Shown: one piece after another, positions 1 to 64,000 of the stretch | Layout of the letters: the number at the start of each line of letters is the position of its first letter | Numbering within the stretch: position 1 is the stretch's first letter | From: Lentzea atacamensis | GTDB lineage: Bacteria; Actinomycetota; Actinomycetes; Mycobacteriales; Pseudonocardiaceae | Assembly (NCBI RefSeq): GCF_003269295.1 | Contig: NZ_QLTT01000002.1 | Location: forward strand, 744,001-808,000 | Length of the DNA stretch: 64,000 bases | Direction of reading: 5' to 3' | Made by a program: the position numbers and the translations under genes | Notes under the pieces: model-generated | What the model saw: only the letters and a program-made list of their open reading frames with translations | Told to the model about the DNA's origin: nothing | Databases searched by the model: none

Positions 1-1
1 G

Positions 2-466
<465 letters not shown>

Positions 467-483
467 TCGTTCGGTCTGAGGGA

Positions 484-521
484 ACGGCCCCTGGGAGCTT
501 TGGCTTCTGGGGGCCGTTTCT
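484..521 (+). terminator. Rho-independent terminator of rpoC
   Basis: An 8-bp GC-rich stem, ACGGCCCC at 484-491 pairing with GGGGCCGT at 510-517, is followed by TTTCTGTTT. It lies 17 bp after the rpoC stop. Confidence 0.85.
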
Positions 522-557
522 GTTTGTCCGCAGATGGGCGGGTTGGCACCGGACGCT

Positions 558-815
558 GCGGTTGGGTGGGTTTTCCCGGGGCTCCGCCCCGGACCCCGCC
601 AATCTGATCAAGGACCCGGCCAGCGCAGCGCGTGGGTTGATGGCACGCCTGTTGGCTTGGGCGGCTTGCGGTTGCGTAGGCGGGTTGCGTTTGCGTGGGG
701 CGGATCCCATCACGAGCCGCACCGGAGCGAGCCAGGCGCGGCCAACGATCAGGTACGACTCGTGACGGGACCCACCCCACGGCGGCCAGCGTTGCTAAAA
801 GCGGGCTCGGCTTCG
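558..815. repeat. Dispersed intergenic repeat, copy A
   Basis: This stretch resembles 22083-22270. The best block is 578-618 against 22100-22140, 41 bp with two mismatches, opening with the small palindrome GGGGCTCCGCCCC. A second block (about 648-681 against 22162-22196) contains GGGCGGCTTGCGGTTGCG, and a third (767-815) contains GGGACCCACCCCA. Both copies lie just after the terminator of a housekeeping operon. Only short implausible reading frames cross it, so I see no gene in 467-828. Confidence 0.8.
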
Positions 816-828
816 CCTTCGCTTGGGC

Positions 829-1947
829 TTAGGGCCTTGGTTTGTACGTGAGTTGCCGCAGGAGGGTTTCTGCTGGGCCTTGTTTGCCTTGGCGGCGTAG
901 GGCTTCGGCGAACACCACGGTGGCCAGCCAGGTGCAGATGGCTATGGCGGAGGCTTCTGCCGTGCCCAGTTTTGTGCCCAGGCCTCCGGCGTATGGCACG
1001 AACACGGCCACGAAGACCACGGATTGCAGCAGGTAGCAGGTCATTGACCGTTGGCCGCAGGCGGCCAGTGCCGTCAGCACTGGGCCGGGCGTTGTGGTGT
1101 GGGCTGCGATCAGGCCCATCAGGGCCGCGTAGCCGAGTCCGCCCGCTAGTCCGGTTAGGCCGTGCACCACGTAGGCGGGTACTTCGAGGGCGTTGTGCCA
1201 CACCTGGGCGTCGATCAGGGCCAGTGGGAGACCACCTGCGATGGCGACTGCGATGCCGGTGACTGAGGTGGTGCGCAAGGTGTTGAGGTGGCGATCGGGT
1301 TCGGTGAGCAGCTTTCGTCGTGCTGCCCACACGCCGAGCACGAACGGGACGACCACGTCGATCAACAGCAACGGTGTGAGCACGCCCCACATCGCCAGGC
1401 GTTCGGCTAGTGCGGTGAGCGGGTCTTCGGCGGCCGCCATGTTCGATGCTCCGCCGAACTCGGCGATGCGCATGGCGTTGAACGTCATCACGGTGGCTAG
1501 GGGGATGAGGGCTGCGGCGGCGAAGGTCAGCAGAGCGCGGTCGCGCCAGCGGAGCACGTTCACCAGTAGGAGGCCGGCTAGGCCGTAGGCCGCGAGGATG
1601 TCGCCGAAGAAGAGCAGCAGGGCGTGGGCGGCGCCGAACGCCAGCAGCCAGAGGCTGCGCCTGCGTAGCAGCTTGCGGATGGTTGGCCACTCGCCGGTTT
1701 GCTTGTTCGCGATCTGTACGAAGCCGTAGCCGAAGAGCGCGGCGAACATCGGCATGGCGCGGCCGTCCACGAGGGTCACCTGTATGGCGGTGACCAGCAG
1801 GTCTAGCGGGCTGCCGTTGGTTGCGTACGAGCGGAAGCCGGTTGGGTGGCCTGAGAGGTACATGTGGGCGTGGGCTAGCGCTATCAGCAGCAGCATCGCG
1901 CCGCGTGCCAGGTCAGGCGCTAGGGCGCGCCGGGTTCGGGTGAGCAC
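829..1947 (-). CDS. DUF418 (YeiB-like) integral membrane protein
   Basis: This 372-residue polytopic membrane protein resembles the DUF418/YeiB family. It opens with the family hallmark APDLARGAMLLLIALAHAH and has about nine hydrophobic segments; the LFGYGF element near residue 70 and the C-terminal RSMTCYLLQSVVFV element also fit. Family function is unknown; transport of a small molecule has been suggested for relatives. The start is a GTG preceded by GGGAG five bases upstream. It is divergent from the TetR gene, with 81 bp between the chosen starts and an inverted repeat in the gap, so it is the obvious candidate target of that repressor. Confidence 0.85.
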   Translation of the reverse strand: MLTRTRRALAPDLARGAMLLLIALAHAHMYLSGHPTGFRSYATNGSPLDLLVTAIQVTLVDGRAMPMFAALFGYGFVQIANKQTGEWPTIRKLLRRRSLWLLAFGAAHALLLFFGDILAAYGLAGLLLVNVLRWRDRALLTFAAAALIPLATVMTFNAMRIAEFGGASNMAAAEDPLTALAERLAMWGVLTPLLLIDVVVPFVLGVWAARRKLLTEPDRHLNTLRTTSVTGIAVAIAGGLPLALIDAQVWHNALEVPAYVVHGLTGLAGGLGYAALMGLIAAHTTTPGPVLTALAACGQRSMTCYLLQSVVFVAVFVPYAGGLGTKLGTAEASAIAICTWLATVVFAEALRRQGKQGPAETLLRQLTYKPRP

Positions 1948-1961
1948 CTGGACTCCCAGTT

Positions 1962-2000
1962 AGATACGGTTACGTAGCTTATTGGGGTGATAAGATACGG
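1962..2000. promoter_or_regulatory. Divergent promoter/operator between DUF418 and TetR genes
   Basis: The gap holds a direct repeat AGATACGG at 1962-1969 and 1993-2000, and an inverted repeat CTTAT (1978-1982) N7 ATAAG (1990-1994). It is AT-rich compared with its flanks. This fits a TetR-type operator shared by the two divergent genes, but binding is inferred. Confidence 0.5.
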
Positions 2001-2028
2001 CACCGTTTCTTGCTTGGGAAGGTGGGCT

Positions 2029-2607
2029 GTGACGCCGGAACGACGGCGGGGTGAGGCGCTTGTTCGTGCGATCCATGAGGCCGTGCTTGCCGAGGTGAGC
2101 GAGGCTGGGCTTGGGCAGTTGACGATGGAGGGCATCGCGCGCCGGGCGGGCACTGCTAAGACCGTGCTGTATCGGCGGTGGGCCACCACCCATGAGCTGT
2201 TGATCGACGCCTTGGCGCAGACCTGTCCCGTTGAGGTGCCTTCGCCGGGAGCGAATGACCTGCGTGGGGATCTCATTGCGGCGCTGACGTTGCTGACGGA
2301 CTGGATGCAGACCGCCTCTGCGGGGGCGGTGCTGGCGATCACGTCTGAGCGGCACCGCTATCCGGAGCTGGCGGAGGCCTTGTACCGCAAGGTTTTCGAC
2401 CCGCGGGGCGGGACGTTCACCACCACGGTGCTGCAGCACTACGTGGCCAATGGGCAGGTGGATCCGAAGCGGCTTACGCCGATCACCACCCAGATCGGTG
2501 AGGCGCTCGTCTTCAAGTTGGCGATCGACCTGGATCGCAGGCCTACTGCGGAGGAGCTTGCGGCGATCGTGGACGAGGCGTTGTTGCCTGCGCTGGGGGT
2601 TGGTTAG
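2029..2607 (+). CDS. TetR/AcrR-family transcriptional regulator
   Basis: This 192-residue protein has an N-terminal TetR helix-turn-helix: TMEGIARRAGTAKTVLYRRW is the typical tri-helical DNA-binding core, followed by an all-helical ligand and dimer domain. I chose the GTG at 2029 because GGGAAGGTGGG lies just before it; the upstream in-frame alternative at 1987 would start inside the presumed operator. It is divergent from the DUF418 membrane protein and probably represses it and itself. The ligand is unknown. Its stop overlaps the convergent DUF4287 gene by four bases. Confidence 0.88.
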   Translation: MTPERRRGEALVRAIHEAVLAEVSEAGLGQLTMEGIARRAGTAKTVLYRRWATTHELLIDALAQTCPVEVPSPGANDLRGDLIAALTLLTDWMQTASAGAVLAITSERHRYPELAEALYRKVFDPRGGTFTTTVLQHYVANGQVDPKRLTPITTQIGEALVFKLAIDLDRRPTAEELAAIVDEALLPALGVG

Positions 2608-2870
2608 CGGTTGGCCAGGCCGTCCAGGCGTACCGGTGCCGGGGTGGGGGACTTGTCGTACTTGGCGGCGATTTCGGGGCCGTGCTTGAAGATCTGGTAG
2701 AGCGGCATGCCGTGGCCCCGGCCCAGGTCGTAGTCGTTCTTGAGCCAGTCGAGGAACTCGGTCGCCTTGGTGGTGACGTCGAAGCCGTGCGCTGTGGCTG
2801 CCGCCAGCAGGTCGGCCGGGGTCTTGCCGGTCTTCTTCTCGGCTCCGTCTAGGTAGGCCTGGAACGACAT
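2604..2870 (-). CDS. DUF4287 domain protein
   Basis: This 88-residue soluble protein begins MSFQAYLDGAEKKTGKTPAD, the characteristic opening of the DUF4287 family, and has the typical middle segment FLDWLKNDYDLGRGHGMPLY. Function is unknown; relatives are small stand-alone proteins. The ATG at 2870 was chosen because the family starts here, although the frame stays open upstream. A sigma-70-like promoter lies 30 to 60 bp before the start. It converges with the TetR gene and overlaps its stop. Confidence 0.85.
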   Translation of the reverse strand: MSFQAYLDGAEKKTGKTPADLLAAATAHGFDVTTKATEFLDWLKNDYDLGRGHGMPLYQIFKHGPEIAAKYDKSPTPAPVRLDGLANR

Positions 2871-2899
2871 CGTGGTCTCCGTTCTTCGTGTCTGGGACG

Positions 2900-2929
2900 A
2901 GCGTAGGACAAGTTCGGCTGTCTTGACAA
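2900..2929 (-). promoter_or_regulatory. Promoter for DUF4287 gene
   Basis: On the minus strand a TTGTCA box (2924-2929) and a TACGCT box (2900-2905) are separated by 18 bp, a fair housekeeping-type promoter. The -35 box overlaps an imperfect palindrome GACAACTTTTTTTGTC. Confidence 0.5.
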
Positions 2930-2998
2930 CTTTTTTTGTCGGTGGAATCCGGTTGTGGGTGGCTGCTTCCATGGGGGGCATGCGGCAGTTGAGGTGGA

Positions 2999-3391
2999 GT
3001 GACGTCCGCGAGTGGTTCGACCCCGATGACGCCGTTGCACGACGGGTACGTTGCCGGTGCTGGAGCTGAGGCGTGGGCGGCCGTAGTGGCATTCGTGCGG
3101 GAGAAGGGCTGGCGGCGCGAGGAGGACGAAGTCAGGTTCTCCGTGTGGCCTGCTGAGGGGTTTCTGGTCAACTTCTTCGAGGCCGATGACGATGACGTGC
3201 TCTTCGACATCGACGTGCGGGAGCTTCAGGGACAGGAGCGGTTGGACCTGCTCGGTGCGTTCCTGCGGGAGCTGGGGCAGGCGTTCGGGCGGCCGGTTGC
3301 GCTGACCTTTGAGGGGTTCGACCCGAGCGAGATGCCGTACCTGCACTACGACCCGGTGGCTGACGGGTTCGTGCTGGATCGGGAGCCCTAG
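2999..3391 (+). CDS. Hypothetical protein, about 130 residues
   Basis: I do not recognise this family. The product is soluble and acidic, with no signal peptide or membrane segment. It alternates short hydrophobic and charged stretches (EAWAAVVAFVREKGW, EDEVRFSVWPAEGFLVNFFE, DDDDVLFDIDVREL), which suggests a small alpha/beta fold. GTG at 2999 has GAGG four bases before it; an in-frame ATG at 3026 is the alternative. Third-position GC is high, as expected for a real gene here. It converges with the toxin-like gene and overlaps its stop by four bases. Confidence 0.6.
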   Translation: MTSASGSTPMTPLHDGYVAGAGAEAWAAVVAFVREKGWRREEDEVRFSVWPAEGFLVNFFEADDDDVLFDIDVRELQGQERLDLLGAFLRELGQAFGRPVALTFEGFDPSEMPYLHYDPVADGFVLDREP

Positions 3392-3825
3392 CGGCGGCGG
3401 GCTCTGGCCAGGGCCCGGGCGCGGATCACGAGGTCGTCCACCAGGTGCTCGTCCACCAGGGGTGGGACGCCGGACTCGTCGGTGCAGCAGCGGGGCTTGG
3501 TGCGCTTCTCGGAGAGGCGGGGGCGTACGCCGGCCATCTCGTAGAGGGCCTCGTAGAGGTCCAGTCCGGGGTCGTCGTCGTGTGGACCTACCAGGAGGAC
3601 CCACACGACTTCGGGGGACGGGAAGGCGACCACCACGCGGTCGGCGCCGCGGAGGTGCTTCACGCACAGGCGGGGGAGTGGTTCTGGGCCCGTCACGCGG
3701 TAGCCCAGGGAGGCGCAGCCCGAGTGGGCCAGTTCGTCCAGGAAGCGTTCGTAGGCCACGCGGGCGCGGCCGCGGAGGCCGTTGGCCTGGGCGTGGGCGG
3801 TGTGGGTTTCTACGACTTCGATCAA
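3388..3825 (-). CDS. Putative toxin of a toxin-antitoxin-like pair
   Basis: This 145-residue protein is the second gene of a two-gene operon and overlaps the end of the upstream gene by four bases (ATGA). The core from about residue 28 to 95 (YERFLDELAHSGCASLGYR, then LCVKHLRGADRVVVAFPS and VVWVLLVGPHDDD) resembles the compact beta-rich layout of RelE/ParE-like toxins: basic strands, a bulky hydrophobic strand, then a GxH turn. The C-terminus is Arg-rich. Because the match is by layout rather than a diagnostic motif, the toxin assignment is an inference from operon structure and fold impression. It may be another small RNA- or protein-binding factor. Confidence 0.5.
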   Translation of the reverse strand: MIEVVETHTAHAQANGLRGRARVAYERFLDELAHSGCASLGYRVTGPEPLPRLCVKHLRGADRVVVAFPSPEVVWVLLVGPHDDDPGLDLYEALYEMAGVRPRLSEKRTKPRCCTDESGVPPLVDEHLVDDLVIRARALARARRR

Positions 3826-4268
3826 GCTTGGCGGACCACGCGTCCCCTGCCGCTGCGCATCTCGTCCAGGGAGGCGGCCAGGTCGCTGCGGTCGAGCAGG
3901 GACTGGTCGCTGAGGCGGCGGTGGACTTCGTCGATGAGGCCGCGGGTCTTGCCGGCGCGGCGGAGGTCGGACACGAGGTGAAGGACCTCATGGAGGCGCA
4001 CGGTGTCGAGGAGCATGCGCGGTTCTTGGCTGTGGATGGCCAGTACGCCCTCGCGGGCCCAGGCCTTCACGGTCTTCTCGGTGAGGTCCAGCAGTTCGCC
4101 GGCCACCACCGGGCGGACGGGCGGGGCCTGGCGGAGGGTGCGGGCCACTACGCCGTCCAGCTTGTGGCGGCGTTCGTCGTCTTCTGCCAGGGATGACGCC
4201 ACGGACTCGATCTCCTCGATCGTTTCGAAGAGATCCCGGATCAGGGCGGCCTCGGTCGCGACAGACAT
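3822..4268 (-). CDS. Putative antitoxin/HTH regulator of the pair
   Basis: This 148-residue protein, largely helical, carries a helix-turn-helix at about residues 56-75 (AGELLDLTEKTVKAWAREGVL), reminiscent of MerR/excisionase-type winged helices. It is the first gene of the pair and has a clean GGGAGGAG ribosome site. A 9-bp perfect inverted repeat lies over its promoter, as expected if the protein represses its own operon. An antitoxin role follows from HTH plus small downstream partner plus autoregulatory operator; the two could equally be a regulator and its effector protein. Confidence 0.55.
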   Translation of the reverse strand: MSVATEAALIRDLFETIEEIESVASSLAEDDERRHKLDGVVARTLRQAPPVRPVVAGELLDLTEKTVKAWAREGVLAIHSQEPRMLLDTVRLHEVLHLVSDLRRAGKTRGLIDEVHRRLSDQSLLDRSDLAASLDEMRSGRGRVVRQA

Positions 4269-4284
4269 GGCTACTCCTCCCGTT

Positions 4285-4322
4285 GACTACCGATTATCGC
4301 CCTGTTTTTCGGTAGTCGTCAA
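4285..4322 (-). promoter_or_regulatory. Promoter with overlapping palindromic operator of the TA-like operon
   Basis: Minus-strand TTGACG (4317-4322) and GATAAT (4293-4298) are separated by 18 bp, one of the best consensus promoters in the window. A perfect inverted repeat, GACTACCGA at 4285-4293 and TCGGTAGTC at 4309-4317, covers both boxes, so a protein bound there would block RNA polymerase. Confidence 0.75.
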
Positions 4323-4350
4323 CGGCCCCGGAGCAGGGATCCGGGGCCGT
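4322..4350 (-). terminator. Hairpin terminating the zinc-ribbon gene
   Basis: ACGGCCCCGG (4322-4331) pairs perfectly with CCGGGGCCGT (4341-4350) around a 9-base loop, 7 bp after the stop of the minus-strand zinc-ribbon gene. No clear T-tract follows. Confidence 0.6.
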
Positions 4351-4356
4351 CACCGG

Positions 4357-4665
4357 TCACGAGGAGAAGAAGAGGCCGGAGAGGCCCTTGTGCTTGCGGT
4401 GGCCGTAGCCGTAACCGTGACCACCGTGGTGGTGGTGGACCTGCTGCGGCGCGGCGCCCCAGGCGGGCTGAACCGGCTGCGGGTAGGCGACGGGCGGAGG
4501 GGCCGGCGCGGCGGGCGGCGGCGTGTGCATCTGGGCCTCGAGGCGAGTGATCGACTCGAGCTCGCCGTAGTCGAGGAAGACCCCGCGGCAGCCGTCGCAC
4601 TGCTCGATGTGAACGCCCATGCGGTCGAACGTGCGCATGTTCGCATGACACTTGGGACACTGCAT
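4357..4665 (-). CDS. TFIIB-type zinc-ribbon protein with His/Gly-rich tail
   Basis: This 102-residue protein has an N-terminal zinc ribbon of the zf-TFIIB family: C3-P-K-C6 and C23-D-G-C26 form the knuckles, followed by RGVFLDYGELE, a common family signature. A Pro/Ala-rich linker leads to a C-terminal His/Gly/Tyr-rich stretch (QQVHHHHGGHGYGYGHRKH) that could bind metal. The family is widespread and uncharacterised. The gene is single, with its own terminator hairpin. Confidence 0.85.
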   Translation of the reverse strand: MQCPKCHANMRTFDRMGVHIEQCDGCRGVFLDYGELESITRLEAQMHTPPPAAPAPPPVAYPQPVQPAWGAAPQQVHHHHGGHGYGYGHRKHKGLSGLFFSS

Positions 4666-4704
4666 CGTGGTGAGCCTCCTGGGTGGGACCGGACAAAAAC
4701 GATA

Positions 4705-5535
4705 TTAGCCGCGGTCGCCGTTGTCGTGCGTCGCGATGATCCGATGACACGCTTCGACCAGCGGTTCCACTGCTTGCAGACCGGTCACTAGTGCCCGCGC
4801 TGCCATCTGAACAACGTACGCCTGAGCCGGAATGTTGAGGGCATCCCACTCCGATGTCGGCAGAGCCACACCCCCCGTTTCACGGTAGGTGTTGAGGAAC
4901 CGCGCCCACAGATCACCCGGAAGGATGCCCGCCGCGAACAACGCCGCAGGTCGCGCGAGGTCCCACACCGGATCGCCCACCCCCAGGTCGTCCACGTCGA
5001 TGAGCCGCCACGCACCCCGGTGCACCAGCTGCCCGAGGTGCCAGTCCCCGTGGATCAACGCCTGCCCTGCCATGTCCAGCGGCGGCAGCACCTCGAACGC
5101 GCGCAGCACCACGTCCGCGTGCGGCAGGCCCGGCGGCAACGCCCGGATGGCGCGCACGATCCGCTCCGGAGCGCCGGCCACCGGTCCCTGCACGGGCAAC
5201 GCGTGCAGCTTGGCGAGCAGCGCCGCGCTCTCCTCCCACGGCGCCGCGTCGGGATCCGCCTGGCTCACCGGCGTCCCGTACGGCCACACCGTCACCGGCC
5301 GGTCGTCCACGAACTGCAGCGGCTTCAGCGGCGGCAGCATCAGCTCGGGGTGTGTCGCCGCGATCTCCAGCCGCTGCCGCAACGCCTCCGCGTCGGTGTC
5401 CGCGGGATGCGCCTTGGCCACCACGTCGCCGACGCGCACCACCACGACGTCACCGCGGTCGCCGCCGAGCACCTCGGGATCGGCGGAGGAGCCGGTCAGC
5501 GAGGCCATCGCCGCGATCAGATCGTCCACACCCAC
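4705..5535 (-). CDS. Aminoglycoside phosphotransferase (APH)-fold kinase
   Basis: This 276-residue protein has the APH/choline-kinase fold. The catalytic loop is HGDWHLGQL (about residue 166) and the metal-binding loop is DVDDLGVGDPVWDLARP, whose first Asp replaces the DFG aspartate. The N-lobe has a lysine in VVAKAHP that should contact ATP. The family phosphorylates antibiotics, amino-sugars or small alcohols; the substrate cannot be read from sequence. GTG at 5535 was used; GTG at 5529 is also possible. It is a few bases from the stop of a decayed cassette but appears intact. Confidence 0.85.
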   Translation of the reverse strand: MGVDDLIAAMASLTGSSADPEVLGGDRGDVVVVRVGDVVAKAHPADTDAEALRQRLEIAATHPELMLPPLKPLQFVDDRPVTVWPYGTPVSQADPDAAPWEESAALLAKLHALPVQGPVAGAPERIVRAIRALPPGLPHADVVLRAFEVLPPLDMAGQALIHGDWHLGQLVHRGAWRLIDVDDLGVGDPVWDLARPAALFAAGILPGDLWARFLNTYRETGGVALPTSEWDALNIPAQAYVVQMAARALVTGLQAVEPLVEACHRIIATHDNGDRG

Positions 5536-5555
5536 AGTGAATCAGGTCCCTCGGT

Positions 5556-6103
5556 TCACACCTTCGAGATGCAGACGGTCGAGGCGGGCTGCAAGTAGAC
5601 GTACGAGTCGTCGCCGGTGGTGCACAGCTTCTCGTCCGCCTTGCCCGCCACGACCTTCGTCACCTTGTTGGGTGACAGTCCACACGCGACTCGTTGGTAC
5701 AGCGTGAACTCACCGACCTCGGCCAGCGTCAGGCAGTCGCCCTCACGCACGTTGCCCGTGTAGCAGTCCTTCGACTGCTTCTTGCTCTTGCGAGACCGGT
5801 TGCCCGTGTCGGCGAGGTAGTCGCTGGACGGGCTAGACGACCGCGGCGAGGCCGCGAGCCGGTGCATCGCCTGCGGGGCAGAGCAGTCGGCCTTCACGAA
5901 GTCGAGCCGTTCGCGCGACTGGCTCCTCGCCTCCGCGCAGTCACCGATGGCGGGTCGTTGCGGAACGAGAAGTACTCGACCACTCCGAGACGGACCAGGA
6001 AGACCGTCGTCACGACGATCCCGAGCTTGGTGATCTTCGGCCTCTTGCCGACGGCGTGCCGCTGCGTGTGTTCCTGGTGCCACTGCTGGGCGGGAGAGGT
6101 CAT
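5556..6103 (-). pseudogene. LppU/SCO3897-like membrane-anchored protein, frameshifted
   Basis: The N-terminal part, starting at ATG 6103 (MTSPAQQWHQEH), has a single membrane segment (ITKLGIVVTTVFLV). The C-terminal part lies in another frame: AIGDCAEARS, then DCYTGNVREGDCLTLAEVG and KVVAGKADEKLC, matching the Cys-paired repeats of LppU-like proteins of actinobacteria. The frames cross near 5945-5953, so one indel breaks the gene. The cysteine pattern of the second half is otherwise intact, suggesting a recent lesion or a sequencing error. Such proteins often accompany type VII clusters in this order; the role is unknown. Confidence 0.65.
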
Positions 6104-6115
6104 GACCGCTTTCCG

Positions 6116-6527
6116 TCAGATCGAGAGCTCGCGGTTGATGCCGGCGTTGGTCAGCGCGTCCTCGCCGAACTGCTGCGCGGAGCCCTTCCACCCGCCCGTC
6201 CCGATGACGATGCAGGCCTTGTCGACGCCGCGGAACGTCTCCATGGCGTCCTTGCAGGCGAACTTCTCGGCCGTGTTGCGCCACCACTTCGGACCGGCGA
6301 GCCGGCCGGACAGCACCTTGAGGACCTTGCCGATCTTCTGCAGCACCGCGGTCACCCCGCTGCACGATCCGGCCGACCCTGGTGGTCGCCACCGCGACCT
6401 CGGCGGCCACCTCCGACGCGCCGAGGGGCGGCACCGCGGCCGCCTGCGCGGCCAGCCAGGTGATGATCGGCCACTCGATCAGGGACGCGATCAGGTCCAT
6501 CACCACGTCGTACACGGTCTTCATCAA
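6116..6527 (-). pseudogene. Remnant of a WXG-type (T7SS effector-like) protein, frameshifted
   Basis: The first part, from TTG 6527 or ATG 6524 (MKTVYDVVMDLIASLIEWP, then WLAAQAAAVPPLGASEV), resembles the hydrophobic second half of actinobacterial WXG/PPE-like proteins. It continues in a second frame from 6355 (VLQKIGKVLKVLSGRLAGPKW). Removing one G from the GGGG run near 6354 would join the frames. The usual N-terminal helical hairpin with the WxG motif is missing, so the gene is probably truncated as well as frameshifted. A GGAAGG ribosome site precedes it. The identification rests on composition and layout. Confidence 0.5.
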
Positions 6528-6550
6528 CGCCGCGCTGCCTTCCAGCAAGA

Positions 6551-6944
6551 TCAGCGCAGGATCGAGCCGAAGCCCTCGTCGTCGTCTTCCACTCGCGGCG
6601 ACGGTCCCTGCCGCTGTGGTCTGGCGGGAGAAGGCGGCGGCATCCGGTGCTGCTGAGGAGCCGGCGGCATCGGCGGAGGCTGCGGCAGCTGGCGCCGGCC
6701 CGAAGACGTCCTCCTGCACCTTGTTCACCCGCGCGGCGATGTCGACCTGGTCGCCGGGGCACCGCTGCACGAGCTCCGCGGACGCGCGGGTGGACTGCGC
6801 CGTCGTGACCGCGCGGGACAGCGCCTGTGGCGAAAGTCGCAGTGCCTCTGGTCTGAACTCGACGCTCAGGATCGACCCGCCGTGTCCGGCCACGACGGTG
6901 ACCGTCCGATCGGGTGACGTCGCCGCCGCGCGCAGCGTCGACAT
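6551..6944 (-). pseudogene. YbaB/EbfC-family protein, frameshifted
   Basis: The N-terminal part (ATSPDRTVTVVAGHGGSILS, then VEFRPEALRLSPQALSRAV) is a YbaB/EbfC-type nucleoid-associated fold, a small DNA-binding dimer. The Pro-rich C-terminus continues in a different frame and ends VEDDDEGFGSILR at 6551. The crossing is near 6700, in a GC-rich run. The N-terminus may also be short: VDNQNVKEDV in yet another frame just upstream would extend it as in relatives. The acidic tail resembles those of two intact proteins at 53024 and 60745. Such YbaB paralogues commonly sit beside type VII genes in Pseudonocardiales. Confidence 0.6.
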
Positions 6945-7124
6945 CCTCTTTCACGTTCTGGTTGTCCACTGCATGAGCGGACGCGGTACTCCCGTTTCGG
7001 CGGCTCCGTCCACATCGAACACCGGGCGCGAGCGGCGAAGGTGGATCGGGTGCGTTCTCCGTCACGCGGGTAGCGTGGATCGCGAGGCGCGGGTGCCCCT
7101 GAACGCGCTGGTGCGGTACCCCCG

Positions 7125-7154
7125 TTTTGACCCAGGTAGACGTGGGCGGGTATC
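7125..7154 (+). promoter_or_regulatory. Promoter of the rpsL operon
   Basis: TTGACC (7125-7130) and TATCTT (7149-7154) are spaced by 18 bp. The same -10 hexamer and spacing recur upstream of rplM at 54314-54343, supporting a housekeeping promoter. Transcription would start near 7161, giving a leader of about 210 nt. Confidence 0.75.
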
Positions 7155-7164
7155 TTTGCTACTC

Positions 7165-7292
7165 GTGCCCGACCCATGTCGGGCCGCTCCGCGTGCCCGT
7201 GAGGCCGTGGTGTCCTCCACTCGCAGGGACAGTTGAAGCCGTAGTCGGCGTGAACTGTTGCTTGCGGACCTTGGGAGCGGGCGACACGCCCG
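7165..7292 (+). promoter_or_regulatory. Structured leader of rpsL
   Basis: The leader contains a 7-bp hairpin at once after the start point (GCCCGAC 7165-7171, GTCGGGC 7176-7182) and a second, CGGGCG (7278-7283) ACA CGCCCG (7287-7292). The second lies in the string GGGCGACACGCCCGACC, which recurs with one inserted base in the rpsJ leader. It may be a ribosomal-protein autoregulation site. Confidence 0.5.
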
Positions 7293-7373
7293 ACCTCGGG
7301 TGCAGAGAGGGATCAAGAAACACGAGGGTGAACCGCAAGGCGAACCCGCAAAGACGGAAGAAGCAGCCGGCGA

Positions 7374-7748
7374 ATGCCAACGATCCAGCAGCTGGTCCGC
7401 AAGGGCCGCCAGGACAAGGTGGCGAAGCAGAAGACGGCGGCCCTCAAGGGCTCGCCGCAGCGGCGCGGTGTGTGCACCCGCGTTTACACCACCACCCCCA
7501 AGAAGCCGAACTCCGCACTGCGCAAGGTCGCTCGCGTGAAGCTGACCAGCGGTATCGAGGTCACGGCGTACATCCCCGGTGAGGGTCACAACCTCCAGGA
7601 GCACTCGATGGTGCTCGTGCGTGGCGGTCGTGTGAAGGACCTGCCGGGTGTTCGTTACAAGATCATCCGTGGCTCTCTCGACACCCAGGGTGTGAAGAAC
7701 CGCAAGCAGGCTCGCAGCCGTTACGGCGCGAAGAAGGAGAAGAGCTGA
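7374..7748 (+). CDS. rpsL: 30S ribosomal protein S12
   Basis: This 124-residue protein of the decoding centre is full length. The decoding loops [11 protein letters not shown] (Lys43) and [12 protein letters not shown] (Lys88) have the wild-type lysines whose substitution gives streptomycin resistance, so the allele looks streptomycin sensitive. ATG 7374 follows a purine-rich GGAAGAAG. It leads the str operon, with rpsG starting one base after its stop. Confidence 0.97.
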
Positions 7749-7749
7749 G

Positions 7750-8220
7750 ATGCCCCGCAAGGGACCGGCCCCTAAGCGGCCGCTGATCTCCGACCCGGTC
7801 TACAGCTCGCCGCTGGTGACCCAGCTCATCAACAAGGTGCTGGTCGACGGCAAGCGCTCGGTGGCCGAGAAGATCGTCTACGAAGCGCTCGAAGGTGCTC
7901 GCGAGAAGACCGGCACCGACCCGGTCGTCACGCTGAAGCGCGCGCTCGACAACGTGAAGCCCGCCCTGGAGGTCAAGAGCCGCCGCGTCGGTGGCGCGAC
8001 CTACCAGGTCCCGGTCGAGGTCAAGCCCGGCCGCGCGACCACGCTGGCGCTGCGCTGGCTGATCACCTTCTCCCGGCAGCGCCGTGAGAAGACCATGGTC
8101 GAGCGTCTGATGAACGAGCTGCTCGATGCGAGCAACGGTCTCGGTGCGAGCGTCAAGCGCCGTGAGGACACGCACAAGATGGCCGAGTCCAACAAGGCCT
8201 TCGCCCACTACCGCTGGTGA
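7750..8220 (+). CDS. rpsG: 30S ribosomal protein S7
   Basis: S7 (156 residues) nucleates assembly of the 16S 3' major domain and lines the E site. The N-terminal signature [20 protein letters not shown] and the C-terminal helix [13 protein letters not shown] are typical. Start and stop sit between rpsL and fusA with a one-base gap upstream, indicating translational coupling. In E. coli S7 is the autoregulator of this operon; whether that holds here is not visible. Confidence 0.97.
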
Positions 8221-8226
8221 TGTGAC

Positions 8227-8250
8227 GCCCGGCCCCGCGAGGAGCCGGGC
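8227..8250 (+). other. Hairpin in the rpsG-fusA gap
   Basis: GCCCGGC (8227-8233) pairs with GCCGGGC (8244-8250). There is no T-tract, so it is more likely an mRNA-processing or stability element than a terminator. Confidence 0.4.
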
Positions 8251-8297
8251 GCTCCCAGCCCTAGTGAGCTGACAAGCTCAAGACAGGGGAAAGACCC

Positions 8298-10400
<2,103 letters not shown>

Positions 10401-10483
10401 CCCCACACCGGAGCACCGCAGTTCCACCGCGGGCTCTCCGGGGGTGAATCCCTGGGGTCCGCACTTTCCGACCCTGACGTGTA

Positions 10484-10515
10484 GTCCGGCGGGTGGCCAC
10501 AGATGCCCGCCGGAC
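10484..10515 (+). promoter_or_regulatory. Hairpin upstream of tuf
   Basis: A perfect 10-bp stem, GTCCGGCGGG (10484-10493) and CCCGCCGGAC (10506-10515), ends 20 bases before the tuf ribosome site AGGAGG. With purine-rich AAAGAAGAAGAAG following and no T-tract, it is more likely an mRNA end or processing structure than a terminator. Confidence 0.5.
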
Positions 10516-10549
10516 CAGCAAAGAAGAAGAAGTCCAGGAGGACAATCCA

Positions 10550-11743
<1,194 letters not shown>

Positions 11744-11767
11744 TCTAGCTCGACCCAGTTCGGCGAC

Positions 11768-11799
11768 AGGCCGGGTCAACGACTCCGTTGGCCCGGCCT
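11768..11799 (+). terminator. Terminator of the str operon
   Basis: A 14-bp stem with one G-U pair, arms 11768-11781 and 11786-11799, with a four-base loop and then TTCGTCGTTTC. It ends transcription after tuf. Confidence 0.85.
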
Positions 11800-11803
11800 T
11801 CGT

Positions 11804-12329
11804 CGTTTCAGGCGTGAGTTGTGTGTGACAGCTCACGTGCACTACGCGCAGGGTGCTCAGTGGTAGATCGCTCGCGGGGATTCCGTTGCCGGGCAAAGGA
11901 ACCGTTGCCGTCGTTGCTCCACATGCGACGGACACGGCGGTTCGCCGGCCAAGGTCCGCACGTGATCTGCCTCTAAGTCGCCCACCCCGATTTGGATCGC
12001 CTCACACCCGTGTGGCATCCTTTACGGGTTGCTCGACGAAGGCTGGGCCCACTTCGTGTGTGCCTTGGTCCTTCACCGAGCGTCCGCGCCCTGTTAGTGA
12101 ACGCCTCCTTGCGGAGATGGGCATCAGGGTGCATGGGCTGTGGTAGGCCCAATCCCACCGGGGAGACCTTGAGTGGGACCGGTATGCGCACCGGGCGCGA
12201 CACGCCCGACCGCGTGGACCGGGCACCATGACACTTCAACAGGGGCGGAGCGCGCCAAGAGGCTGTAACAGGCCTCATCCGAGGCACCGCACCGCAGCGG
12301 TACGAGAAGCAGAGGAACGGCAAGCCATC
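11804..12329 (+). promoter_or_regulatory. Upstream region and leader of the S10 operon
   Basis: These 526 bp hold no credible gene. Near the 3' end a hairpin CGGGCG (12192-12197) and CGCCCG (12203-12208) lies in GGGCGCGACACGCCCGACC, almost identical to the second rpsL leader hairpin. GACCTTG also precedes the hairpin in both leaders. No strong consensus promoter stands out; a weak TTGGAT followed by CATCCT near 11993-12023 is possible. Confidence 0.45.
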
Positions 12330-12635
12330 ATGGCGGGACAAAAGATCCGCATCCGGCTCAAGGCCTACGACCACGAAGCGATCGACGCGTCAGCGCGCAA
12401 GATCGTGGAGACCGTGACGCGCACCGGCGCTCGGGTCGTCGGGCCGGTGCCGCTGCCCACCGAGAAGAACGTGTACTGCGTCATCCGCTCGCCGCACAAG
12501 TACAAGGACTCGCGCGAGCACTTCGAGATGCGCACGCACAAGCGACTGATCGACATCCTCGACCCGACGCCGAAGACGGTGGACGCGCTCATGCGCATCG
12601 ACCTGCCGGCCAGCGTCGACGTCAACATCCAGTAA
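12330..12635 (+). CDS. rpsJ: 30S ribosomal protein S10
   Basis: S10 (101 residues) is a head protein of the small subunit and, as NusE, pairs with NusB in antitermination. The globular start [20 protein letters not shown] and the extended loop with HKRLIDI are canonical. ATG 12330 follows AGAGGAACGG. It is the first gene of the S10 operon, and rplC starts 27 bases after its stop. Confidence 0.97.
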
Positions 12636-12662
12636 GCGTTGGGCGCGGAGAGTAACGGACCA

Positions 12663-13313
12663 ATGTCTGACAGGCAGATCAAGGGCATCCTGGGCACCAA
12701 GCTCGGCATGACTCAGGTCTTCGACGAGAACAACCGGGTCGTCCCGGTGACCGTCGTGAAGGCTGAGCCGAATGTCGTCACCCAGGTTCGCACCGAAGAG
12801 AAGGACGGCTACACGGCCATCCAGCTGGCGACCGGCGCGATTGACCCGCGCAAGGTCAACAAGCCCGTCGCGGGCCACTTCGCCAAGGCCGGGGTCACGC
12901 CCCGTCGCCACCTGGTGGAGCTGCGCACGGTCGACGCCAGCGAGTACGAGGTCGGCCAGGAGATCACCGCTGAGGTGTTCGAGGCCGGCGCTGTTGTCGA
13001 CATCACCGGCACCAGCAAGGGCAAGGGCACCGCGGGTGTCATGAAGCGCCACAACTTCCGGGGCCTCGGCTCCAGCCACGGCACCCAGCGCAAGCACCGC
13101 TCGCCGGGTTCCATCGGTGGCTGCGCCACCCCGGGTCGCGTCTTCAAGGGTCTGCGCATGGCCGGCCGCATGGGCCACGTGCGCGTCACGACCCAGAACC
13201 TGAAGGTGCACAAGATCGACGTGGAGAACGGCCTGCTGCTCATCAAGGGCGCCGTTCCCGGTCCCAAGGGCGGTCTGGTGTTCGTCAAGACGGCCGCGAA
13301 GGGTGGTGCCTGA
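12663..13313 (+). CDS. rplC: 50S ribosomal protein L3
   Basis: L3 (216 residues) starts large-subunit assembly and reaches the peptidyl-transferase centre. The extension containing [20 protein letters not shown] and the [14 protein letters not shown] element is intact. ATG 12663 was preferred over the in-frame ATG 12639 because family members begin [17 protein letters not shown]. Its stop overlaps the rplD start (TGATG). Confidence 0.96.
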
Positions 13314-13999
13314 TGTCGACGGTTGAGATCCGTACGCCGGACGGCAAGTCCGCCGGCACGGTCGAGCTTCCCTCGGCTGTTTTCGACGCGCAGGCGAACG
13401 TCGCGCTGCTGCACCAGGTCGTTGTGGCCCAGCAGGCCGCCGCGCGCCAGGGTACGCACGCCACGAAGACCCGCGGCGAGGTGTCCGGTGGTGGCAAGAA
13501 GCCGTACCGCCAGAAGGGCACCGGTCGCGCCCGCCAGGGTTCGACGCGTGCGCCGCAGTTCGCCGGCGGTGGCGTCGTCCACGGCCCGCAGCCGCGTGAC
13601 TACACCCAGCGGACCCCCAAGAAGATGAAGGCCGCCGCTCTGCGTGGCGCCCTCTCCGACCGGGCCCGCGCCAACCAGGTGCACGTCGTGTCCGGCCTGG
13701 TGGACGGGGACACCCCGTCGACCAAGACCGCGCGCAAGGTTCTGGAGTCGGTCACCCAGGCCCGTCGCGTTCTCGTGGTGCTCAACCGCACCGACGAGGT
13801 CGCGTGGGTCAGCGTGCGCAACCTGCCGCACGTGCACGTGATCGCGCCCGACCAGCTCAACACCTACGACGTGCTCGTCAACGACGACGTGGTGTTCACC
13901 AAGGACTCGCTCGACGTGTTCCTCGCCAGCAAGGCCCAGCAGGGTTCTGGCTCGGCTGAGGCCACGGCGACCGTGGTGGACGAGGAGGCCTCGAAGTGA
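13313..13999 (+). CDS. rplD: 50S ribosomal protein L4
   Basis: L4 (228 residues) binds 23S rRNA domain I, and its long loop ([20 protein letters not shown]) lines the exit tunnel at the macrolide site; no resistance-type deletion is apparent in that loop. In E. coli L4 represses the S10 operon. Its start is coupled to the rplC stop, and its end overlaps rplW by four bases. Confidence 0.96.
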
Positions 14000-14295
14000 T
14001 CCCCGACCACAGGGACATCTTGCTCGCCCCCGTGATCTCCGAGAAGTCCTACGGACTGCTCGAGGAGAACAAGTACACCTTCTTGGTGGCGCCGGGTTCG
14101 AACAAGACCCAGATCAAGATCGCCGTGGAGAAGGTCTTCGGCGTGAAGGTCGTCAGCGTCAACACCATCAACCGGCAGGGCAAGCGCAAGCGCACCCGCA
14201 CCGGGTTCGGCAAGCGCAAGGACACGAAGCGCGCGATCGTCACGCTGTCTGCCGACAGCAAGCCGATCGAGATCTTCGGCGGCCCTGCCGCCTGA
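13996..14295 (+). CDS. rplW: 50S ribosomal protein L23
   Basis: L23 (99 residues) surrounds the tunnel exit and docks the signal recognition particle and trigger factor. The start [20 protein letters not shown] and the basic loop [15 protein letters not shown] are typical. GTG 13996 overlaps the rplD stop (GTGA), so translation is coupled. The length is normal for actinobacteria. Confidence 0.96.
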
Positions 14296-14314
14296 TGACG
14301 AGGACTGCGTAGAG

Positions 14315-15148
14315 ATGGGCATTCGCAAGTACAAGCCGACGACCCCCGGTCGTCGCGGTGCGAGCGTCTCCGACTTCGCCGAGATCACTCGGTCGACGCC
14401 GGAGAAGTCGCTGATCCGCCCGCTGCACGGCCGTGGTGGCCGCAACGCGTCGGGCAAGATCACCACGCGGCACAAGGGTGGCGGTCACAAGCGGGCTTAC
14501 CGCTTGATCGACTTCCGTCGCAACGACAAGGACGGCGTGCCGGCCAAGGTCGCTCACATCGAGTACGACCCCAACCGCACCGCGCGCATCGCACTTCTGC
14601 ACTACGCAGATGGCGAGAAGCGCTACATCGTCGCACCGGAGAAGCTGAAGCAGGGCGACACGGTTGAGAACGGCCCCAAGGCCGACATCAAGCCGGGTAA
14701 CAACCTGCCGCTGCGCAACATCCCGGTCGGCACCGTGATCCACGCGATCGAGCTCCGCCCCGGCGGTGGCGCGAAGATCGCCCGCTCGGCTGGCGCCTCG
14801 GTGCAGCTCGTGGCGAAGGACGGCCCGTACGCCCAGCTGCGGATGCCTTCGGGCGAAATCCGCAACGTGGACGTCCGCTGCCGCGCCACGATCGGCGAGG
14901 TCGGCAACTCCGAGCACCAGAACATCAACTGGGGCAAGGCCGGCCGCATGCGGTGGAAGGGCAAGAAGCCCACCGTGCGTGGTGTCGCCATGAACCCCGT
15001 TGACCACCCGCATGGTGGTGGTGAGGGCAAGACCTCCGGTGGTCGCCACCCGGTCAACCCGGCTGGTAAGCCCGAGGGTCGTACCCGCCGCCGCAAGCCA
15101 AGCGACAAGCTCATCGTCCGGCGTCGTCGCACCGGTAAGAAGCGCTGA
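14315..15148 (+). CDS. rplB: 50S ribosomal protein L2
   Basis: L2 (277 residues) is needed for subunit association and peptidyl-transferase activity. The near-invariant stretch [14 protein letters not shown], which holds the conserved histidine, is present, as is the basic tail. It starts 19 bases after rplW, and rpsS follows after 18 bases. Confidence 0.97.
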
Positions 15149-15166
15149 GCAGGGAGGGAGTGAAGG

Positions 15167-15448
15167 ATGCCTCGCAGCCTTAAGAAGGGCCCCTTCGTGG
15201 ACGACCACCTGCTCAAGAAGGTGGACGTTCTCAACGAGTCGGGCAAGAAGACCGTCATCAAGACGTGGTCCCGCCGGTCCACGATCATTCCGGACATGCT
15301 TGGCCACACCATCGCGGTGCACGACGGCCGTAAGCACGTCCCGGTGTTCGTGACCGAAGCCATGGTCGGGCACAAGCTGGGCGAGTTCGCCCCGACCCGC
15401 ACCTTCAAGGGCCACATCAAGGACGACCGGAAGTCTCGTCGCCGCTAG
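15167..15448 (+). CDS. rpsS: 30S ribosomal protein S19
   Basis: S19 (93 residues) forms a complex with S13 in the head and contacts the A-site tRNA. It begins [19 protein letters not shown] and contains [20 protein letters not shown], the family signature. A GGGAGGGAG ribosome site precedes the ATG. Confidence 0.97.
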
Positions 15449-15482
15449 GCGTCGAACTGAGAAGAGCAAGGGAAAAGCAGCG

Positions 15483-15881
15483 ATGAACGCCCGTAAGGAC
15501 GCTGAGGCGCAGGAGTTTCCGCGCGCCGTGGCTCGGGCTCGCTACGTCCGCGACACCCCCATGAAGGTCCGTCGCGTCGTCGAGCTCATCAAGGGTCGTA
15601 ACGCCAGCGAGGCCCTGGCCGTGCTCCAGTTCGCGCCCCAGGCAGCCTCTGAGCCGGTCGCGAAGGTGCTCGCCAGCGCCATGGCCAACGCCGAGAACAA
15701 CCTGTCCCTGGACCCCGACACCCTCTGGGTTTCGGCGGCCTTTGTGGACGAGGGTCCGACCCTCAAGCGTTTCCGCCCGCGTGCCCAGGGCCGCGCGTAC
15801 CGGATCCGCAAGCGGACGTCGCACATCACCATTGAGGTGGAGTCGCGTCCGAAGAAGACCAGCGCGAAGGGAACCCGGTAG
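15483..15881 (+). CDS. rplV: 50S ribosomal protein L22
   Basis: L22 (132 residues) contacts all 23S domains; its beta-hairpin (near [18 protein letters not shown]) reaches the exit tunnel constriction and shows no obvious macrolide-resistance duplication. The C-terminus has a short basic extension. The last base overlaps the rpsC GTG start. Confidence 0.96.
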
Positions 15882-16711
15882 TGGGCCAGAAGATCAACCC
15901 GCACGGCTTCCGGCTGGGGATCACCACCGACTGGAAGTCCCGCTGGTACGCCGACAAGCAGTACGCCGAGTACGTGGCCGAGGACGTCAAGATCCGCCGG
16001 CTGCTCTCGCGCGGCATGGAGCGTGCCGGTATCTCCAAGGTGGAGATCGAGCGCACCCGTGACCGGGTTCGCGTCGACATCCACACCGCCCGGCCGGGCA
16101 TCGTCATCGGCCGTCGCGGTGCCGAAGCGGACCGCATCCGCGGTGAGCTCGAGAAGCTCACCAAGAAGCAGGTCCAGCTGAACATCCTCGAGGTGAAGAG
16201 CCCCGAGTCGGACGCGCAGCTCGTGGCACAGGGTGTCGCCGAGCAGCTGTCCAACCGCGTTGCCTTCCGCCGCGCGATGCGCAAGGCCATTCAGTCGGCC
16301 ATGCGTTCGCCGCAGGTCAAGGGCATCCGCGTGCAGTGCGGCGGTCGCCTTGGCGGCGCCGAGATGTCCCGCTCGGAGCACTACCGCGACGGCCGCGTGC
16401 CGCTGCACACGCTCCGTGCCGACATCGACTATGGCTTCTTCGAGGCCCGCACCACGTTCGGCCGTATCGGCGTGAAGGTGTGGATCTACAAGGGTGACAT
16501 CGTCGGTGGCATCTCCGCCAAGCGTGAGCGTGACGCGGCCCCCTCTCAGGCCGACCGCGCCCCGCGCCGCGACCGTGGCGAGCGTCCGAACCGGGCCCGT
16601 CGTTCGGGTGCCAGCGGCACCACCGCGACGAGCACCGAGGCCGGTCGTGCCGCAGCTGACGCCAACGCGTCCGCCGAGGCCCCGGCTGCTGCAGAGAAGA
16701 CGGAGAGCTGA
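15881..16711 (+). CDS. rpsC: 30S ribosomal protein S3
   Basis: S3 (276 residues) lies at the mRNA entry site. It has an N-terminal KH domain ([19 protein letters not shown]) and the conserved C-terminal domain ([20 protein letters not shown]). After about residue 212 comes an Arg-, then Ala/Thr-rich tail of about 60 residues, common in actinobacterial S3 but variable. GTG 15881 shares its first base with the rplV stop. Confidence 0.96.
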
Positions 16712-16714
16712 GTC

Positions 16715-17134
16715 ATGCTCATCCCGCGCAGGGTCAAGCACCGCAAGCAGCACCACCCCAAGCGGTCGGGTGCTGCCAAGGGCGGCACGAAGGTCACCTT
16801 CGGTGAGTACGGCATCCAGGCTCTGGAGCCGGCCTACGTGACGAACCGGCAGATCGAGTCCGCTCGTATCGCCATCACTCGCCACATCCGCCGTGGCGGC
16901 AAGGTCTGGATCAACATCTTCCCGGACCGTCCGCTCACGAAGAAGCCGGCCGAGACCCGCATGGGTTCCGGTAAGGGTTCGCCGGAGTGGTGGGTGGCCA
17001 ACGTCAAGCCGGGTCGCGTCCTCTTCGAGATGGCCTTCCCGAACGAGCAGGTTGCTCGCGAGGCGCTCCGCCGCGCGATCCACAAGCTCCCGATGAAGTG
17101 CCGCATCGTTACGCGTGAGGGTGGTGAGTTCTGA
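16715..17134 (+). CDS. rplP: 50S ribosomal protein L16
   Basis: L16 (139 residues) helps build the A-tRNA and P-tRNA binding cleft of the large subunit. The N-terminus [19 protein letters not shown] and the [20 protein letters not shown] signature are present. The ATG is three bases after the rpsC stop, and its last base overlaps rpmC. Confidence 0.97.
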
Positions 17135-17376
17135 TGGCAGCGGGTACCACCGCTTCCGAGCTGCGTGAGCTCACCGAGGAAGAGCTCGTGCTGCGTCTGA
17201 AGGAGTCGAAGGAAGAGCTCTTCAACCTTCGCTTCCAGATGGCCACGGGCCAGCTCGACAACAACCGGCGTTTGCGCACGGTCCGGCACGAGATCGCCCG
17301 GATCTACACCGTGATGCGGGAGCGGGAGCTCGGGCTCTCCGCTTCGCCGGAATCCACTGGTGAGGGTGCGGCATGA
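17134..17376 (+). CDS. rpmC: 50S ribosomal protein L29
   Basis: L29 (80 residues) sits at the tunnel exit next to L23. The two-helix core [20 protein letters not shown] followed by [17 protein letters not shown] is clear, with a short variable tail. ATG 17134 overlaps the rplP stop by one base, and rpsQ overlaps its end by four. Confidence 0.96.
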
Positions 17377-17654
17377 CCGAAAGCAACGAAGTTCAGACCG
17401 AGAAGCGCAACGACCGCAAGGTCCGCGAGGGCCTCGTCGTGTCCGACAAGATGGACAAGACGATCGTCGTGGCGCTCGAGGACCGCAAGAAGCACCCGCG
17501 TTACTCCAAGGTCATGCGCTCCACCACCAAGGTGAAGGCGCACGACGAGGAGAACACGGCGGGCGTGGGCGACCGCGTCCTGCTGATGGAGACCCGACCG
17601 CTGTCGGCCACCAAGCGCTGGCGGCTCGTCGAGGTCCTCGAGAAGGCCAAGTAA
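17373..17654 (+). CDS. rpsQ: 30S ribosomal protein S17
   Basis: S17 (93 residues) is a small OB-fold protein that binds 16S helices 7 and 11. The core [20 protein letters not shown] and the C-terminal [19 protein letters not shown] match the family; the N-terminal 15 residues are a charged extension usual in actinobacteria. It overlaps rpmC by four bases. A 70-bp gap follows before rplN, with no clear promoter. Confidence 0.96.
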
Positions 17655-17724
17655 GTCCTTTCTAGACAGACCGAGCCCGTCGGGTCGGAAATCCGGCGGG
17701 CCAGGAATGGTCAGGAGCAAGTAA

Positions 17725-18093
17725 GTGATTCAGCAGGAGTCGCGGCTTCGTGTCGCCGACAACACTGGTGCGAAGGAAATCCTTTGCATCCGTGTTCTCG
17801 GCGGTTCGGGTCGCCGCTACGCGGGCATCGGCGACATCATCGTCGCGACCGTCAAGGACGCGATCCCCGGTGCCGGCGTGAAGAAGGGTGACGTCGTCAA
17901 GGCGGTCGTCGTCCGCACCGTCAAGGAGCGCCGTCGTCCGGATGGCTCGTACATCCGCTTCGACGAGAACGCCGCCGTGCTCATCAAGAACGACAACGAG
18001 CCCCGCGGTACCCGCATCTTCGGCCCGGTCGGCCGCGAGCTGCGCGACAAGAAGTTCATGAAGATCATCTCGCTGGCTCCGGAGGTGCTCTGA
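17725..18093 (+). CDS. rplN: 50S ribosomal protein L14
   Basis: L14 (122 residues) forms an intersubunit bridge with 16S helix 14 and is the docking site of silencing factor Rsf[21 protein letters not shown] and the terminal [12 protein letters not shown] are diagnostic. The start is GTG with AGGAGCAAG upstream. It heads the spc-type gene run here. Confidence 0.97.
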
Positions 18094-18095
18094 CC

Positions 18096-18410
18096 ATGAA
18101 GGTGAAGAAGGGCGACACGGTCGTCGTCATCGCCGGCAAGGACAAGGGCGCGAAGGGCAAGGTCATCCAGGCCTACCCGGAGACCGGCAAGGTCCTGGTC
18201 GAGGGTGTCAACCGGATCAAGAAGCACACCAAGATCACGCAGACCCAGCGGGGTGCGCAGTCTGGTGGCATCGTGACCCAGGAAGCCCCGATCAACGTCT
18301 CCAACGTGATGGTGGTCGACTCGGACGGCAAGCCGACCCGTGTTGGTTACCGTACGAACGACGAGGGCAAGCGGGTCCGCATTTCCCGTCGTAACGGGAA
18401 GGACATCTGA
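18096..18410 (+). CDS. rplX: 50S ribosomal protein L24
   Basis: L24 (104 residues) is an assembly initiator. The N-terminal KOW motif ([20 protein letters not shown]) and the [17 protein letters not shown] segment are intact. It begins two bases after rplN, and rplE follows two bases after its stop, giving tight coupling. Confidence 0.96.
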
Positions 18411-18412
18411 GC

Positions 18413-18976
18413 ATGACTACCGCAGAGAAGATCATCCCGCGGCTCAAGACGCGCTACCGCGCTGAGATCACCGGCGAGCTGCAGAAGCAGTTCAACTACG
18501 CCAACGTGATGCAGATCCCGGGCGTCGTGAAGGTTGTCGTCAACATGGGCGTCGGCGACGCCGCCCGTGACGGCAAGCTGATCGAGGGTGCCGTCAAGGA
18601 CCTCTCGATCATCACCGGCCAGCGTCCCGAGGTCCGTCGGGCCCGCAAGTCCATCGCGCAGTTCAAGCTGCGTGAGGGCATGCCGATCGGCGCGCGCGTC
18701 ACGCTGCGCGGCGACCGCATGTGGGAGTTCCTGGACCGACTGCTGACGATCGCGCTGCCCCGTATCCGCGACTTCCGCGGTCTCTCGGGCAAGCAGTTCG
18801 ACGGCAACGGCAACTACACGTTCGGTCTGAACGAGCAGTCGATGTTCCACGAGATCGACCCCGACTCGATCGACCGTCCCCGCGGCATGGACATCACCGT
18901 CGTCACCACCGCCACGAACGACGAGGAGGGCCGGGCGCTGCTGAAGCTCCTGGGCTTCCCGTTCAAGGAGAACTGA
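18413..18976 (+). CDS. rplE: 50S ribosomal protein L5
   Basis: L5 (187 residues) binds 5S rRNA and contacts S13 across the subunit interface. [20 protein letters not shown] and the loop [19 protein letters not shown] are conserved. The coding frame is clean; the S14 gene starts four bases after the stop. Confidence 0.97.
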
Positions 18977-18980
18977 GTCG

Positions 18981-19166
18981 ATGGCCAAGAAGGCGTTGAT
19001 CAACAAGGCCGCGAAGAAGCCGAAGTTCAAGGTCCGGGCGTACACCCGGTGCCAGCGTTGCGGCCGCCCCCACGCGGTGTTCCGCAAGTTCGGCCTCTGC
19101 CGGATCTGCCTGCGCGAGATGGCTCACCGCGGTGAGCTGCCTGGCGTGAGCAAGTCCAGCTGGTAA
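18981..19166 (+). CDS. rpsZ: 30S ribosomal protein S14, zinc-binding type Z
   Basis: This short 61-residue S14 has the four zinc ligands C24-Q-R-C27 and C40-R-I-C43, so it is the zinc-containing paralogue. Actinomycetes often keep a zinc-free S14 under Zur control elsewhere. The C-terminal [11 protein letters not shown] is typical. A 119-bp gap with a UUCG hairpin follows before rpsH. Confidence 0.97.
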
Positions 19167-19212
19167 AGCAAGCTTCATTTACTTCGCTGTAGGCCCGCAC
19201 ACGACCGACCTG

Positions 19213-19232
19213 GCCCTCCCTTCGGGGAGGGC
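19213..19232 (+). other. UUCG tetraloop hairpin between rpsZ and rpsH
   Basis: GCCCTCCC (19213-19220) and GGGAGGGC (19225-19232) close a TTCG loop, an exceptionally stable hairpin. With no T-tract it may set relative mRNA stability or act in S8-type feedback, which in E. coli targets this part of the spc operon. Confidence 0.5.
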
Positions 19233-19285
19233 GGGTCTGGACCCTGAGCTGGGGAACCGCAGCGAGAAAGGTTGACCAGGTCACC

Positions 19286-19684
19286 ATGACGATGACCGAC
19301 CCGATCGCAGACATGCTCACTCGTCTGCGCAACGCGAACTCGGCTTACCACGACAAGGTCGTGATGCCGCACTCGAAGTTGAAGGCCAACATCGCCGAGA
19401 TCCTCAAGCGCGAGGGCTACATCGCCTCGTACCGCGACGAGGAGGGCGAGGTCGCCAAGAACCTCGTCGTCGAGCTGAAGTACGGCCCGAACCGCGAGCG
19501 CAGCATCGCCGGCCTCCGCCGCGTGTCGAAGCCCGGCCTGCGTGTGTACGCGAAGTCCACCGGCCTGCCCCGAGTTCTCGGCGGCCTGGGCGTGGCGATC
19601 ATTTCGACCTCTGGCGGTCTCATGACCGACCGCCAGGCCAACAAGGCAGGCGTGGGCGGAGAAGTCCTCGCCTACGTTTGGTAA
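19286..19684 (+). CDS. rpsH: 30S ribosomal protein S8
   Basis: S8 (132 residues) binds the central domain of 16S rRNA and in E. coli autoregulates the spc operon. [16 protein letters not shown] and the C-terminal [20 protein letters not shown] signature are present. ATG 19286 was used; ATG 19292 two codons later would match shorter family members, and neither has a strong ribosome site. Confidence 0.95.
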
Positions 19685-19696
19685 GGGGGAGTAGAC

Positions 19697-20236
19697 ATGT
19701 CGCGCATCGGTAAGCAGCCGATCATTGTCCCCTCCGGGGTCGACGTGAACATCGCCGGCCAGGACGTGAGCGTCAAGGGCCCCAAGGGCACCCTGACGCT
19801 GACGATCGCTGAGCCGATCAGCCTGGAGAAGGCTGAGGACGGCACTCTCGAGGTCAAGCGCCCGAACGACGAGCGTCGCAACCGCGCGCTCCACGGCTTG
19901 TCGCGCACGCTGGTGCACAACATGGTCGTCGGCGTGACCCAGGGTTACGAAAAGAAGATGGAGATCCACGGCGTCGGTTACCGCGTCGCGCTCAAGGGCT
20001 CTGAGCTCGAGTTCGCGCTCGGTTACTCCCACCCCGTCAAGGTCGAAGCCCCTGAGGGCATCACCTTCGCGGTGGAGACCCCGACCCGCTTCTCCGTCTC
20101 CGGTATCGACAAGCAGCTGGTCGGTGAGGTCGCCGCCAACATCCGCAAGCTGCGCAAGCCCGACCCGTACAAGGGCAAGGGCGTGCGGTACTCGGGCGAG
20201 AAGATCCGCCGCAAGGTCGGAAAGACGGGTAAGTGA
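19697..20236 (+). CDS. rplF: 50S ribosomal protein L6
   Basis: L6 (179 residues) lies near the factor-binding centre and sarcin-ricin loop. [19 protein letters not shown] at the start and [20 protein letters not shown] at the end are diagnostic for the two-domain fold. The ribosome site GGGGGAG precedes ATG. rplR starts one base after the stop. Confidence 0.97.
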
Positions 20237-20237
20237 C

Positions 20238-20639
20238 ATGAGCGAGTCGACTGTTACGAAGCGCAAGCCGGTGGGCAAGGACATCTCCACCAGGCGTCGT
20301 GTTGCCAAGGCCCGTCGCCACTTCCGCCTCCGCAAGAAGGTCAGCGGCACCGCCGAGCGTCCGCGCCTGGTCGTGCACCGGTCGTCGAAGCACATCACCG
20401 TGCAGATCATCGACGACCTGAAGGGCCACACGGTCGCGTCCGCTTCCTCCATGGAGGCCGACGTCCGTGCGCTGGAAGGCGACAAGAAGGCCCGCGCGGC
20501 CAAGGTCGGCCAGCTGGCCGCGGCCCGTGCCAAGGACGCCGGTATCACGACGGTCGTGTTCGACCGCGGTGGCAACGCGTACCACGGCCGGATCGCTGCT
20601 CTGGCGGATGCCGCTCGCGAGGCGGGGCTGGAGTTCTGA
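20238..20639 (+). CDS. rplR: 50S ribosomal protein L18
   Basis: L18 (133 residues) binds 5S rRNA with L5. The core [19 protein letters not shown] and the end [19 protein letters not shown] are conserved. ATG 20238, just after the rplF stop, fits the family start; an open frame further upstream overlaps rplF and was ignored. Confidence 0.96.
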
Positions 20640-20673
20640 CAATGATGATGACTGGAATTGAGAGGGACGCCTG

Positions 20674-21282
20674 ATGCCAGGACGTACGCGTCGCGAAGGC
20701 GGCGGGGGCGAGCGCGGAGAGCGCCGCGACCGTCGTGACGGCGGCCGCGGCGGCGCGGCCCAGGAGAAGACCCCCCACCTCGAGCGCGTGGTTGCGATCA
20801 ACCGCGTCTCCAAGGTGGTCAAGGGTGGTCGTCGCTTCAGCTTCACCGCGCTCGTGGTCGTGGGTGACGGCGACGGCATGGTCGGCGTCGGCTACGGCAA
20901 GGCCAAGGAAGTTCCCGCGGCCATCGCCAAGGGTGTCGAGGAAGCGAAGAAGAACTTCTTCCGCGTGCCTCGCATCGCCGGCACCATCCCCCACCCGATC
21001 CAGGGTGAGAAGGCCGCTGGTGTGGTCCTGCTGCGTCCGGCCTCGGCCGGTACCGGTGTCATCGCGGGTGGCGCTGTCCGCGCCGTCCTCGAGTGCGCCG
21101 GCGTGCACGACGTGCTGTCGAAGTCGCTCGGCTCCGACAACGCGATCAACATCGTGCACGCGACCGTGGCGGCCCTCAAGGGTCTGCAGCGTCCGGAAGA
21201 GGTCGCGGCCCGTCGTGGCCTGCCCCTCGAGGACGTCGCCCCCGCCGGCATGATCCGCGCTCGCGCGGGCCAGGGGGTCTGA
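20674..21282 (+). CDS. rpsE: 30S ribosomal protein S5
   Basis: S5 (202 residues) supports decoding accuracy at the mRNA entry. The double-stranded RNA-binding part holds [19 protein letters not shown], and the C-terminal domain has the conserved [20 protein letters not shown]. About 30 Gly/Arg-rich residues form an N-terminal extension seen in other actinobacteria. It is followed two bases later by rpmD. Confidence 0.96.
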
Positions 21283-21284
21283 CC

Positions 21285-21467
21285 ATGGCTCTCAAGATCA
21301 CCCAGGTGAAGAGCACCATCGGCACGAAGCACAACCACCGCGAGTCGATGCGCACCCTCGGGCTGCGCAAGATCCGTCAGTCGGTCGTGCGCGAGGACAC
21401 CCCCCAGGTCCGCGGCTTGATCCACGCCGTGCGCCACCTGGTGGTTGTTGAGGAGGTCCAGTCGTGA
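21285..21467 (+). CDS. rpmD: 50S ribosomal protein L30
   Basis: L30 is a 60-residue one-domain protein. [18 protein letters not shown] and [20 protein letters not shown] match the family. ATG 21285 lies two bases after the rpsE stop; the frame upstream is open but lies within rpsE. Its end overlaps rplO by four bases (GTGA). Confidence 0.96.
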
Positions 21468-21904
21468 CCATCAAGATTCACGACCTGCGTCCTGCCCCCG
21501 GAGCCAAGACCGCCAAGACCCGCGTCGGTCGTGGTGAGGGCTCCAAGGGCAAGACCGCCGGCCGCGGTACGAAGGGCACGGGCGCTCGCAAGAACGTCTC
21601 GCCGCGCTTCGAAGGTGGCCAGATGCCGCTGCACATGCGGCTGCCGAAGCTCAAGGGCTTCAAGAACCCGTTCCGCACCGAGTACCAGGTCGTGAACGTC
21701 TCCGACATCGCTGCCTCGTTCCCCGAGGGTGGTTCGGTCGACGTTCCCGCGCTGGTGCTGGCTGGGCTGGTCCGCAAGGGCTCGCTCGTCAAGGTGCTGG
21801 GCGACGGTGAGGTCAGCGTCAAGCTGGACGTCACTGCCAACAAGTTCTCCAAGAGTGCTGTGGAGAAGATCGCTGCTGCTGGTGGGTCTACCACTGTGGC
21901 GTGA
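21464..21904 (+). CDS. rplO: 50S ribosomal protein L15
   Basis: L15 (146 residues) is a late assembly protein with a long basic N-terminal arm ([19 protein letters not shown]) and a globular end. GTG 21464 overlaps the rpmD stop. The gene is followed by a strong terminator and then by a 700-bp gap, so secY is in its own transcription unit here. Confidence 0.96.
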
Positions 21905-21921
21905 CGGGTTTTAGCTGTCTG

Positions 21922-21953
21922 AAGGGCCCTGAGGCTTTGCCTCGGGGCCCTTT
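21922..21953 (+). terminator. Terminator after rplO
   Basis: A stem of 13-14 bp with one mismatch, arms 21922-21935 and 21939-21952, closes a TTT loop and is followed by TTGGCGTTTGT. It ends the S10/spc transcript before secY. Confidence 0.85.
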
Positions 21954-22082
21954 GGCGTTTGTACGGGGTGGTTGCCGTGTGTCGCCGGTTTGGGGGGCGC
22001 GTGGGGTGCGTAGGCCGTTCCCGGTTGCGTTGGCGGGTTCCGGTTTGTCGTTCGTAGGTGGTGGCTGTGCGTGCGTGTGTGG

Positions 22083-22270
22083 CGGTTGCGTGGGTTCCTG
22101 GGGCTCCGCCCCAGACCCCGCCAATCTGATCAAAGACCCGCCGGCGCCATGCGCAGGTAGATGCCTGTTGCGTTGGGCGGCTTGCGGTTGCGTAGGTGGT
22201 TGCGATGCATGGGGCGGGACCCACCCCAGGCCGCTCGCGTTGCGAAAAGCAGCTCGCCTTCGGCTTCGCG
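22083..22270. repeat. Dispersed intergenic repeat, copy B
   Basis: This is the partner of the repeat at 558-815, in the same orientation. It opens with GCGGTTGCGTGGGTT, then the palindrome GGGGCTCCGCCCC (22100-22112) and CCGCCAATCTGATCAA, and later GGGCGGCTTGCGGTTGCG and GGGACCCACCCCA. As with copy A it follows a terminator. The 700-bp rplO-secY gap holds this repeat and the secY leader, and no gene. Confidence 0.8.
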
Positions 22271-22490
22271 GGTGGAGTGAGTGTGCAAGTGGGTTCTGCG
22301 GGTAGCTGAACTTTTGCTGCTTTGGTGGGGAACTGGGAGTTGGGTGCAAACGTTCGCGCTTGGCGAAATCACAGCTCGTAGCACGGAATCTGCTGGCGGG
22401 CTACCCCGGATGGCCTAGCTGTGCGGTGAGAGATCAACCGGTTGGAACCTGTGATTGGCCACTGGGTACGGGCAGGTCGCGGGGGGCTGT

Positions 22491-22526
22491 TAGAGTCGCG
22501 GGCTGAACCCGGATGTCCTCCGGGTT
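22491..22526 (+). promoter_or_regulatory. Possible secY promoter -10 box and leader hairpin
   Basis: TAGAGT (22491-22496) fits the TANNNT -10 pattern, though no good -35 box is seen. It is followed at once by a hairpin, AACCCGGA (22506-22513) and TCCGGGTT (22519-22526), near the expected 5' end. Confidence 0.4.
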
Positions 22527-22608
22527 GCTTGGTCGTGGCTACCTACTACGGCCTGCCAACTACCGCATGTGCCGGTCCCTGGGGGTCGGCAACGCTCAGG
22601 AGGTTCGC

Positions 22609-23919
22609 GTGCTCGGCGCATTCCGCTCGGCTCTCGCGACGCCGGATCTACGCAAGAAGATCCTGTTTACGCTCGGGATCATCATTGTGTACCGGCTTGG
22701 TGCGACCATGCCCGCGCCGGGCGTGTCCTTCAAGAACGTGCGGGCGTGTGCTGAGCAGCTTGAAGGCCAGAACATCTACTCGCTGATCAACCTGTTCAGC
22801 GGTGGCGCGCTGCTGAACCTGTCCGTGTTCGCGCTGGGCATCATGCCCTACATCACCGCGAGCATCATCATTCAGCTGCTGACCGTGGTCATCCCGCGGT
22901 TCGAGCAGTTGAAGAAGGAAGGACAGGCTGGTCAGGGCAAGCTGACGCAGTACACGCGGTACCTGACCATCGGGCTGGCGATCCTGCAGTCCACCGGTCT
23001 GGTGGCCCTGGCGGTGCGCGGGCAGCTGTTCGGTGAGTGCGACCAGGACGTCATCCCGAACAAGGACAGCATCTTCACCCTCATCGTGCTGGTCATCACC
23101 ATGACCGCCGGTACCTCGGTCATCATGTGGCTGGGTGAGCTGATCACCGAGAAGGGCATCGGCAACGGCATGTCGTTGCTGATCTTCACCGGTATCGCCG
23201 CCCGCATCCCGGCCGAGGGCAAGAACATCCTCGACAAGAGCGCCGTCACCTTCGTGCTCGTTTGTGTCGCCGCTCTCGTCATCATCGCGAGCGTCATCTA
23301 CGTCGAGCAGGCCCAGCGCCGCATCCCGGTGCAGTACGCCAAGCGCATGATCGGCCGCCGCATGTACGGCGGTACGTCGACGTACCTTCCCCTCAAGGTG
23401 AACCAGGCCGGCGTCATCCCGGTCATCTTCGCCTCGTCGCTGCTCTACCTGCCGGACCTGATCGTCCGCCTCACCCAGGGTTCCTCGACGGAGTCCAACT
23501 GGTTCTCGACCTTCGTGCAGACCCACCTGGTCAAGCAGTCGAGCTGGGTGCACATCGCGACGTACTTCCTGCTGATCGTCTTCTTCACGTACTTCTACGT
23601 CGGCATCACGTTCAACCCGGACGAGCGTGCTGACGAGATGAAGAAGTTCGGTGGGTTCATCCCCGGCATCCGTCCCGGTCGCCCGACCGCCGAGTACCTC
23701 AAGTTCGTGCTGGGTCGCATCACGCTTCCCGGCTCGCTCTACCTCGGCATCGTGGCGATCCTGCCGAACCTGTTCCTGGACCTCACTGGTGACAACCAGA
23801 ACCAGAACTTCCCGTTCGGCGGCACCGCGGTTCTGATCATGGTCGGTGTCGGTCTCGACACCGTGAAGCAGATCGAGAGCCAGCTCATGCAGCGCAATTA
23901 CGAAGGGTTCCTCCGCTAG
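22609..23919 (+). CDS. secY: Protein translocase subunit SecY
   Basis: SecY (436 residues) is the channel of the Sec translocon, with ten membrane segments. The plug and first helices (ILFTLGIIIVYRLGATMPAP), ALGIMPYITASIIIQLL and the cytoplasmic loop GGFIPGIRPGRPTAEYL are typical. GTG 22609 was chosen because AGGAGG lies five bases upstream and the product then begins with the canonical F.SA...PDLRKK; an upstream open frame adds 32 non-conserved residues. adk begins one base after its stop. Confidence 0.96.
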   Translation: MLGAFRSALATPDLRKKILFTLGIIIVYRLGATMPAPGVSFKNVRACAEQLEGQNIYSLINLFSGGALLNLSVFALGIMPYITASIIIQLLTVVIPRFEQLKKEGQAGQGKLTQYTRYLTIGLAILQSTGLVALAVRGQLFGECDQDVIPNKDSIFTLIVLVITMTAGTSVIMWLGELITEKGIGNGMSLLIFTGIAARIPAEGKNILDKSAVTFVLVCVAALVIIASVIYVEQAQRRIPVQYAKRMIGRRMYGGTSTYLPLKVNQAGVIPVIFASSLLYLPDLIVRLTQGSSTESNWFSTFVQTHLVKQSSWVHIATYFLLIVFFTYFYVGITFNPDERADEMKKFGGFIPGIRPGRPTAEYLKFVLGRITLPGSLYLGIVAILPNLFLDLTGDNQNQNFPFGGTAVLIMVGVGLDTVKQIESQLMQRNYEGFLR

Positions 23920-24480
<561 letters not shown>

Positions 24481-24539
24481 CAGGTGGACTGCTTGACCGG
24501 CTCCGCTCTGTCGTCACAGGTGTTTCAGGCAGTGAGCGC

Positions 24540-25316
24540 ATGATCGAGATCAAGACCCGTGGCCAGCTGGAGGCGATGCGCGCCTCCGGCCTGGTCGTGG
24601 CGCGTGCGCTGCGCAACGTCGTCGACGCGGTCAAGCCCGGTGTGTCCACGTGGGAGCTCGACGAGATCGCCGAGCAGACCATTCGCGACGCCGGCGCCGT
24701 CCCGTCGTTCAAGGGCTACCACGGCTTCCCGGCGAGCATCTGCGCGTCGGTGAACGAGCAGATCGTCCACGGCATCCCGAGCAAGAAGCAGGTGCTCGCC
24801 GAGGGTGACCTGATCTCGATCGACTGCGGTGCGATCCTCGACGGCTGGCACGGCGACTCCGCCGTCACCGTCGGCTGCGGTGAGCTCTCGCCGGCCGACC
24901 ACAAGCTGTCCGAGGCGACCAGGCTGTCGATGCTCGCGGGCATCGAGGCCGCGGTGCCCGGCGGGCGGCTCACGGACATCTCGTTCGCCATCGAGTCCTC
25001 GGCCATCGAGTCGGGTGAGCGCGACGGCATCGAGTACGGCATCGTCGCGGACTACGGTGGCCACGGCATCGGCACCAAGATGCACATGGACCCGTTCCTG
25101 CCGAACTTCGGCAAGCCCGGCAAGGGGCCGAAGCTCAAGGTCGGCATGGCCATCGCGATCGAACCGATGCTGACGCTCGGCACGGACGACTCCCAGGAGC
25201 TGGAGGACGGCTGGACCGTCATCACGCTCGACGGGACGCGGGCCGCGCACTGGGAGCACAGCGTCGCGATCACGGAGGACGGTCCCTGGGTGCTCACCGC
25301 ACCTGAAGAGGACTAA
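24540..25316 (+). CDS. map: Methionine aminopeptidase, type I
   Basis: This enzyme removes the N-terminal Met of new proteins. The metal ligands are visible as the two Asp in [19 protein letters not shown], the His in [11 protein letters not shown], and the Glu in AIEPMLT and [12 protein letters not shown] 24540 ([17 protein letters not shown]) is the family start, giving 258 residues; GTG 24477, overlapping the adk stop, would add 21 residues without homology. It ends the secY-adk-map run before a terminator. Confidence 0.95.
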
Positions 25317-25332
25317 CCCGAGTACCTGGAAC

Positions 25333-25366
25333 AACCCCGTTCGCCGTGAGGTGAGCGGGGTTATTT
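25333..25366 (+). terminator. Terminator after map
   Basis: AACCCCGTTCGCC (25333-25345) pairs with GGTGAGCGGGGTT (25350-25362), with two G-U pairs, and is followed by ATTTCGTTTG. Confidence 0.85.
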
Positions 25367-25423
25367 CGTTTGTCAACCCCGATATGGTCGAGGTGACGAA
25401 CGAGTCCAATGCTTGGGGGCATT

Positions 25424-26098
25424 GTGGGGGTCACCCGTTTCGTCCTGTCCGCCCTACTGATTTCAGTTTCAGGCTGCGCTGCCACCAAGCCGGCCACCGA
25501 CTTCACCTACCAGGACGTTCCGGCGGAGCAGATCGCCGACCGGATCTTCCTGGCCGACGCCATCGCCGAGGTCGAGCGGTGCGAGCCGCCGTTCTCGGAC
25601 GTGCAGATCGTCCGGCCGAACTTCGTCAGCGCACCGCGCCCGGTCGACGGCGGGTGTGGAGGCAAGGCGCGGGCCGACGCCGGGCCCGAGTACGTCGACG
25701 CCGTGACTCGTATCACGGCGCTGCACGACACCGTCGTCCGCGAGTGGAACGCGCGGCTGAACTCCGGGCCGGAGGCCGCGCAGACGCGGGCGCTCAGCGT
25801 GATGCTGCTGCACTGCCTCGACCGGGCCGGGTTCACCCAGCGGGGGCCCGGCGACCCGAGTCTCGAGAGCTACGGCATCGGATCCGGCGACGTTGCGCTC
25901 AACAACGCAGCTCAGCGGTGTTCTGACGACACCGGCTACGGTAGCGCGATCGCCGCTCAGCGCGTCCGGACGCTCAAGTCCGTGCTCGGTCTGCACGAGG
26001 CGGAGATCAACGAGATCACGCGGCTCCGGGCCCTGCTGGTGAGCTGTGCACGGCCGGCGGAGAGCTCCGAGCGGGGCCGATTTGGGTTGCCGGAGTGA
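25424..26098 (+). CDS. Putative lipoprotein of unknown function
   Basis: The product (about 225 residues) begins with a short lipoprotein signal, MGVTRFVLSALLISVSGC, whose VSGC fits a lipobox, so it should be secreted and lipid-anchored. The mature part is helical and holds several cysteines. I do not recognise the family. GTG 25424 follows GGGGG by four bases and gives a compact signal; ATG 25409 is an alternative. It lies between the map terminator and infA, and the infA promoter lies in its 3' end. Confidence 0.7.
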   Translation: MGVTRFVLSALLISVSGCAATKPATDFTYQDVPAEQIADRIFLADAIAEVERCEPPFSDVQIVRPNFVSAPRPVDGGCGGKARADAGPEYVDAVTRITALHDTVVREWNARLNSGPEAAQTRALSVMLLHCLDRAGFTQRGPGDPSLESYGIGSGDVALNNAAQRCSDDTGYGSAIAAQRVRTLKSVLGLHEAEINEITRLRALLVSCARPAESSERGRFGLPE

Positions 26099-26110
26099 AC
26101 TGCGTACACT
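26082..26110 (+). promoter_or_regulatory. Probable infA operon promoter
   Basis: TTGGGT (26082-26087) and TACACT (26105-26110) are 17 bp apart and overlap the end of the lipoprotein gene. This would start the infA-rpmJ-rpsM transcript. Confidence 0.5.
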
Positions 26111-26220
26111 GGTCAGGTGGCGCATCCGTCGCGCCGGTTCAGTCATGCCCTCCGAGGTGAGATCGAACCGGATTGGCGCGCGTCCAAAGGTTATTACCAC
26201 CGTCACGAAACGCGGAGGAC

Positions 26221-26442
26221 ATGGGCAAGAAGGACGGGGCCATTGAGGTCGAGGGCCGCGTAGTCGAGCCGCTCCCCAACGCGATGTTCAGGGTCGAGTT
26301 GGAGAACGGTCACAAGGTACTCGCGCACATCAGCGGCAAGATGCGACAGCACTACATCCGCATCCTCCCTGAGGACCGGGTTGTCGTGGAGCTCTCGCCC
26401 TACGACCTGTCCCGCGGGCGCATCGTCTACCGCTACAAGTGA
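26221..26442 (+). CDS. infA: Translation initiation factor IF-1
   Basis: IF-1 (73 residues, S1/OB fold) blocks the A site during initiation. [20 protein letters not shown] and [20 protein letters not shown] are diagnostic. ATG 26221 follows GCGGAGGAC. It leads the alpha-operon segment, 25 bp before rpmJ. Confidence 0.97.
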
Positions 26443-26467
26443 CCTCCAGTAGCAGGAGATCTCAGGC

Positions 26468-26581
26468 GTGAAGGTCCAGCCGAGCGTCAAGAAGATCTGC
26501 GACAAGTGCAAGGTGATCCGCCGTCACGGCCGGGTCATGGTGATCTGCGAGAACCTGCGCCACAAGCAGCGCCAGGGCTGA
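26468..26581 (+). CDS. rpmJ: 50S ribosomal protein L36
   Basis: A 37-residue protein, [20 protein letters not shown] and onward, with zinc ligands C11, C14, C27 and H32: the zinc-binding form. GTG 26468 follows CAGGAGATCTCAGGC. It is short but unmistakable from sequence and position between infA and rpsM. Confidence 0.96.
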
Positions 26582-26800
26582 GCAGTTCCACCACGCGCTC
26601 GTCGAGATCATCGATGACGCAGTAACGAGACACTCCTCGCACCTGCCGCACGCAGGGCTTCAAGCGTGCGGACACCCCCGGATTCCAGGCCGGGGCCGGG
26701 ACACCGGCTGTGAGAGCAGCCGGAACGACACACAGCGAGTCAGTCACCGGAATCGGGCGAGGAGCAGACCTGGAAGTAATCGACAGGAGTTAACCGCCAC

Positions 26801-27181
26801 ATGGCACGACTCGCTGGCGTAGACCTCCCCCGCGAAAAGCGGATGGAGATCGCGCTCACCTACATCTTCGGCATCGGTCGTACGCGCTCCAAGGAGCTGC
26901 TCGCCGCCACCCAGATCTCTCCCGACCTCCGGGTCAAGGATCTGACGGACGACGACCTCGCCAAGCTGCGGGACCACATCGAGACGAACTACAAGGTCGA
27001 GGGTGACCTTCGCCGTGAGGTCGCGGCCGACATCCGTCGCAAGATGGAGATCGGTTGCTACGAGGGTCTTCGGCACCGTCGCGGCCTGCCCGTTCGCGGT
27101 CAGCGCACGAAGACGAACGCCCGTACCCGCAAGGGTCCGAAGAAGACCGTGGCCGGCAAGAAGAAGGCCGGCAAGAAGTAA
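26801..27181 (+). CDS. rpsM: 30S ribosomal protein S13
   Basis: S13 (126 residues) contacts P-site tRNA and L5. [20 protein letters not shown] and [20 protein letters not shown] are signatures, with a Lys/Gly tail. A 219-bp leader precedes it after rpmJ; it is GC-rich with several small hairpins but no clear promoter or gene. Confidence 0.97.
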
Positions 27182-27218
27182 GACCTCGGGTCTACTGCCC
27201 TCAACTTAGGAGTTCGTT

Positions 27219-27626
27219 TTGCCACCCAAGTCCCGCACGGGAGCCGGGGTCAAGAAGATCCGGCGCAAGGAAAAGAAGAACGTCTCGCACGGCCAGGCGC
27301 ACATCAAGAGCACGTTCAACAACACCATCGTGTCCATCACGGACCCGATGGGCAACGTGATCAGCTGGGCGTCCGCCGGCCACGTGGGCTTCAAGGGCTC
27401 GCGCAAGTCCACGCCGTTCGCGGCGCAGATGGCTGCCGAGAACGCCGCCCGCAAGGCCGCCGAGCACGGCATGCGCAAGGTGGACGTGTTCGTGAAGGGT
27501 CCCGGCTCCGGCCGTGAAACCGCGATCCGTTCGCTGCAGGCCGCCGGTCTCGAGGTCGGCACCATTCAGGACGTGACCCCGCAGCCCCACAACGGCTGCC
27601 GCCCGCCCAAGCGGCGCCGGGTCTGA
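27219..27626 (+). CDS. rpsK: 30S ribosomal protein S11
   Basis: S11 (135 residues) forms the platform near the E site. [20 protein letters not shown] and [18 protein letters not shown] are diagnostic. The start appears to be a rare TTG at 27219, preceded by TTAGGAG; no ATG or GTG upstream keeps the family N-terminus PPKSR. Confidence 0.95.
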
Positions 27627-27649
27627 GGCACGGGGAGGAGTAAGAACTA

Positions 27650-28255
27650 ATGGCTCGTTACACGGGACCTGCGACGCGTATCTCGCGCCGCCTGAAGGTT
27701 GACCTCGTTGGTGGGGACCAGGCGTTCGAGCGCCGTCCGTACCCGCCCGGCCAGCACGGCCGCGGTCGGGTCAAGGAGTCCGAGTACCTGCTGCAGCTCC
27801 AGGAGAAGCAGAAGGCTCGCTACACCTACGGCGTCCTCGAGAAGCAGTTCGTCCGCTACTACAAGGAAGCGGTTCGTCGTCCGGGCAAGACCGGTGAGAA
27901 CCTGCTCCAGATCCTCGAGGCCCGCCTCGACAACGTGGTGTACCGCGCGGGCCTCGCCCGCACGCGTCGCCAGGCTCGCCAGCTGGTCAGCCACGGGCAC
28001 TTTCTGGTCAACGGCCACAAGGTGAACATCCCGAGCTACCAGGTGTCGAAGTTCGACATCATCGACGTGAAGCCGAAGTCCATGCCGACGCTGCCCTTCG
28101 AGGCTGCTCGCGCGTCCTTCGGTGACCGCCCGATTCCCGCTTGGCTGCAGGTCGTTCCGTCGAACCTGCGCATCCTCGTGCACCAGCTGCCCGAGCGCGC
28201 GCAGATCGACACGCCTGTCACCGAGCAGCTCATCGTCGAGCTCTACTCGAAGTGA
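27650..28255 (+). CDS. rpsD: 30S ribosomal protein S4
   Basis: S4 (201 residues) nucleates small-subunit assembly. It has an S4 domain (RLDNVVYRAGLARTRRQARQ, with GHFLVNGHKVNIPSY) and no zinc cysteines in its N-terminal part, so it is the zinc-free form. ATG 27650 follows GGGGAGGAG. It sits just before rpoA, as is usual in the alpha operon. Confidence 0.97.
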   Translation: MARYTGPATRISRRLKVDLVGGDQAFERRPYPPGQHGRGRVKESEYLLQLQEKQKARYTYGVLEKQFVRYYKEAVRRPGKTGENLLQILEARLDNVVYRAGLARTRRQARQLVSHGHFLVNGHKVNIPSYQVSKFDIIDVKPKSMPTLPFEAARASFGDRPIPAWLQVVPSNLRILVHQLPERAQIDTPVTEQLIVELYSK

Positions 28256-28265
28256 TCCTCTCGTC

Positions 28266-28368
28266 GGCGGCGGTTCGCCGTCGCCGGCGGTCGGGTCCCG
28301 CATCGGCGCGAAGGGTGTGCCGAGTGCGTTTGCCGGTCTCCGCGACCGGCGTCTTTGACGGCGTCAAA
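28266..28368 (+). promoter_or_regulatory. Structured leader between rpsD and rpoA
   Basis: Three elements lie in 145 bp: a UUCG-capped hairpin (GGCGGCGG 28266-28273, CCGTCGCC 28278-28285), a 7-bp hairpin (GCCGGTC 28332-28338, GACCGGC 28344-28350), and a perfect palindrome TTTGACGGCGTCAAA at 28354-28368. They could govern rpoA expression or mark a protein-binding site. Confidence 0.4.
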
Positions 28369-28400
28369 TAGCGGTCGTCGTCGTAGGAAGGAAGAACCCA

Positions 28401-29459
28401 GTGCTGATTTCCCAGCGCCCCTCGCTCGGCGAGGAAGCGGTCTCCGAGACCCGTTCCCGGTTCGTCATCGAACCGCTGGAGCCGGGCTTCGGTTACACGC
28501 TCGGCAACTCGATCCGCCGCACGCTGCTCTCGTCGATCCCCGGTGCTGCTGTCACGAGCATCCGCATCGACGGCGTGCTGCACGAGTTCACCACGGTTCC
28601 CGGGGTGAAGGAGGACGTCACCGACGTCATCCTGAACCTCAAGGAGCTCGTCGTCTCGTCCGAAGAGGACGAGCCGGTGACCATGTACCTGCGCAAGCAG
28701 GGCCCCGGTGTGGTGACCGCGGGCGACATCGTGCCTCCGGCCGGTGTCACCGTGCACAACCCCGACCTGCACATCGCGACCCTGAACGGCAAGGGCAAGC
28801 TGGAGATCGAGCTCGTCGTCGAGCGCGGTCGCGGCTACGTCCCTGCGGTGCAGAACAAGCAGGCGGGTGCCGAGATCGGCCGCATCCCCGTTGACTCGAT
28901 CTACTCGCCGGTTCTCAAGGTGACGTACAAGGTCGAGGCCACGCGTGTTGAGCAGCGGACGGACTTCGACAAGCTGATCCTCGACGTGGAGACCAAGCCC
29001 TCGATCACCCCGAGGGACGCGGTTGCCTCCGCGGGTAAGACCCTGGTTGAGCTGTTCGGCCTCGCTCGCGAGCTGAACATCGACGCCGAGGGCATCGAGA
29101 TCGGCCCGTCGCCGGCCGAGGCCGACACCATCGCCGCGTTCGCGATGCCTATTGAGGATCTGGACCTCACGGTCCGTTCCTACAACTGCTTGAAGCGGGA
29201 AGGCATCCACACCGTCGGCGAGCTGGTTTCGCGCAGCGAGGCGGACCTGCTGGACATCCGCAACTTCGGTGCGAAGTCGATCGACGAGGTCAAGATGAAG
29301 CTCGTCGGCCTCGGCCTCGCCCTGAAGGACTCGCCTCCTGGGTTCGACCCGTCCGCCGCCGCGTCGGACTACCACCCCGCCGATGGCGGCTGGGGTGCCG
29401 GTGCCGGTCTGGACCCCCACGACGACGGTCAGGACTACGCGGAGACCGAGCAGCTCTGA
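28401..29459 (+). CDS. rpoA: RNA polymerase alpha subunit
   Basis: Alpha (352 residues) dimerises to nucleate RNA polymerase assembly. The N-terminal domain has [20 protein letters not shown], and the C-terminal domain ([19 protein letters not shown], then [19 protein letters not shown]) binds UP elements and activators. A variable acidic tail of about 35 residues follows. GTG 28401 has GGAAGGAAG upstream. It is linked to rplQ after 48 bp. Confidence 0.97.
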
Positions 29460-29507
29460 CGCTCGTTTCAGAGCAGAGGATCTCTTTAGTTACTACAGGA
29501 GCAAGCG

Positions 29508-30089
29508 ATGCCCACCCCTACCAAGGGCCCACGGCTCGGTGGGTCTCCGGCGCACGAGCGGCTGCTGCTCGCCAACCTGGCGACGGCGCTGTTCCAGCAC
29601 GGCCGGATCAAGACCACTGAGGCGAAGGCGAAGCGGCTGCGTCCGTACGCCGAGAAGCTGATCAGCAAGGCCAAGGTCGGTGACCTGCACAACCGTCGCG
29701 AGATCATGAAGCTGATCCGCGACAAGGACGTCGTGCACAAGCTGATCGCGGAGATCGGTCCGTTCTTCAGCGACCGTTCCGGCGGCTACACCCGCATCAC
29801 GAAGACGCTGGCGCGCAAGGGCGACAACGCCCCCATGGCCGTCATCGAGCTGGTGCAGCAGAAGCTCGTCTCGACCGAGGCCGAGGCCGCGCGCAAGACG
29901 AAGTTCGCCAAGGACGAGAAGCCGGCCGCCGCGGTCGTCGACCAGGACGCCGAGGCGCCCGAGTCCGCGACCAAGGACGCCTCCGACGAGCCCGCCGAGG
30001 GCGTTGTCGAGGTTGACGGCGAGCCGACCGCTGAGGCTGTCGAGGCCGAGGAGGCCAAGGACGAGTCCGCTGACAAGGACAAGTCCTGA
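29508..30089 (+). CDS. rplQ: 50S ribosomal protein L17 with acidic C-terminal extension
   Basis: L17 is clear over residues 1-120 ([40 protein letters not shown]). A tail of about 65 residues rich in Glu, Asp, Ala and Val follows, giving 193 residues, as against 116-130 for most bacteria. Such tails occur in actinobacterial L17 and are unlikely to fold in the ribosome. It ends the alpha operon, with a terminator before truA. Confidence 0.95.
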
Positions 30090-30106
30090 GCAGTACGTCT
30101 GCTGAC

Positions 30107-30145
30107 GAGCCCGTCGTTCCCGCTTCCGGGGACGGCGGGCTCGTT
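30107..30145 (+). terminator. Terminator between rplQ and truA
   Basis: A 16-bp stem with two G-U pairs (arms 30107-30122 and 30127-30142) with a four-base loop, followed by GTTCGT. It ends only six bases before the truA start codon, so it may attenuate rather than isolate truA. Confidence 0.8.
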
Positions 30146-30148
30146 CGT

Positions 30149-30940
30149 GTGCGCTTCGACCTCGCCTACGACGGGACCGAGTTCTCCGGATGGGCTCGCC
30201 AGCCCTCACGGCGAACCGTGTGCGGAGTCCTCGAGGACACCATGTCGATGGTGTTGCGCGAGGACGTGACCTTGACCGTGGCCGGCCGGACCGATGCCGG
30301 GGTCCACGCCTCCGGCCAGGTCGCTCACGCCGACCTGCCGTCCACTGTGGATGTCGCGGGGCTGCCCAAGCGGTTGGCCCGTGCGTTGCCCACGGATGTG
30401 CGGGTGTTTTCCGCTCGGGTAGTGCCGACTGCCTTCGACGCGCGGTTCTCGGCGTTGCGGCGGCACTACGAGTACCGGGTCTCGGATGCCGCGTTCGGCG
30501 CCCAGCCGTTGCGACGGTTGGACACGCTGGCCTGGCCACGCCCGCTCGACGTTTCCGCGATGAACGCGGCGGCTCTGCTCCTGCTGGGCGAACACGACTT
30601 CTGCGCGTTCTGCAAACGGCGCGAGGGTGCGACGACGATCCGTGAGCTGCAGCGCCTCGAACTGGCGCGCGGCAACGACGACGTGATCACGGCGTTCGTG
30701 TCCGCCGACGCCTTCTGCCACTCGATGGTCCGGTCGCTCATCGGGGCGCTGCTGGCCGTCGGGGAGGGGCGCAAGCCGGTGGAGTGGCCCGGGTCCCTTT
30801 TGTCGCTCCACGCGCGTTCCAGCGGCGTTACCGTGGCTCCGGCGCACGGCCTGTGCCTGGTGCGCGTCGACTTCCCCGAGGACTCTGAGCTGGCGGCCAG
30901 GGCCGAGGCCACGCGGAAGGTCCGGACGCTGTCGAGCTGA
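30149..30940 (+). CDS. truA: tRNA pseudouridine(38-40) synthase TruA
   Basis: TruA (263 residues) makes pseudouridine at tRNA positions 38, 39 and 40. The catalytic Asp is D49 in [33 protein letters not shown] and [17 protein letters not shown] are family motifs. GTG 30149 was used because the product then begins at [19 protein letters not shown]. It follows the rplQ terminator closely and may be read through from it. It converges with the subtilisin gene. Confidence 0.95.
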
Positions 30941-30961
30941 GGACGACTCCTCGAAGAGGGA

Positions 30962-30991
30962 GGAGCCCCCGGCGGGGGGACCGGGGGTTCC
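30962..30991. terminator. Bidirectional terminator between truA and the subtilisin gene
   Basis: GGAGCCCCCGG (30962-30972) pairs with CCGGGGGTTCC (30981-30991), with one G-U. It lies between two convergent stops. Confidence 0.7.
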
Positions 30992-31010
30992 GAGGGGTGA
31001 GACGAGAGTT

Positions 31011-32573
31011 CTAGATGTCGAGCGTCCAGGAGTCGATGTAGCCGGTGTCCTGGCGGTAGAGGTCGCGGACCCGCAGCTGCCAGGTGCCGTTGGCGTCCTC
31101 AGCGGACACGTTGATGCTGTAGGTGGCGTTGAGGTCGTCGGCGCTGTCGCTGCCGTTCGAGACCTTCAGGGTCTTCACGGCGCCGGACGGGGTGATCAGG
31201 GCCAGTTCCAGGTCGCCGCGGTAGGTGTGCTTGATGGCCACCTTCACCGTGCCGGTGGTGCTGGCCTTGCCGTTGCAGTCCGCGATGGTGATGGACGAGG
31301 TCACCGAGGAGGCGTCGGGGATGGCCGTGTCGGCGTCGTTGGTGGCGGCCGGGCACTGGCCGGGCGGGTTGCCGGGGGCCGTGCCGGTGATGTGCAGGAG
31401 CTTGTTCGGGGAGCCGGTGCCAGGGCTGGAGACGGCGTCGGAGGTGGCGTTCTCCACCAGGGCGTCGCGGACCTGCTGCGGGGTTGCCGTCGGGGACGAG
31501 CCGAGGAACACCGCTGCTGCGCCCACCACGTGCGGGGTGGCCATCGAGGTACCGCTGATGGTGTTGGTGGCGTCGTCGTTGGTCAGCCAGGCCGAGGTGA
31601 TGTCACGGCCGGGGGCGAAGATGTCGAGGCAGCTGCCCAGGTTCGAGAACGACGAGCGCGCGTCGGTGCGGTCGGTGGAGCCGACGGTGATCGCCTCCGG
31701 CGTGCGGGCCGGGGAGGTGTTGCAGGCGTTGCCACCGTTGTCGTTGCCGGCGGCCAGGCCGTAGGTGACGCCTGCGTCGATGGAGCGCTTCACGGCGTCG
31801 TCGACGGTTTGGTTGGCGCCGCCGCCCAGTGACATGTTGGCCACCGCGGGCTTGTTGGCCGGGTTGCTGTTGACCTGCTCGGTGACCCAGTCGATGCCCG
31901 CGATCACGCCCGCGAAGGTGCCGGAGCCCGCGCAGTTCAGGACTCGGACGGCGACCAGCTTCACGTCCTTGGCGACGCCGTACTTCGTGCCGCCCACGGT
32001 GCCCGCGACGTGAGTTCCGTGGCCGTTGCAGTCGGTGGCATCGTTGTCGTTGTCGACGGTGTCGCGGCCGTGGACCGCTCGGCCACCGAAGTCGCTGTGG
32101 GAGACGCGGATGCCCGTGTCGATGATGTAGGCGGTGACGCCCGCGCCGCGGTTCGGGTAGGTGTAGCTGTTGTCCAGCGGGAGGGCGCGCTGGTCGATGC
32201 GGTCGAGGCCCCACGACGGGGTCGGGGTCTGCGTCTCCGAGAGGTGGACCTCGCCGTCCTGCTCGACGTGGGCGACGGCCGGGTCCGCTGCCAGGCGCTT
32301 GGCCTGGGCTTCGGACATCTGCGCGGAGAAACCGCGCAAAGCGGACTTGTAGGTGTGTTTCACCTTCGCGCTGTACTTAGCGCTGATGTTCTCCACACTG
32401 GTCGTGCTCATGTCCTTCAGCACGACGATGTAGTTGTCCTTGACCGCGTTGGACGCACCGAGGTTCCGAATCTCCCCCTCGGGCGCAGCGGTGGCGGAGA
32501 CGGACGTCAGTGCGAGCGCTGTGCCCGCCACCAGTCCGATTCCAGCCGCTCGTCTGAGCCACGATTCACCCAT
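31011..32573 (-). CDS. Secreted subtilisin-like (S8) protease with P-domain
   Basis: This 520-residue precursor has a signal peptide (residues 1 to about 29, ending SVSATA), an inhibitor I9 prodomain (about 45-105, ending VAHVEQDGEVHL), an S8 catalytic domain and a C-terminal P-domain-like beta region (about 415-520). The triad is Asp in YIIDTGIRVS, His in CNGHGTHVAGT and Ser in SGTSMATPHVVG; the oxyanion Asn is in AAGNDNGGN. It should be secreted and self-processed. Unlike MycP at 38279 it has no C-terminal membrane anchor. Its position beside the type VII cluster may be chance; the substrate is unknown. Confidence 0.93.
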   Translation of the reverse strand: MGESWLRRAAGIGLVAGTALALTSVSATAAPEGEIRNLGASNAVKDNYIVVLKDMSTTSVENISAKYSAKVKHTYKSALRGFSAQMSEAQAKRLAADPAVAHVEQDGEVHLSETQTPTPSWGLDRIDQRALPLDNSYTYPNRGAGVTAYIIDTGIRVSHSDFGGRAVHGRDTVDNDNDATDCNGHGTHVAGTVGGTKYGVAKDVKLVAVRVLNCAGSGTFAGVIAGIDWVTEQVNSNPANKPAVANMSLGGGANQTVDDAVKRSIDAGVTYGLAAGNDNGGNACNTSPARTPEAITVGSTDRTDARSSFSNLGSCLDIFAPGRDITSAWLTNDDATNTISGTSMATPHVVGAAAVFLGSSPTATPQQVRDALVENATSDAVSSPGTGSPNKLLHITGTAPGNPPGQCPAATNDADTAIPDASSVTSSITIADCNGKASTTGTVKVAIKHTYRGDLELALITPSGAVKTLKVSNGSDSADDLNATYSINVSAEDANGTWQLRVRDLYRQDTGYIDSWTLDI

Positions 32574-32670
32574 AGCAGCGTGCTCCCTCGTCGCAGGGTC
32601 GTGCAGGTGAGAGTTTTCTTAGTGGCGCAGACGGATTTCGCACAAGAAGGTCCACGAAACTACCTTCGAA

Positions 32671-32771
32671 TGGCGAATCAACAGATTTGCTGTGCTTTGT
32701 TAATTAATTGGTTCCGCTGATCTATGGACAGAACAATTGCGCCCCGAACGATGAACCGTTCGGGGCGCAAG
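32671..32771 (-). terminator. Perfect hairpin ending the eccE transcript, with an AT-rich patch beyond it
   Basis: TTGCGCCCCGAACG (32738-32751) and CGTTCGGGGCGCAA (32758-32771) form a perfect 14-bp stem; read on the minus strand it is followed by TTGTTCT. The next 70 bp (32671-32711) are unusually AT-rich with TTAATTAATT, likely the promoter side of the subtilisin gene. I see no gene in 32574-32924. Confidence 0.65.
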
Positions 32772-32924
32772 TTTCGCCTATTTCGTCGAGCGAGTTCGTG
32801 TCGGTCGTCCGGGCGCCCCTTCGGGTCAACCGCCGCAGGCGATTCGGACCGAAGCGGGGGCCGGATGGCCGACTTCCAGACGAACTCGCCGCCGACTGCG
32901 GAGCAGCGGCAGACGAACACCGTC

Positions 32925-33650
32925 TCAATCGCCTCGGCGTACCGCTCCGAGGATCTGCTGCTCGGCAGGTGTCGTGTACAGGCGCAGGTGTGCCCACATG
33001 TCCTGGCCCATCGCGATCACCTGGTCGTCCTTCAGCTGGGTCAGCTGCTGGAACATCTGCGGCCGCAGGCGCCACATCTGGCCGGCGAGCTGCGCCTGGC
33101 CCATCGGGAGGCGCTGCAGCAGCACGAGGTCCGCGTTGTTCGCCGTCGACGCGGCCTGCGGGTGCAGGTACGGCAGCACGTACATAGTGGTCTGCCACGG
33201 CGCACGGGGCGGGAACAGCTCCTGCGGAACGTGGCCGCCGTCGTGGATGACGAGCAGCGGCATGTCCTCGGTCGGTCGCGGCAGGTCGGCGGGCGACAGG
33301 CGACGGAGCTGGACGAGCTGGGACGGGCGGCCGTCCGGGCCCTGGCCCGCTGCGCGCACGACCGGCTGCCAGGCCTGCGGGCGGCCCGTCGCGATGATGA
33401 TCCACGCGCCGGTCGCCATGGCCCGCAACGCGATCTGGCGGGCCAGGTAGAGGCCGCCGACGACCACCATGCGGGTCGGGGTGGGGCGCAGCACGGACAC
33501 CGTCAGCGGTTCGCCCTTGGTGCCCTGGCCGAGCATCATGCCGCCGCGGTCGCCGCTCGGGCTGACCACGTCGAGCATGTTCGGCGACACCAGGAACTCC
33601 GGTGCCACCGCGCCGCCGCCACGCGTGTCGAGCAGACGGGACGAGCTCAT
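32925..33650 (-). CDS. Type VII-associated protein of unknown function
   Basis: This 241-residue protein is coupled to eccE by a four-base overlap and so is probably part of the secretion system. It has no clear membrane segment or signal. The middle (VVVGGLYLARQIALRAMATG, then WIIIATGRPQAW) has Rossmann-like hydrophobic strands with no complete P-loop, and PLLVIHDGGHVPQELFPPRA recalls a degenerate ATPase or EccE-like cytosolic domain. It could be an extension of EccE function. I do not recognise a family. Confidence 0.6.
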   Translation of the reverse strand: MSSSRLLDTRGGGAVAPEFLVSPNMLDVVSPSGDRGGMMLGQGTKGEPLTVSVLRPTPTRMVVVGGLYLARQIALRAMATGAWIIIATGRPQAWQPVVRAAGQGPDGRPSQLVQLRRLSPADLPRPTEDMPLLVIHDGGHVPQELFPPRAPWQTTMYVLPYLHPQAASTANNADLVLLQRLPMGQAQLAGQMWRLRPQMFQQLTQLKDDQVIAMGQDMWAHLRLYTTPAEQQILGAVRRGD

Positions 33651-35008
33651 GCCGCACCTCCCAGCGGCAGCGTCGCGGCCAGGCCGGCGAGCTGCATGCC
33701 ACGCAACGGGGTCAGCGTGATGTCGAGGTTGTTGCTCAGCTTCGCCAACTGGTCCTCCGCGCGGTCCAGTTCGCTCGGCGTGCGGGCGCTCACCCGTACC
33801 AGGCCGCGCAGCGAGACCTGACCGTCCTCACGGGACGGTGAGATCGACATCGCCAGCGTCGAGGACAGCGCGCGCACGCCCGTGAGCGAGTTCAGGTTGC
33901 CCTTCAGGCCCTTCGACGGCCAGCCGGTGATCGCGTAGCTCGCGTGACCGACGCCACCCGCGGTGACGCCCGACCACTTCTCCCGCAGCGACACGGGGTT
34001 CGTGTTGCCGACGGCGGCGGTCAGCTCCGCCGACGAGATCGCCGCGCGCAGCAGCTCGTCCGAGTCGAGCGGGCGGATCGTCACGCCGGCGGACTCGAGA
34101 GCGTTGCGGACACGGGAAAGCGCGCCGATCAACGCGCGGTGCGCGCCGACGACGCCGCCGCCACGCTCCCTGATCGCCTCGCCACAGCGGCGCGGGTCGA
34201 GCCGCACCGTGATCCACGTGGTGCGCCTGGCAGCCGCGGGCAGCGGGCCGAGCACCTCCATGTACGAGCTGACCGCCGGCGCGTTCGGCGGGAGTGCCGC
34301 GCTGCCGGGATAGCAGTGCCAGATCACGGTGATCGCGTCCAGGACGACACCGCGGTCCTCCAGACAGGGCGCCAGCGCGCCGAGCGGGAGCGACGGCGCG
34401 GAACCGACCGGGGAGATCAGCGGCGGGGTCGGGTCGACCAGCAGCACCGCCGTCCACACGCCGTCGTGCCACGACAGCGCGAGCGGGCGGCGTTCGTGGT
34501 CGACGCCCTTCGCGATCACCAGGTCCGGGATCGCGAGGCGCAGCAGCGCGACGCGGGGGTCCTCCGGGCCGAGCACCTGCATCTCGTCGTCACCGGGCTT
34601 GGACTCCTGCGGTGCGACCCGGTTCGCGGTGCGGCTGTGCGACCGGAAGTTGTAGCGGAGCCGGACACCGATCCACTGAGTGAGCCAACGACCACGCGAT
34701 CGGGTGAAAGCCAGGATCAGTGCGATGAGGAGCACACCGCCGGCGATCGAGACGGAGACGACGTTCAGCGCGCCGGCCGAGTCCTTCACGCCCATGAGTG
34801 AGAGCACGAGGAGTGCGATCGCGAGACCGATCTCGATCGTGACCACGTTCGAGACGGGCAAAGAGCCGAGGCTGACTCCGGCACCTCTGCGCCGGACACG
34901 CCCGACAGGACGCGGAGGCACGGGTGCCTGCTGGCCAGGACCCGCAGGTCCCTGCGGCCGCGCCATCCCTGGGTTCGGCCGGGGCGGATGTGGAGTGGTC
35001 ACGGACAT
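33647..35008 (-). CDS. eccE: Type VII secretion protein EccE
   Basis: EccE (453 residues) is the outer membrane-rim component of the ESX core complex. A Pro-rich N-terminus is followed by two membrane segments (IEIGLAIALLVLSLMGV and VVSVSIAGGVLLIALILAF) and a large cytosolic domain containing SWHDGVWTAVLLVDPTPPL. ATG 35008 gives MSVTTPHPP; the frame is open further upstream into the eccB side. It is divergent from eccB. ESX-4 of M. tuberculosis lacks EccE, so this locus has the fuller set. Confidence 0.85.
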   Translation of the reverse strand: MSVTTPHPPRPNPGMARPQGPAGPGQQAPVPPRPVGRVRRRGAGVSLGSLPVSNVVTIEIGLAIALLVLSLMGVKDSAGALNVVSVSIAGGVLLIALILAFTRSRGRWLTQWIGVRLRYNFRSHSRTANRVAPQESKPGDDEMQVLGPEDPRVALLRLAIPDLVIAKGVDHERRPLALSWHDGVWTAVLLVDPTPPLISPVGSAPSLPLGALAPCLEDRGVVLDAITVIWHCYPGSAALPPNAPAVSSYMEVLGPLPAAARRTTWITVRLDPRRCGEAIRERGGGVVGAHRALIGALSRVRNALESAGVTIRPLDSDELLRAAISSAELTAAVGNTNPVSLREKWSGVTAGGVGHASYAITGWPSKGLKGNLNSLTGVRALSSTLAMSISPSREDGQVSLRGLVRVSARTPSELDRAEDQLAKLSNNLDITLTPLRGMQLAGLAATLPLGGAA

Positions 35009-35125
35009 CCGTTGTGGTCTCTTTCCCCTCGATGGTCGGTGGGCTTGGCGAACCGGCCCACGGAGCAACCTGCGTCCGGCTATCCTGCCGAACCGTACCG
35101 CGACTGGGAGAGCAGCGAGCCGAGA

Positions 35126-36736
35126 ATGGCATCAACACCCACCACCAAGTCACAGGTCCAGGCCTACCAATTCGTCCTGCGGCGGATGCAGTCCGCTCTG
35201 GTTCGCAGAGACGCAGTGATGCTGCATGACCCCATGCGCAATCACTCGCGCGCGACAGCGGTCGGCGTGGTCCTGGGCATCGTCGGTCTGCTCGGCTTCC
35301 TCGTGTACGGGCTTTTCAAGCCGGCACCGCGCCTCGACGACCAGACGCAGATCGCCATCAGCAAGGAGACCGGCCAGGTCTACGTGGTCGATGCCGCGCC
35401 GAAGCGCCTGATCCCGATGACGAACCTGGCCTCGGCCCGGCTGCTCTGGTACTCGCGCAACAACCCCGACCAGCAGGCCGGTGGCGGTGACGCGCCGGGC
35501 GGCACCGCGGGTGGCGGGCAGGCCCAGGTCGCGGGCGGCGAGCCGAAGCTGGTGAGCGAGGCGACACTGGCCGGGCTGCCGCGCGGCCGTCTCACCGGTC
35601 TGCCGGACGCGCCGGACGTGCTGCCGAAGCCGAACCTCCGCATCGACGCGCAGTGGTCGGTCTGTGACACGCTCGACCTGGACGAGTTCCGCGAGAACCA
35701 GGCGGCGGAGAACCAGATCAAGACCTCGGTCATCGCCGGCGTGAGCCGCGGCAACACGGACCTGGGCGAGGAGGCGGTGCTGGTGCAGCAGCGCACCGGC
35801 GCCAAGAAGGCCTACCTGATCTACAAGAAGCCCAACGAGCTGGACGACATCTCGTCGTCGACGGTTCGCGCCGAGGTGGACCTCAAGAACGACAAGGTGC
35901 TGAACGCGCTCAACCTGAAGGGCAAGCAGCCGCGGGCGATCAGCACGGCGCTGCTGAACGCGATTCCCGAGGTCGCTCCGATGACCGCCCCCGCCGTCCC
36001 GAACCAGGGCAAGCGGGCGACCTACGTCACCGAGACGAACGTCAACATCGGTGAGGTCGTCGAGATCGAGCGGACCGGCGCGCCCGAGTACCTGGTGGCG
36101 CTGGAGGACGGTTTCCAGACCGTCGACGAGACCGTCGGCGACCTGCTGCGCTGGGCGTACTCGAACAACAAGCAGGCGATCAAGCTCTCGCCGAGCGCCG
36201 TCGCGAACCACAAGGACCCGAAGAACCCGCTCAAGCTCGAGTCGTACCCGGACAAGATCCCGACCACGCTGGAGGCGAACGCCGGCAACACCGTTGTCTG
36301 CCTCGGCTGGAAGGCCGAGAACTACACGGAGTCGACCAAGGCCGAGCACACCTCGGTGACGATCGGCTCCAAGCTGCCCGGCCCGCAGGAGATGACCCCG
36401 GTCGAGCTGAACGCGGCGGGTGCCGGTGGCGAGATCATCGACCAGTTCCTGATGCTGCCGGGCAAGCAGGCGGTGGTGCGGGCGAGCCAGGGCAAGGGCG
36501 GCTTCGGGACCGGCCCGGTGCAGATCGTCACCGGTCGCGGTGTCCGCTACGGCATCCCGGACGCCGGGACCGCGGCGGCGCTGGGCCTCGAGGGGAACTT
36601 CCCGCCGGCGCCGAACCAGATCCTGAGCCTGTTGCCGATGGGACCGCAGCTCAACAAGAACGAGGCGAACCGCAGCTACGACGCGATTCCCACGCCCAAG
36701 GGCACGATCAAGGATCCGCAGTCCACCCAGAAGTAG
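35126..36736 (+). CDS. eccB: Type VII secretion protein EccB
   Basis: EccB (536 residues) is a bitopic core protein with a large periplasmic domain. The cytosolic start TTKSQVQAYQFVLRRMQSAL and HDPMRNHSRATAVG is diagnostic, followed by one membrane helix (VGVVLGIVGLLGFLVYGLF) and periplasmic repeats with two cysteines (WSVCDTLDL and TVVCLGW) that may pair. ATG 35126 fits the family start; the open frame extends further upstream. It is divergent from eccE, with 117 bp between. Confidence 0.93.
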   Translation: MASTPTTKSQVQAYQFVLRRMQSALVRRDAVMLHDPMRNHSRATAVGVVLGIVGLLGFLVYGLFKPAPRLDDQTQIAISKETGQVYVVDAAPKRLIPMTNLASARLLWYSRNNPDQQAGGGDAPGGTAGGGQAQVAGGEPKLVSEATLAGLPRGRLTGLPDAPDVLPKPNLRIDAQWSVCDTLDLDEFRENQAAENQIKTSVIAGVSRGNTDLGEEAVLVQQRTGAKKAYLIYKKPNELDDISSSTVRAEVDLKNDKVLNALNLKGKQPRAISTALLNAIPEVAPMTAPAVPNQGKRATYVTETNVNIGEVVEIERTGAPEYLVALEDGFQTVDETVGDLLRWAYSNNKQAIKLSPSAVANHKDPKNPLKLESYPDKIPTTLEANAGNTVVCLGWKAENYTESTKAEHTSVTIGSKLPGPQEMTPVELNAAGAGGEIIDQFLMLPGKQAVVRASQGKGGFGTGPVQIVTGRGVRYGIPDAGTAAALGLEGNFPPAPNQILSLLPMGPQLNKNEANRSYDAIPTPKGTIKDPQSTQK

Positions 36737-36806
36737 CGGAACCGTTCCGGGTGCATCACCGTCGAATGCACGCAAATGCACCCGGAAGTGTCGTAAGGGG
36801 ACAGTC

Positions 36807-37124
36807 GTGGCCGGTCGCATCACCGTCGATTCGGAGTGGTTGGAGTCCTACGCCGACCGGATCGACGGCACGACGGACGATCTGAGGCGGGTGCGGGACG
36901 CCATGAAGGTGTCCCCGCTGCGCCCCGAGTCGTTCGGTGAGATCGGCAGAACGCTGGGCAGCTCCCAGGGCTACGCGCGTGCGGCCGAGCTGTTGAACTC
37001 GCAGCTCGCCCGCGCCTGCGACACGCTCGACGCGGCCGCGAAGGGCCTGCACGAGGTGGCCAGGCAGCACGGCCATCACGAGCAGGAGGCCCTGCACCAG
37101 ATCAAGAAGGCCGATCGGCGGTAG
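36807..37124 (+). CDS. EspC-like/WXG100-type small T7SS protein
   Basis: A 105-residue helical protein, ITVDSEWLESYADRIDGTTD at the start and helix-rich throughout, resembling the EspC/DUF2580 family of ESX-associated proteins: roughly 100 residues, two long helices, LGSSQGYARAAELLNSQL in the middle. No strict WxG is seen. Such proteins are partners or substrates of type VII systems. GTG 36807 follows AAGGGGACAG. The next gene, a WXG effector candidate, starts 11 bp later and is its likely partner. Confidence 0.65.
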   Translation: MAGRITVDSEWLESYADRIDGTTDDLRRVRDAMKVSPLRPESFGEIGRTLGSSQGYARAAELLNSQLARACDTLDAAAKGLHEVARQHGHHEQEALHQIKKADRR

Positions 37125-37135
37125 GGGGAGCTGTG

Positions 37136-38206
37136 GTGGCCAAGGACGGCAGGCAGATCGCGGCCGAGGTCGGTCCCGAGCTCGACTACCTCTCGCGGGT
37201 GAGCCGCAAGCTCGGTGTCGTGGACCTCGTGCACGACTTCTTCGACCCGCTCGTGGGCGACTGGAACGACCTGCGCGAGGAAGCCGAACGCTGGCGCAAG
37301 GCGGCGAAGGTGACCGAGGCGGTCAACAATCACGTTGCGGCACCGCTCGGAGGGGTCGACGCGCGGTGGGAGGGCAAGGACGCCGACGCGTTCCTCGACC
37401 ACATGCGCAAGGTGGGGCTCGCGGGCGGCGACATGTCCGACGCGATGAACGCGATGGCGGAAGCGCTGGAGGAGACCGCGGACGGCGTCCGCGACATCGT
37501 CCAGGACATGGCGCACGTGCTCGCCGACGCCGCAGACTCGGTGTCCGGCACGGCGGCGCTGCCCCTGGAGGGCGACCAGCGCGCGATCAAGCACATCGAG
37601 GAGCTCAAGGACCCTGTCCGCGAGCTGCACGAGGCCGCGCGGCAGGTGCTCGAAGCGTTTCTCAAGCTGTGCGACGGAGTTTCCGGTGAGGCCGGCAAGT
37701 TCGACGCCGTGCGCATGGAGCACAAGTACCCCGAGAAGGACTGGACGTACACCGCTCCGGCCAAGCCGGAGGCCAAGACTCCCGAACAGCCCAAGGCTTC
37801 CGACACGGTTGCCGCGGGCAAGGGCGGTGGCGGTACCCCGTCGACCGGCGGCGGTGGCGGCGGTGCGGGCGGGGTCGGTTCGGTCGGTGCTCCCGCCGCG
37901 TCCGCCACACCGCCGCCGCAGATGCAGTTCGGAGGCGCCACAGGCGTCTCTGAGCAACCGCCGCCCGCGGAGAAGGGCGGTGCCGCCGCCCCGGCCGCCG
38001 CGGCCGCTGGTGGACGTCCGGGGGGCGCGCCGGGCGGTGCCGGGATGATGGGCGGCATGCCGATGATGGGCGGCATGATGGGCGGTGGCGGTCAGCAGGG
38101 CGGCGACAAGGAGCACAAGCCGCGCCAGCGGCTCACCGGCTCGATCGACGACCTGCTCGGCAAACCGAAGAAGGCGGCGCCGAAGGTGATCGGCGACGAC
38201 GACTGA
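37136..38206 (+). CDS. WXG/PPE-like T7SS substrate candidate with Gly/Met-rich tail
   Basis: The first 215 residues are helical with a WxG motif in ARWEGKDADAFLDHM (about residue 79), the turn of a WXG100-superfamily hairpin. Then comes a Pro/Gly/Ala linker and a tail with MMGGMPMMGGMMGGGG, GQQGGD and LTGSIDDLL, ending VIGDDD. The tail resembles that of the 914-residue protein at 58004. GTG 37136 lies five bases after GGGGGAG; GTG 37133 is the alternative. It is next to an EspC-like gene and ends at a 17-bp bidirectional terminator. A secreted effector or surface protein is inferred. Confidence 0.7.
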   Translation: MAKDGRQIAAEVGPELDYLSRVSRKLGVVDLVHDFFDPLVGDWNDLREEAERWRKAAKVTEAVNNHVAAPLGGVDARWEGKDADAFLDHMRKVGLAGGDMSDAMNAMAEALEETADGVRDIVQDMAHVLADAADSVSGTAALPLEGDQRAIKHIEELKDPVRELHEAARQVLEAFLKLCDGVSGEAGKFDAVRMEHKYPEKDWTYTAPAKPEAKTPEQPKASDTVAAGKGGGGTPSTGGGGGGAGGVGSVGAPAASATPPPQMQFGGATGVSEQPPPAEKGGAAAPAAAAAGGRPGGAPGGAGMMGGMPMMGGMMGGGGQQGGDKEHKPRQRLTGSIDDLLGKPKKAAPKVIGDDD

Positions 38207-38223
38207 AAGTCGTCCAGCACAAC

Positions 38224-38263
38224 GAGAACGGCCCCACCGGTGAATTCCGGTGGGGCCGTTCTC
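38224..38263. terminator. Bidirectional terminator between the effector gene and mycP
   Basis: A perfect 17-bp stem, arms 38224-38240 and 38247-38263, with a TGAATT loop lies between convergent stops. It is one of the strongest hairpins in the window. Confidence 0.9.
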
Positions 38264-38278
38264 ATCGCGCTGCGCGGG

Positions 38279-39697
38279 CTAGGCCTGTTTGCCGCGCTTG
38301 CGGTTGAGCGAGTTGCGCACGAACAACGTCAGCATCAGCAGCGCGCCGCCGAGACCGATGCCGGACAGCGCCACGATGATCGGCGGCCAGTCCAGGCCGG
38401 CGGGCGGCGTGACGGTGGTGTTCAGCTCCTTCGGCTGCGGCTTCTGGAACCCCGGCGCCTCCGAGGGCAGCACCGCGGTCAGCGCGGCCACCGGGTTGAT
38501 CATGCCGTAGCCGATCTTGTTGTCCTTTCCGGACACGTTGCCGGGGTGCAGGGCCGTGGCCTTGAGCCGGTCCATCACCTGGCGCGCCTTGAGGTTCGGG
38601 AACCGCTCGCGCACCAGCGCGGTGATGCCGGCGACGTACGGCGAGGCGAAGCTGGTGCCCTTGATGTCGGTCGTGCCCTGCGCGGTGACGTTCGCGTTCG
38701 TCAGGCCGGTGCCCTTGGGGTCGACGGAGATGATCTCCTCACCCGGCGCGGCGATGCTGACCCACGGACCCCAGACGCTGAACGAGGACACCGCGCCCGA
38801 GCGCGAGATCGACCCCACCGACAGCACGTCGTTGGCGAACCACGCCGGCGACGAGATCGAGTTCACGTTGGTCGGGTCCAGGTTGTCGTTCTGCTTGGGA
38901 CACCCGGTGCCCTGGTCGCTCAGGTTGCCGGCCGCCGTGACGATCACGGCGTCCTGGACGTCGACGGCCCACCTGATCGCGGCCTGCAGCTGCTTGTCGT
39001 CCGGGCTGAAGCCCTTGGGCGCGCCGCAGTTGGTCAGCGAGATGTTGATGACCTTGGCGTTCTGCTTCGCCGCGCGCACGATGGCCTGGGCCAGCGTGCT
39101 CACCTTGCCGGCGGAGGCGCGCTTCTCGTTGTTCGCGTCGCCCTTGTACTCGTACCGGTCGCTGGTCTGGCGGATCGCCAGGATCTCCGCTCCCGGTGCG
39201 GCGCCGACGAAGTCGCCCTCGGTCTTGGCCGCCGCGGCGACGCCGGCCACCTCGGTGCCGTGGCCGTCGCAGTCGTCGGTGCCGTTCTTGCCGTTCGAGT
39301 TGTCGACGTACTCGCCACCGGGGATGACGCGGTTGCCGAAGCGCGGGTTCCGCGGGTCGACGCCCGTGTCGATGATCGCGATCCGGACGCCCTTGCCCGT
39401 CGCGAAGGTGTGCGCCTGCTGCAGGTTCAGGTGGACCTGCCCCCACGGCATGTACTTGATCAGCTCGCTCTTGGTGTCGGACTCGACGCACCCCTTGGTG
39501 GTGCGCTCGTACTTCACGTCCGGTATGCCCTTGTCCTCCGGCGGAGGGGTGTTCGGCGGCAGGGCCGGCGGAACCGAGTTCGGTCGGGCCGCGGCCGGGG
39601 TGGAGGACGGCTGCGCGGAGGCGTGCGGCACCGCCCCCGTCAGCAGCAGCAGTCCGGCGGTCGCAGCCGCCGTGGTGCGCCTCATGCCGGTCCTCAT
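38279..39697 (-). CDS. mycP: Type VII secretion-associated mycosin (subtilisin-like protease)
   Basis: Mycosin (472 residues) is the membrane-anchored protease of ESX systems. It has a signal peptide (ending HASA), a Pro-rich linker, the triad Asp in VRIAIIDTGVDP, His in CDGHGTEVAGV and Ser in IKGTSFASPYVAG, and a C-terminal anchor (PPIIVALSGIGLGGALLML, then FVRNSLNRKRG). ATG 39697 overlaps the eccD stop (ATGA). It processes or stabilises the secretion complex. Cysteines in the catalytic domain (TKGCVESD, DDCDGH) match mycosin disulfides. Confidence 0.94.
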   Translation of the reverse strand: MRTGMRRTTAAATAGLLLLTGAVPHASAQPSSTPAAARPNSVPPALPPNTPPPEDKGIPDVKYERTTKGCVESDTKSELIKYMPWGQVHLNLQQAHTFATGKGVRIAIIDTGVDPRNPRFGNRVIPGGEYVDNSNGKNGTDDCDGHGTEVAGVAAAAKTEGDFVGAAPGAEILAIRQTSDRYEYKGDANNEKRASAGKVSTLAQAIVRAAKQNAKVINISLTNCGAPKGFSPDDKQLQAAIRWAVDVQDAVIVTAAGNLSDQGTGCPKQNDNLDPTNVNSISSPAWFANDVLSVGSISRSGAVSSFSVWGPWVSIAAPGEEIISVDPKGTGLTNANVTAQGTTDIKGTSFASPYVAGITALVRERFPNLKARQVMDRLKATALHPGNVSGKDNKIGYGMINPVAALTAVLPSEAPGFQKPQPKELNTTVTPPAGLDWPPIIVALSGIGLGGALLMLTLFVRNSLNRKRGKQA

Positions 39698-41100
39698 ACG
39701 TTGATCAGGCCCCTGAAGACCGAGTACATGTCCATCACGGCGAGCGCCACCGGCACCACCGCGGCGATGAGGACCGCCTCGATGATGTCGACGGTGCGGC
39801 GCAGTGGCGGCGAGAACTTCTGGCCGGGGAACACGACGCCGAGCACCAGCGCGGCCGCGCCGAGGATCAGCAGCGTGCCGAACACGAAGACGATGCGGTT
39901 GAACTCGCTCGACGAGATCAGCCAGCCGAGCAGGATGCCGGCGCTGGCGAACAGGCCGGTGGACAGCAGTGCCACGGCCTGCGCGCCGTTCGCGTACGCC
40001 CGGCCGCGCATCATCAGCACGATCGCGACGACGACGCCGTAGATCGGGCCCCAGACCGTGTCGGCGGACGCGGCGACGATGGCGGCCAGCGCGGCCACGA
40101 CACCCGTACCGATGATCATGCCGGTGAGGTACTCGTGCGCGACGGCGGTGCGGCGCTCGATGACGGCGAACTCCGGGAAGCCGGTGTCCTCCTTGAGGTC
40201 CTCCGCGTTCGTCGGCACGACGGGCGGCGGGATCTTGGCCAGCTGCAGCGTAAGCCGGGGCAGCATCGACAGCGCGGCGAGTGCCACGGCACCGGTCGCT
40301 GCGGCCACACCGGTGAGCGGGTGGTCGACGAACGTCGCGACCAGGAACGCGAGCGCCACCAGGGTGCCGCCCGTCGCCGCGGCGATGAACACCGTGATGC
40401 CCTGGCCGATCAGCAGGATGCCGCCCCACGCGAAGATCATCAGCAGTGCGGAAGCGAGCAGCATCTTCGGGTTGAACCCGACACCGGGCACGGCGTGGAA
40501 GCCCGCCACGAACGCCATCGGCAGCGAACCGCACGCGGCGATCAGCACGCCCGTCGACGCCGCCCGGTACGCCCGCGCGATGGTCGCGCCCGTCGCCAGC
40601 GCGGCGATGGCGGCGACACCCGCGGCGATCGCGGCGGCCAGGGCGCTGCCACCCTGGTCACCGGGCGCGACAGGGGCGGACAGGAACAGCGCCACCGCGG
40701 CGGCGATCAACGCGAGCGCGCCGGCGATGTGACCGAACTTCTGCGCGGTCTCCTTGGTCCAGGGCCGGAACGAGTCCGGGTCGGACTCCGCGATCGCGTC
40801 GACGACGTCGTCGTACAACGGCGGCGGCGGGTTCTCGTTGCGGCGGCGCAACTGCAGCAGCTCGCCGTCGACGACACCGAGCGACGCCAGCGTGCGCGCC
40901 GGGTCGAGCGGGCTGTCGCCGAGCTTCGCGAGGCACCAGCCGCCGTGCCGGACACCACCGTCCGGAGTGGCTTCTCTCGCCATGTCCAACAGCATCGGCA
41001 GGAGATCGGCCACCGCCACGTCGGCAGGCAGCGCGACGTCGATACGCGTTCGAGGTGCCACCACCGTGACACGGCTGAACACCGTCGTACCGGTCGCCAC
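39694..41100 (-). CDS. eccD: Type VII secretion protein EccD
   Basis: EccD (468 residues) forms the central membrane vestibule. The N-terminal 90 residues are the ubiquitin-like YukD domain (TVVAPRTRIDVALPADVAVA, ..LLQLRRR), followed by eleven predicted membrane helices rich in Ala/Gly. It is first in the minus-strand pair eccD-mycP, divergent from eccC across 232 bp. Codon use and frame look normal. Confidence 0.93.
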   Translation of the reverse strand: MATGTTVFSRVTVVAPRTRIDVALPADVAVADLLPMLLDMAREATPDGGVRHGGWCLAKLGDSPLDPARTLASLGVVDGELLQLRRRNENPPPPLYDDVVDAIAESDPDSFRPWTKETAQKFGHIAGALALIAAAVALFLSAPVAPGDQGGSALAAAIAAGVAAIAALATGATIARAYRAASTGVLIAACGSLPMAFVAGFHAVPGVGFNPKMLLASALLMIFAWGGILLIGQGITVFIAAATGGTLVALAFLVATFVDHPLTGVAAATGAVALAALSMLPRLTLQLAKIPPPVVPTNAEDLKEDTGFPEFAVIERRTAVAHEYLTGMIIGTGVVAALAAIVAASADTVWGPIYGVVVAIVLMMRGRAYANGAQAVALLSTGLFASAGILLGWLISSSEFNRIVFVFGTLLILGAAALVLGVVFPGQKFSPPLRRTVDIIEAVLIAAVVPVALAVMDMYSVFRGLINV

Positions 41101-41332
41101 CAGGGCCCCCTAAGTCAGATCAGCGCTTGCAAACAATGTGCCCGACCCTATTGGTCCACTCGGACGTGCGCCGGGCGGCCCTAGTATGGCCGCACCGGCG
41201 CCCTTCGCACGTGGTGTTCGCGGAACACGTTCGACTGGGTTTTTTCCCGACCCACCTTCGTGACGCGCGCAGATGCGCAATAGTGTCGGTTGCTACTGGT
41301 GGCGTAACGAGAGTCGAAGAGGTGCCTGTCAG
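41101..41332. promoter_or_regulatory. Divergent eccD/eccC promoter region
   Basis: This 232-bp gap holds two -10-like boxes facing eccC: TAGTAT at 41182-41187 and TAGTGT at 41281-41286 (with TTCGTG 18 bp upstream). On the minus strand no strong box is seen. It should hold the promoters of both units. Confidence 0.4.
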
Positions 41333-44300
41333 TTGAGCACGCTGCAGTTCAAGCGAACGGCACGCCTTGCTGCTCCCCGGCCTCCTGGCGGTGAGGTCCA
41401 CCTCGAGCCGCCACCCGAGGTTCCCCGGATCATCCCCGGCAACATCATGATGAAGGCGATGCCCGTCGTGATGATCGTCGCGTCCGTGGGCATGATGGGC
41501 ATGATGTTCTACTTCGCCCCGCGGCAGCCGGCGGCGATGATCATGCCCGGCATGATGATGATCTCGACCATCGGCATGATGGCGAGCGGCATGGGCTCCG
41601 GCAAGGGCCAGAAGAAAGCCGAGATGAACGAGGACCGCAAGGACTACCTGCGGTACCTCGGCCAGATGCGCGACCGTGCCCGCGAGGCCGCCGACGAACA
41701 GCGCGCCGAACGCGAGTGGGTGCACCCCGACCCGCAGATGCTGTGGTCGCTCGCCACCACCCGGCGCATGTGGGAACGCCGCCAGAACGACCCCGACTTC
41801 TGCCACCTGCGCGCGGGACGGGGCTCGCAGCGCCTCGCCACCCGCCTGGTGCCGCCGCAGACCGGTCCCGTCGAGGAGCTGGAGCCGATCGCGACGCTGG
41901 CGCTGCGCCGGTTCGTGCGCGCCCACTCGCTCGTGCCCGACCTGCCGATCTCCATCGCACTGCGCGGTTTCGCCGCGGTCGGCCTGCTCGGCGAGATCGA
42001 GGACCGCCGCGACCTCGCGCGTGCCCTCATCGCCCAGCTCGTCACCTTCCACGCCCCGGACGACCTGCTGATCGCGGTCGTCAGCGCGGGCCGCACCAAG
42101 CAGCTGTGGGAGTGGGCGAAGTGGCTGCCGCACGTGCAGCACCCCACCGACATCGACGGCATCGGCCAGCGCCGCATGATGGCGAACTCGCTCGCCGAGA
42201 TCGAGGCGATGCTGGACGAGAACCTGCGCGACCGGCAGCGGTTCACCCGCAACGCCCCGCCGCCGCCCGACCAGCCGCACATCGTGATCGTCATCGACGA
42301 CGGCGACATCAGCCGCGAAGAGATGATCATCCTGGAGGAGGGTCTGGTCGGCGTCACGCTGCTGGACCTGTCCGAGTGCCTCGGCAACCTCACGGCCCGC
42401 CGCGGTCTGCGCCTGGTCGTCGAGAACAACCAGCTCGGTGCCCGCTCCGCGAGCGGTGTCGAGTGGTTCGGAACGCCGGACCGGCTGTCGATCGTGGAGG
42501 CGGAGGCGCTCGCCCGCAGGCTCTCGCCGTACCGCATGGGCGCCGCCGGTGAGGCCGGTGGCGACAGCGGCGAAGACCCGTTGGCGATGAGCAACAACCC
42601 GCCGCTGCTCGAGTTCATGGGCATCCCCGGCGACCCGATCACGTTCGACGTGCAGCAGGCCTGGCGGCCGCGGCCCAAGCGCGACCGCTACCGCATCCCG
42701 TTCGGCATCGGCGAGCACGGCCAGCCGGTCGAGCTCGACATCAAGGAGGCCGCCGAGGACGGCATGGGCCCGCACGGCCTGTGCATCGGCGCGACCGGTT
42801 CCGGCAAGTCGGAGTTCCTCCGCACCCTGGTGCTCGGTCTGCTGGCCTCGCACTCGTCGACGGCGCTCAACATGATCCTCGTCGACTTCAAGGGTGGTGC
42901 GACGTTCCTCGGTCTGGACAAGGCACCGCACGTCGCCGCGACGATCACCAACCTGGCCGGCGACCTCACCCTGGTCGACCGCATGAAGGACGCCATCGCC
43001 GGTGAGGTGTCGCGTCGTCAGGAAGTCCTGGCGAAGGGCAACTACAAGAACGTCTGGGACTACGAGAAGGCCCGCGAGAACGGTGCCCAGCTCGACCCGC
43101 TGCCTGCGCTCTTCATCTGCATCGACGAGTTCTCCGAGATGCTGACGGCGAAGCCGGACTTCATCGACATCTTCCTCCAGATCGGTCGTGTCGGCCGGTC
43201 GCTGCAGATGCACATGCTCCTCGCGTCGCAGCGACTGGAGGAGGGCAAGCTGCGCGGTCTGGACACGTTCCTCTCGTACCGGATCGGTCTGAAGACGTTC
43301 AACGCGGCCGAGTCGCGTGCGGCGATCGGTGTGCCGGACGCCTACGAGCTGCCGCCGATCCCGGGCTCGGGTTACCTGAGCGTGCAGGGCATGCCGCTGA
43401 CCAGGTTCAAGGCGCTCTACGTCTCCGGCACCTACCGGCCGTCGGGCATGCAGTCCGCCGGCGAGTCGGTGGCGGTCCGCAGCGACAAGCGCCCGCGGTT
43501 CTTCGTGCCGGACTTCATCGAGATCCCGAAGGAGCCGGAGCGGCCGCTCGAGCCGGTCAAGGCCGAGGCGCCGGTCAAGGAGGACGCGAACGAGCCGACC
43601 CAGCTCGAGCTCATCGTCGACCGCCTCGTCGGCCAGGGCCCGCCCGCGCACGAGGTGTGGCTGCCGCCGCTCAACGAGCCGCCGACGATGGACACGATGC
43701 TGCCGCCGCTCGACGTGACGCCCGACCGCGGTCTCTCGTCACCCGGCTTCCCGGCGAACGGCGTGCTGCAGATTCCGGTCGGCGTCGTCGACAAGCCGTT
43801 CGAGCAGCGCCGCGACCTGCTGTGGGCGGACTTCTCCGGTGCCGCCGGTCACGGTGCGGTCGTCGGTGGTCCGCAGTCGGGCAAGTCGACGCTGCTCAGG
43901 ACGATCATCGCGTCGATGTCGCTCACGCACACGCCGGAAGAGGCGCAGTTCTACTGCATCGACCTCGGTGGTGGAACGCTCGCGTCGATGGAGGACATGC
44001 CGCACGTCGGTGGGTTCGCCGGTCGTCTCGACGTCGACAAGGTCCGCCGCATGGTGGCCGAGCTGCAGACCCTGATCACCGAGCGCGAGCTCCGCTGGCG
44101 CGACCAGCGCATCGACTCGATGGTCGAGTTCCGCAACCGCAAGCGCCGCGGTGAGATCAAGGACGACAACTTCGGTGACGCGTTCCTGATCGTGGACGGC
44201 TGGATGAACTTCCGCCAGGAGTTCGAGATGGTCGAGCCGCAGGTCCAGGCGCTGGCCGCACAGGGTCTGTCGTACGGCGTGCACGTGATCATCGCCGCCA

Positions 44301-45346
44301 ACCGGTGGGCGGAGATCCGGCCGGCCATGAAGGACCTCCTCGGCACGCGGTTCGAGCTGCGCCTCGGTGACCCGAGCGAGTCCGAGATCGACCGCAAGGT
44401 CGCGGTCAACGTGCCGCCCGGCCGTCCCGGCCGCGGTCTGACCGCGGACAAGCTGCACTTCCTCACCGGTCTGCCGCGCATCGACACCTCGCAGGACCCG
44501 GCCACGATCTCGGCGGGTGTGCAGGACCTCAGCCACAAGCTCAACCAGGCGTGGCAGGGCCCGCGCGCGCCGCAGGTCCGGATGCTGCCCGACCTGCTCG
44601 ACTACGGCCAGTTCATGGCTCAGGTCCAGCAGGTCAACCCGAACCGCGGCCACCTGGTCCCGGTCGGCGTCAACGAGGACGAGCTCGCGCCGGTCTACAT
44701 GGACTTCGACGCGGACCCGCACTTCTTCGCGCTGGCCGACGGCGAGGCGGGCAAGACGAACATCCTGCGCACGATCGTCCGCGGCATCATGACGAGCTAC
44801 ACCTCGACCGAGGCGTTGATCCTGCTCGCGGACTTCCGCCGCACGATGCTCGGGTTCATCGACACCGACCACCTGCTCAGCTACGCGGTGTCGGGCACCC
44901 AGCTCACGCAGAACGTCCAGGAGATCAAGGGTTCGCTCACCAAGCGCATGCCCGGTCCGGACGTCACGCAGGAACAGCTCAAGAACCGGTCCTGGTGGAC
45001 GGGTCCCGAGGTGTTCATCGTCGTCGACGACTACGACCTGGTCGCGCCGCAGGGTGGTGCGAACCCGCTGCAGCCGCTCGCCGAGTTCATCCCGCAGGCG
45101 AAGGACGTCGGTCTGCACATCATCCTGGTCCGGCGCATGGGTGGTGCGTCCCGCGCGATGTACGACCCGGTGATGGGCAAGCTGAAGGAGATCTCGGCGC
45201 CGATCTTCGTGGGTTCCGGTTCGAAGGAGGAGGGCAACATCGTCGGCAACCTCAAGCCGTCGCCGCAGCCTCCCGGCCGGGGGACGATGGTGACCCGCAA
45301 GCACGGTCAGCAGCGCATCCAGTTCGCCTGGATCGCACCCGACTAA
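41333..45346 (+). CDS. eccC: Type VII secretion ATPase EccC (fused EccCa-EccCb)
   Basis: EccC (1337 residues) is the FtsK/SpoIIIE motor that recognises substrates. Two N-terminal membrane segments (MMKAMPVVMIVASVGMMGM, ..MIMPGMMMISTIGMMAS) precede three ATPase domains with Walker A motifs GATGSGKS (486-493), GGPQSGKS (845-852) and ADGEAGKT (1135-1142). Domain 1 is canonical; the third is degenerate as in other EccC proteins. The start appears to be TTG 41333 with AGAGG upstream; the frame is open farther upstream but without conserved sequence. It is a single fused polypeptide as in ESX-4. Confidence 0.95.
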   Translation: MSTLQFKRTARLAAPRPPGGEVHLEPPPEVPRIIPGNIMMKAMPVVMIVASVGMMGMMFYFAPRQPAAMIMPGMMMISTIGMMASGMGSGKGQKKAEMNEDRKDYLRYLGQMRDRAREAADEQRAEREWVHPDPQMLWSLATTRRMWERRQNDPDFCHLRAGRGSQRLATRLVPPQTGPVEELEPIATLALRRFVRAHSLVPDLPISIALRGFAAVGLLGEIEDRRDLARALIAQLVTFHAPDDLLIAVVSAGRTKQLWEWAKWLPHVQHPTDIDGIGQRRMMANSLAEIEAMLDENLRDRQRFTRNAPPPPDQPHIVIVIDDGDISREEMIILEEGLVGVTLLDLSECLGNLTARRGLRLVVENNQLGARSASGVEWFGTPDRLSIVEAEALARRLSPYRMGAAGEAGGDSGEDPLAMSNNPPLLEFMGIPGDPITFDVQQAWRPRPKRDRYRIPFGIGEHGQPVELDIKEAAEDGMGPHGLCIGATGSGKSEFLRTLVLGLLASHSSTALNMILVDFKGGATFLGLDKAPHVAATITNLAGDLTLVDRMKDAIAGEVSRRQEVLAKGNYKNVWDYEKARENGAQLDPLPALFICIDEFSEMLTAKPDFIDIFLQIGRVGRSLQMHMLLASQRLEEGKLRGLDTFLSYRIGLKTFNAAESRAAIGVPDAYELPPIPGSGYLSVQGMPLTRFKALYVSGTYRPSGMQSAGESVAVRSDKRPRFFVPDFIEIPKEPERPLEPVKAEAPVKEDANEPTQLELIVDRLVGQGPPAHEVWLPPLNEPPTMDTMLPPLDVTPDRGLSSPGFPANGVLQIPVGVVDKPFEQRRDLLWADFSGAAGHGAVVGGPQSGKSTLLRTIIASMSLTHTPEEAQFYCIDLGGGTLASMEDMPHVGGFAGRLDVDKVRRMVAELQTLITERELRWRDQRIDSMVEFRNRKRRGEIKDDNFGDAFLIVDGWMNFRQEFEMVEPQVQALAAQGLSYGVHVIIAANRWAEIRPAMKDLLGTRFELRLGDPSESEIDRKVAVNVPPGRPGRGLTADKLHFLTGLPRIDTSQDPATISAGVQDLSHKLNQAWQGPRAPQVRMLPDLLDYGQFMAQVQQVNPNRGHLVPVGVNEDELAPVYMDFDADPHFFALADGEAGKTNILRTIVRGIMTSYTSTEALILLADFRRTMLGFIDTDHLLSYAVSGTQLTQNVQEIKGSLTKRMPGPDVTQEQLKNRSWWTGPEVFIVVDDYDLVAPQGGANPLQPLAEFIPQAKDVGLHIILVRRMGGASRAMYDPVMGKLKEISAPIFVGSGSKEEGNIVGNLKPSPQPPGRGTMVTRKHGQQRIQFAWIAPD

Positions 45347-45366
45347 GGGCGCACGAACACCGCACG

Positions 45367-45400
45367 GGGGTCCTTTCGTTCACTCGGAAGGGCCCCGCGT
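45367..45400 (+). terminator. Terminator of eccC
   Basis: GGGGTCCTTTCG (45367-45378) pairs with CGGAAGGGCCCC (45385-45396), with two G-U pairs. The T-tract is weak. Confidence 0.65.
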
Positions 45401-45417
45401 TCGTTTGCGCGCAACGT

Positions 45418-45480
45418 GAAAGGGCCCGCGGCCGAAGCCGCGGGCCCACTCAGGTAGCAGGGGTTCTACCTGCTTCCCCC
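45418..45480 (-). ncRNA. Structured RNA candidate, unit 1
   Basis: Read on the minus strand: GGGGGAA, a 7-bp hairpin (CAGGTAG/CTACCTG) whose loop is AACCCCTG, then GTG and an 11-bp hairpin capped by TTCG (45422-45447) followed by TTTC. Unit 2 has the same order, with different stem sequences but the same loop core CCCCTG. A ten-codon frame, MGEAGRTPAT, starts at the GGGGG of unit 1, so a leader-peptide role is possible. No protein gene lies downstream on this strand. Expression is inferred. Confidence 0.5.
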
Positions 45481-45664
45481 ATTGCCGGTCCCGGATCGAT
45501 GCGGTCAAGAGGGAGAAGACCGCACCGGCCGGGATTCTTCGGAGGCCCCCCAGGTCTTGCCTGCCCCCGTTGAACCGGTTGAGGAAGACTTTGCCGGACG
45601 CCTCTCTCGCGCCGCTCACGCTTCGATGACATCTTCTGTCGTCGGACGTGAGGGCATCTTCCGG

Positions 45665-45732
45665 ACAAAACAAAAGGGCCCGCAGCTGAAGCCGCGGGCC
45701 CACCGAACAGCAGGGGACTGTCCGGTTCCCCC
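45665..45732 (-). ncRNA. Structured RNA candidate, unit 2
   Basis: Same architecture as unit 1: GGGGGAA, an 8-bp hairpin (CCGGACAG pairing with CTGTTCGG, one G-U) with loop TCCCCTG, then an 11-bp hairpin (45676-45701) followed by TTTTGTTTTGT, a very good terminator. The stems differ from unit 1 but pair, so the structure is conserved while the sequence is not. GAGGAGA lies before an ATG at 45734 in this orientation. The 45347-45894 region holds units 1 and 2, a terminator and no clear gene. Confidence 0.55.
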
Positions 45733-45864
45733 ATGACCGGATCTCCTCTTCGGGAGAGCCCACTGGGGAGGGCCGACCCGGTCGGAGGCCGACGATCGTG
45801 ACACCCCCCAAATCCTCGTTGTCACTCTCGTCGTCCGGCTGAACACCACTGTGCACTGTCGCGC

Positions 45865-45893
45865 TCACACTTCGGTCACACCGGCTCCACGCC
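45865..45893 (+). promoter_or_regulatory. Heptamer direct repeats upstream of SARP pseudogene 1
   Basis: TCACACT (45865-45871), TCACACC (45876-45882) and CCACGCC (45887-45893) recur at exactly 11 bp. The array matches that upstream of the intact SARP gene at 46969-47008 and looks like a decayed copy. Confidence 0.6.
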
Positions 45894-45894
45894 C

Positions 45895-46901
45895 ATGGAC
45901 TCGACGCTCGGCTTCACCGGTGCCCCGGTCGCGGTACCGGCCGGTCTGCGTCGCGTGCTGCTCGCCACACTCCTGTTGCGGGCCAACGAGTTGGTGTCGA
46001 CCGACGAGATCGTCGAGCGGTTGTGGGACGGTACGCCGCTCAGTCTGGACCGCGCGGGCAAGACGGTGCAGATGGTGTTCCGGTCGGTTCACCTGTCACG
46101 ACCTGTTGCGCGTCTATACCGCTGATCGGTCTGCGGCCGAAGAGACTGCCGAATCTCGCGCCGCCGCGATGGAGCGCATGTTCGACCACTACCTGCACAC
46201 GGTGGCCTCGATCGACAACCTCCACTTCCTGAGCTACCGGGACCTGGACCAGTATCCGGTGCCGGTAGCGCTCGTGGTCGTGGAGACCTTCGCCGGGCGA
46301 TCCGAGGCGTTGGCGTGGTTCAACGCGGAACATGTGGTGTTGCGCGAGGCCTGGGGCGAGATGATCATGTGCGCGGCGCAGGCCGCTCGCCGAACCGGTG
46401 ACCAGCACCGCGCGGCGAGATCGTTGTTCTTGAGGGCGGCCGGCCGTGGACGGCTCGCTCAGTACGAGGAGAGCTTGGCGCAGTTCCAAGCCTGCGGCCG
46501 CTTGTCCGAAGAGCTCAGCTCGCAGCGGCACTGGAACAGGTCGGCGAGTACGAGGAAGTGTTGCGGTGCTGCGAGGAGTGGGAAGCGATTCAGGGAGGCA
46601 GGTTCATCCCGGCGTCGCACGGTCTGATCGCGATTGAGAAGTCCAAGGCCTGCATCGGCCTCGGCCGGTACGCGCAAGCGGTTGGCGAATCGCGGCGCGC
46701 GCTCGAATTCTTCGAGCAGTCGGGTAGCTGGGAGGACCGTGCAGTCGTGCGGAGCGTGCTGGTGACGCTCACCACGGCCCCGGTGACCTCGAAGAAGCTC
46801 GTCGCTGGTGGATGGAGGCGTTGATGTCCTACGAGCACGCCCGGCATCCGGGGGCCGACAACGTGCGGGCCAAGCTCGCCGCACTCCCCCAAAACTGGTG
46901 A
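45895..46901 (+). pseudogene. SARP-family regulator, decayed copy 1
   Basis: The N-terminal winged helix is readable (LLRANELVSTDEIVERLWDG, ..TVQMVF). At about 46090 it jumps, out of frame, to HDLLRVYTADRSAAEETAES, which in the intact paralogue comes after the NB-ARC domain; about 580 residues (BTAD and NB-ARC) are missing. The TPR-like C-terminus (MLRCCEEWEAIQGGRFIPAS, ..AQAVGESRRALEFFEQSG) lies in a third frame, with the stop at 46899-46901. So at least one large deletion and one frameshift inactivate it. Confidence 0.75.
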
Positions 46902-46944
46902 GCGGTGCTGGTGGCCCCCCAGGTCTGTCGCCACCAGCACCGCT
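46901..46944 (+). terminator. Strong hairpin after SARP pseudogene 1
   Basis: AGCGGTGCTGGTGG (46901-46914) pairs perfectly with CCACCAGCACCGCT (46931-46944) around a 16-base loop starting CCCCCC. It overlaps the pseudogene stop. No T-tract follows. Confidence 0.5.
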
Positions 46945-46968
46945 GAGGAGAACTCTGCCCGAGGCCGC

Positions 46969-47008
46969 TCACACTTCGCTCACACTGCCGTCACAACGCG
47001 TCTACACT
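46969..47008 (+). promoter_or_regulatory. SARP-type operator: four heptamers at 11-bp pitch
   Basis: TCACACT (46969-46975), TCACACT (46980-46986), TCACAAC (46991-46997) and CTACACT (47002-47008) are spaced by four bases each, one helical turn per repeat. SARP proteins are known to bind such heptamer direct repeats near the -35 region, so autoregulation is inferred. Confidence 0.7.
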
Positions 47009-47030
47009 GCTCGTGACCTGGGGGGACGTT

Positions 47031-49694
47031 GTGCGAGCCGAGTACCGCGTGCTGGGGCCGTTGGAGGTGTTTCTCGACGGCGAGCCCGTGCCGGTCCCGT
47101 CCGGACGGTCGCAGGTGCTGCTCGCGGCGTTGCTGTTGCGGGCCAACCGGTTCGTGCCGGTCGACGAGTTGGTGGACCTCGTCTGGGACGGTAGCCCGCC
47201 GAGGTTCGACCGCGCCAAGGCAACTCTGCAGATGGTCGTTCGCCGGTTGCGGGTGGCGCTGGGCGAGGCCGACTGCGTGCAGACTCGGACCGGCGGTTAC
47301 CTGGCCGTCGTGGAACCCGACCAGCTCGACCTGCTGCGGTTCCGCGCGCTGGCCGAGTCCGGTGACTTCGGTGCCGCGTCGGCGTTGTGGCGCGGGCCGG
47401 TCCTCGGCAACGTGGCGTCCGAGCGGCTGCACCACCAGGAGGTGGCGCACCTGGTCGACGAGCGGCTCGTGGCGCTGGAGCGGCGGATCGACGCCGAGCT
47501 GGGCCGCGGGCTGTCCGGTGAGCTGGTGCCGGAACTGCGGTCGCTGGTGGCCGAGCACCCGTTGCGTGAGCCGTTCTGGCGGCACCTGACGCTCGCGCTG
47601 TACCGGTCCGGGCATCAGGCCGAGGCGCTCAAGGTCTATCAGGAGATTCGGACGCAGCTCGCGGACGAGCTCGGTGTCGATCCTGGGCCGGCGTTGCAGG
47701 AGCTGCACCAGCAGATCCTGCGGGCCGACGTGGCTGCCGGTGCGCGTCCGCAGGTGCCGCGTCAGCTCCCGCCAGGGGTGCGGAACTTCGTGGGGCGCGA
47801 GGAAGAGCTCGTGGTCCTCGACAAGGCGGCCGGTGTCACGGTCGTGCACGGGGTAGGAGGTGTCGGCAAGACCGCGCTGGTGTTGCACTGGGCTCACGAT
47901 CAGCGGGACGACTACCCGGACGGCGACCTCTACGTGAACCTGCGCGGGTTCGACCCCGAGGTGCAACCGGTCGATCCCGCTGCCGCCGCCGAGATGTTGC
48001 TCGTCGGGTTGGGCGTGGAGGACGTCCCGTCCGGTGCGGACACCCGGTTCGCGTTGCTGCGCACCAAGTTGGTCGATCGGCGGCTGCTGCTGGTGCTCGA
48101 CAACGCCGCGTCGGCGCGGCAGGTCCTGCCGCTGCTGCCCGGTGCGGCCGGGGTGCGGGTGCTGATCACCAGCCGAAACCAGCTGCGTGCGCTCGTCTCG
48201 CAGCACGACGCGACGGCGATCAGCCTGCGGCAGCTGGAGTTCGAGGCGGCCCGGTCGTTGCTCGCGGAGGTGCTCGGCGAACCGCGGCTCGACGCCGAAC
48301 CGGAGGCCGCACGCGAGATCGTGGAGCGCTGCGCCGGACTGCCGCTGGCACTGCGGGTCTTCGCCGAACGGGTGGCGCGCTTCCCCGACGTGCCGCTGCG
48401 GGAGTTCGTGGACGAGCTGCGCAACGAGCGGCTCGACGCGTTCAGCGACTTCTACGACGTGGACGTCCGCGCGGTCTTCTCGTGGTCGTACCGGGCGCTG
48501 GACGACGAGTCGGCGCGAATGTTCCGGTTGCTGTCCCTCCACCCCGGACCGGACTTCGACGTGACCGCCGTCGCGGCACTGGCCGGGGTCTCGGTGGCGC
48601 AGGCTAGGCGGTTGCTGGAGCGGCTGGTCGCCGATGCCCTGGTGCAGTCTCGTTCGCTCGGCCGGTATTACCTGCACGACCTGCTTCGCGCGTACGCGGC
48701 GGAGCTGTGCGGTGACGACGAGGCGGCCGCGCTGCGGATGACCGAGTGGTACGTCCACACCCTTCAGCAGGCAGTGCTGCGCAAGGACGTGCAGGAACTC
48801 GTGGTGGCCGGCGAGATCACCTCCGGGGTGACTCCGCAGACGTTCGCGTCCAGGTTCGACGCCCTGGCCTGGTGTCGCGAGGAATGGGACAACCTCGTCG
48901 CGGTGATGCACGCGGCTCTCTCGCGAGGGTGGAGCGACCTCGCTCAGTACATCCCGGCGCACCTCTGCACCTACCTGATCGTGCAGCGAACTCGCAGCAG
49001 GGAGTTCATCGAGATCATCGAGGTGCTCGTCGGCGCGGGCACGACCCTCGAACAACGGGGAGTCCTGCAGGTCAAGCTGGCCTTCGTCTACGACGACGTC
49101 GGCCGGCTGGAGGACGCCCAGCGCTACCTCGAAGAAGCGATTCGCGTCGCGCGCGCTCGGGGTGAGAAGACTGTGGAGGTCACCGCCGTGATCAACATGT
49201 CGGCCCTGCACGGCAACCTGGGCCACCTCGAGGAGGCGTTGGAGTTCTCCCGCCGCGGGGTCGAGCTGGCGCGCGAACTGGGAGACCGTTATCGGGAGAA
49301 CGGCGCGCTCAGCAACGTCGCGGTCGACCTGGCCAAACTCGGACGATGGGAGGAGTCGCTGGTCTTCAGCGAGCAAGCACTAGCTGTCAGCACCGAACGC
49401 GGTGACGGGCACCAACAGATGGTGGACCACTATTCGAGAGCCAACGCTCTGGTGGGACTGGGCCGGTTCGCGGAGGCGGAACCCGAGCTGGAGATCGCAC
49501 TCGACGGCGCGCGGAAGTACGGCGACCTCGTCTCGGAGGCGTGGGCCTACGTCCAGCTCGGCGCCGCCCTGCGCGGCCTGGCGCGGCAGGCGGAGGCCGA
49601 TGCCGCGTGGGGTCGGGCGGCGGCCATCCTGCCCGAGCTCGAAGAGCCCGTGGCCAAGCGGATCGGAACCCGGCTGGCCGCGGTGCGGAAGTAG
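47031..49694 (+). CDS. SARP/AfsR-family transcriptional regulator
   Basis: This 887-residue protein is an AfsR-type regulator: OmpR-like winged helix (1-85; LLRANRFVPVDELVDLVWDG), BTAD (about 90-235), NB-ARC ATPase (P-loop VHGVGGVGKTAL, Walker B LLLVLDN, GLPLA motif CAGLPLALRVF) and C-terminal TPR-like repeats. GTG 47031 follows GGGGGGA by four bases; GTG 47013 would place the start inside the operator side. It is the only intact one of three SARP copies, between eccC and the Hsp70-like gene, so it may control the secretion locus or a distant cluster. Confidence 0.92.
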   Translation: MRAEYRVLGPLEVFLDGEPVPVPSGRSQVLLAALLLRANRFVPVDELVDLVWDGSPPRFDRAKATLQMVVRRLRVALGEADCVQTRTGGYLAVVEPDQLDLLRFRALAESGDFGAASALWRGPVLGNVASERLHHQEVAHLVDERLVALERRIDAELGRGLSGELVPELRSLVAEHPLREPFWRHLTLALYRSGHQAEALKVYQEIRTQLADELGVDPGPALQELHQQILRADVAAGARPQVPRQLPPGVRNFVGREEELVVLDKAAGVTVVHGVGGVGKTALVLHWAHDQRDDYPDGDLYVNLRGFDPEVQPVDPAAAAEMLLVGLGVEDVPSGADTRFALLRTKLVDRRLLLVLDNAASARQVLPLLPGAAGVRVLITSRNQLRALVSQHDATAISLRQLEFEAARSLLAEVLGEPRLDAEPEAAREIVERCAGLPLALRVFAERVARFPDVPLREFVDELRNERLDAFSDFYDVDVRAVFSWSYRALDDESARMFRLLSLHPGPDFDVTAVAALAGVSVAQARRLLERLVADALVQSRSLGRYYLHDLLRAYAAELCGDDEAAALRMTEWYVHTLQQAVLRKDVQELVVAGEITSGVTPQTFASRFDALAWCREEWDNLVAVMHAALSRGWSDLAQYIPAHLCTYLIVQRTRSREFIEIIEVLVGAGTTLEQRGVLQVKLAFVYDDVGRLEDAQRYLEEAIRVARARGEKTVEVTAVINMSALHGNLGHLEEALEFSRRGVELARELGDRYRENGALSNVAVDLAKLGRWEESLVFSEQALAVSTERGDGHQQMVDHYSRANALVGLGRFAEAEPELEIALDGARKYGDLVSEAWAYVQLGAALRGLARQAEADAAWGRAAAILPELEEPVAKRIGTRLAAVRK

Positions 49695-51116
49695 CCGGTG
49701 CAGCGCGACCATCAGCTGCGCCCAGAACGGTTCGCGCAGCGGGTGCTCAGCGGTGCGGCGTCTTCCTGGCCCTGTCGCCGGACACGAACTGGTTCGGCCC
49801 GAGAGCTGAGGTCGCGAGCAGCGCGGGCGGAGATCGGCCAGGACGAGCTGGATCTGCTGAGGTTTCGAGCGCTGGCGGGTTCCGGTGACTTCGCCGCGGC
49901 CGCTGCGTTGTGGCGCGGACCAGTGCTCGGCAACATCAAGTCGGACGCTCTGCACCGGTGTTCTCGTGGTCGTACCGGGCGCTGGATCCCGAGTCCGCCA
50001 GGATGTTCCGCCTGCTGTCCGTCCACCCGGGAGCCGATCTCGACGTCGGCGCGGCGGCCGCACAGGCCGGGGTGACCGTCGCACAGGCACGCCGGCTGGA
50101 ACGGCTCGTCGCGGACCACCTCGTGCAGACCCGTTCACCAGGTCGGTACGGCATGCACGACCTGGTGCGCGCCTACTCCGCTGAGCTGTGCGGAGACGAC
50201 GAGACGGCCGCGCTGAGGCTGACCGAGTGGTACGTCCACACGCTGGAGAACGCAGCCGACACGCATCCGGTCACGCAGCCGCTGCGAGCGGTGGAGATCT
50301 CGACCAGCGTCGTCCCGCAGGGGTTCTCCAACCGGTTTGACGCGCTCGCCTGGTGCCGCAACGAGTGGGACAACCTCGGCGCGGTGATGTACGCGGCTGT
50401 GGCCAGAGGCTGGGGCAGGCTCGTCCAAGCGATCCCTGCTCACCTCCGCACGCAGACCATCATCCAGAGAACCCGTGTCGCGAGCTCACCGCGATGTATG
50501 TCGACCTCAAGCGGCTTGAGGACGCGTTGCGTGGCTTTGAGGTGGCGCTGCCGCTCGTACGGGAAGCTGGCGAGCGGGTTGCCGAAGCATCCGGTCTGAA
50601 CAACATGAGCGTCGCCTACCTGTACAGCGGCCGTCGGGAGGAGCCGCTCGAATGCAATCGCCGCGGTCTCGCGTTGGCGGTCGAGATCGGTGACGTCAAC
50701 CTGGAGTGCATCTGCAGCGGCAACATCATCGGAACGCTGACCGAGCTTCGCCGCTATCCCGGGGCGCCGGAGGCAGGCGAACGGGCGCGGGCGGCTGCTC
50801 GCAGGCCGGGTGACCAGTACTTGGCCGCACGGGTGGACGGTCTCACCGCCACTGTCCTGGCCGCGCTCGGCCGGCTCGACGAGGCACGTGCCCTCTTGGA
50901 GCACTCCCTCGAGGAGTTGCGGAGGTTCAACGACAGGGGCACGCAACTCGAGGTTCTGGAAGAGGACCTGGCCCCGTGCTGTTCCGGCTGGGACGGCACG
51001 ACGACGCGGTGCAGGCCTGGGAACAGGCGCTGGAGCTGGCTCGCGCCGTGGGCGACAACCGGGCCGCTGGACTGGAGACGAAGCTGGCGCTGGTGCGCGG
51101 ACCCGGATCTGAGTGA
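49695..51116 (+). pseudogene. SARP-family regulator, decayed and rearranged copy 2
   Basis: Pieces of an AfsR-like gene occur in the wrong order. AEHPLREPFWAQLMVALH reads on the minus strand near 49700-49765, an internal inversion. On the plus strand follow a BTAD fragment (EIGQDELDLLRFRALAGSGD), a jump to FSWSYRALDPESARMFRLLS (after NB-ARC), and TPR parts in other frames (EVALPLVREAGERVAEASGL, ..LFRLGRHDDAVQAWEQALEL), ending at 51116. No NB-ARC or winged helix remains. Several frameshifts and deletions make function implausible. Confidence 0.75.
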
Positions 51117-51188
51117 GCGACCTTTGCCATCCGTGTCGTCCAGGCCTGCCGCATCGGGTAAGCATGTGCCCGGAAGAGGGGAAGGTGC

Positions 51189-53006
51189 ATGAGCCTGCAC
51201 GTCGCGGTCGACTTCGGCACGTCGAGCACCTGCGTCGCCGTCTCGGCCCACGGCCGGGAGCCGCAGGTCGTCGTGTTCGACGGCCAGCCGCTGGTGCCGT
51301 CCGCCGTGTTCGCTGCCGCCGACGGAACTTTGTTCGTTGGTCACGAGGCGGAGCGCCAGGCCGCGGTCGACCCTGCACGGTACGAGCCGCACCCGAAACG
51401 CCGCGTCGACGAGGGTGAGCTTCTGCTGGGCAGCACTGTGTTGCCCGTTGTGGATGTCGTGCGCGCGGTGCTTACCCGTGCGGTCGGAGAAGCGCGCCGG
51501 GTCGGTGGCGGGGCGCCGGTCGATCTGCTCGTGCTCACCCATCCCGCAGACTGGGGCACGGTCCGCACCCGAGTGCTGCTGCAGGCGGCACGGGGACTCG
51601 GCCGCGAGCTGGTGCTCGTGCCTGAGCCCGTCGCGGCCGCTGTCTTCCACTCCGCGAGCCACTCGATTCCGGACGGTGCCGCGCTGGCCGTTCTCGACCT
51701 CGGCGGCGGAACGGTCGACGCGAGTGTGGTGATGCGCACGGGCAAGAGCTTCCGGGTGCTGTCCGCCAAGGGCGATCCGAGCTTCGGTGGTGCGGACGTG
51801 GACCAGGTGTTGCTGGAGCACGTCGGCGGGCTCGTGGGCGCAAAGGATCCGGAGGCGTGGCGGCAGCTCGTCGAGGGCCGCGAGATGGCCGAGCGGCGCA
51901 AGCGGCGGGTGCTGCGGCAGGACGTGCGGGGTGCCAAGGAGACGCTGTCCCGGCACGCCTACACCGATGTGCCGATGCCGCCGCCGTTTCCCGACGCGCA
52001 CGTCACCCGGTCGGATCTGGAGCAGCTGATCACCGCGCCGTTGAACCGGGCGGCGGCTCTCGTGGGGGCCGCCGTGCGTGACGCGGGGCTCGCGCCCCAG
52101 CAGCTGGCCGGGGTGTTCCTGGTCGGTGGGTCGAGCCGGATCCCGCTCGTGGCGAGGCTCGTGCACGAGCACACCCGTGTGGTGCCGACGAGCATCGACC
52201 AACCGGAGACCGTGGTCGCCCGAGGTGCACTGCGGGCCGTCAGCCTCGATCCGGAACGGACTGGTGGGGTCGCTCAGCAGAAGGCCCCACAGGGAGGTCC
52301 GGGTGAGGTCACGCACAACCTCCGGGTTACCGACGACACCACCCGCAAGATCACCCGCCGGATCGCGCCGCCGCCCGTCACACAGTTCCCGTCCGCGTTC
52401 CCCGCGGCGTCGCCGCCTCGGCAGAAGAAGAGCAAAGCGCCGCTCTTCATCGCGATCGGTGTCGTGCTGGTGCTCGCTGCGGCCGGTGCCGGCGGTTACT
52501 GGTGGCTGAACCGGAAGGCCGCGCAGCAGCAGTCGAACCCGCCGGCCAACCAGATCGCCGTGTACGACTACCGTTTCGACCGGCCGGACGGGTGGGAGCA
52601 GACGGGTGGCGCGCCGAAGGACCGGCAGGTGCTTTTGCAACCGATCGACCGCAAAACGACCGCCGGGGAATCGCCTGGCGACCGCATTGCCGTGCAGGAG
52701 CAAACCCTCGAATACGACAGTGACGTGGATCGTCCTCGCGCGCTCAAAGAACTGCAGGACCAATACAACAAGCGCGTCGGCGACGGCGACAAGGTCTCCG
52801 GATTTGCTGATGCGACCACATTTGCGGGCAAGTCTGTTGTTCACTATCGCGAAGAAGTGAGCGGAGCTGCGGTCGACTGGTACATCCAGTTCGTCGGCAA
52901 GGCCCAGGTGAGCGTGGGCTGCCAGGCCACCGACGCAGGCAAGGCGGTTGTCCGCAGCGCCTGCGAGCAGATCGTCCGTTCGCTGGTCATCAAGCCGCCG
53001 CAGTAG
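51189..53006 (+). CDS. Hsp70-like ATPase fused to T7SS-associated (Rv3446c-type) C-terminal domain
   Basis: Residues 1-355 are an actin/Hsp70-like ATPase: VAVDFGTSSTCVAV (phosphate 1), LAVLDLGGGTVDASVV (phosphate 2) and FLVGGSSRIPLVARLV (adenosine). There is no canonical substrate-binding domain. A linker leads to one membrane helix (PLFIAIGVVLVLAAAGAGGY) and a 145-residue outer domain that resembles the C-terminal domain of Rv3446c, an ESX-4 gene. ATG 51189 follows GGGGAAGG. The next gene starts 17 bp later. A chaperone-like role in secretion is inferred. Confidence 0.85.
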   Translation: MSLHVAVDFGTSSTCVAVSAHGREPQVVVFDGQPLVPSAVFAAADGTLFVGHEAERQAAVDPARYEPHPKRRVDEGELLLGSTVLPVVDVVRAVLTRAVGEARRVGGGAPVDLLVLTHPADWGTVRTRVLLQAARGLGRELVLVPEPVAAAVFHSASHSIPDGAALAVLDLGGGTVDASVVMRTGKSFRVLSAKGDPSFGGADVDQVLLEHVGGLVGAKDPEAWRQLVEGREMAERRKRRVLRQDVRGAKETLSRHAYTDVPMPPPFPDAHVTRSDLEQLITAPLNRAAALVGAAVRDAGLAPQQLAGVFLVGGSSRIPLVARLVHEHTRVVPTSIDQPETVVARGALRAVSLDPERTGGVAQQKAPQGGPGEVTHNLRVTDDTTRKITRRIAPPPVTQFPSAFPAASPPRQKKSKAPLFIAIGVVLVLAAAGAGGYWWLNRKAAQQQSNPPANQIAVYDYRFDRPDGWEQTGGAPKDRQVLLQPIDRKTTAGESPGDRIAVQEQTLEYDSDVDRPRALKELQDQYNKRVGDGDKVSGFADATTFAGKSVVHYREEVSGAAVDWYIQFVGKAQVSVGCQATDAGKAVVRSACEQIVRSLVIKPPQ

Positions 53007-53023
53007 TGACAGGAGAGTTGCCG

Positions 53024-53422
53024 ATGTCCGCCACCGAAGCCCTCGGCCGGTTCCGCGCAGAGGTGGGAGCCGCCGTCACCCGTGCCCGTCGCGCCGCCGG
53101 TGAGGTCGGTGCACGCAACGCCAAGCTGCGAGAACGCACGCATGACCTGGCCCGGCAGGCGCGTGAGCGCAGGGTCGAGCCCGGTGCGCAGGCGACCTCG
53201 GCCGAGGTGCGTGAGGCAGCCAACGGGTTCCGCAGCGACCGCGGATTGCCCGTCGAGCAGTTGCCGGACGCTGCTGAACTGACCGCTCCGCAGGCTCCTG
53301 TGCCAGTTGAGACGCCACCGGTGGCCACTCTCGGTTCTGCCGCTGTCGCCGGTCCGAGTGGTCAGCTTCCCCATGTGAGTGACGATGACGAGGACTTTTC
53401 GCAGTCGCGAATCCTCTACTGA
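53024..53422 (+). CDS. Small helical T7SS-associated protein with acidic tail
   Basis: This 132-residue protein has an Ala/Arg-rich N-terminal helix (FRAEVGAAVTRARRAAGEVG, ..NAKLRERTHDLARQARERR) that may form a coiled coil, a Pro-rich middle, and the tail DDDEDFSQSRILY. It follows the Hsp70-like gene by 17 bp with AGGAGAG upstream. The tail resembles those at 60745 and 6551. I do not recognise a named family. Confidence 0.6.
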   Translation: MSATEALGRFRAEVGAAVTRARRAAGEVGARNAKLRERTHDLARQARERRVEPGAQATSAEVREAANGFRSDRGLPVEQLPDAAELTAPQAPVPVETPPVATLGSAAVAGPSGQLPHVSDDDEDFSQSRILY

Positions 53423-53443
53423 CACCTGGTTTCACTCGGAGCC

Positions 53444-53458
53444 GTTTACTAGCGCAAC
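53444..53458 (+). promoter_or_regulatory. Conserved 15-bp motif upstream of the WXG100 pair
   Basis: GTTTACTAGCGCAAC lies 111 bp before the first WXG100 start. Thirteen of fifteen bases recur at 57570-57584 before the second substrate cluster, at 107 bp. It may be a shared promoter or activator site. The 147-bp gap otherwise holds a CCGACG/CGTCGG hairpin and the GGGGGAA ribosome site. Confidence 0.55.
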
Positions 53459-53569
53459 TACTTCGAAAGAACTCGCGACAGGGTGGAACCGACGTGGCAG
53501 GGTCCTCGTCGGAAGAGGCGTACGAACCAAGAAGTACGACCTGAAGCTCTAGAGCAGGGGGAATCTCCC

Positions 53570-53881
53570 ATGTCTGGCAACGCATTTGAAGTTACTACTG
53601 CTGACCTCGACGCCCTGGCGAAGCACATCGGCGACATCAGCGACCAGATCCAGGGCGAGGCGCGGACGGTTCGCGGTGCGGCCGAGCAGGTCCAGAGCAC
53701 CTGGGCCGGTGACGCTGCCGCAGCGTTCCAGAACCTGATGAACCGCATGGACGAGGACGTGAGGAAGCTCAACGAGGCTCTGCGGGAGATCCAGGCGGCG
53801 ATCGCCAGCACCGCTGACGTCTACCAGAGGAACGAGGAAGAGCAGAAGCAGGCGGTCCAGGGCATCGCCGGCCGTCTCTGA
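53570..53881 (+). CDS. WXG100-family protein (EsxB/CFP-10-like)
   Basis: A 103-residue helical hairpin with WAG at residues 45-47 in the turn and the secretion signal YxxxE (Y85, E89) in YQRNEEEQ. These define WXG100 substrates of type VII systems. ATG 53570 follows GGGGGAA; the open frame upstream is not conserved. The next gene is its partner. Confidence 0.92.
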   Translation: MSGNAFEVTTADLDALAKHIGDISDQIQGEARTVRGAAEQVQSTWAGDAAAAFQNLMNRMDEDVRKLNEALREIQAAIASTADVYQRNEEEQKQAVQGIAGRL

Positions 53882-53940
53882 TCTCGACCAGCAGCCATAA
53901 CCGATTCCAGCTTTCAGACTTTCTCAAGGGGAGATAAGCA

Positions 53941-54219
53941 ATGATCAAGGTTACTTTCGCAGAGGTTGCGGCCGCTGCCGCCACGATCACGAGCTCGTCC
54001 AAGTCGATCGACGACCTGAACGACCAGCTCAAGGCGCAGGTCGACAAGACCCTCGCGGGCTGGATGGGCGCCTCGGGTGAGGGCTACCAGGCCGCGCAGA
54101 AGAAGTGGGCCGACTCGGCCGCCGACCTGAACGCCGTCCTCGCCGCCATCGGTACCGCCGTGCAGCAGGCCTCCGAGGCGTACGCCCAGGCCGAGCAGTC
54201 GAACGCCGCCCGCTGGTAA
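53941..54219 (+). CDS. WXG100-family protein (EsxA/ESAT-6-like)
   Basis: A 92-residue helical hairpin with WMG at 41-43 and a C-terminal YAQAE (Y81, E85). Together with the gene 59 bp upstream it forms an Esx-type heterodimer pair, the usual last genes of an ESX-4 locus before rplM. ATG follows AAGGGGAG. A terminator comes 25 bp after the stop. Confidence 0.92.
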   Translation: MIKVTFAEVAAAAATITSSSKSIDDLNDQLKAQVDKTLAGWMGASGEGYQAAQKKWADSAADLNAVLAAIGTAVQQASEAYAQAEQSNAARW

Positions 54220-54244
54220 GACCGCAGCGGTCAGCAAGACCCCT

Positions 54245-54279
54245 CGCGAGCCCCGGAACCACGTGGTCCGGGGCTCGCG
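54245..54279 (+). terminator. Terminator after the WXG100 pair
   Basis: CGCGAGCCCCGG (54245-54256) pairs with CCGGGGCTCGCG (54268-54279); the intervening bases can extend the stem through ACCAC/GTGGT. Confidence 0.8.
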
Positions 54280-54313
54280 TACGTCCGGAGACAGGGGCTC
54301 GGAGGGGGCCGTT

Positions 54314-54343
54314 TTGGTCCCCGCACCACCCATCCGGTATCTT
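54314..54343 (+). promoter_or_regulatory. Promoter of rplM-rpsI
   Basis: TTGGTC (54314-54319) and TATCTT (54338-54343) are 18 bp apart, with the same -10 and spacing as the rpsL promoter. Confidence 0.7.
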
Positions 54344-54421
54344 CTTACGTTGTTGTGCGGTAGCTGGCGCCCGTGTGCGCCGCGCCTGTCTCGGAACCAC
54401 CGCTTGGCCTGTCCAAGATCG

Positions 54422-54452
54422 GTCTGGGGCAACCGCCGCAGTGACCCCAGAC
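54422..54452 (+). promoter_or_regulatory. Hairpin in the rplM leader
   Basis: GTCTGGGG (54422-54429) pairs with CCCCAGAC (54445-54452), 24 bases before the rplM start. L13 leaders with regulatory hairpins are known in other bacteria; here the role is inferred. Confidence 0.45.
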
Positions 54453-54475
54453 GCAAGTGACGACGAGGTAGACCC

Positions 54476-54919
54476 GTGCGCACGTACAGCCCGAAGCCCG
54501 GTGAGGTGACCCGCACCTGGCACGTGATCGACGCCCAGGACGTGGTGCTCGGCCGGCTCGCCACCCAGGCCGCGACGCTGCTGCGCGGCAAGCACAAGCC
54601 GACCTACGCCCCTCACGTTGACACCGGTGACTTCGTGGTCATCATCAACGCTGACAAGGTCGCCCTGACCGGCTCGAAGCGGGACCAGGAGTTCCAGTAC
54701 CGCCACTCCGGCTTCCCCGGCGGTCTGCGCAAGCAGTCCTTCGGCGAGGTCCTGGACACCCGTCCGGACCGCCTGGTGGAGAAGGCGATCAAGGGCATGC
54801 TGCCCAAGAACCGCCTGGGCCGTCAGATCGCGAACAAGCTGAAGGTCTACAGCGGACCGAACCACCCGCACGCGGCGCAGCAGCCGCAGGCCTTCGAGAT
54901 CAAGAAGATCGCCCAGTGA
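54476..54919 (+). CDS. rplM: 50S ribosomal protein L13
   Basis: L13 (147 residues) is an early assembly protein. [20 protein letters not shown] and the [20 protein letters not shown] element are diagnostic. GTG 54476 follows GACGAGGTAG. It is coupled to rpsI by a four-base overlap and restarts housekeeping genes after the type VII locus. Confidence 0.97.
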
Positions 54920-55479
54920 GCGACGAGTACACCGAGGAAGTTCCTGTGACCACCCCTGAGAACGAGACCCCCGAGGCCGTCGAGGCCGTCGAGGTCGAGG
55001 CCGAGGTCGTCGAGGCTCCCGAGGCCGAGGCCGCCGAGGCTGAGGTCGTCGAGACCTCCGCGCCGGTGGTCGCGCCCTCGCTGAACGGCGCCGCGCACCT
55101 CGCGCAGACCGTCGGCCGCCGCAAGGAGGCCGTCGTCCGCGTCCGCCTCGTGCCCGGCACCGGCAAGTTCACCCTGAACGGCAAGGCCCTCGAGGACTAC
55201 TTCCCGAACAAGGTGCACCAGCAGCTCATCAAGGAGCCGCTCGTCACCACCGAGAAGCCCGAGACCTTCGACGTGATCGCCAACCTGCGTGGCGGCGGCA
55301 TCACCGGCCAGGCCGGTGCGCTGCGTCTCGCCATCGCGCGTGCGCTGATCGCCGTCGACTCCGAGGACCGCCCGGCGCTCAAGAAGGCCGGCTTCCTCAC
55401 CCGTGACCCGAGGGTCAAGGAGCGCAAGAAGTACGGTCTGAAGAAGGCCCGCAAGGCGCCTCAGTACTCCAAGCGCTGA
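54916..55479 (+). CDS. rpsI: 30S ribosomal protein S9 with acidic N-terminal extension
   Basis: The S9 core starts near residue 63 ([20 protein letters not shown], ending [12 protein letters not shown], whose terminal Arg contacts P-site tRNA). Before it lie about 60 residues rich in Glu, Ala and Val, so the protein has 187 residues against about 130 in E. coli. Similar acidic extensions occur in other actinobacteria. GTG 54916 overlaps the rplM stop. Confidence 0.95.
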
Positions 55480-55497
55480 GCATCACCTCAGCTGTAC

Positions 55498-55545
55498 CTG
55501 CGGGAGCAGCAGTTCATCTCGAACTGCTGCTCCCGCAGTGTTTTC
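55498..55545 (+). terminator. Terminator of rplM-rpsI
   Basis: A perfect 18-bp stem, arms 55498-55515 and 55521-55538, with a five-base loop, followed by TGTTTTCC. This is the strongest terminator in the window. Confidence 0.92.
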
Positions 55546-55589
55546 CGGGTCTTTTCCCGTCGCCTCGCAGTGTCCAATTCGGAGGATTC

Positions 55590-56924
55590 ATGGCCCGCCT
55601 GTTCGGCACCGACGGAGTTCGTGGTCTCGCCAACGCCGATCTCACCCCAGAGCTCGCGATGTCCGTCGCCGCCGCAGCGGCACGTGTGCTCGCCGAGCAC
55701 GACCGTTCCCATCGCCCGGTCGCTGTCGTCGGCCGCGACCCCAGGGCGAGCAGCGAGATGCTCGACGCCGCCGTCACCGCGGGCCTCACCTCGGCCGGTG
55801 CGGACGTGCTGCGCGTCGGCGCCCTGCCCACCCCGGCCGTCGCGCACCTCGTCGCCGCACTCGGCGCCGACATCGGCGTGATGATCTCCGCGTCGCACAA
55901 CGCGATGCCGGACAACGGGATCAAGCTCTTCGCCGCGGGCGGCCACAAGCTGCCGGACGAGGTCGAGGACGAGATCGAGCAGCTCATGGGCACCGGCTTC
56001 GAGCGTCCCACCGGTGCCGCGATCGGCCGGGTGCGCGACGTCCCCGACGCCGAGACCCAGTACGTCGAGCACCTGCTCAAGGTCACGCCGCACCGCCTCG
56101 ACGGCCTCAAGGTCGTGGTGGACTGCGCGAACGGTGCCGCGTCGGTGGCCGCACCGGACGCGTACCGCCGCGCGGGCGCCGAGGTCATCGCGATCAACGC
56201 GACCCCGGACGGCCTCAACATCAACGCCGGCTGTGGCTCAACCCACATCGACGTCGTCGCCGCCGCGGTCCGCGAGCACGGCGCCGACCTCGGCATCGCG
56301 CACGACGGCGACGCCGACCGTTGCCTGGCCGTGGACGCCGAGGGCGCCATCGTCGACGGCGACCAGATCCTCGCGATCCTCGCGCTCGCCATGCGTGACG
56401 CGGGCGAGCTGTACGAGGACACCCTCGTCGCCACGGTGATGAGCAACCTCGGTCTGCACCTCGCCATGAGGGAGGCGGGCATCCGGCTGCGCACCACCGC
56501 CGTCGGCGACCGGTACGTGCTGCAGGACCTCAAGGCCGGCGGCTACTCGCTCGGCGGCGAACAGTCCGGCCACGTGGTGCTGCCCGCCCACGCCACCACC
56601 GGCGACGGCCTGCTCACCGCGCTGCGCCTGATGGCCCGCATGGCCGAGACCGGCAAGTCCCTCGCCGACCTCGCCTCGGTGATGCGGCGCCTGCCCCAGG
56701 TCCTGATCAACGTGAAGGTCACCGACAAGGCCGCCGTGGCCAAGGCCACCTCCGTCAGCGAGGCCGTCGCCGAGGTCGAGGCCGAACTGGGCGACACCGG
56801 CCGCGTGCTGCTGCGCCCGTCCGGCACCGAGCAGCTCGTGCGTGTGATGGTCGAGGCGACGAGCCACGAACAGGCGGAGTCGGCAGCGCAACGCCTGGCG
56901 GGTGTGGTTTCCTCGGTCCACTGA
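55590..56924 (+). CDS. glmM: Phosphoglucosamine mutase
   Basis: GlmM (444 residues) turns glucosamine-6-phosphate into glucosamine-1-phosphate for cell-wall UDP-GlcNAc. The phosphoserine loop is [13 protein letters not shown] (Ser102), the metal loop [11 protein letters not shown], the sugar loop [11 protein letters not shown] and the phosphate-binding end [12 protein letters not shown]. It lies 110 bp after rpsI beyond its terminator, and upstream of glmS by 6 kb, so two steps of the same pathway bracket the second substrate cluster. Confidence 0.97.
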
Positions 56925-56940
56925 GGATTTCGGAGGGCCC

Positions 56941-57186
56941 GTGGCTATCTGGTTGGCGCTGTTCGTCCTGCTCGTGCTGGTGGTGCTCGGGGTGGTCCTG
57001 GTGGTCGTGCTGACCACCAGGCGCAAGCCCGCCCGGCCGCCGTGTCCGCCGCAGCAGGGATACCCGTACCAGCAGCAACAGTTCCCGCCAGGCCAGCAGG
57101 CGTACCCGCAGCAGCACTACGCGTCACAGGGACATCCACAGCAACCCGCGCCCGGCCAGCAGCCGCCCGCGCAGAACGGTTGGTGA
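56941..57186 (+). CDS. Small Pro/Gln-rich single-span membrane protein 1
   Basis: An 81-residue protein: one N-terminal membrane helix (LALFVLLVLVVLGVVLVVVL), a basic stop-transfer (TTRRKPAR), then a Pro/Gln/Tyr-rich tail ending NGW. The start GTG 56941 has GGAGG seven bases upstream. It is paralogous in layout to the next gene. Function is unknown; such tails bind protein or cell-wall partners. Confidence 0.65.
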   Translation: MAIWLALFVLLVLVVLGVVLVVVLTTRRKPARPPCPPQQGYPYQQQQFPPGQQAYPQQHYASQGHPQQPAPGQQPPAQNGW

Positions 57187-57192
57187 TCAGTC

Positions 57193-57543
57193 GTGAAGTT
57201 CGGACCGGCCCAGCTGCTGATCACCCTGTTCGTCCTCGCTCTCGTCGCGGTCGTGCTGGTGGTCGTGATCGTCGTGAAGAACCAGAAGAAGCAGCGGGCT
57301 CAGCACCCGCAGCAGTTCCCTCCCGGCCACGGCTACCCGCCCCAGCAGCCCTTCCCGCCAGGGCACCAGCATCCGCAGCAGGGTCCGCCTTCCGGCCAGG
57401 GGCATCCACCTCAGCAGCCCTTCCCTCCAGGGCAGCAATGGCCGCAACAAGGCCCTCCTCCCGGTCAGCAGGGCCCGCCTTCCGGCCAGCAGTGGCCCCA
57501 GCAACCGCCTGGTCAGCAGCAGCCGCCGCCCAATCAGTGGTGA
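57193..57543 (+). CDS. Small Pro/Gln-rich single-span membrane protein 2
   Basis: A 116-residue protein with a membrane helix (LLITLFVLALVAVVLVVVIV), a Lys/Arg stop (KNQKKQR) and repeated FPPG/Q-rich modules (QQPFPPGHQHPQQGPPSGQG and similar) ending NQW. It starts six bases after the previous gene and shares its design, so the two are probably a tandem duplicate with different tail length. The repeats are low complexity. Confidence 0.65.
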   Translation: MKFGPAQLLITLFVLALVAVVLVVVIVVKNQKKQRAQHPQQFPPGHGYPPQQPFPPGHQHPQQGPPSGQGHPPQQPFPPGQQWPQQGPPPGQQGPPSGQQWPQQPPGQQQPPPNQW

Positions 57544-57569
57544 TCGTCGGCGAATGCCGCCGAATGGCT

Positions 57570-57584
57570 GTTTACTAAGGCAAC
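57570..57584 (+). promoter_or_regulatory. Conserved 15-bp motif upstream of the second substrate cluster
   Basis: GTTTACTAAGGCAAC shares 13 of 15 bases with 53444-53458 and lies 107 bp before the first WXG/EspC-like start. See the matching entry at 53444. Confidence 0.55.
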
Positions 57585-57691
57585 CGACATCACGGAGCTC
57601 AGGTGGTCGTGTGATCTGAGCTGGCACTGTATGGCGGAACCCCGCTGAGCCGAACTGCGTCAGATCGGGGACTAGGGGAGGCAGGGACCAC

Positions 57692-57997
57692 ATGTCTGGC
57701 TATCAGGCGAACGCCGGCGAAATGATGTCGTCCGCGACGACCATCCAGGGGATCGCGACCGAGATCGAGAACTACAAGGCCAAGATCACCGCGAGCGCTG
57801 TGAGCGAGAAGGACTTCGGTCGCGCGCACACCGCCGGTGGCGCCAAGTACAAGGCCGGCCTGCCGAAACTAGCCGAGGCGATCGGTGCCTACTCCGCGGC
57901 GATGAAGGGCCTTTCCGACAAGCTCCGCGAGTCCGCGAACGGCTACGCGTGGACGGAAGAGGCCAACGCCGCCAACATCAACAAGCAGAAGGGGTAG
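57692..57997 (+). CDS. EspC-like/WXG100-type small T7SS protein 2
   Basis: A 101-residue, all-helical protein (MSGYQANAGEMMSSATTIQG, ..YSAAMKGLSDKLRESANGYA) with the length and two-helix layout of EspC/WXG100-type proteins, but no clear WxG. Y.WTEE near the end is reminiscent of a YxxxE-like signal. ATG follows GGGGAGGCAGGGACC. The next gene, a large WXG effector candidate, is seven bases downstream and is the likely partner. Confidence 0.7.
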   Translation: MSGYQANAGEMMSSATTIQGIATEIENYKAKITASAVSEKDFGRAHTAGGAKYKAGLPKLAEAIGAYSAAMKGLSDKLRESANGYAWTEEANAANINKQKG

Positions 57998-58003
57998 TCG
58001 CAG

Positions 58004-60748
58004 ATGCCCACCTGGGAAGAAGTCAAGAAGCTCTGCGACAACCCCGAGGTCCCGCCAGACCAGAAAAAGGCCCTTCTCGAGGCGTACTACACGACCGAGA
58101 TGGACAAGGACTTCACGGGCACGCACAACGACGAGCTCGAGAAGTACCTCGACGACTACGACGTTTCTTACGGCGACGGCTTCGGCCAGTCGCTGTCGAA
58201 CGCGATGCCGTGGTCGGACAGCTCGGAAGACCGGCTGAACAACGCCTACGACATCGCGAAGAAGTCAGGTGACGCCGGTCAGAAGAAGATCGACGATCAC
58301 AACAACGCCAAGAAGTCCGGTCAGAACACGCTGGACCAGTCCGAGCAGCGCGCCGCGGACGGTGGCGCGGGTGTCGGCAACTCGAACTTCCTGCTGGACG
58401 CCGGCGCACCCGGCCTCAAGTACTTCGAGAACTTCCTTCCCGTCTACGTGGAGGCGAAGAAGGTCATCGGTGTCGGCGCCTCGAACGTCCCCACGGACTT
58501 CAACGCCGTCAAGACGCTCTACGAAGAGCAGCGCGACATCGACTTCCACAAGATCGACGAAGACATCAAGGAGATGCGGCAGGTCTCCACGGATCTGCGC
58601 ACTCAGCAGGCCGACTCCGAGAAGTCGATGTCGAAGCTCTGGTCGACCTGGGACGGCAAGGCCGCGGACAACTCGCGCGCCTTCGTCGCCGACTTCTCGA
58701 AGAAGGCCGCGGCCGTCGCGGACGGCATCAACCACATCGCCGACGCGACGCGCGCGGCGTGCCACACGGTCTCGCAGCTGGTGAACGACAAGGCGAACGC
58801 GGTGCTGAACGGTGTGGGCAGCCCGTTCGACATCGCGGGCAAGACGCCGCCGCAGATCCGCGAGATCGTGCAGGCCGCGACCAGCGACGACGAGGGTGTG
58901 CTGAGGCGGGCCGCCGGTCACGTGGGCATCCAGATCAACGATGAGGCCTGCGACGAGGACAGGTGGAAGGAACAGGTCCGCATCGGCGCCCGTGACTGGC
59001 TGCAGGGCACCTTCCACAACGATGTCAGCCAGAAGTGGACGAACTTCGAGAAGCTCTGCAAGGACACGAAGAAGGCGGTCGACGACGCCTGGAACGCGCT
59101 CGGTGCCGAGATCGACAAGATCAACACCAAGCCGTTCGAGCCCGCCAAGGAGGAGAAGCCCGCCGAGAAGCCCGGTGAGACGCCCGGCGGTGGCGGCAAG
59201 AACCAGAACCCCGGCGGCGGCGGTGGCGGCGGCGGTGGCGGTGGTGGCCCGACCGGTGGCGGTGGTGGCGGTGGCGGCATGCCGGAGATCCCGAAGCCGG
59301 AGAACCCGCTCGACAAGAACGGCGACGGCAAGCCGGACCTGCCCGGCGACACCGACGGGGACGGCAAGATCGACGACCTCGACGGCGACGGCAAGCCCGA
59401 CAACCAGCAGCAGTTGCCCAAGCCCGAGGAGAACCTCGAGACCGTCACGGTCAAGGCGGGCGACAACACGATCAAGGTCACGGAGCCCGACTCGAACGGG
59501 CACGTGAAGATGACGATCGACACGCCCAAGGGCGAGCCGAAGACCTACGACCTCGACTTCAGCAAGAACCCCGAGGCCGCCAAGGCGCTGATGGGTCAGA
59601 ACGGCGCGCAGGCCATCACGGCCATGGCCAATCAGCTCACCGGTACGCCCACCCAGGGCTCGCAGGCGCCCGGCGCTCCCGCTCCGACAGGCGGCACGCC
59701 GACGCCCGGCGGCGGTGCTCCCGGTGGCACGGGCATGGGAGCGCCCGGCTCGGAGTCGAACCCGATCCCGGTCGAGGTCGGCGCCGACGGCAAGATCCAC
59801 ATCGAGCAGGACGGCGTCAACTTCACCGCCGAGGTCGACACGCAGACCGGCGAGATCAACCTGACCGCGGACAACGGCGACGGCACGCCCGACCAGATCG
59901 GCGTGAGCTTCGGCGAGGACGAGAACCCGGCCGCGGGCACCGATCCCGCGGGCGTCGGTGGCGGCGGTTCCGGTGGCATGACCGGGGATCTGCGGCTCGA
60001 CCAGCCGTTGAACATCCCGGACCAGCCCTTCCCGCAGCCTGCCGACGGCGCGTACCAGACGATGCCGGCGCCTGCTCCGGGTGAGTTCCAGCCGATGCCG
60101 GCGCCCGCGCAGGGTGAGTTCCACACCGTGCCGGCCCAGAGCGAGTTCCAGCCGATGCCCGCGCCGGCGCAGGGTGAGTTCCACACCATGCCCGCCCAGG
60201 GCGAGCAGGTCTGGAGCCCGCCGGGCTCGGCGGGTCCGCCCCTGGGCCCCAACTACATCCAGGACAACGGCATCATGCCGAACGTCGGCGAGCCCAGGAT
60301 CGTCGCGGCCTCGGACGGCACGGTGGCGTCCGGTGTCTCCTTCACCGGCGGTGGGTCCTCCGGCGGCGAGTCGGTGCTCGGTGGTTCGTCGCCGGCCGAC
60401 AGCGCCTGGAGCACGCCGTCGCAGGGCGACAACGGTGGTGCGTTCAACACGAACGCCTCCGAGGCGGGCCAGGCGGGTTCGGCGAACCTGCCGTCCATGC
60501 AGGACGCTCACGGTCAGCCCACGTCAGGGCCCGCGTCCGGCGGCATGATGGGCGGCGGGATGATGGGCGGCGGCATGATGGGTGGTGCGGGTGCCGGCGC
60601 CGGCGGTCAGCAGGGCGGCGACACAGAGCGCGGCGCGAGCCAGTGGCGCACCACGGGTTCGCTGTTCGACGAGGACAACAGCAATCCGCTGAGCAGCGCC
60701 CAGGGCGTGCTCAGCGGTGACGACGGCAACCGGGGTGGTCAGTGGTGA
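58004..60748 (+). CDS. Large (914-residue) WXG-type T7SS effector candidate with calcium-repeat linker
   Basis: The first 380 residues are helical with a WXG motif in KLWSTWDGKAADNSRAFV (about residue 214). Then follow a Gly-rich linker, a run of DxNGDGxPD-type repeats (DKNGDGKPDLPGDTDGDGK and LDGDGKPD) like thrombospondin type-3 or EF-hand loops, a beta-rich region (VTVKAGDNTIKV), a 40-residue repeat region (GEFQPMPAPAQGEFH twice) and a Gly/Met tail with GMMGGGMMGGGMMGG, GQQGGD and RTTGSLFDED. The tail matches the protein at 37136. I infer a secreted, perhaps calcium-stiffened surface protein. Confidence 0.75.
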   Translation: MPTWEEVKKLCDNPEVPPDQKKALLEAYYTTEMDKDFTGTHNDELEKYLDDYDVSYGDGFGQSLSNAMPWSDSSEDRLNNAYDIAKKSGDAGQKKIDDHNNAKKSGQNTLDQSEQRAADGGAGVGNSNFLLDAGAPGLKYFENFLPVYVEAKKVIGVGASNVPTDFNAVKTLYEEQRDIDFHKIDEDIKEMRQVSTDLRTQQADSEKSMSKLWSTWDGKAADNSRAFVADFSKKAAAVADGINHIADATRAACHTVSQLVNDKANAVLNGVGSPFDIAGKTPPQIREIVQAATSDDEGVLRRAAGHVGIQINDEACDEDRWKEQVRIGARDWLQGTFHNDVSQKWTNFEKLCKDTKKAVDDAWNALGAEIDKINTKPFEPAKEEKPAEKPGETPGGGGKNQNPGGGGGGGGGGGGPTGGGGGGGGMPEIPKPENPLDKNGDGKPDLPGDTDGDGKIDDLDGDGKPDNQQQLPKPEENLETVTVKAGDNTIKVTEPDSNGHVKMTIDTPKGEPKTYDLDFSKNPEAAKALMGQNGAQAITAMANQLTGTPTQGSQAPGAPAPTGGTPTPGGGAPGGTGMGAPGSESNPIPVEVGADGKIHIEQDGVNFTAEVDTQTGEINLTADNGDGTPDQIGVSFGEDENPAAGTDPAGVGGGGSGGMTGDLRLDQPLNIPDQPFPQPADGAYQTMPAPAPGEFQPMPAPAQGEFHTVPAQSEFQPMPAPAQGEFHTMPAQGEQVWSPPGSAGPPLGPNYIQDNGIMPNVGEPRIVAASDGTVASGVSFTGGGSSGGESVLGGSSPADSAWSTPSQGDNGGAFNTNASEAGQAGSANLPSMQDAHGQPTSGPASGGMMGGGMMGGGMMGGAGAGAGGQQGGDTERGASQWRTTGSLFDEDNSNPLSSAQGVLSGDDGNRGGQW

Positions 60749-61251
60749 GTGATCTCGATCTCGCCGCGTTCAAGGCGAAGCTCGCGGGCATCGAGTCGGA
60801 GCACTCCTCGCGCATGGCGGACGCCAAGGAGAAGTTCGCCGAGTCGACCAAGCAGACTCAGGAGAACCACGACAAGTTCGCCGACCGCAAGCAGCGGCTC
60901 GCCGAGCGCCTGCGCGAGATGGCCAGGACCCAGCACGGCGGTGGCCAGCCGAAGGAGCGCAACAAGGAGCTCTCCTTCGGCCTCGACGACGAAACCGCCA
61001 TCGCGAAGGACGACCTCGACGAGGAGGTCGAGCGGATCGCGAAGGAGTGGCGGGCGCAGGACCTGCGTGCCCAGTCCGAGGGCTTCATGACGGGGGCGAG
61101 GCCGGAGCCGCAGCGGCCGGTGCAGCAGCCGCCGGTCGTCCAGCAACCGGTGGCACCTCCGCCGCCGGTGCGCCAGGCGCCGCCCAGGCGGCCGCAGCGT
61201 CCCGTCGTCGACGATGACGACGACCTGAGCAACCAGAGCTGGTTGTCCTGA
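60745..61251 (+). CDS. Coiled-coil T7SS-associated protein with acidic tail
   Basis: A 168-residue protein: a charged helical half (AFKAKLAGIESEHSSRMADA, ..RKQRLAERLREMARTQ) likely to form a coiled coil, then Pro/Gln/Val-rich sequence and the tail VVDDDDDLSNQSWLS. GTG 60745 overlaps the stop of the 914-residue gene (GTGA), so the two are translated together and may bind each other. It resembles the 53024 protein in layout. No named family is recognised. Confidence 0.65.
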   Translation: MSDLDLAAFKAKLAGIESEHSSRMADAKEKFAESTKQTQENHDKFADRKQRLAERLREMARTQHGGGQPKERNKELSFGLDDETAIAKDDLDEEVERIAKEWRAQDLRAQSEGFMTGARPEPQRPVQQPPVVQQPVAPPPPVRQAPPRRPQRPVVDDDDDLSNQSWLS

Positions 61252-61255
61252 CCGA

Positions 61256-61285
61256 CGAACGCCCCCAGATCATCTGGGGCGTTCG
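61256..61285. terminator. Bidirectional terminator between convergent genes
   Basis: CGAACGCCCCCAGAT (61256-61270) pairs with ATCTGGGGCGTTCG (61272-61285), with one unpaired C. It separates the coiled-coil gene from the tetraspan gene. Confidence 0.8.
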
Positions 61286-61292
61286 CGTTGGT

Positions 61293-61952
61293 TCAGCGCG
61301 GCGGGCCGTAGCCGGGGGGAGGCGGGCCCTGCGGCGGGCCGTAGCCAGGTGGTGGCGGGCCCTGCGGCGGACCCTGGGGAGGCCCATAACCGGGTGGTGG
61401 CGGCTGGTGCGGGAACTGGGGCTGACCGCCCTGCGGCCCTGCGGCGGGCTTCAACGCGTTCGTCACCGGTGGCAGGATCGCCACGACCCCGACGATCAGT
61501 GTGAGCACGGCCGCGATGTAGGTGTCGCTGGTGCCGCTCCAGCCGATCTGCTGGTAGTAGAAGAAGTGGCACCCGGCGGCGAGCAGTCCCACCAGGACGG
61601 CGCCCGCGATGAGGAACGCACCGGGCATCTTGCGCAGGACGACCAGCAACGCGCCGAACACGAGCACCACCGCTGCGAGCAGCTTGAGCACTGTGTCAGC
61701 GATGCTCAGCGGCGCCAGCAGGTCGCCGTTGCCGCCGGTCTCCTGCAGCAGGAGCGCGACGACTTCGGGTTCCGACTGGTGAGGCCGTTTGATGATGAGC
61801 CTCATGACCCCGAGGATCGCCCAGTAGATGGCGACTCCGAGCGCACCCACCGCGACGACCACAGCCATCGCGAAGCTGCCGCCCCTCGGTTGTGGTGGCG
61901 GCGGACCCCACTGCTGTTGGGGCTGGTTCTGCTGCCAACCCTGATTCGGCAT
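61293..61952 (-). CDS. Tetraspan membrane protein with Pro/Gln-rich ends
   Basis: A 219-residue protein with a Gln/Pro-rich cytosolic start (MPNQGWQQNQPQQQWGPPPP), four membrane helices (AMAVVVAVGALGVAIYWAIL, LKLLAAVVLVFGALLVVL, AFLIAGAVLVGLLAAG, YIAAVLTLIVGVVAILPPV) and a C-terminal PPPPGYGPPQG repeat. ATG 61952 fits the family-like start; the frame is open upstream. Such Pro/Gln-rich helix bundles often accompany actinobacterial type VII genes. Function is unknown. Confidence 0.7.
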   Translation of the reverse strand: MPNQGWQQNQPQQQWGPPPPQPRGGSFAMAVVVAVGALGVAIYWAILGVMRLIIKRPHQSEPEVVALLLQETGGNGDLLAPLSIADTVLKLLAAVVLVFGALLVVLRKMPGAFLIAGAVLVGLLAAGCHFFYYQQIGWSGTSDTYIAAVLTLIVGVVAILPPVTNALKPAAGPQGGQPQFPHQPPPPGYGPPQGPPQGPPPPGYGPPQGPPPPGYGPPR

Positions 61953-61954
61953 CA

Positions 61955-62246
61955 CGCTGAGCAATCTAGCGGGTGCGGTGCGGGCCGTAACCCTGCTGAG
62001 GATGCCCCTGCGGACTGCTGAGGTCTGTCGCGGCGGCGTTCCCCACCCGGCCGTGCCCACCAGGCAGTCCTGGCCTGGAAGTGCGCGGCCAGCGGAGGCG
62101 ACCGGGGGATCGCGACGGCGATCAGCACGCCGACCAGCGCGGCCAGGCCGATGCGCAAGCCGTTGCCCCGGTGACGGTCCCCGGAACTGCTCCGGCTGGG
62201 GCCTGGTGCAGCCCCGGTTCTGAGTTCCGGGCATCACGGGGAGCAC
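61955..62246 (-). pseudogene. Possible remnant of a small membrane protein
   Basis: In one frame MPGTQNRGCTRPQPEQFRGP is readable, and in another LRIGLAALVGVLIAVAIP follows, a membrane-helix-like stretch; joining them needs a frameshift near 62165. The region between the hydrolase and the tetraspan gene has no better gene. This is weak evidence. Confidence 0.3.
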
Positions 62247-62247
62247 G

Positions 62248-63075
62248 TCAGCGCCGGCGCAGTGCTTCCCGCTGGAAGACGACGTTCGCGTTCTTCAGGT
62301 CGCTGTCGAGCAGCTCGTCGTACAGGCGCTCACCGGTCAGCACCCGCAGCAGGAACGCCGTCGCCAGCGCGCGGCCGAGCTTGTGCGATCCCCGCTCGGC
62401 GTGGCCGTCGAGCAGGAGCTCGCTCCAGTGCCTGCCCTCGGTGAACCCGAGGTGCGAGGCCTTGGGGAGCAGCCGCAGCTGGACCGGGCCGCCCCAAGCC
62501 TGGGCGATCGCCTCGGAGTGCCCGACGGGCGGCGCGATCCGGTCCTCACCGGCCGCGAGGTGCAGGCCGGGCACGCGGACCTCGCGCGCGGCGTCCAGTG
62601 CGGACGGCCTCGTCTCCGTTGCGGCCAAAGTCACAACGGCGCGGACACGCTCGCCTTCGGACGCCGCCAGCACCGCCGCGCCGCCGCCCATCGAGTGCCC
62701 GGCCAGCGCGACCTTGGCCGGGTCCACGCTGATCTTCCCGGATCCCAGCCGCACGCCGGTGCAGATGTCCAAAGTGGTCAACAGGTTCGCGGCCAGCACG
62801 CGTGCCGACAGCAGCGGCCCGCGTTCCACCGCCGGGGCGGCGGCGACGATTCCCCACGACGCCAGGTGCCGCAAAAGCCCGTGGTAGCGGCGAACGGGCT
62901 GCATCCAGCCGTGTCCGAACGCGACGGCCGGCAGGCCCAGACCCGACTCCGGCGTGAAGACGACGCCCGGCAGGCCGACGAGTGCGAGATCGCCGCGCAG
63001 CACCGGGTGCGGACCGGGCCTGCTGAGCTGCTCGAGGGCCTGTTTCGCGGTCAGCGTGATCACGCGGCGAGCCAT
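62248..63075 (-). CDS. Alpha/beta hydrolase
   Basis: A 275-residue cytosolic enzyme of the dienelactone-hydrolase/lipase-like superfamily. The nucleophile elbow is GHSMGGGAAVL (Ser about residue 135), the acid is likely Asp in LHLAAGEDRIAPP, and the His is in PKASHLGFTEG; AVAFGHGWMQP forms the oxyanion loop. ATG 63075 (MARRVITLTAKQAL) was used; the frame extends 12 codons upstream. Substrate unknown. It is divergent from glmS. Confidence 0.85.
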   Translation of the reverse strand: MARRVITLTAKQALEQLSRPGPHPVLRGDLALVGLPGVVFTPESGLGLPAVAFGHGWMQPVRRYHGLLRHLASWGIVAAAPAVERGPLLSARVLAANLLTTLDICTGVRLGSGKISVDPAKVALAGHSMGGGAAVLAASEGERVRAVVTLAATETRPSALDAAREVRVPGLHLAAGEDRIAPPVGHSEAIAQAWGGPVQLRLLPKASHLGFTEGRHWSELLLDGHAERGSHKLGRALATAFLLRVLTGERLYDELLDSDLKNANVVFQREALRRR

Positions 63076-63172
63076 GGGGTGAACCGTAGCCGATCCTGTC
63101 GTGCGCACCACATTCGAGATTGGTCTACACCAAACGTGTCTCTGACCAGCGATGATGGGTCGTCCCCACTCA

Positions 63173-63202
63173 TTAGGGTTAGCGGCGTGGTCTAGCTAGT
63201 CT
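63173..63202 (+). promoter_or_regulatory. Promoter of glmS, likely giving a leaderless transcript
   Basis: TTAGGG (63173-63178) and TAGTCT (63197-63202) are 18 bp apart. The -10 box ends seven bases before the GTG start at 63210, and no ribosome site is seen, so the mRNA would begin at or next to the start codon. Confidence 0.55.
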
Positions 63203-63209
63203 GTTTCGC

Positions 63210-64000
63210 GTGTGCGGAATCGTGGGATACGTGGGTCACCGGGCGGCGCTCGACGTCGTACTGGACGGGCTGAGGCGGCTCGAGTACCGGGGTTACGACT
63301 CGGCAGGCGTGGCGGTCATCGGCGAGGGCGAACTCGCCGTCGAACGCAAGGCGGGCCGGCTGCAGAACCTGGAGACGAGGCTCGACGAGGTGGGCCGCGA
63401 CAACTTCGCGGGCACCGTCGGCATGGGACACACGCGGTGGGCGACACACGGTGCGCCGATCGACCGCAACAGCCACCCGCACCGCGACGCGACGAACCGC
63501 GTCGCCGTGGTGCACAACGGCATCATCGAGAACTTCGCCGCGTTGCGCGCCGAGCTCGAGGGTCTCGGCGTCGAGATGGCGTCCGACACCGACACCGAGA
63601 CGGTCGCGCACCTCGTGGCGTTCGCCTACGGCGACGGCGAGACGAAGGGCGACCTGCCCGCCAGCGTGCGCAAGATCGTGCGCCGCCTGGAGGGCGCGTT
63701 CACGCTCGTGTTCACGCACGCCGACGAGCCGGACCAGGTCGTCGCGGCCCGCCGCAACTCCCCGCTGGTCGTGGGTGTCGGCGAGGGCGAGCACTTCGTG
63801 GCGAGCGACGTCTCGGCGTTCATCGCGCACACCCGCGAGGCCGTCGAGCTGGGTCAGGACCAGATGGTCGTGATCACCCGCGAGGGCTACGAGGTCACCG
63901 ACTTCGACGGCGAGCCGGCCGAGGCCAAGCCGTTCACGGTCAACTGGGACCTCAGCGCCGCCGAGAAGGGCGGCCACGAGTACTTCATGCTCAAGGAGAT
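63210..64000 (+). CDS. glmS: Glutamine-fructose-6-phosphate aminotransferase (partial)
   Basis: GlmS makes glucosamine-6-phosphate from fructose-6-phosphate and glutamine. Only the glutaminase half is in the window: catalytic Cys2 in MCGIVGYVG, RRLEYRGYDSAGVAV, GMGHTRWATHGAPIDRNSHP and VVHNGIIENFAALR are all standard. The C-terminal isomerase half lies off the right edge. No glmS ribozyme precedes it. It supplies the substrate of GlmM at 55590. Confidence 0.96.
   Translation, partial: MCGIVGYVGHRAALDVVLDGLRRLEYRGYDSAGVAVIGEGELAVERKAGRLQNLETRLDEVGRDNFAGTVGMGHTRWATHGAPIDRNSHPHRDATNRVAVVHNGIIENFAALRAELEGLGVEMASDTDTETVAHLVAFAYGDGETKGDLPASVRKIVRRLEGAFTLVFTHADEPDQVVAARRNSPLVVGVGEGEHFVASDVSAFIAHTREAVELGQDQMVVITREGYEVTDFDGEPAEAKPFTVNWDLSAAEKGGHEYFMLKE

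Follow-up and report, generated by a model that had tools for sequence, protein, structure and literature searches.

The window analysed here, a stretch of 64,000 nt from Lentzea atacamensis, carries hairpins on its minus strand between a type VII secretion gene and an AfsR-like SARP gene, and the question they raise is what they belong to, what switches them on and what they act upon. A sequence-only reading had described two units, each with a GGGGG run, a hairpin with a CCCCTG loop, a GTG, a long GC stem and a T-run, and had taken the changed but still pairing stems as a sign of selection on RNA structure. Both units were confirmed where that reading had put them, with GGGGG runs at 45732-45728 and 45480-45476, stems of this hairpin (P3) in 45726-45702 and 45472-45451 and GC stems at 45701-45676 and 45447-45422 (minus strand); their 76-nt segments gave folding z values of -3.30 and -4.71 against dinucleotide shuffles. 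The pattern ATGGGGGAA..CCCCTG was found at two places in the organism's own genome, both in these units (reversed control, 0). Of the layout described, the order GGGGG, hairpin, GC stem stood, and the GTG between the hairpins was not kept in relatives.

What had been described proved to be the 3' ends of a tandem pair of minus-strand RNA genes, each predicted to span about 165-175 nt (Table 1). Beyond the earlier description lie upstream P1 and P2 hairpins, a promoter with 11-bp repeats, a third unit and a tie to the SARP gene. Alignment of the Lentzea loci gives the full order of a unit as 11-bp direct repeats (GTGTGAnC...GTGTGAGC), a CAnAGT box 7-8 bp past the repeats, P1 beginning several bases beyond the box, P2, P3 and the GC stem, with GGGGG in the P1 loop, CUCCC(C) in the P2 loop, CCCCUG in the P3 loop and a further GGGGG preceding the P3 stem.

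Table 1 Elements of the minus-strand array and the genes around it (positions in the window)
Feature	Position	Strand	Basis
Unit 0 operator, three 11-bp repeats, between intact SARP gene and divergent unit 0 RNA	46964..46996	-	Sequence and relatives
Unit 0 -10-like box CAGAGT	46952..46957	-	Sequence and relatives
Unit 0 15-bp hairpin AGCGGUGCUGGUGGC/GCCACCAGCACCGCU, CCUGGGGG in loop	46901..46944	-	Sequence and relatives
Unit 1 operator, direct repeats GTGTGACCGAA/GTGTGAGC, period 11 bp	45863..45881	-	Sequence; also before unit 1 of relatives
Unit 1 -10-like box CACAGT (CAnAGT)	45848..45853	-	Sequence
Unit 1 P1 hairpin, GGGGGG at end of loop	45790..45833	-	Folds, covariation (helices 1 and 2)
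Unit 1 P2 hairpin, loop UCCCCAGU	45751..45780	-	Folds, helix 3 (83.2% of cells paired)
Unit 1 candidate alternative hairpin UCCGGU-(CAUGGGGGA)-ACCGGA, mutually exclusive with P3	45721..45741	-	94.7% of cells paired, covariation absent
Unit 1 P3 (first hairpin of the sequence-only reading): GGGGG, then stem ACCGGACAG/CUGUUCGGU, loop UCCCCUG	45702..45732	-	Fold, covariation
Unit 1 intrinsic terminator, stem and T-run	45666..45701	-	Fold and terminator scan
Unit 2 operator, diverged 11-bp repeats GTCATCGAAGC/GTGAGCGGCGC/GAGAGAGGCGT	45598..45630	-	Sequence and alignment
Unit 2 -10-like box CAAAGT	45588..45593	-	Sequence
Unit 2 P1 hairpin, CCUGGGGG in loop	45533..45576	-	Fold; inside R1 model match 45581-45490
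Unit 2 P2 hairpin UGCGGUC/GACCGCA, loop UUCUCCCUCUU	45500..45524	-	Fold, alignment; inside R1 model match 45581-45490
Unit 2 P3 (second hairpin of that reading): GGGGG, then CAGGUAG/CUACCUG, loop AACCCCUG	45451..45480	-	Sequence and relatives
Unit 2 GC terminator stem, short T-run	45419..45447	-	Sequence and fold; absent from terminator-scan list
Intact AfsR-like SARP (Trans_reg_C, BTAD, NB-ARC, TPR), likely activator	47013..49694	+	Domain search
SARP pseudogene 1, in broken fragments of both termini (approximate limits)	45895..46824	+	By eye
Presumed eccC (ATPase of type VII secretion), converging on unit 2	41273..45346	+	FtsK_SpoIIIE domains

The gene at 41273..45346 we take to be eccC, a name that comes from the sequence-only reading; EccB (34988-36736, plus strand) and a 914-aa WXG100-domain protein (58004-60748, plus strand) also lie in the window, which is thus a type VII secretion region. 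An apparent second broken SARP, in shifted-frame pieces judged by eye (49697-50599, plus strand), follows the intact one, so that the window seems to hold the remnants of a tandem SARP series.

The T-runs ascribed to both units held in part: the terminator of unit 1 was recovered independently by a terminator scan, and unit 2, with its short T-run (CCCTTTCACG), was missing from the scan list. The third unit (unit 0, 46901-46996), 5' of the intact SARP gene, consists of the promoter and a P1 hairpin only, with no clear terminator found. Among the features looked for in a trans-acting small RNA, unit 1 possesses the repeats with the CAnAGT box, the fold and the terminator and lacks a consensus sigma-70 promoter, and units 0 and 2 possess the set in part; the consensus scan found no sigma-70 promoter, CAnAGT making a poor -10. 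Eleven of the 24 Lentzea loci have isolated P2-type hairpins, which either adjoin another SARP or come after unit 0.

Selection on RNA structure is supported by the covariation of unit 1, the P3 rows and the pairing of unit 2 P2. In unit 1 (22 RNAs), 15 of 40 pairs carry double changes compared with a shuffle mean of 6.5 (0/500 shuffles as high), a comparison in which kinship among the sequences can push covariation above shuffles, and 93.9% of cells are paired versus 32.7-46.1% with the partners slid by 1-3 columns, the consensus structure having been derived from the same sequences, which alone favours it over the slid versions; neither control is therefore decisive alone. For unit 2 P2 (16 RNAs), 93.7% of cells are paired and the covariation score lies above the shuffles (0/500 as high), its three double-changed pairs not exceeding them (109/500 as high). 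The P3 stem is unbroken in all 18 rows entered, which are of two sequence types and hold 5-9 pairs around CCCCUG (CUCCUG in one row); these rows stand for 38 modules, the others repeating a stem and loop already included. Unit number varies among the Lentzea loci, and G020 and G022 each have three units of the P3 type; their extra units fall outside the 38 modules, and that of G022 has a single mismatch in P3. The stem CAGGUAG/CUACCUG proposed earlier for unit 2 is backed by relatives (for example, CGGGUAG/CUACCCG), the minimum-energy fold pairing AGCAGG/CCUGCU instead. From this architecture and covariation, both seen in the sequences, we infer that the array very probably encodes structured, transcribed RNA.

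The GGGGG run of P3 could pair with the CCCC of its loop as a pseudoknot, an arrangement beyond the reach of covariation because both runs are nearly invariant. Where they do decay they do so separately, the G-run having shrunk to GGG with the loop kept in unit 2 of G017, and the loop having been lost with the G-run kept in unit 2 of G015 and G021 (G021 has a SARP), so the two do not vary together. The alternative G-loop hairpin of unit 1 combines its high paired fraction with zero covariation. In G005 and G010, the unit 2 P3 (L076 6494, L079 7623) carries the sequence type of unit 1, an apparent case of conversion between tandem copies.

How far does the array extend among relatives? A 361-bp region matches beside eccC in 24/24 Lentzea genomes (G000-G023, the last only at E = 0.0015), and in 29 of 99 relatives at E <= 0.01, five of these being short, weak matches outside Lentzea. 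The 5' arm of unit 0 with its G-run was matched in 21/24 Lentzea loci, and the SARP N-terminal motif in 22/24, being absent in G008, whose locus ends at a contig end, and in G015. Across L061-L085, one to three SARP motifs were seen per Lentzea locus (none in G008 and G015), the RNA units persisting. A covariance model had been put forward in the sequence-only reading as a way of finding further copies; our model R1 did match 19 of 60 relatives (a set without g21 and g22), every one of them Lentzea, and missed 5 of the 24 Lentzea. Run against individual g21, g22 and Saccharothrix loci, it found no RNA-strand match below E = 0.1; the sole match, in L118 (E = 0.003), was on the opposite strand.

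Promoter and neighbours recur in at least two more genera, where the RNAs differ in sequence and have G-rich and C-rich loops of a similar kind. The combined repeat-and-box pattern (<=2 mismatches) was found in 21 of 249 genomes of the family, from three genera, and never in the reversed control. Six loci with the promoter lie outside Lentzea, five in g21 and g22 and one in Saccharothrix coeruleofusca (L118), and in all of them except L087 eccC is near and convergent. Their predicted folds show a C-rich loop (CUCCCC or CCUCCC) in 4/6 and a G-rich loop in 2/6. Strict minimum-energy folding of 25 RNAs from g21 and g22 gave a G-loop in 10, a C-loop in 10 and both in three, compared with 7.4%, 4.0% and 0.2% of shuffles (n = 500); most of the 25 thus lack one or both loops under strict folding, and more show both by eye because the G-runs often lie partly within stems. 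In other genera of the family, the region beside the best eccC match held neither SARP motif nor repeat in 18/18 cases outside g21 and g22, one of these regions (L137) being only 1139 bases long.

The same promoter points to what may switch the units on. Promoters controlled by SARPs have repeats about 8 bp before the -10, and the distance here from the TGAGC-type heptamer to CAnAGT, 7-8 bp, agrees with this spacing. At least two direct repeats at 11-bp steps, as expected of a SARP-type promoter, precede units 0 and 1, those of unit 2 having diverged. Operator matches were found in 16 of 17 sampled Lentzea genomes, all inside array regions. The array loci of Lentzea hold 48 matches, every one on the RNA strand, of which 43 precede a named unit type and five, including that of the second unit of G002, precede a hairpin-like sequence with a GGGGG run as judged by eye. 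A further unit type behind the same operator (L074 1079, L075 545, L076 3358, L077 3720) has a GGGGGG-loop hairpin, followed in 3/4 loci by a hairpin-like C/U-rich stretch (by eye).

Among 27 regions of about 5 kb in g21 and g22, the repeats occur in 18/18 with a SARP motif and in 1/9 without, a count over related genomes, hence not independent cases, that leaves out L178 (a 660-base fragment) and includes L166, where repeats and SARP motif are 3 kb apart. Only one Lentzea locus that extends past the array has no SARP motif, that of G015, and it is missing units 0 and 1 as well as the P3 loop. The promoter repeats and their co-occurrence with SARP genes, as observed, make it likely that the RNA units are under SARP control, and the confinement of the operator pattern (<=2 mismatches, -10 box included) to arrays in the sampled Lentzea genomes suggests SARPs devoted to RNA effectors. 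The AfsR-like SARP would bind the 11-bp repeats between its own gene and the divergent RNA units and activate the latter, with RNA predicted to start near the base of the first hairpin and, in units 1 and 2, to end at the GC stem.

Taken as a whole, the locus is best explained, with somewhat better than even confidence, by SARP-activated, trans-acting small RNAs whose C-rich loops bind ribosome sites. The C-rich loops (CUCCC of P2 and CCCCUG of P3) would pair with G-rich ribosome-binding sites and lower translation, while the G-rich loops would imitate such sites, holding the C-loops or competing for them. For the action of the C-loops on ribosome-binding sites taken separately, we put the chances about level. 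Having G-rich ribosome sites of their own, the SARP messages would be the first candidate targets, giving negative feedback, and the second candidates would be the type VII secretion genes. Ranked by pairing with the unit 1 P2 loop, the intact SARP ribosome site (CCUGGGGGGA) comes out top among 46 window genes; of four loop seeds, it leads for this one only, standing about 10th for unit 2 P2 and about 8th for P3. It also has the string CCUGGGGGG in common with the P1 region of unit 0. SARP-like starts with repeats contain GGGG in 32/45 cases, compared with 11/45 window genes (the SARP itself excluded), these starts being orthologues rather than independent cases; gene starts for both the ranks and the G-content were called by a home-made rule. 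As SARP-like starts without repeats are equally G-rich (GGGG in 19/26), our estimate for SARP messages among the targets was lowered slightly, and we regard them as doubtful candidates. By complementarity alone, the C-rich loops would not tell one G-rich site from another. Pairing with ribosome-binding sites together with SARP feedback is, from these comparisons, the leading model that we infer, though weakly held.

The strongest competitor gives the RNAs a protein target (the SARP, RNA polymerase or a component of the ribosome, for instance), with the G- and C-loops serving folding or kissing contacts instead of pairing with mRNA. The unit 0 hairpin is near-identical in sequence across the 18 copies compared, which is more than its stem, or pairing alone, would need, so a protein site is possible there; moreover, the G- and C-loops that exceed shuffles in other genera (10 and 10 of 25) can pair with each other. 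Against this stands the binding of ribosome sites by C-rich loops of an actinobacterial RNA, described in excerpts of PMC10470900, and we consider a protein target unlikely. Rather less probable is that the elements work as DNA only, as SARP operators and stacked terminators between divergent and convergent genes with no functional RNA: operators between the divergent SARP genes and the units could indeed serve SARP autoregulation alone, but P1, P2 and P3 covary around conserved loops. A cis-acting leader, attenuator or riboswitch, to which the terminator-like stems ending the hairpins might point, was rejected as highly improbable because no same-strand gene follows, unit 1 being followed by the unit 2 promoter and unit 2 by antisense of the convergent eccC only. 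Leader peptides opening with ATG-GGG-GAA, suggested by the sequence-only reading, have an ATG at the G-run in 28 of 41 rows found by regular expression (of these 41, G003 6756 lies outside the P3 modules) but fail just as clearly because the frame is not kept, the G-run counting five Gs in 19 rows, six in 21 and eight in one, the peptides differing across species (MGEPDSPLLFG, MGGTGRSPAVR, MGGSR) and CTG, TTG, ACG and GAG also standing at the ATG position.

SARP-activated small RNAs would bear on how this regulator class is seen, SARP proteins having been studied as switches of antibiotic gene clusters. More speculatively, there may be a class of SARPs that mainly target non-coding RNAs in the genome instead of biosynthesis genes, whose RNAs carry mimics of ribosome-binding sites (the G-loops) and anti-mimics (the C-loops), with the exclusive hairpins of unit 1 exposing either; this would be an RNA switch, driven by a signal-sensing ATPase regulator, with feedback on the translation of that SARP and of neighbouring ones and possibly on type VII secretion. 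If true, an RNA layer would be added to AfsR-type signalling.

Neither the window nor seven further loci held a match to any known RNA family at the Rfam cut-offs. Weak scores at unit 1 for BjrC68 (26.0 bits, cut-off 39), ftsZ-DE (30.8, cut-off 72.2) and sX11 (18.0, cut-off 70) were taken as chance, all being below cut-off and ftsZ-DE lying on the opposite strand. The 6C RNA (RF01066), which has two hairpins with about six Cs in each loop, was found neither in the window, nor among the seven matches listed for 45350-45900 up to E = 5, nor in the seven further loci; the genuine 6C RNA of this genome scores 75.6 bits at C12:198013-198087 (L179), on a separate contig. Membership of 6C was rejected on these grounds and on the loops, which are GGGGG, CUCCC(C) and CCCCUG. 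Since no Rfam family matches at its cut-offs and the genome's own 6C lies on another contig, the RNAs are a separate family not in Rfam 15, working like 6C at most. Titles and abstract openings among the literature matches listed, with full text for open-licence papers, make no mention of them.

Three known systems invite comparison. In afsR-afsS, an AfsR-like SARP controls a small neighbouring effector gene, and the likeness to the present locus lies in such a SARP beside a small effector; the difference is that AfsS is a small protein, whereas no reading frame is kept here. PimR-type SARP operators, as given in excerpts of PMC5930380, consist of direct heptamer repeats with 4-nt spacers, hence 11-bp steps, three of them in the main operator. 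The operators here are alike in the direct repeats at 11-bp steps, and differ in the repeat itself (CGGCAAG versus approximately TGTGAGC) and in the presumed controlled unit, which is an RNA and not a protein gene. Closest in presumed action is 6C/B11 (RF01066), also a short RNA of actinobacteria, built from hairpins whose loops are C-rich; according to excerpts of PMC10470900, these loops bind ribosome sites in mycobacteria, and B11 represses a reporter carrying the eccB4 5' UTR of ESX-4. The RNAs described here differ in their CUCCC and CCCCUG loops, the added G-rich loops and the SARP-like promoter, and would, if the favoured reading is true, provide a second actinobacterial case of C-loop RNAs, adjoining a type VII secretion locus.
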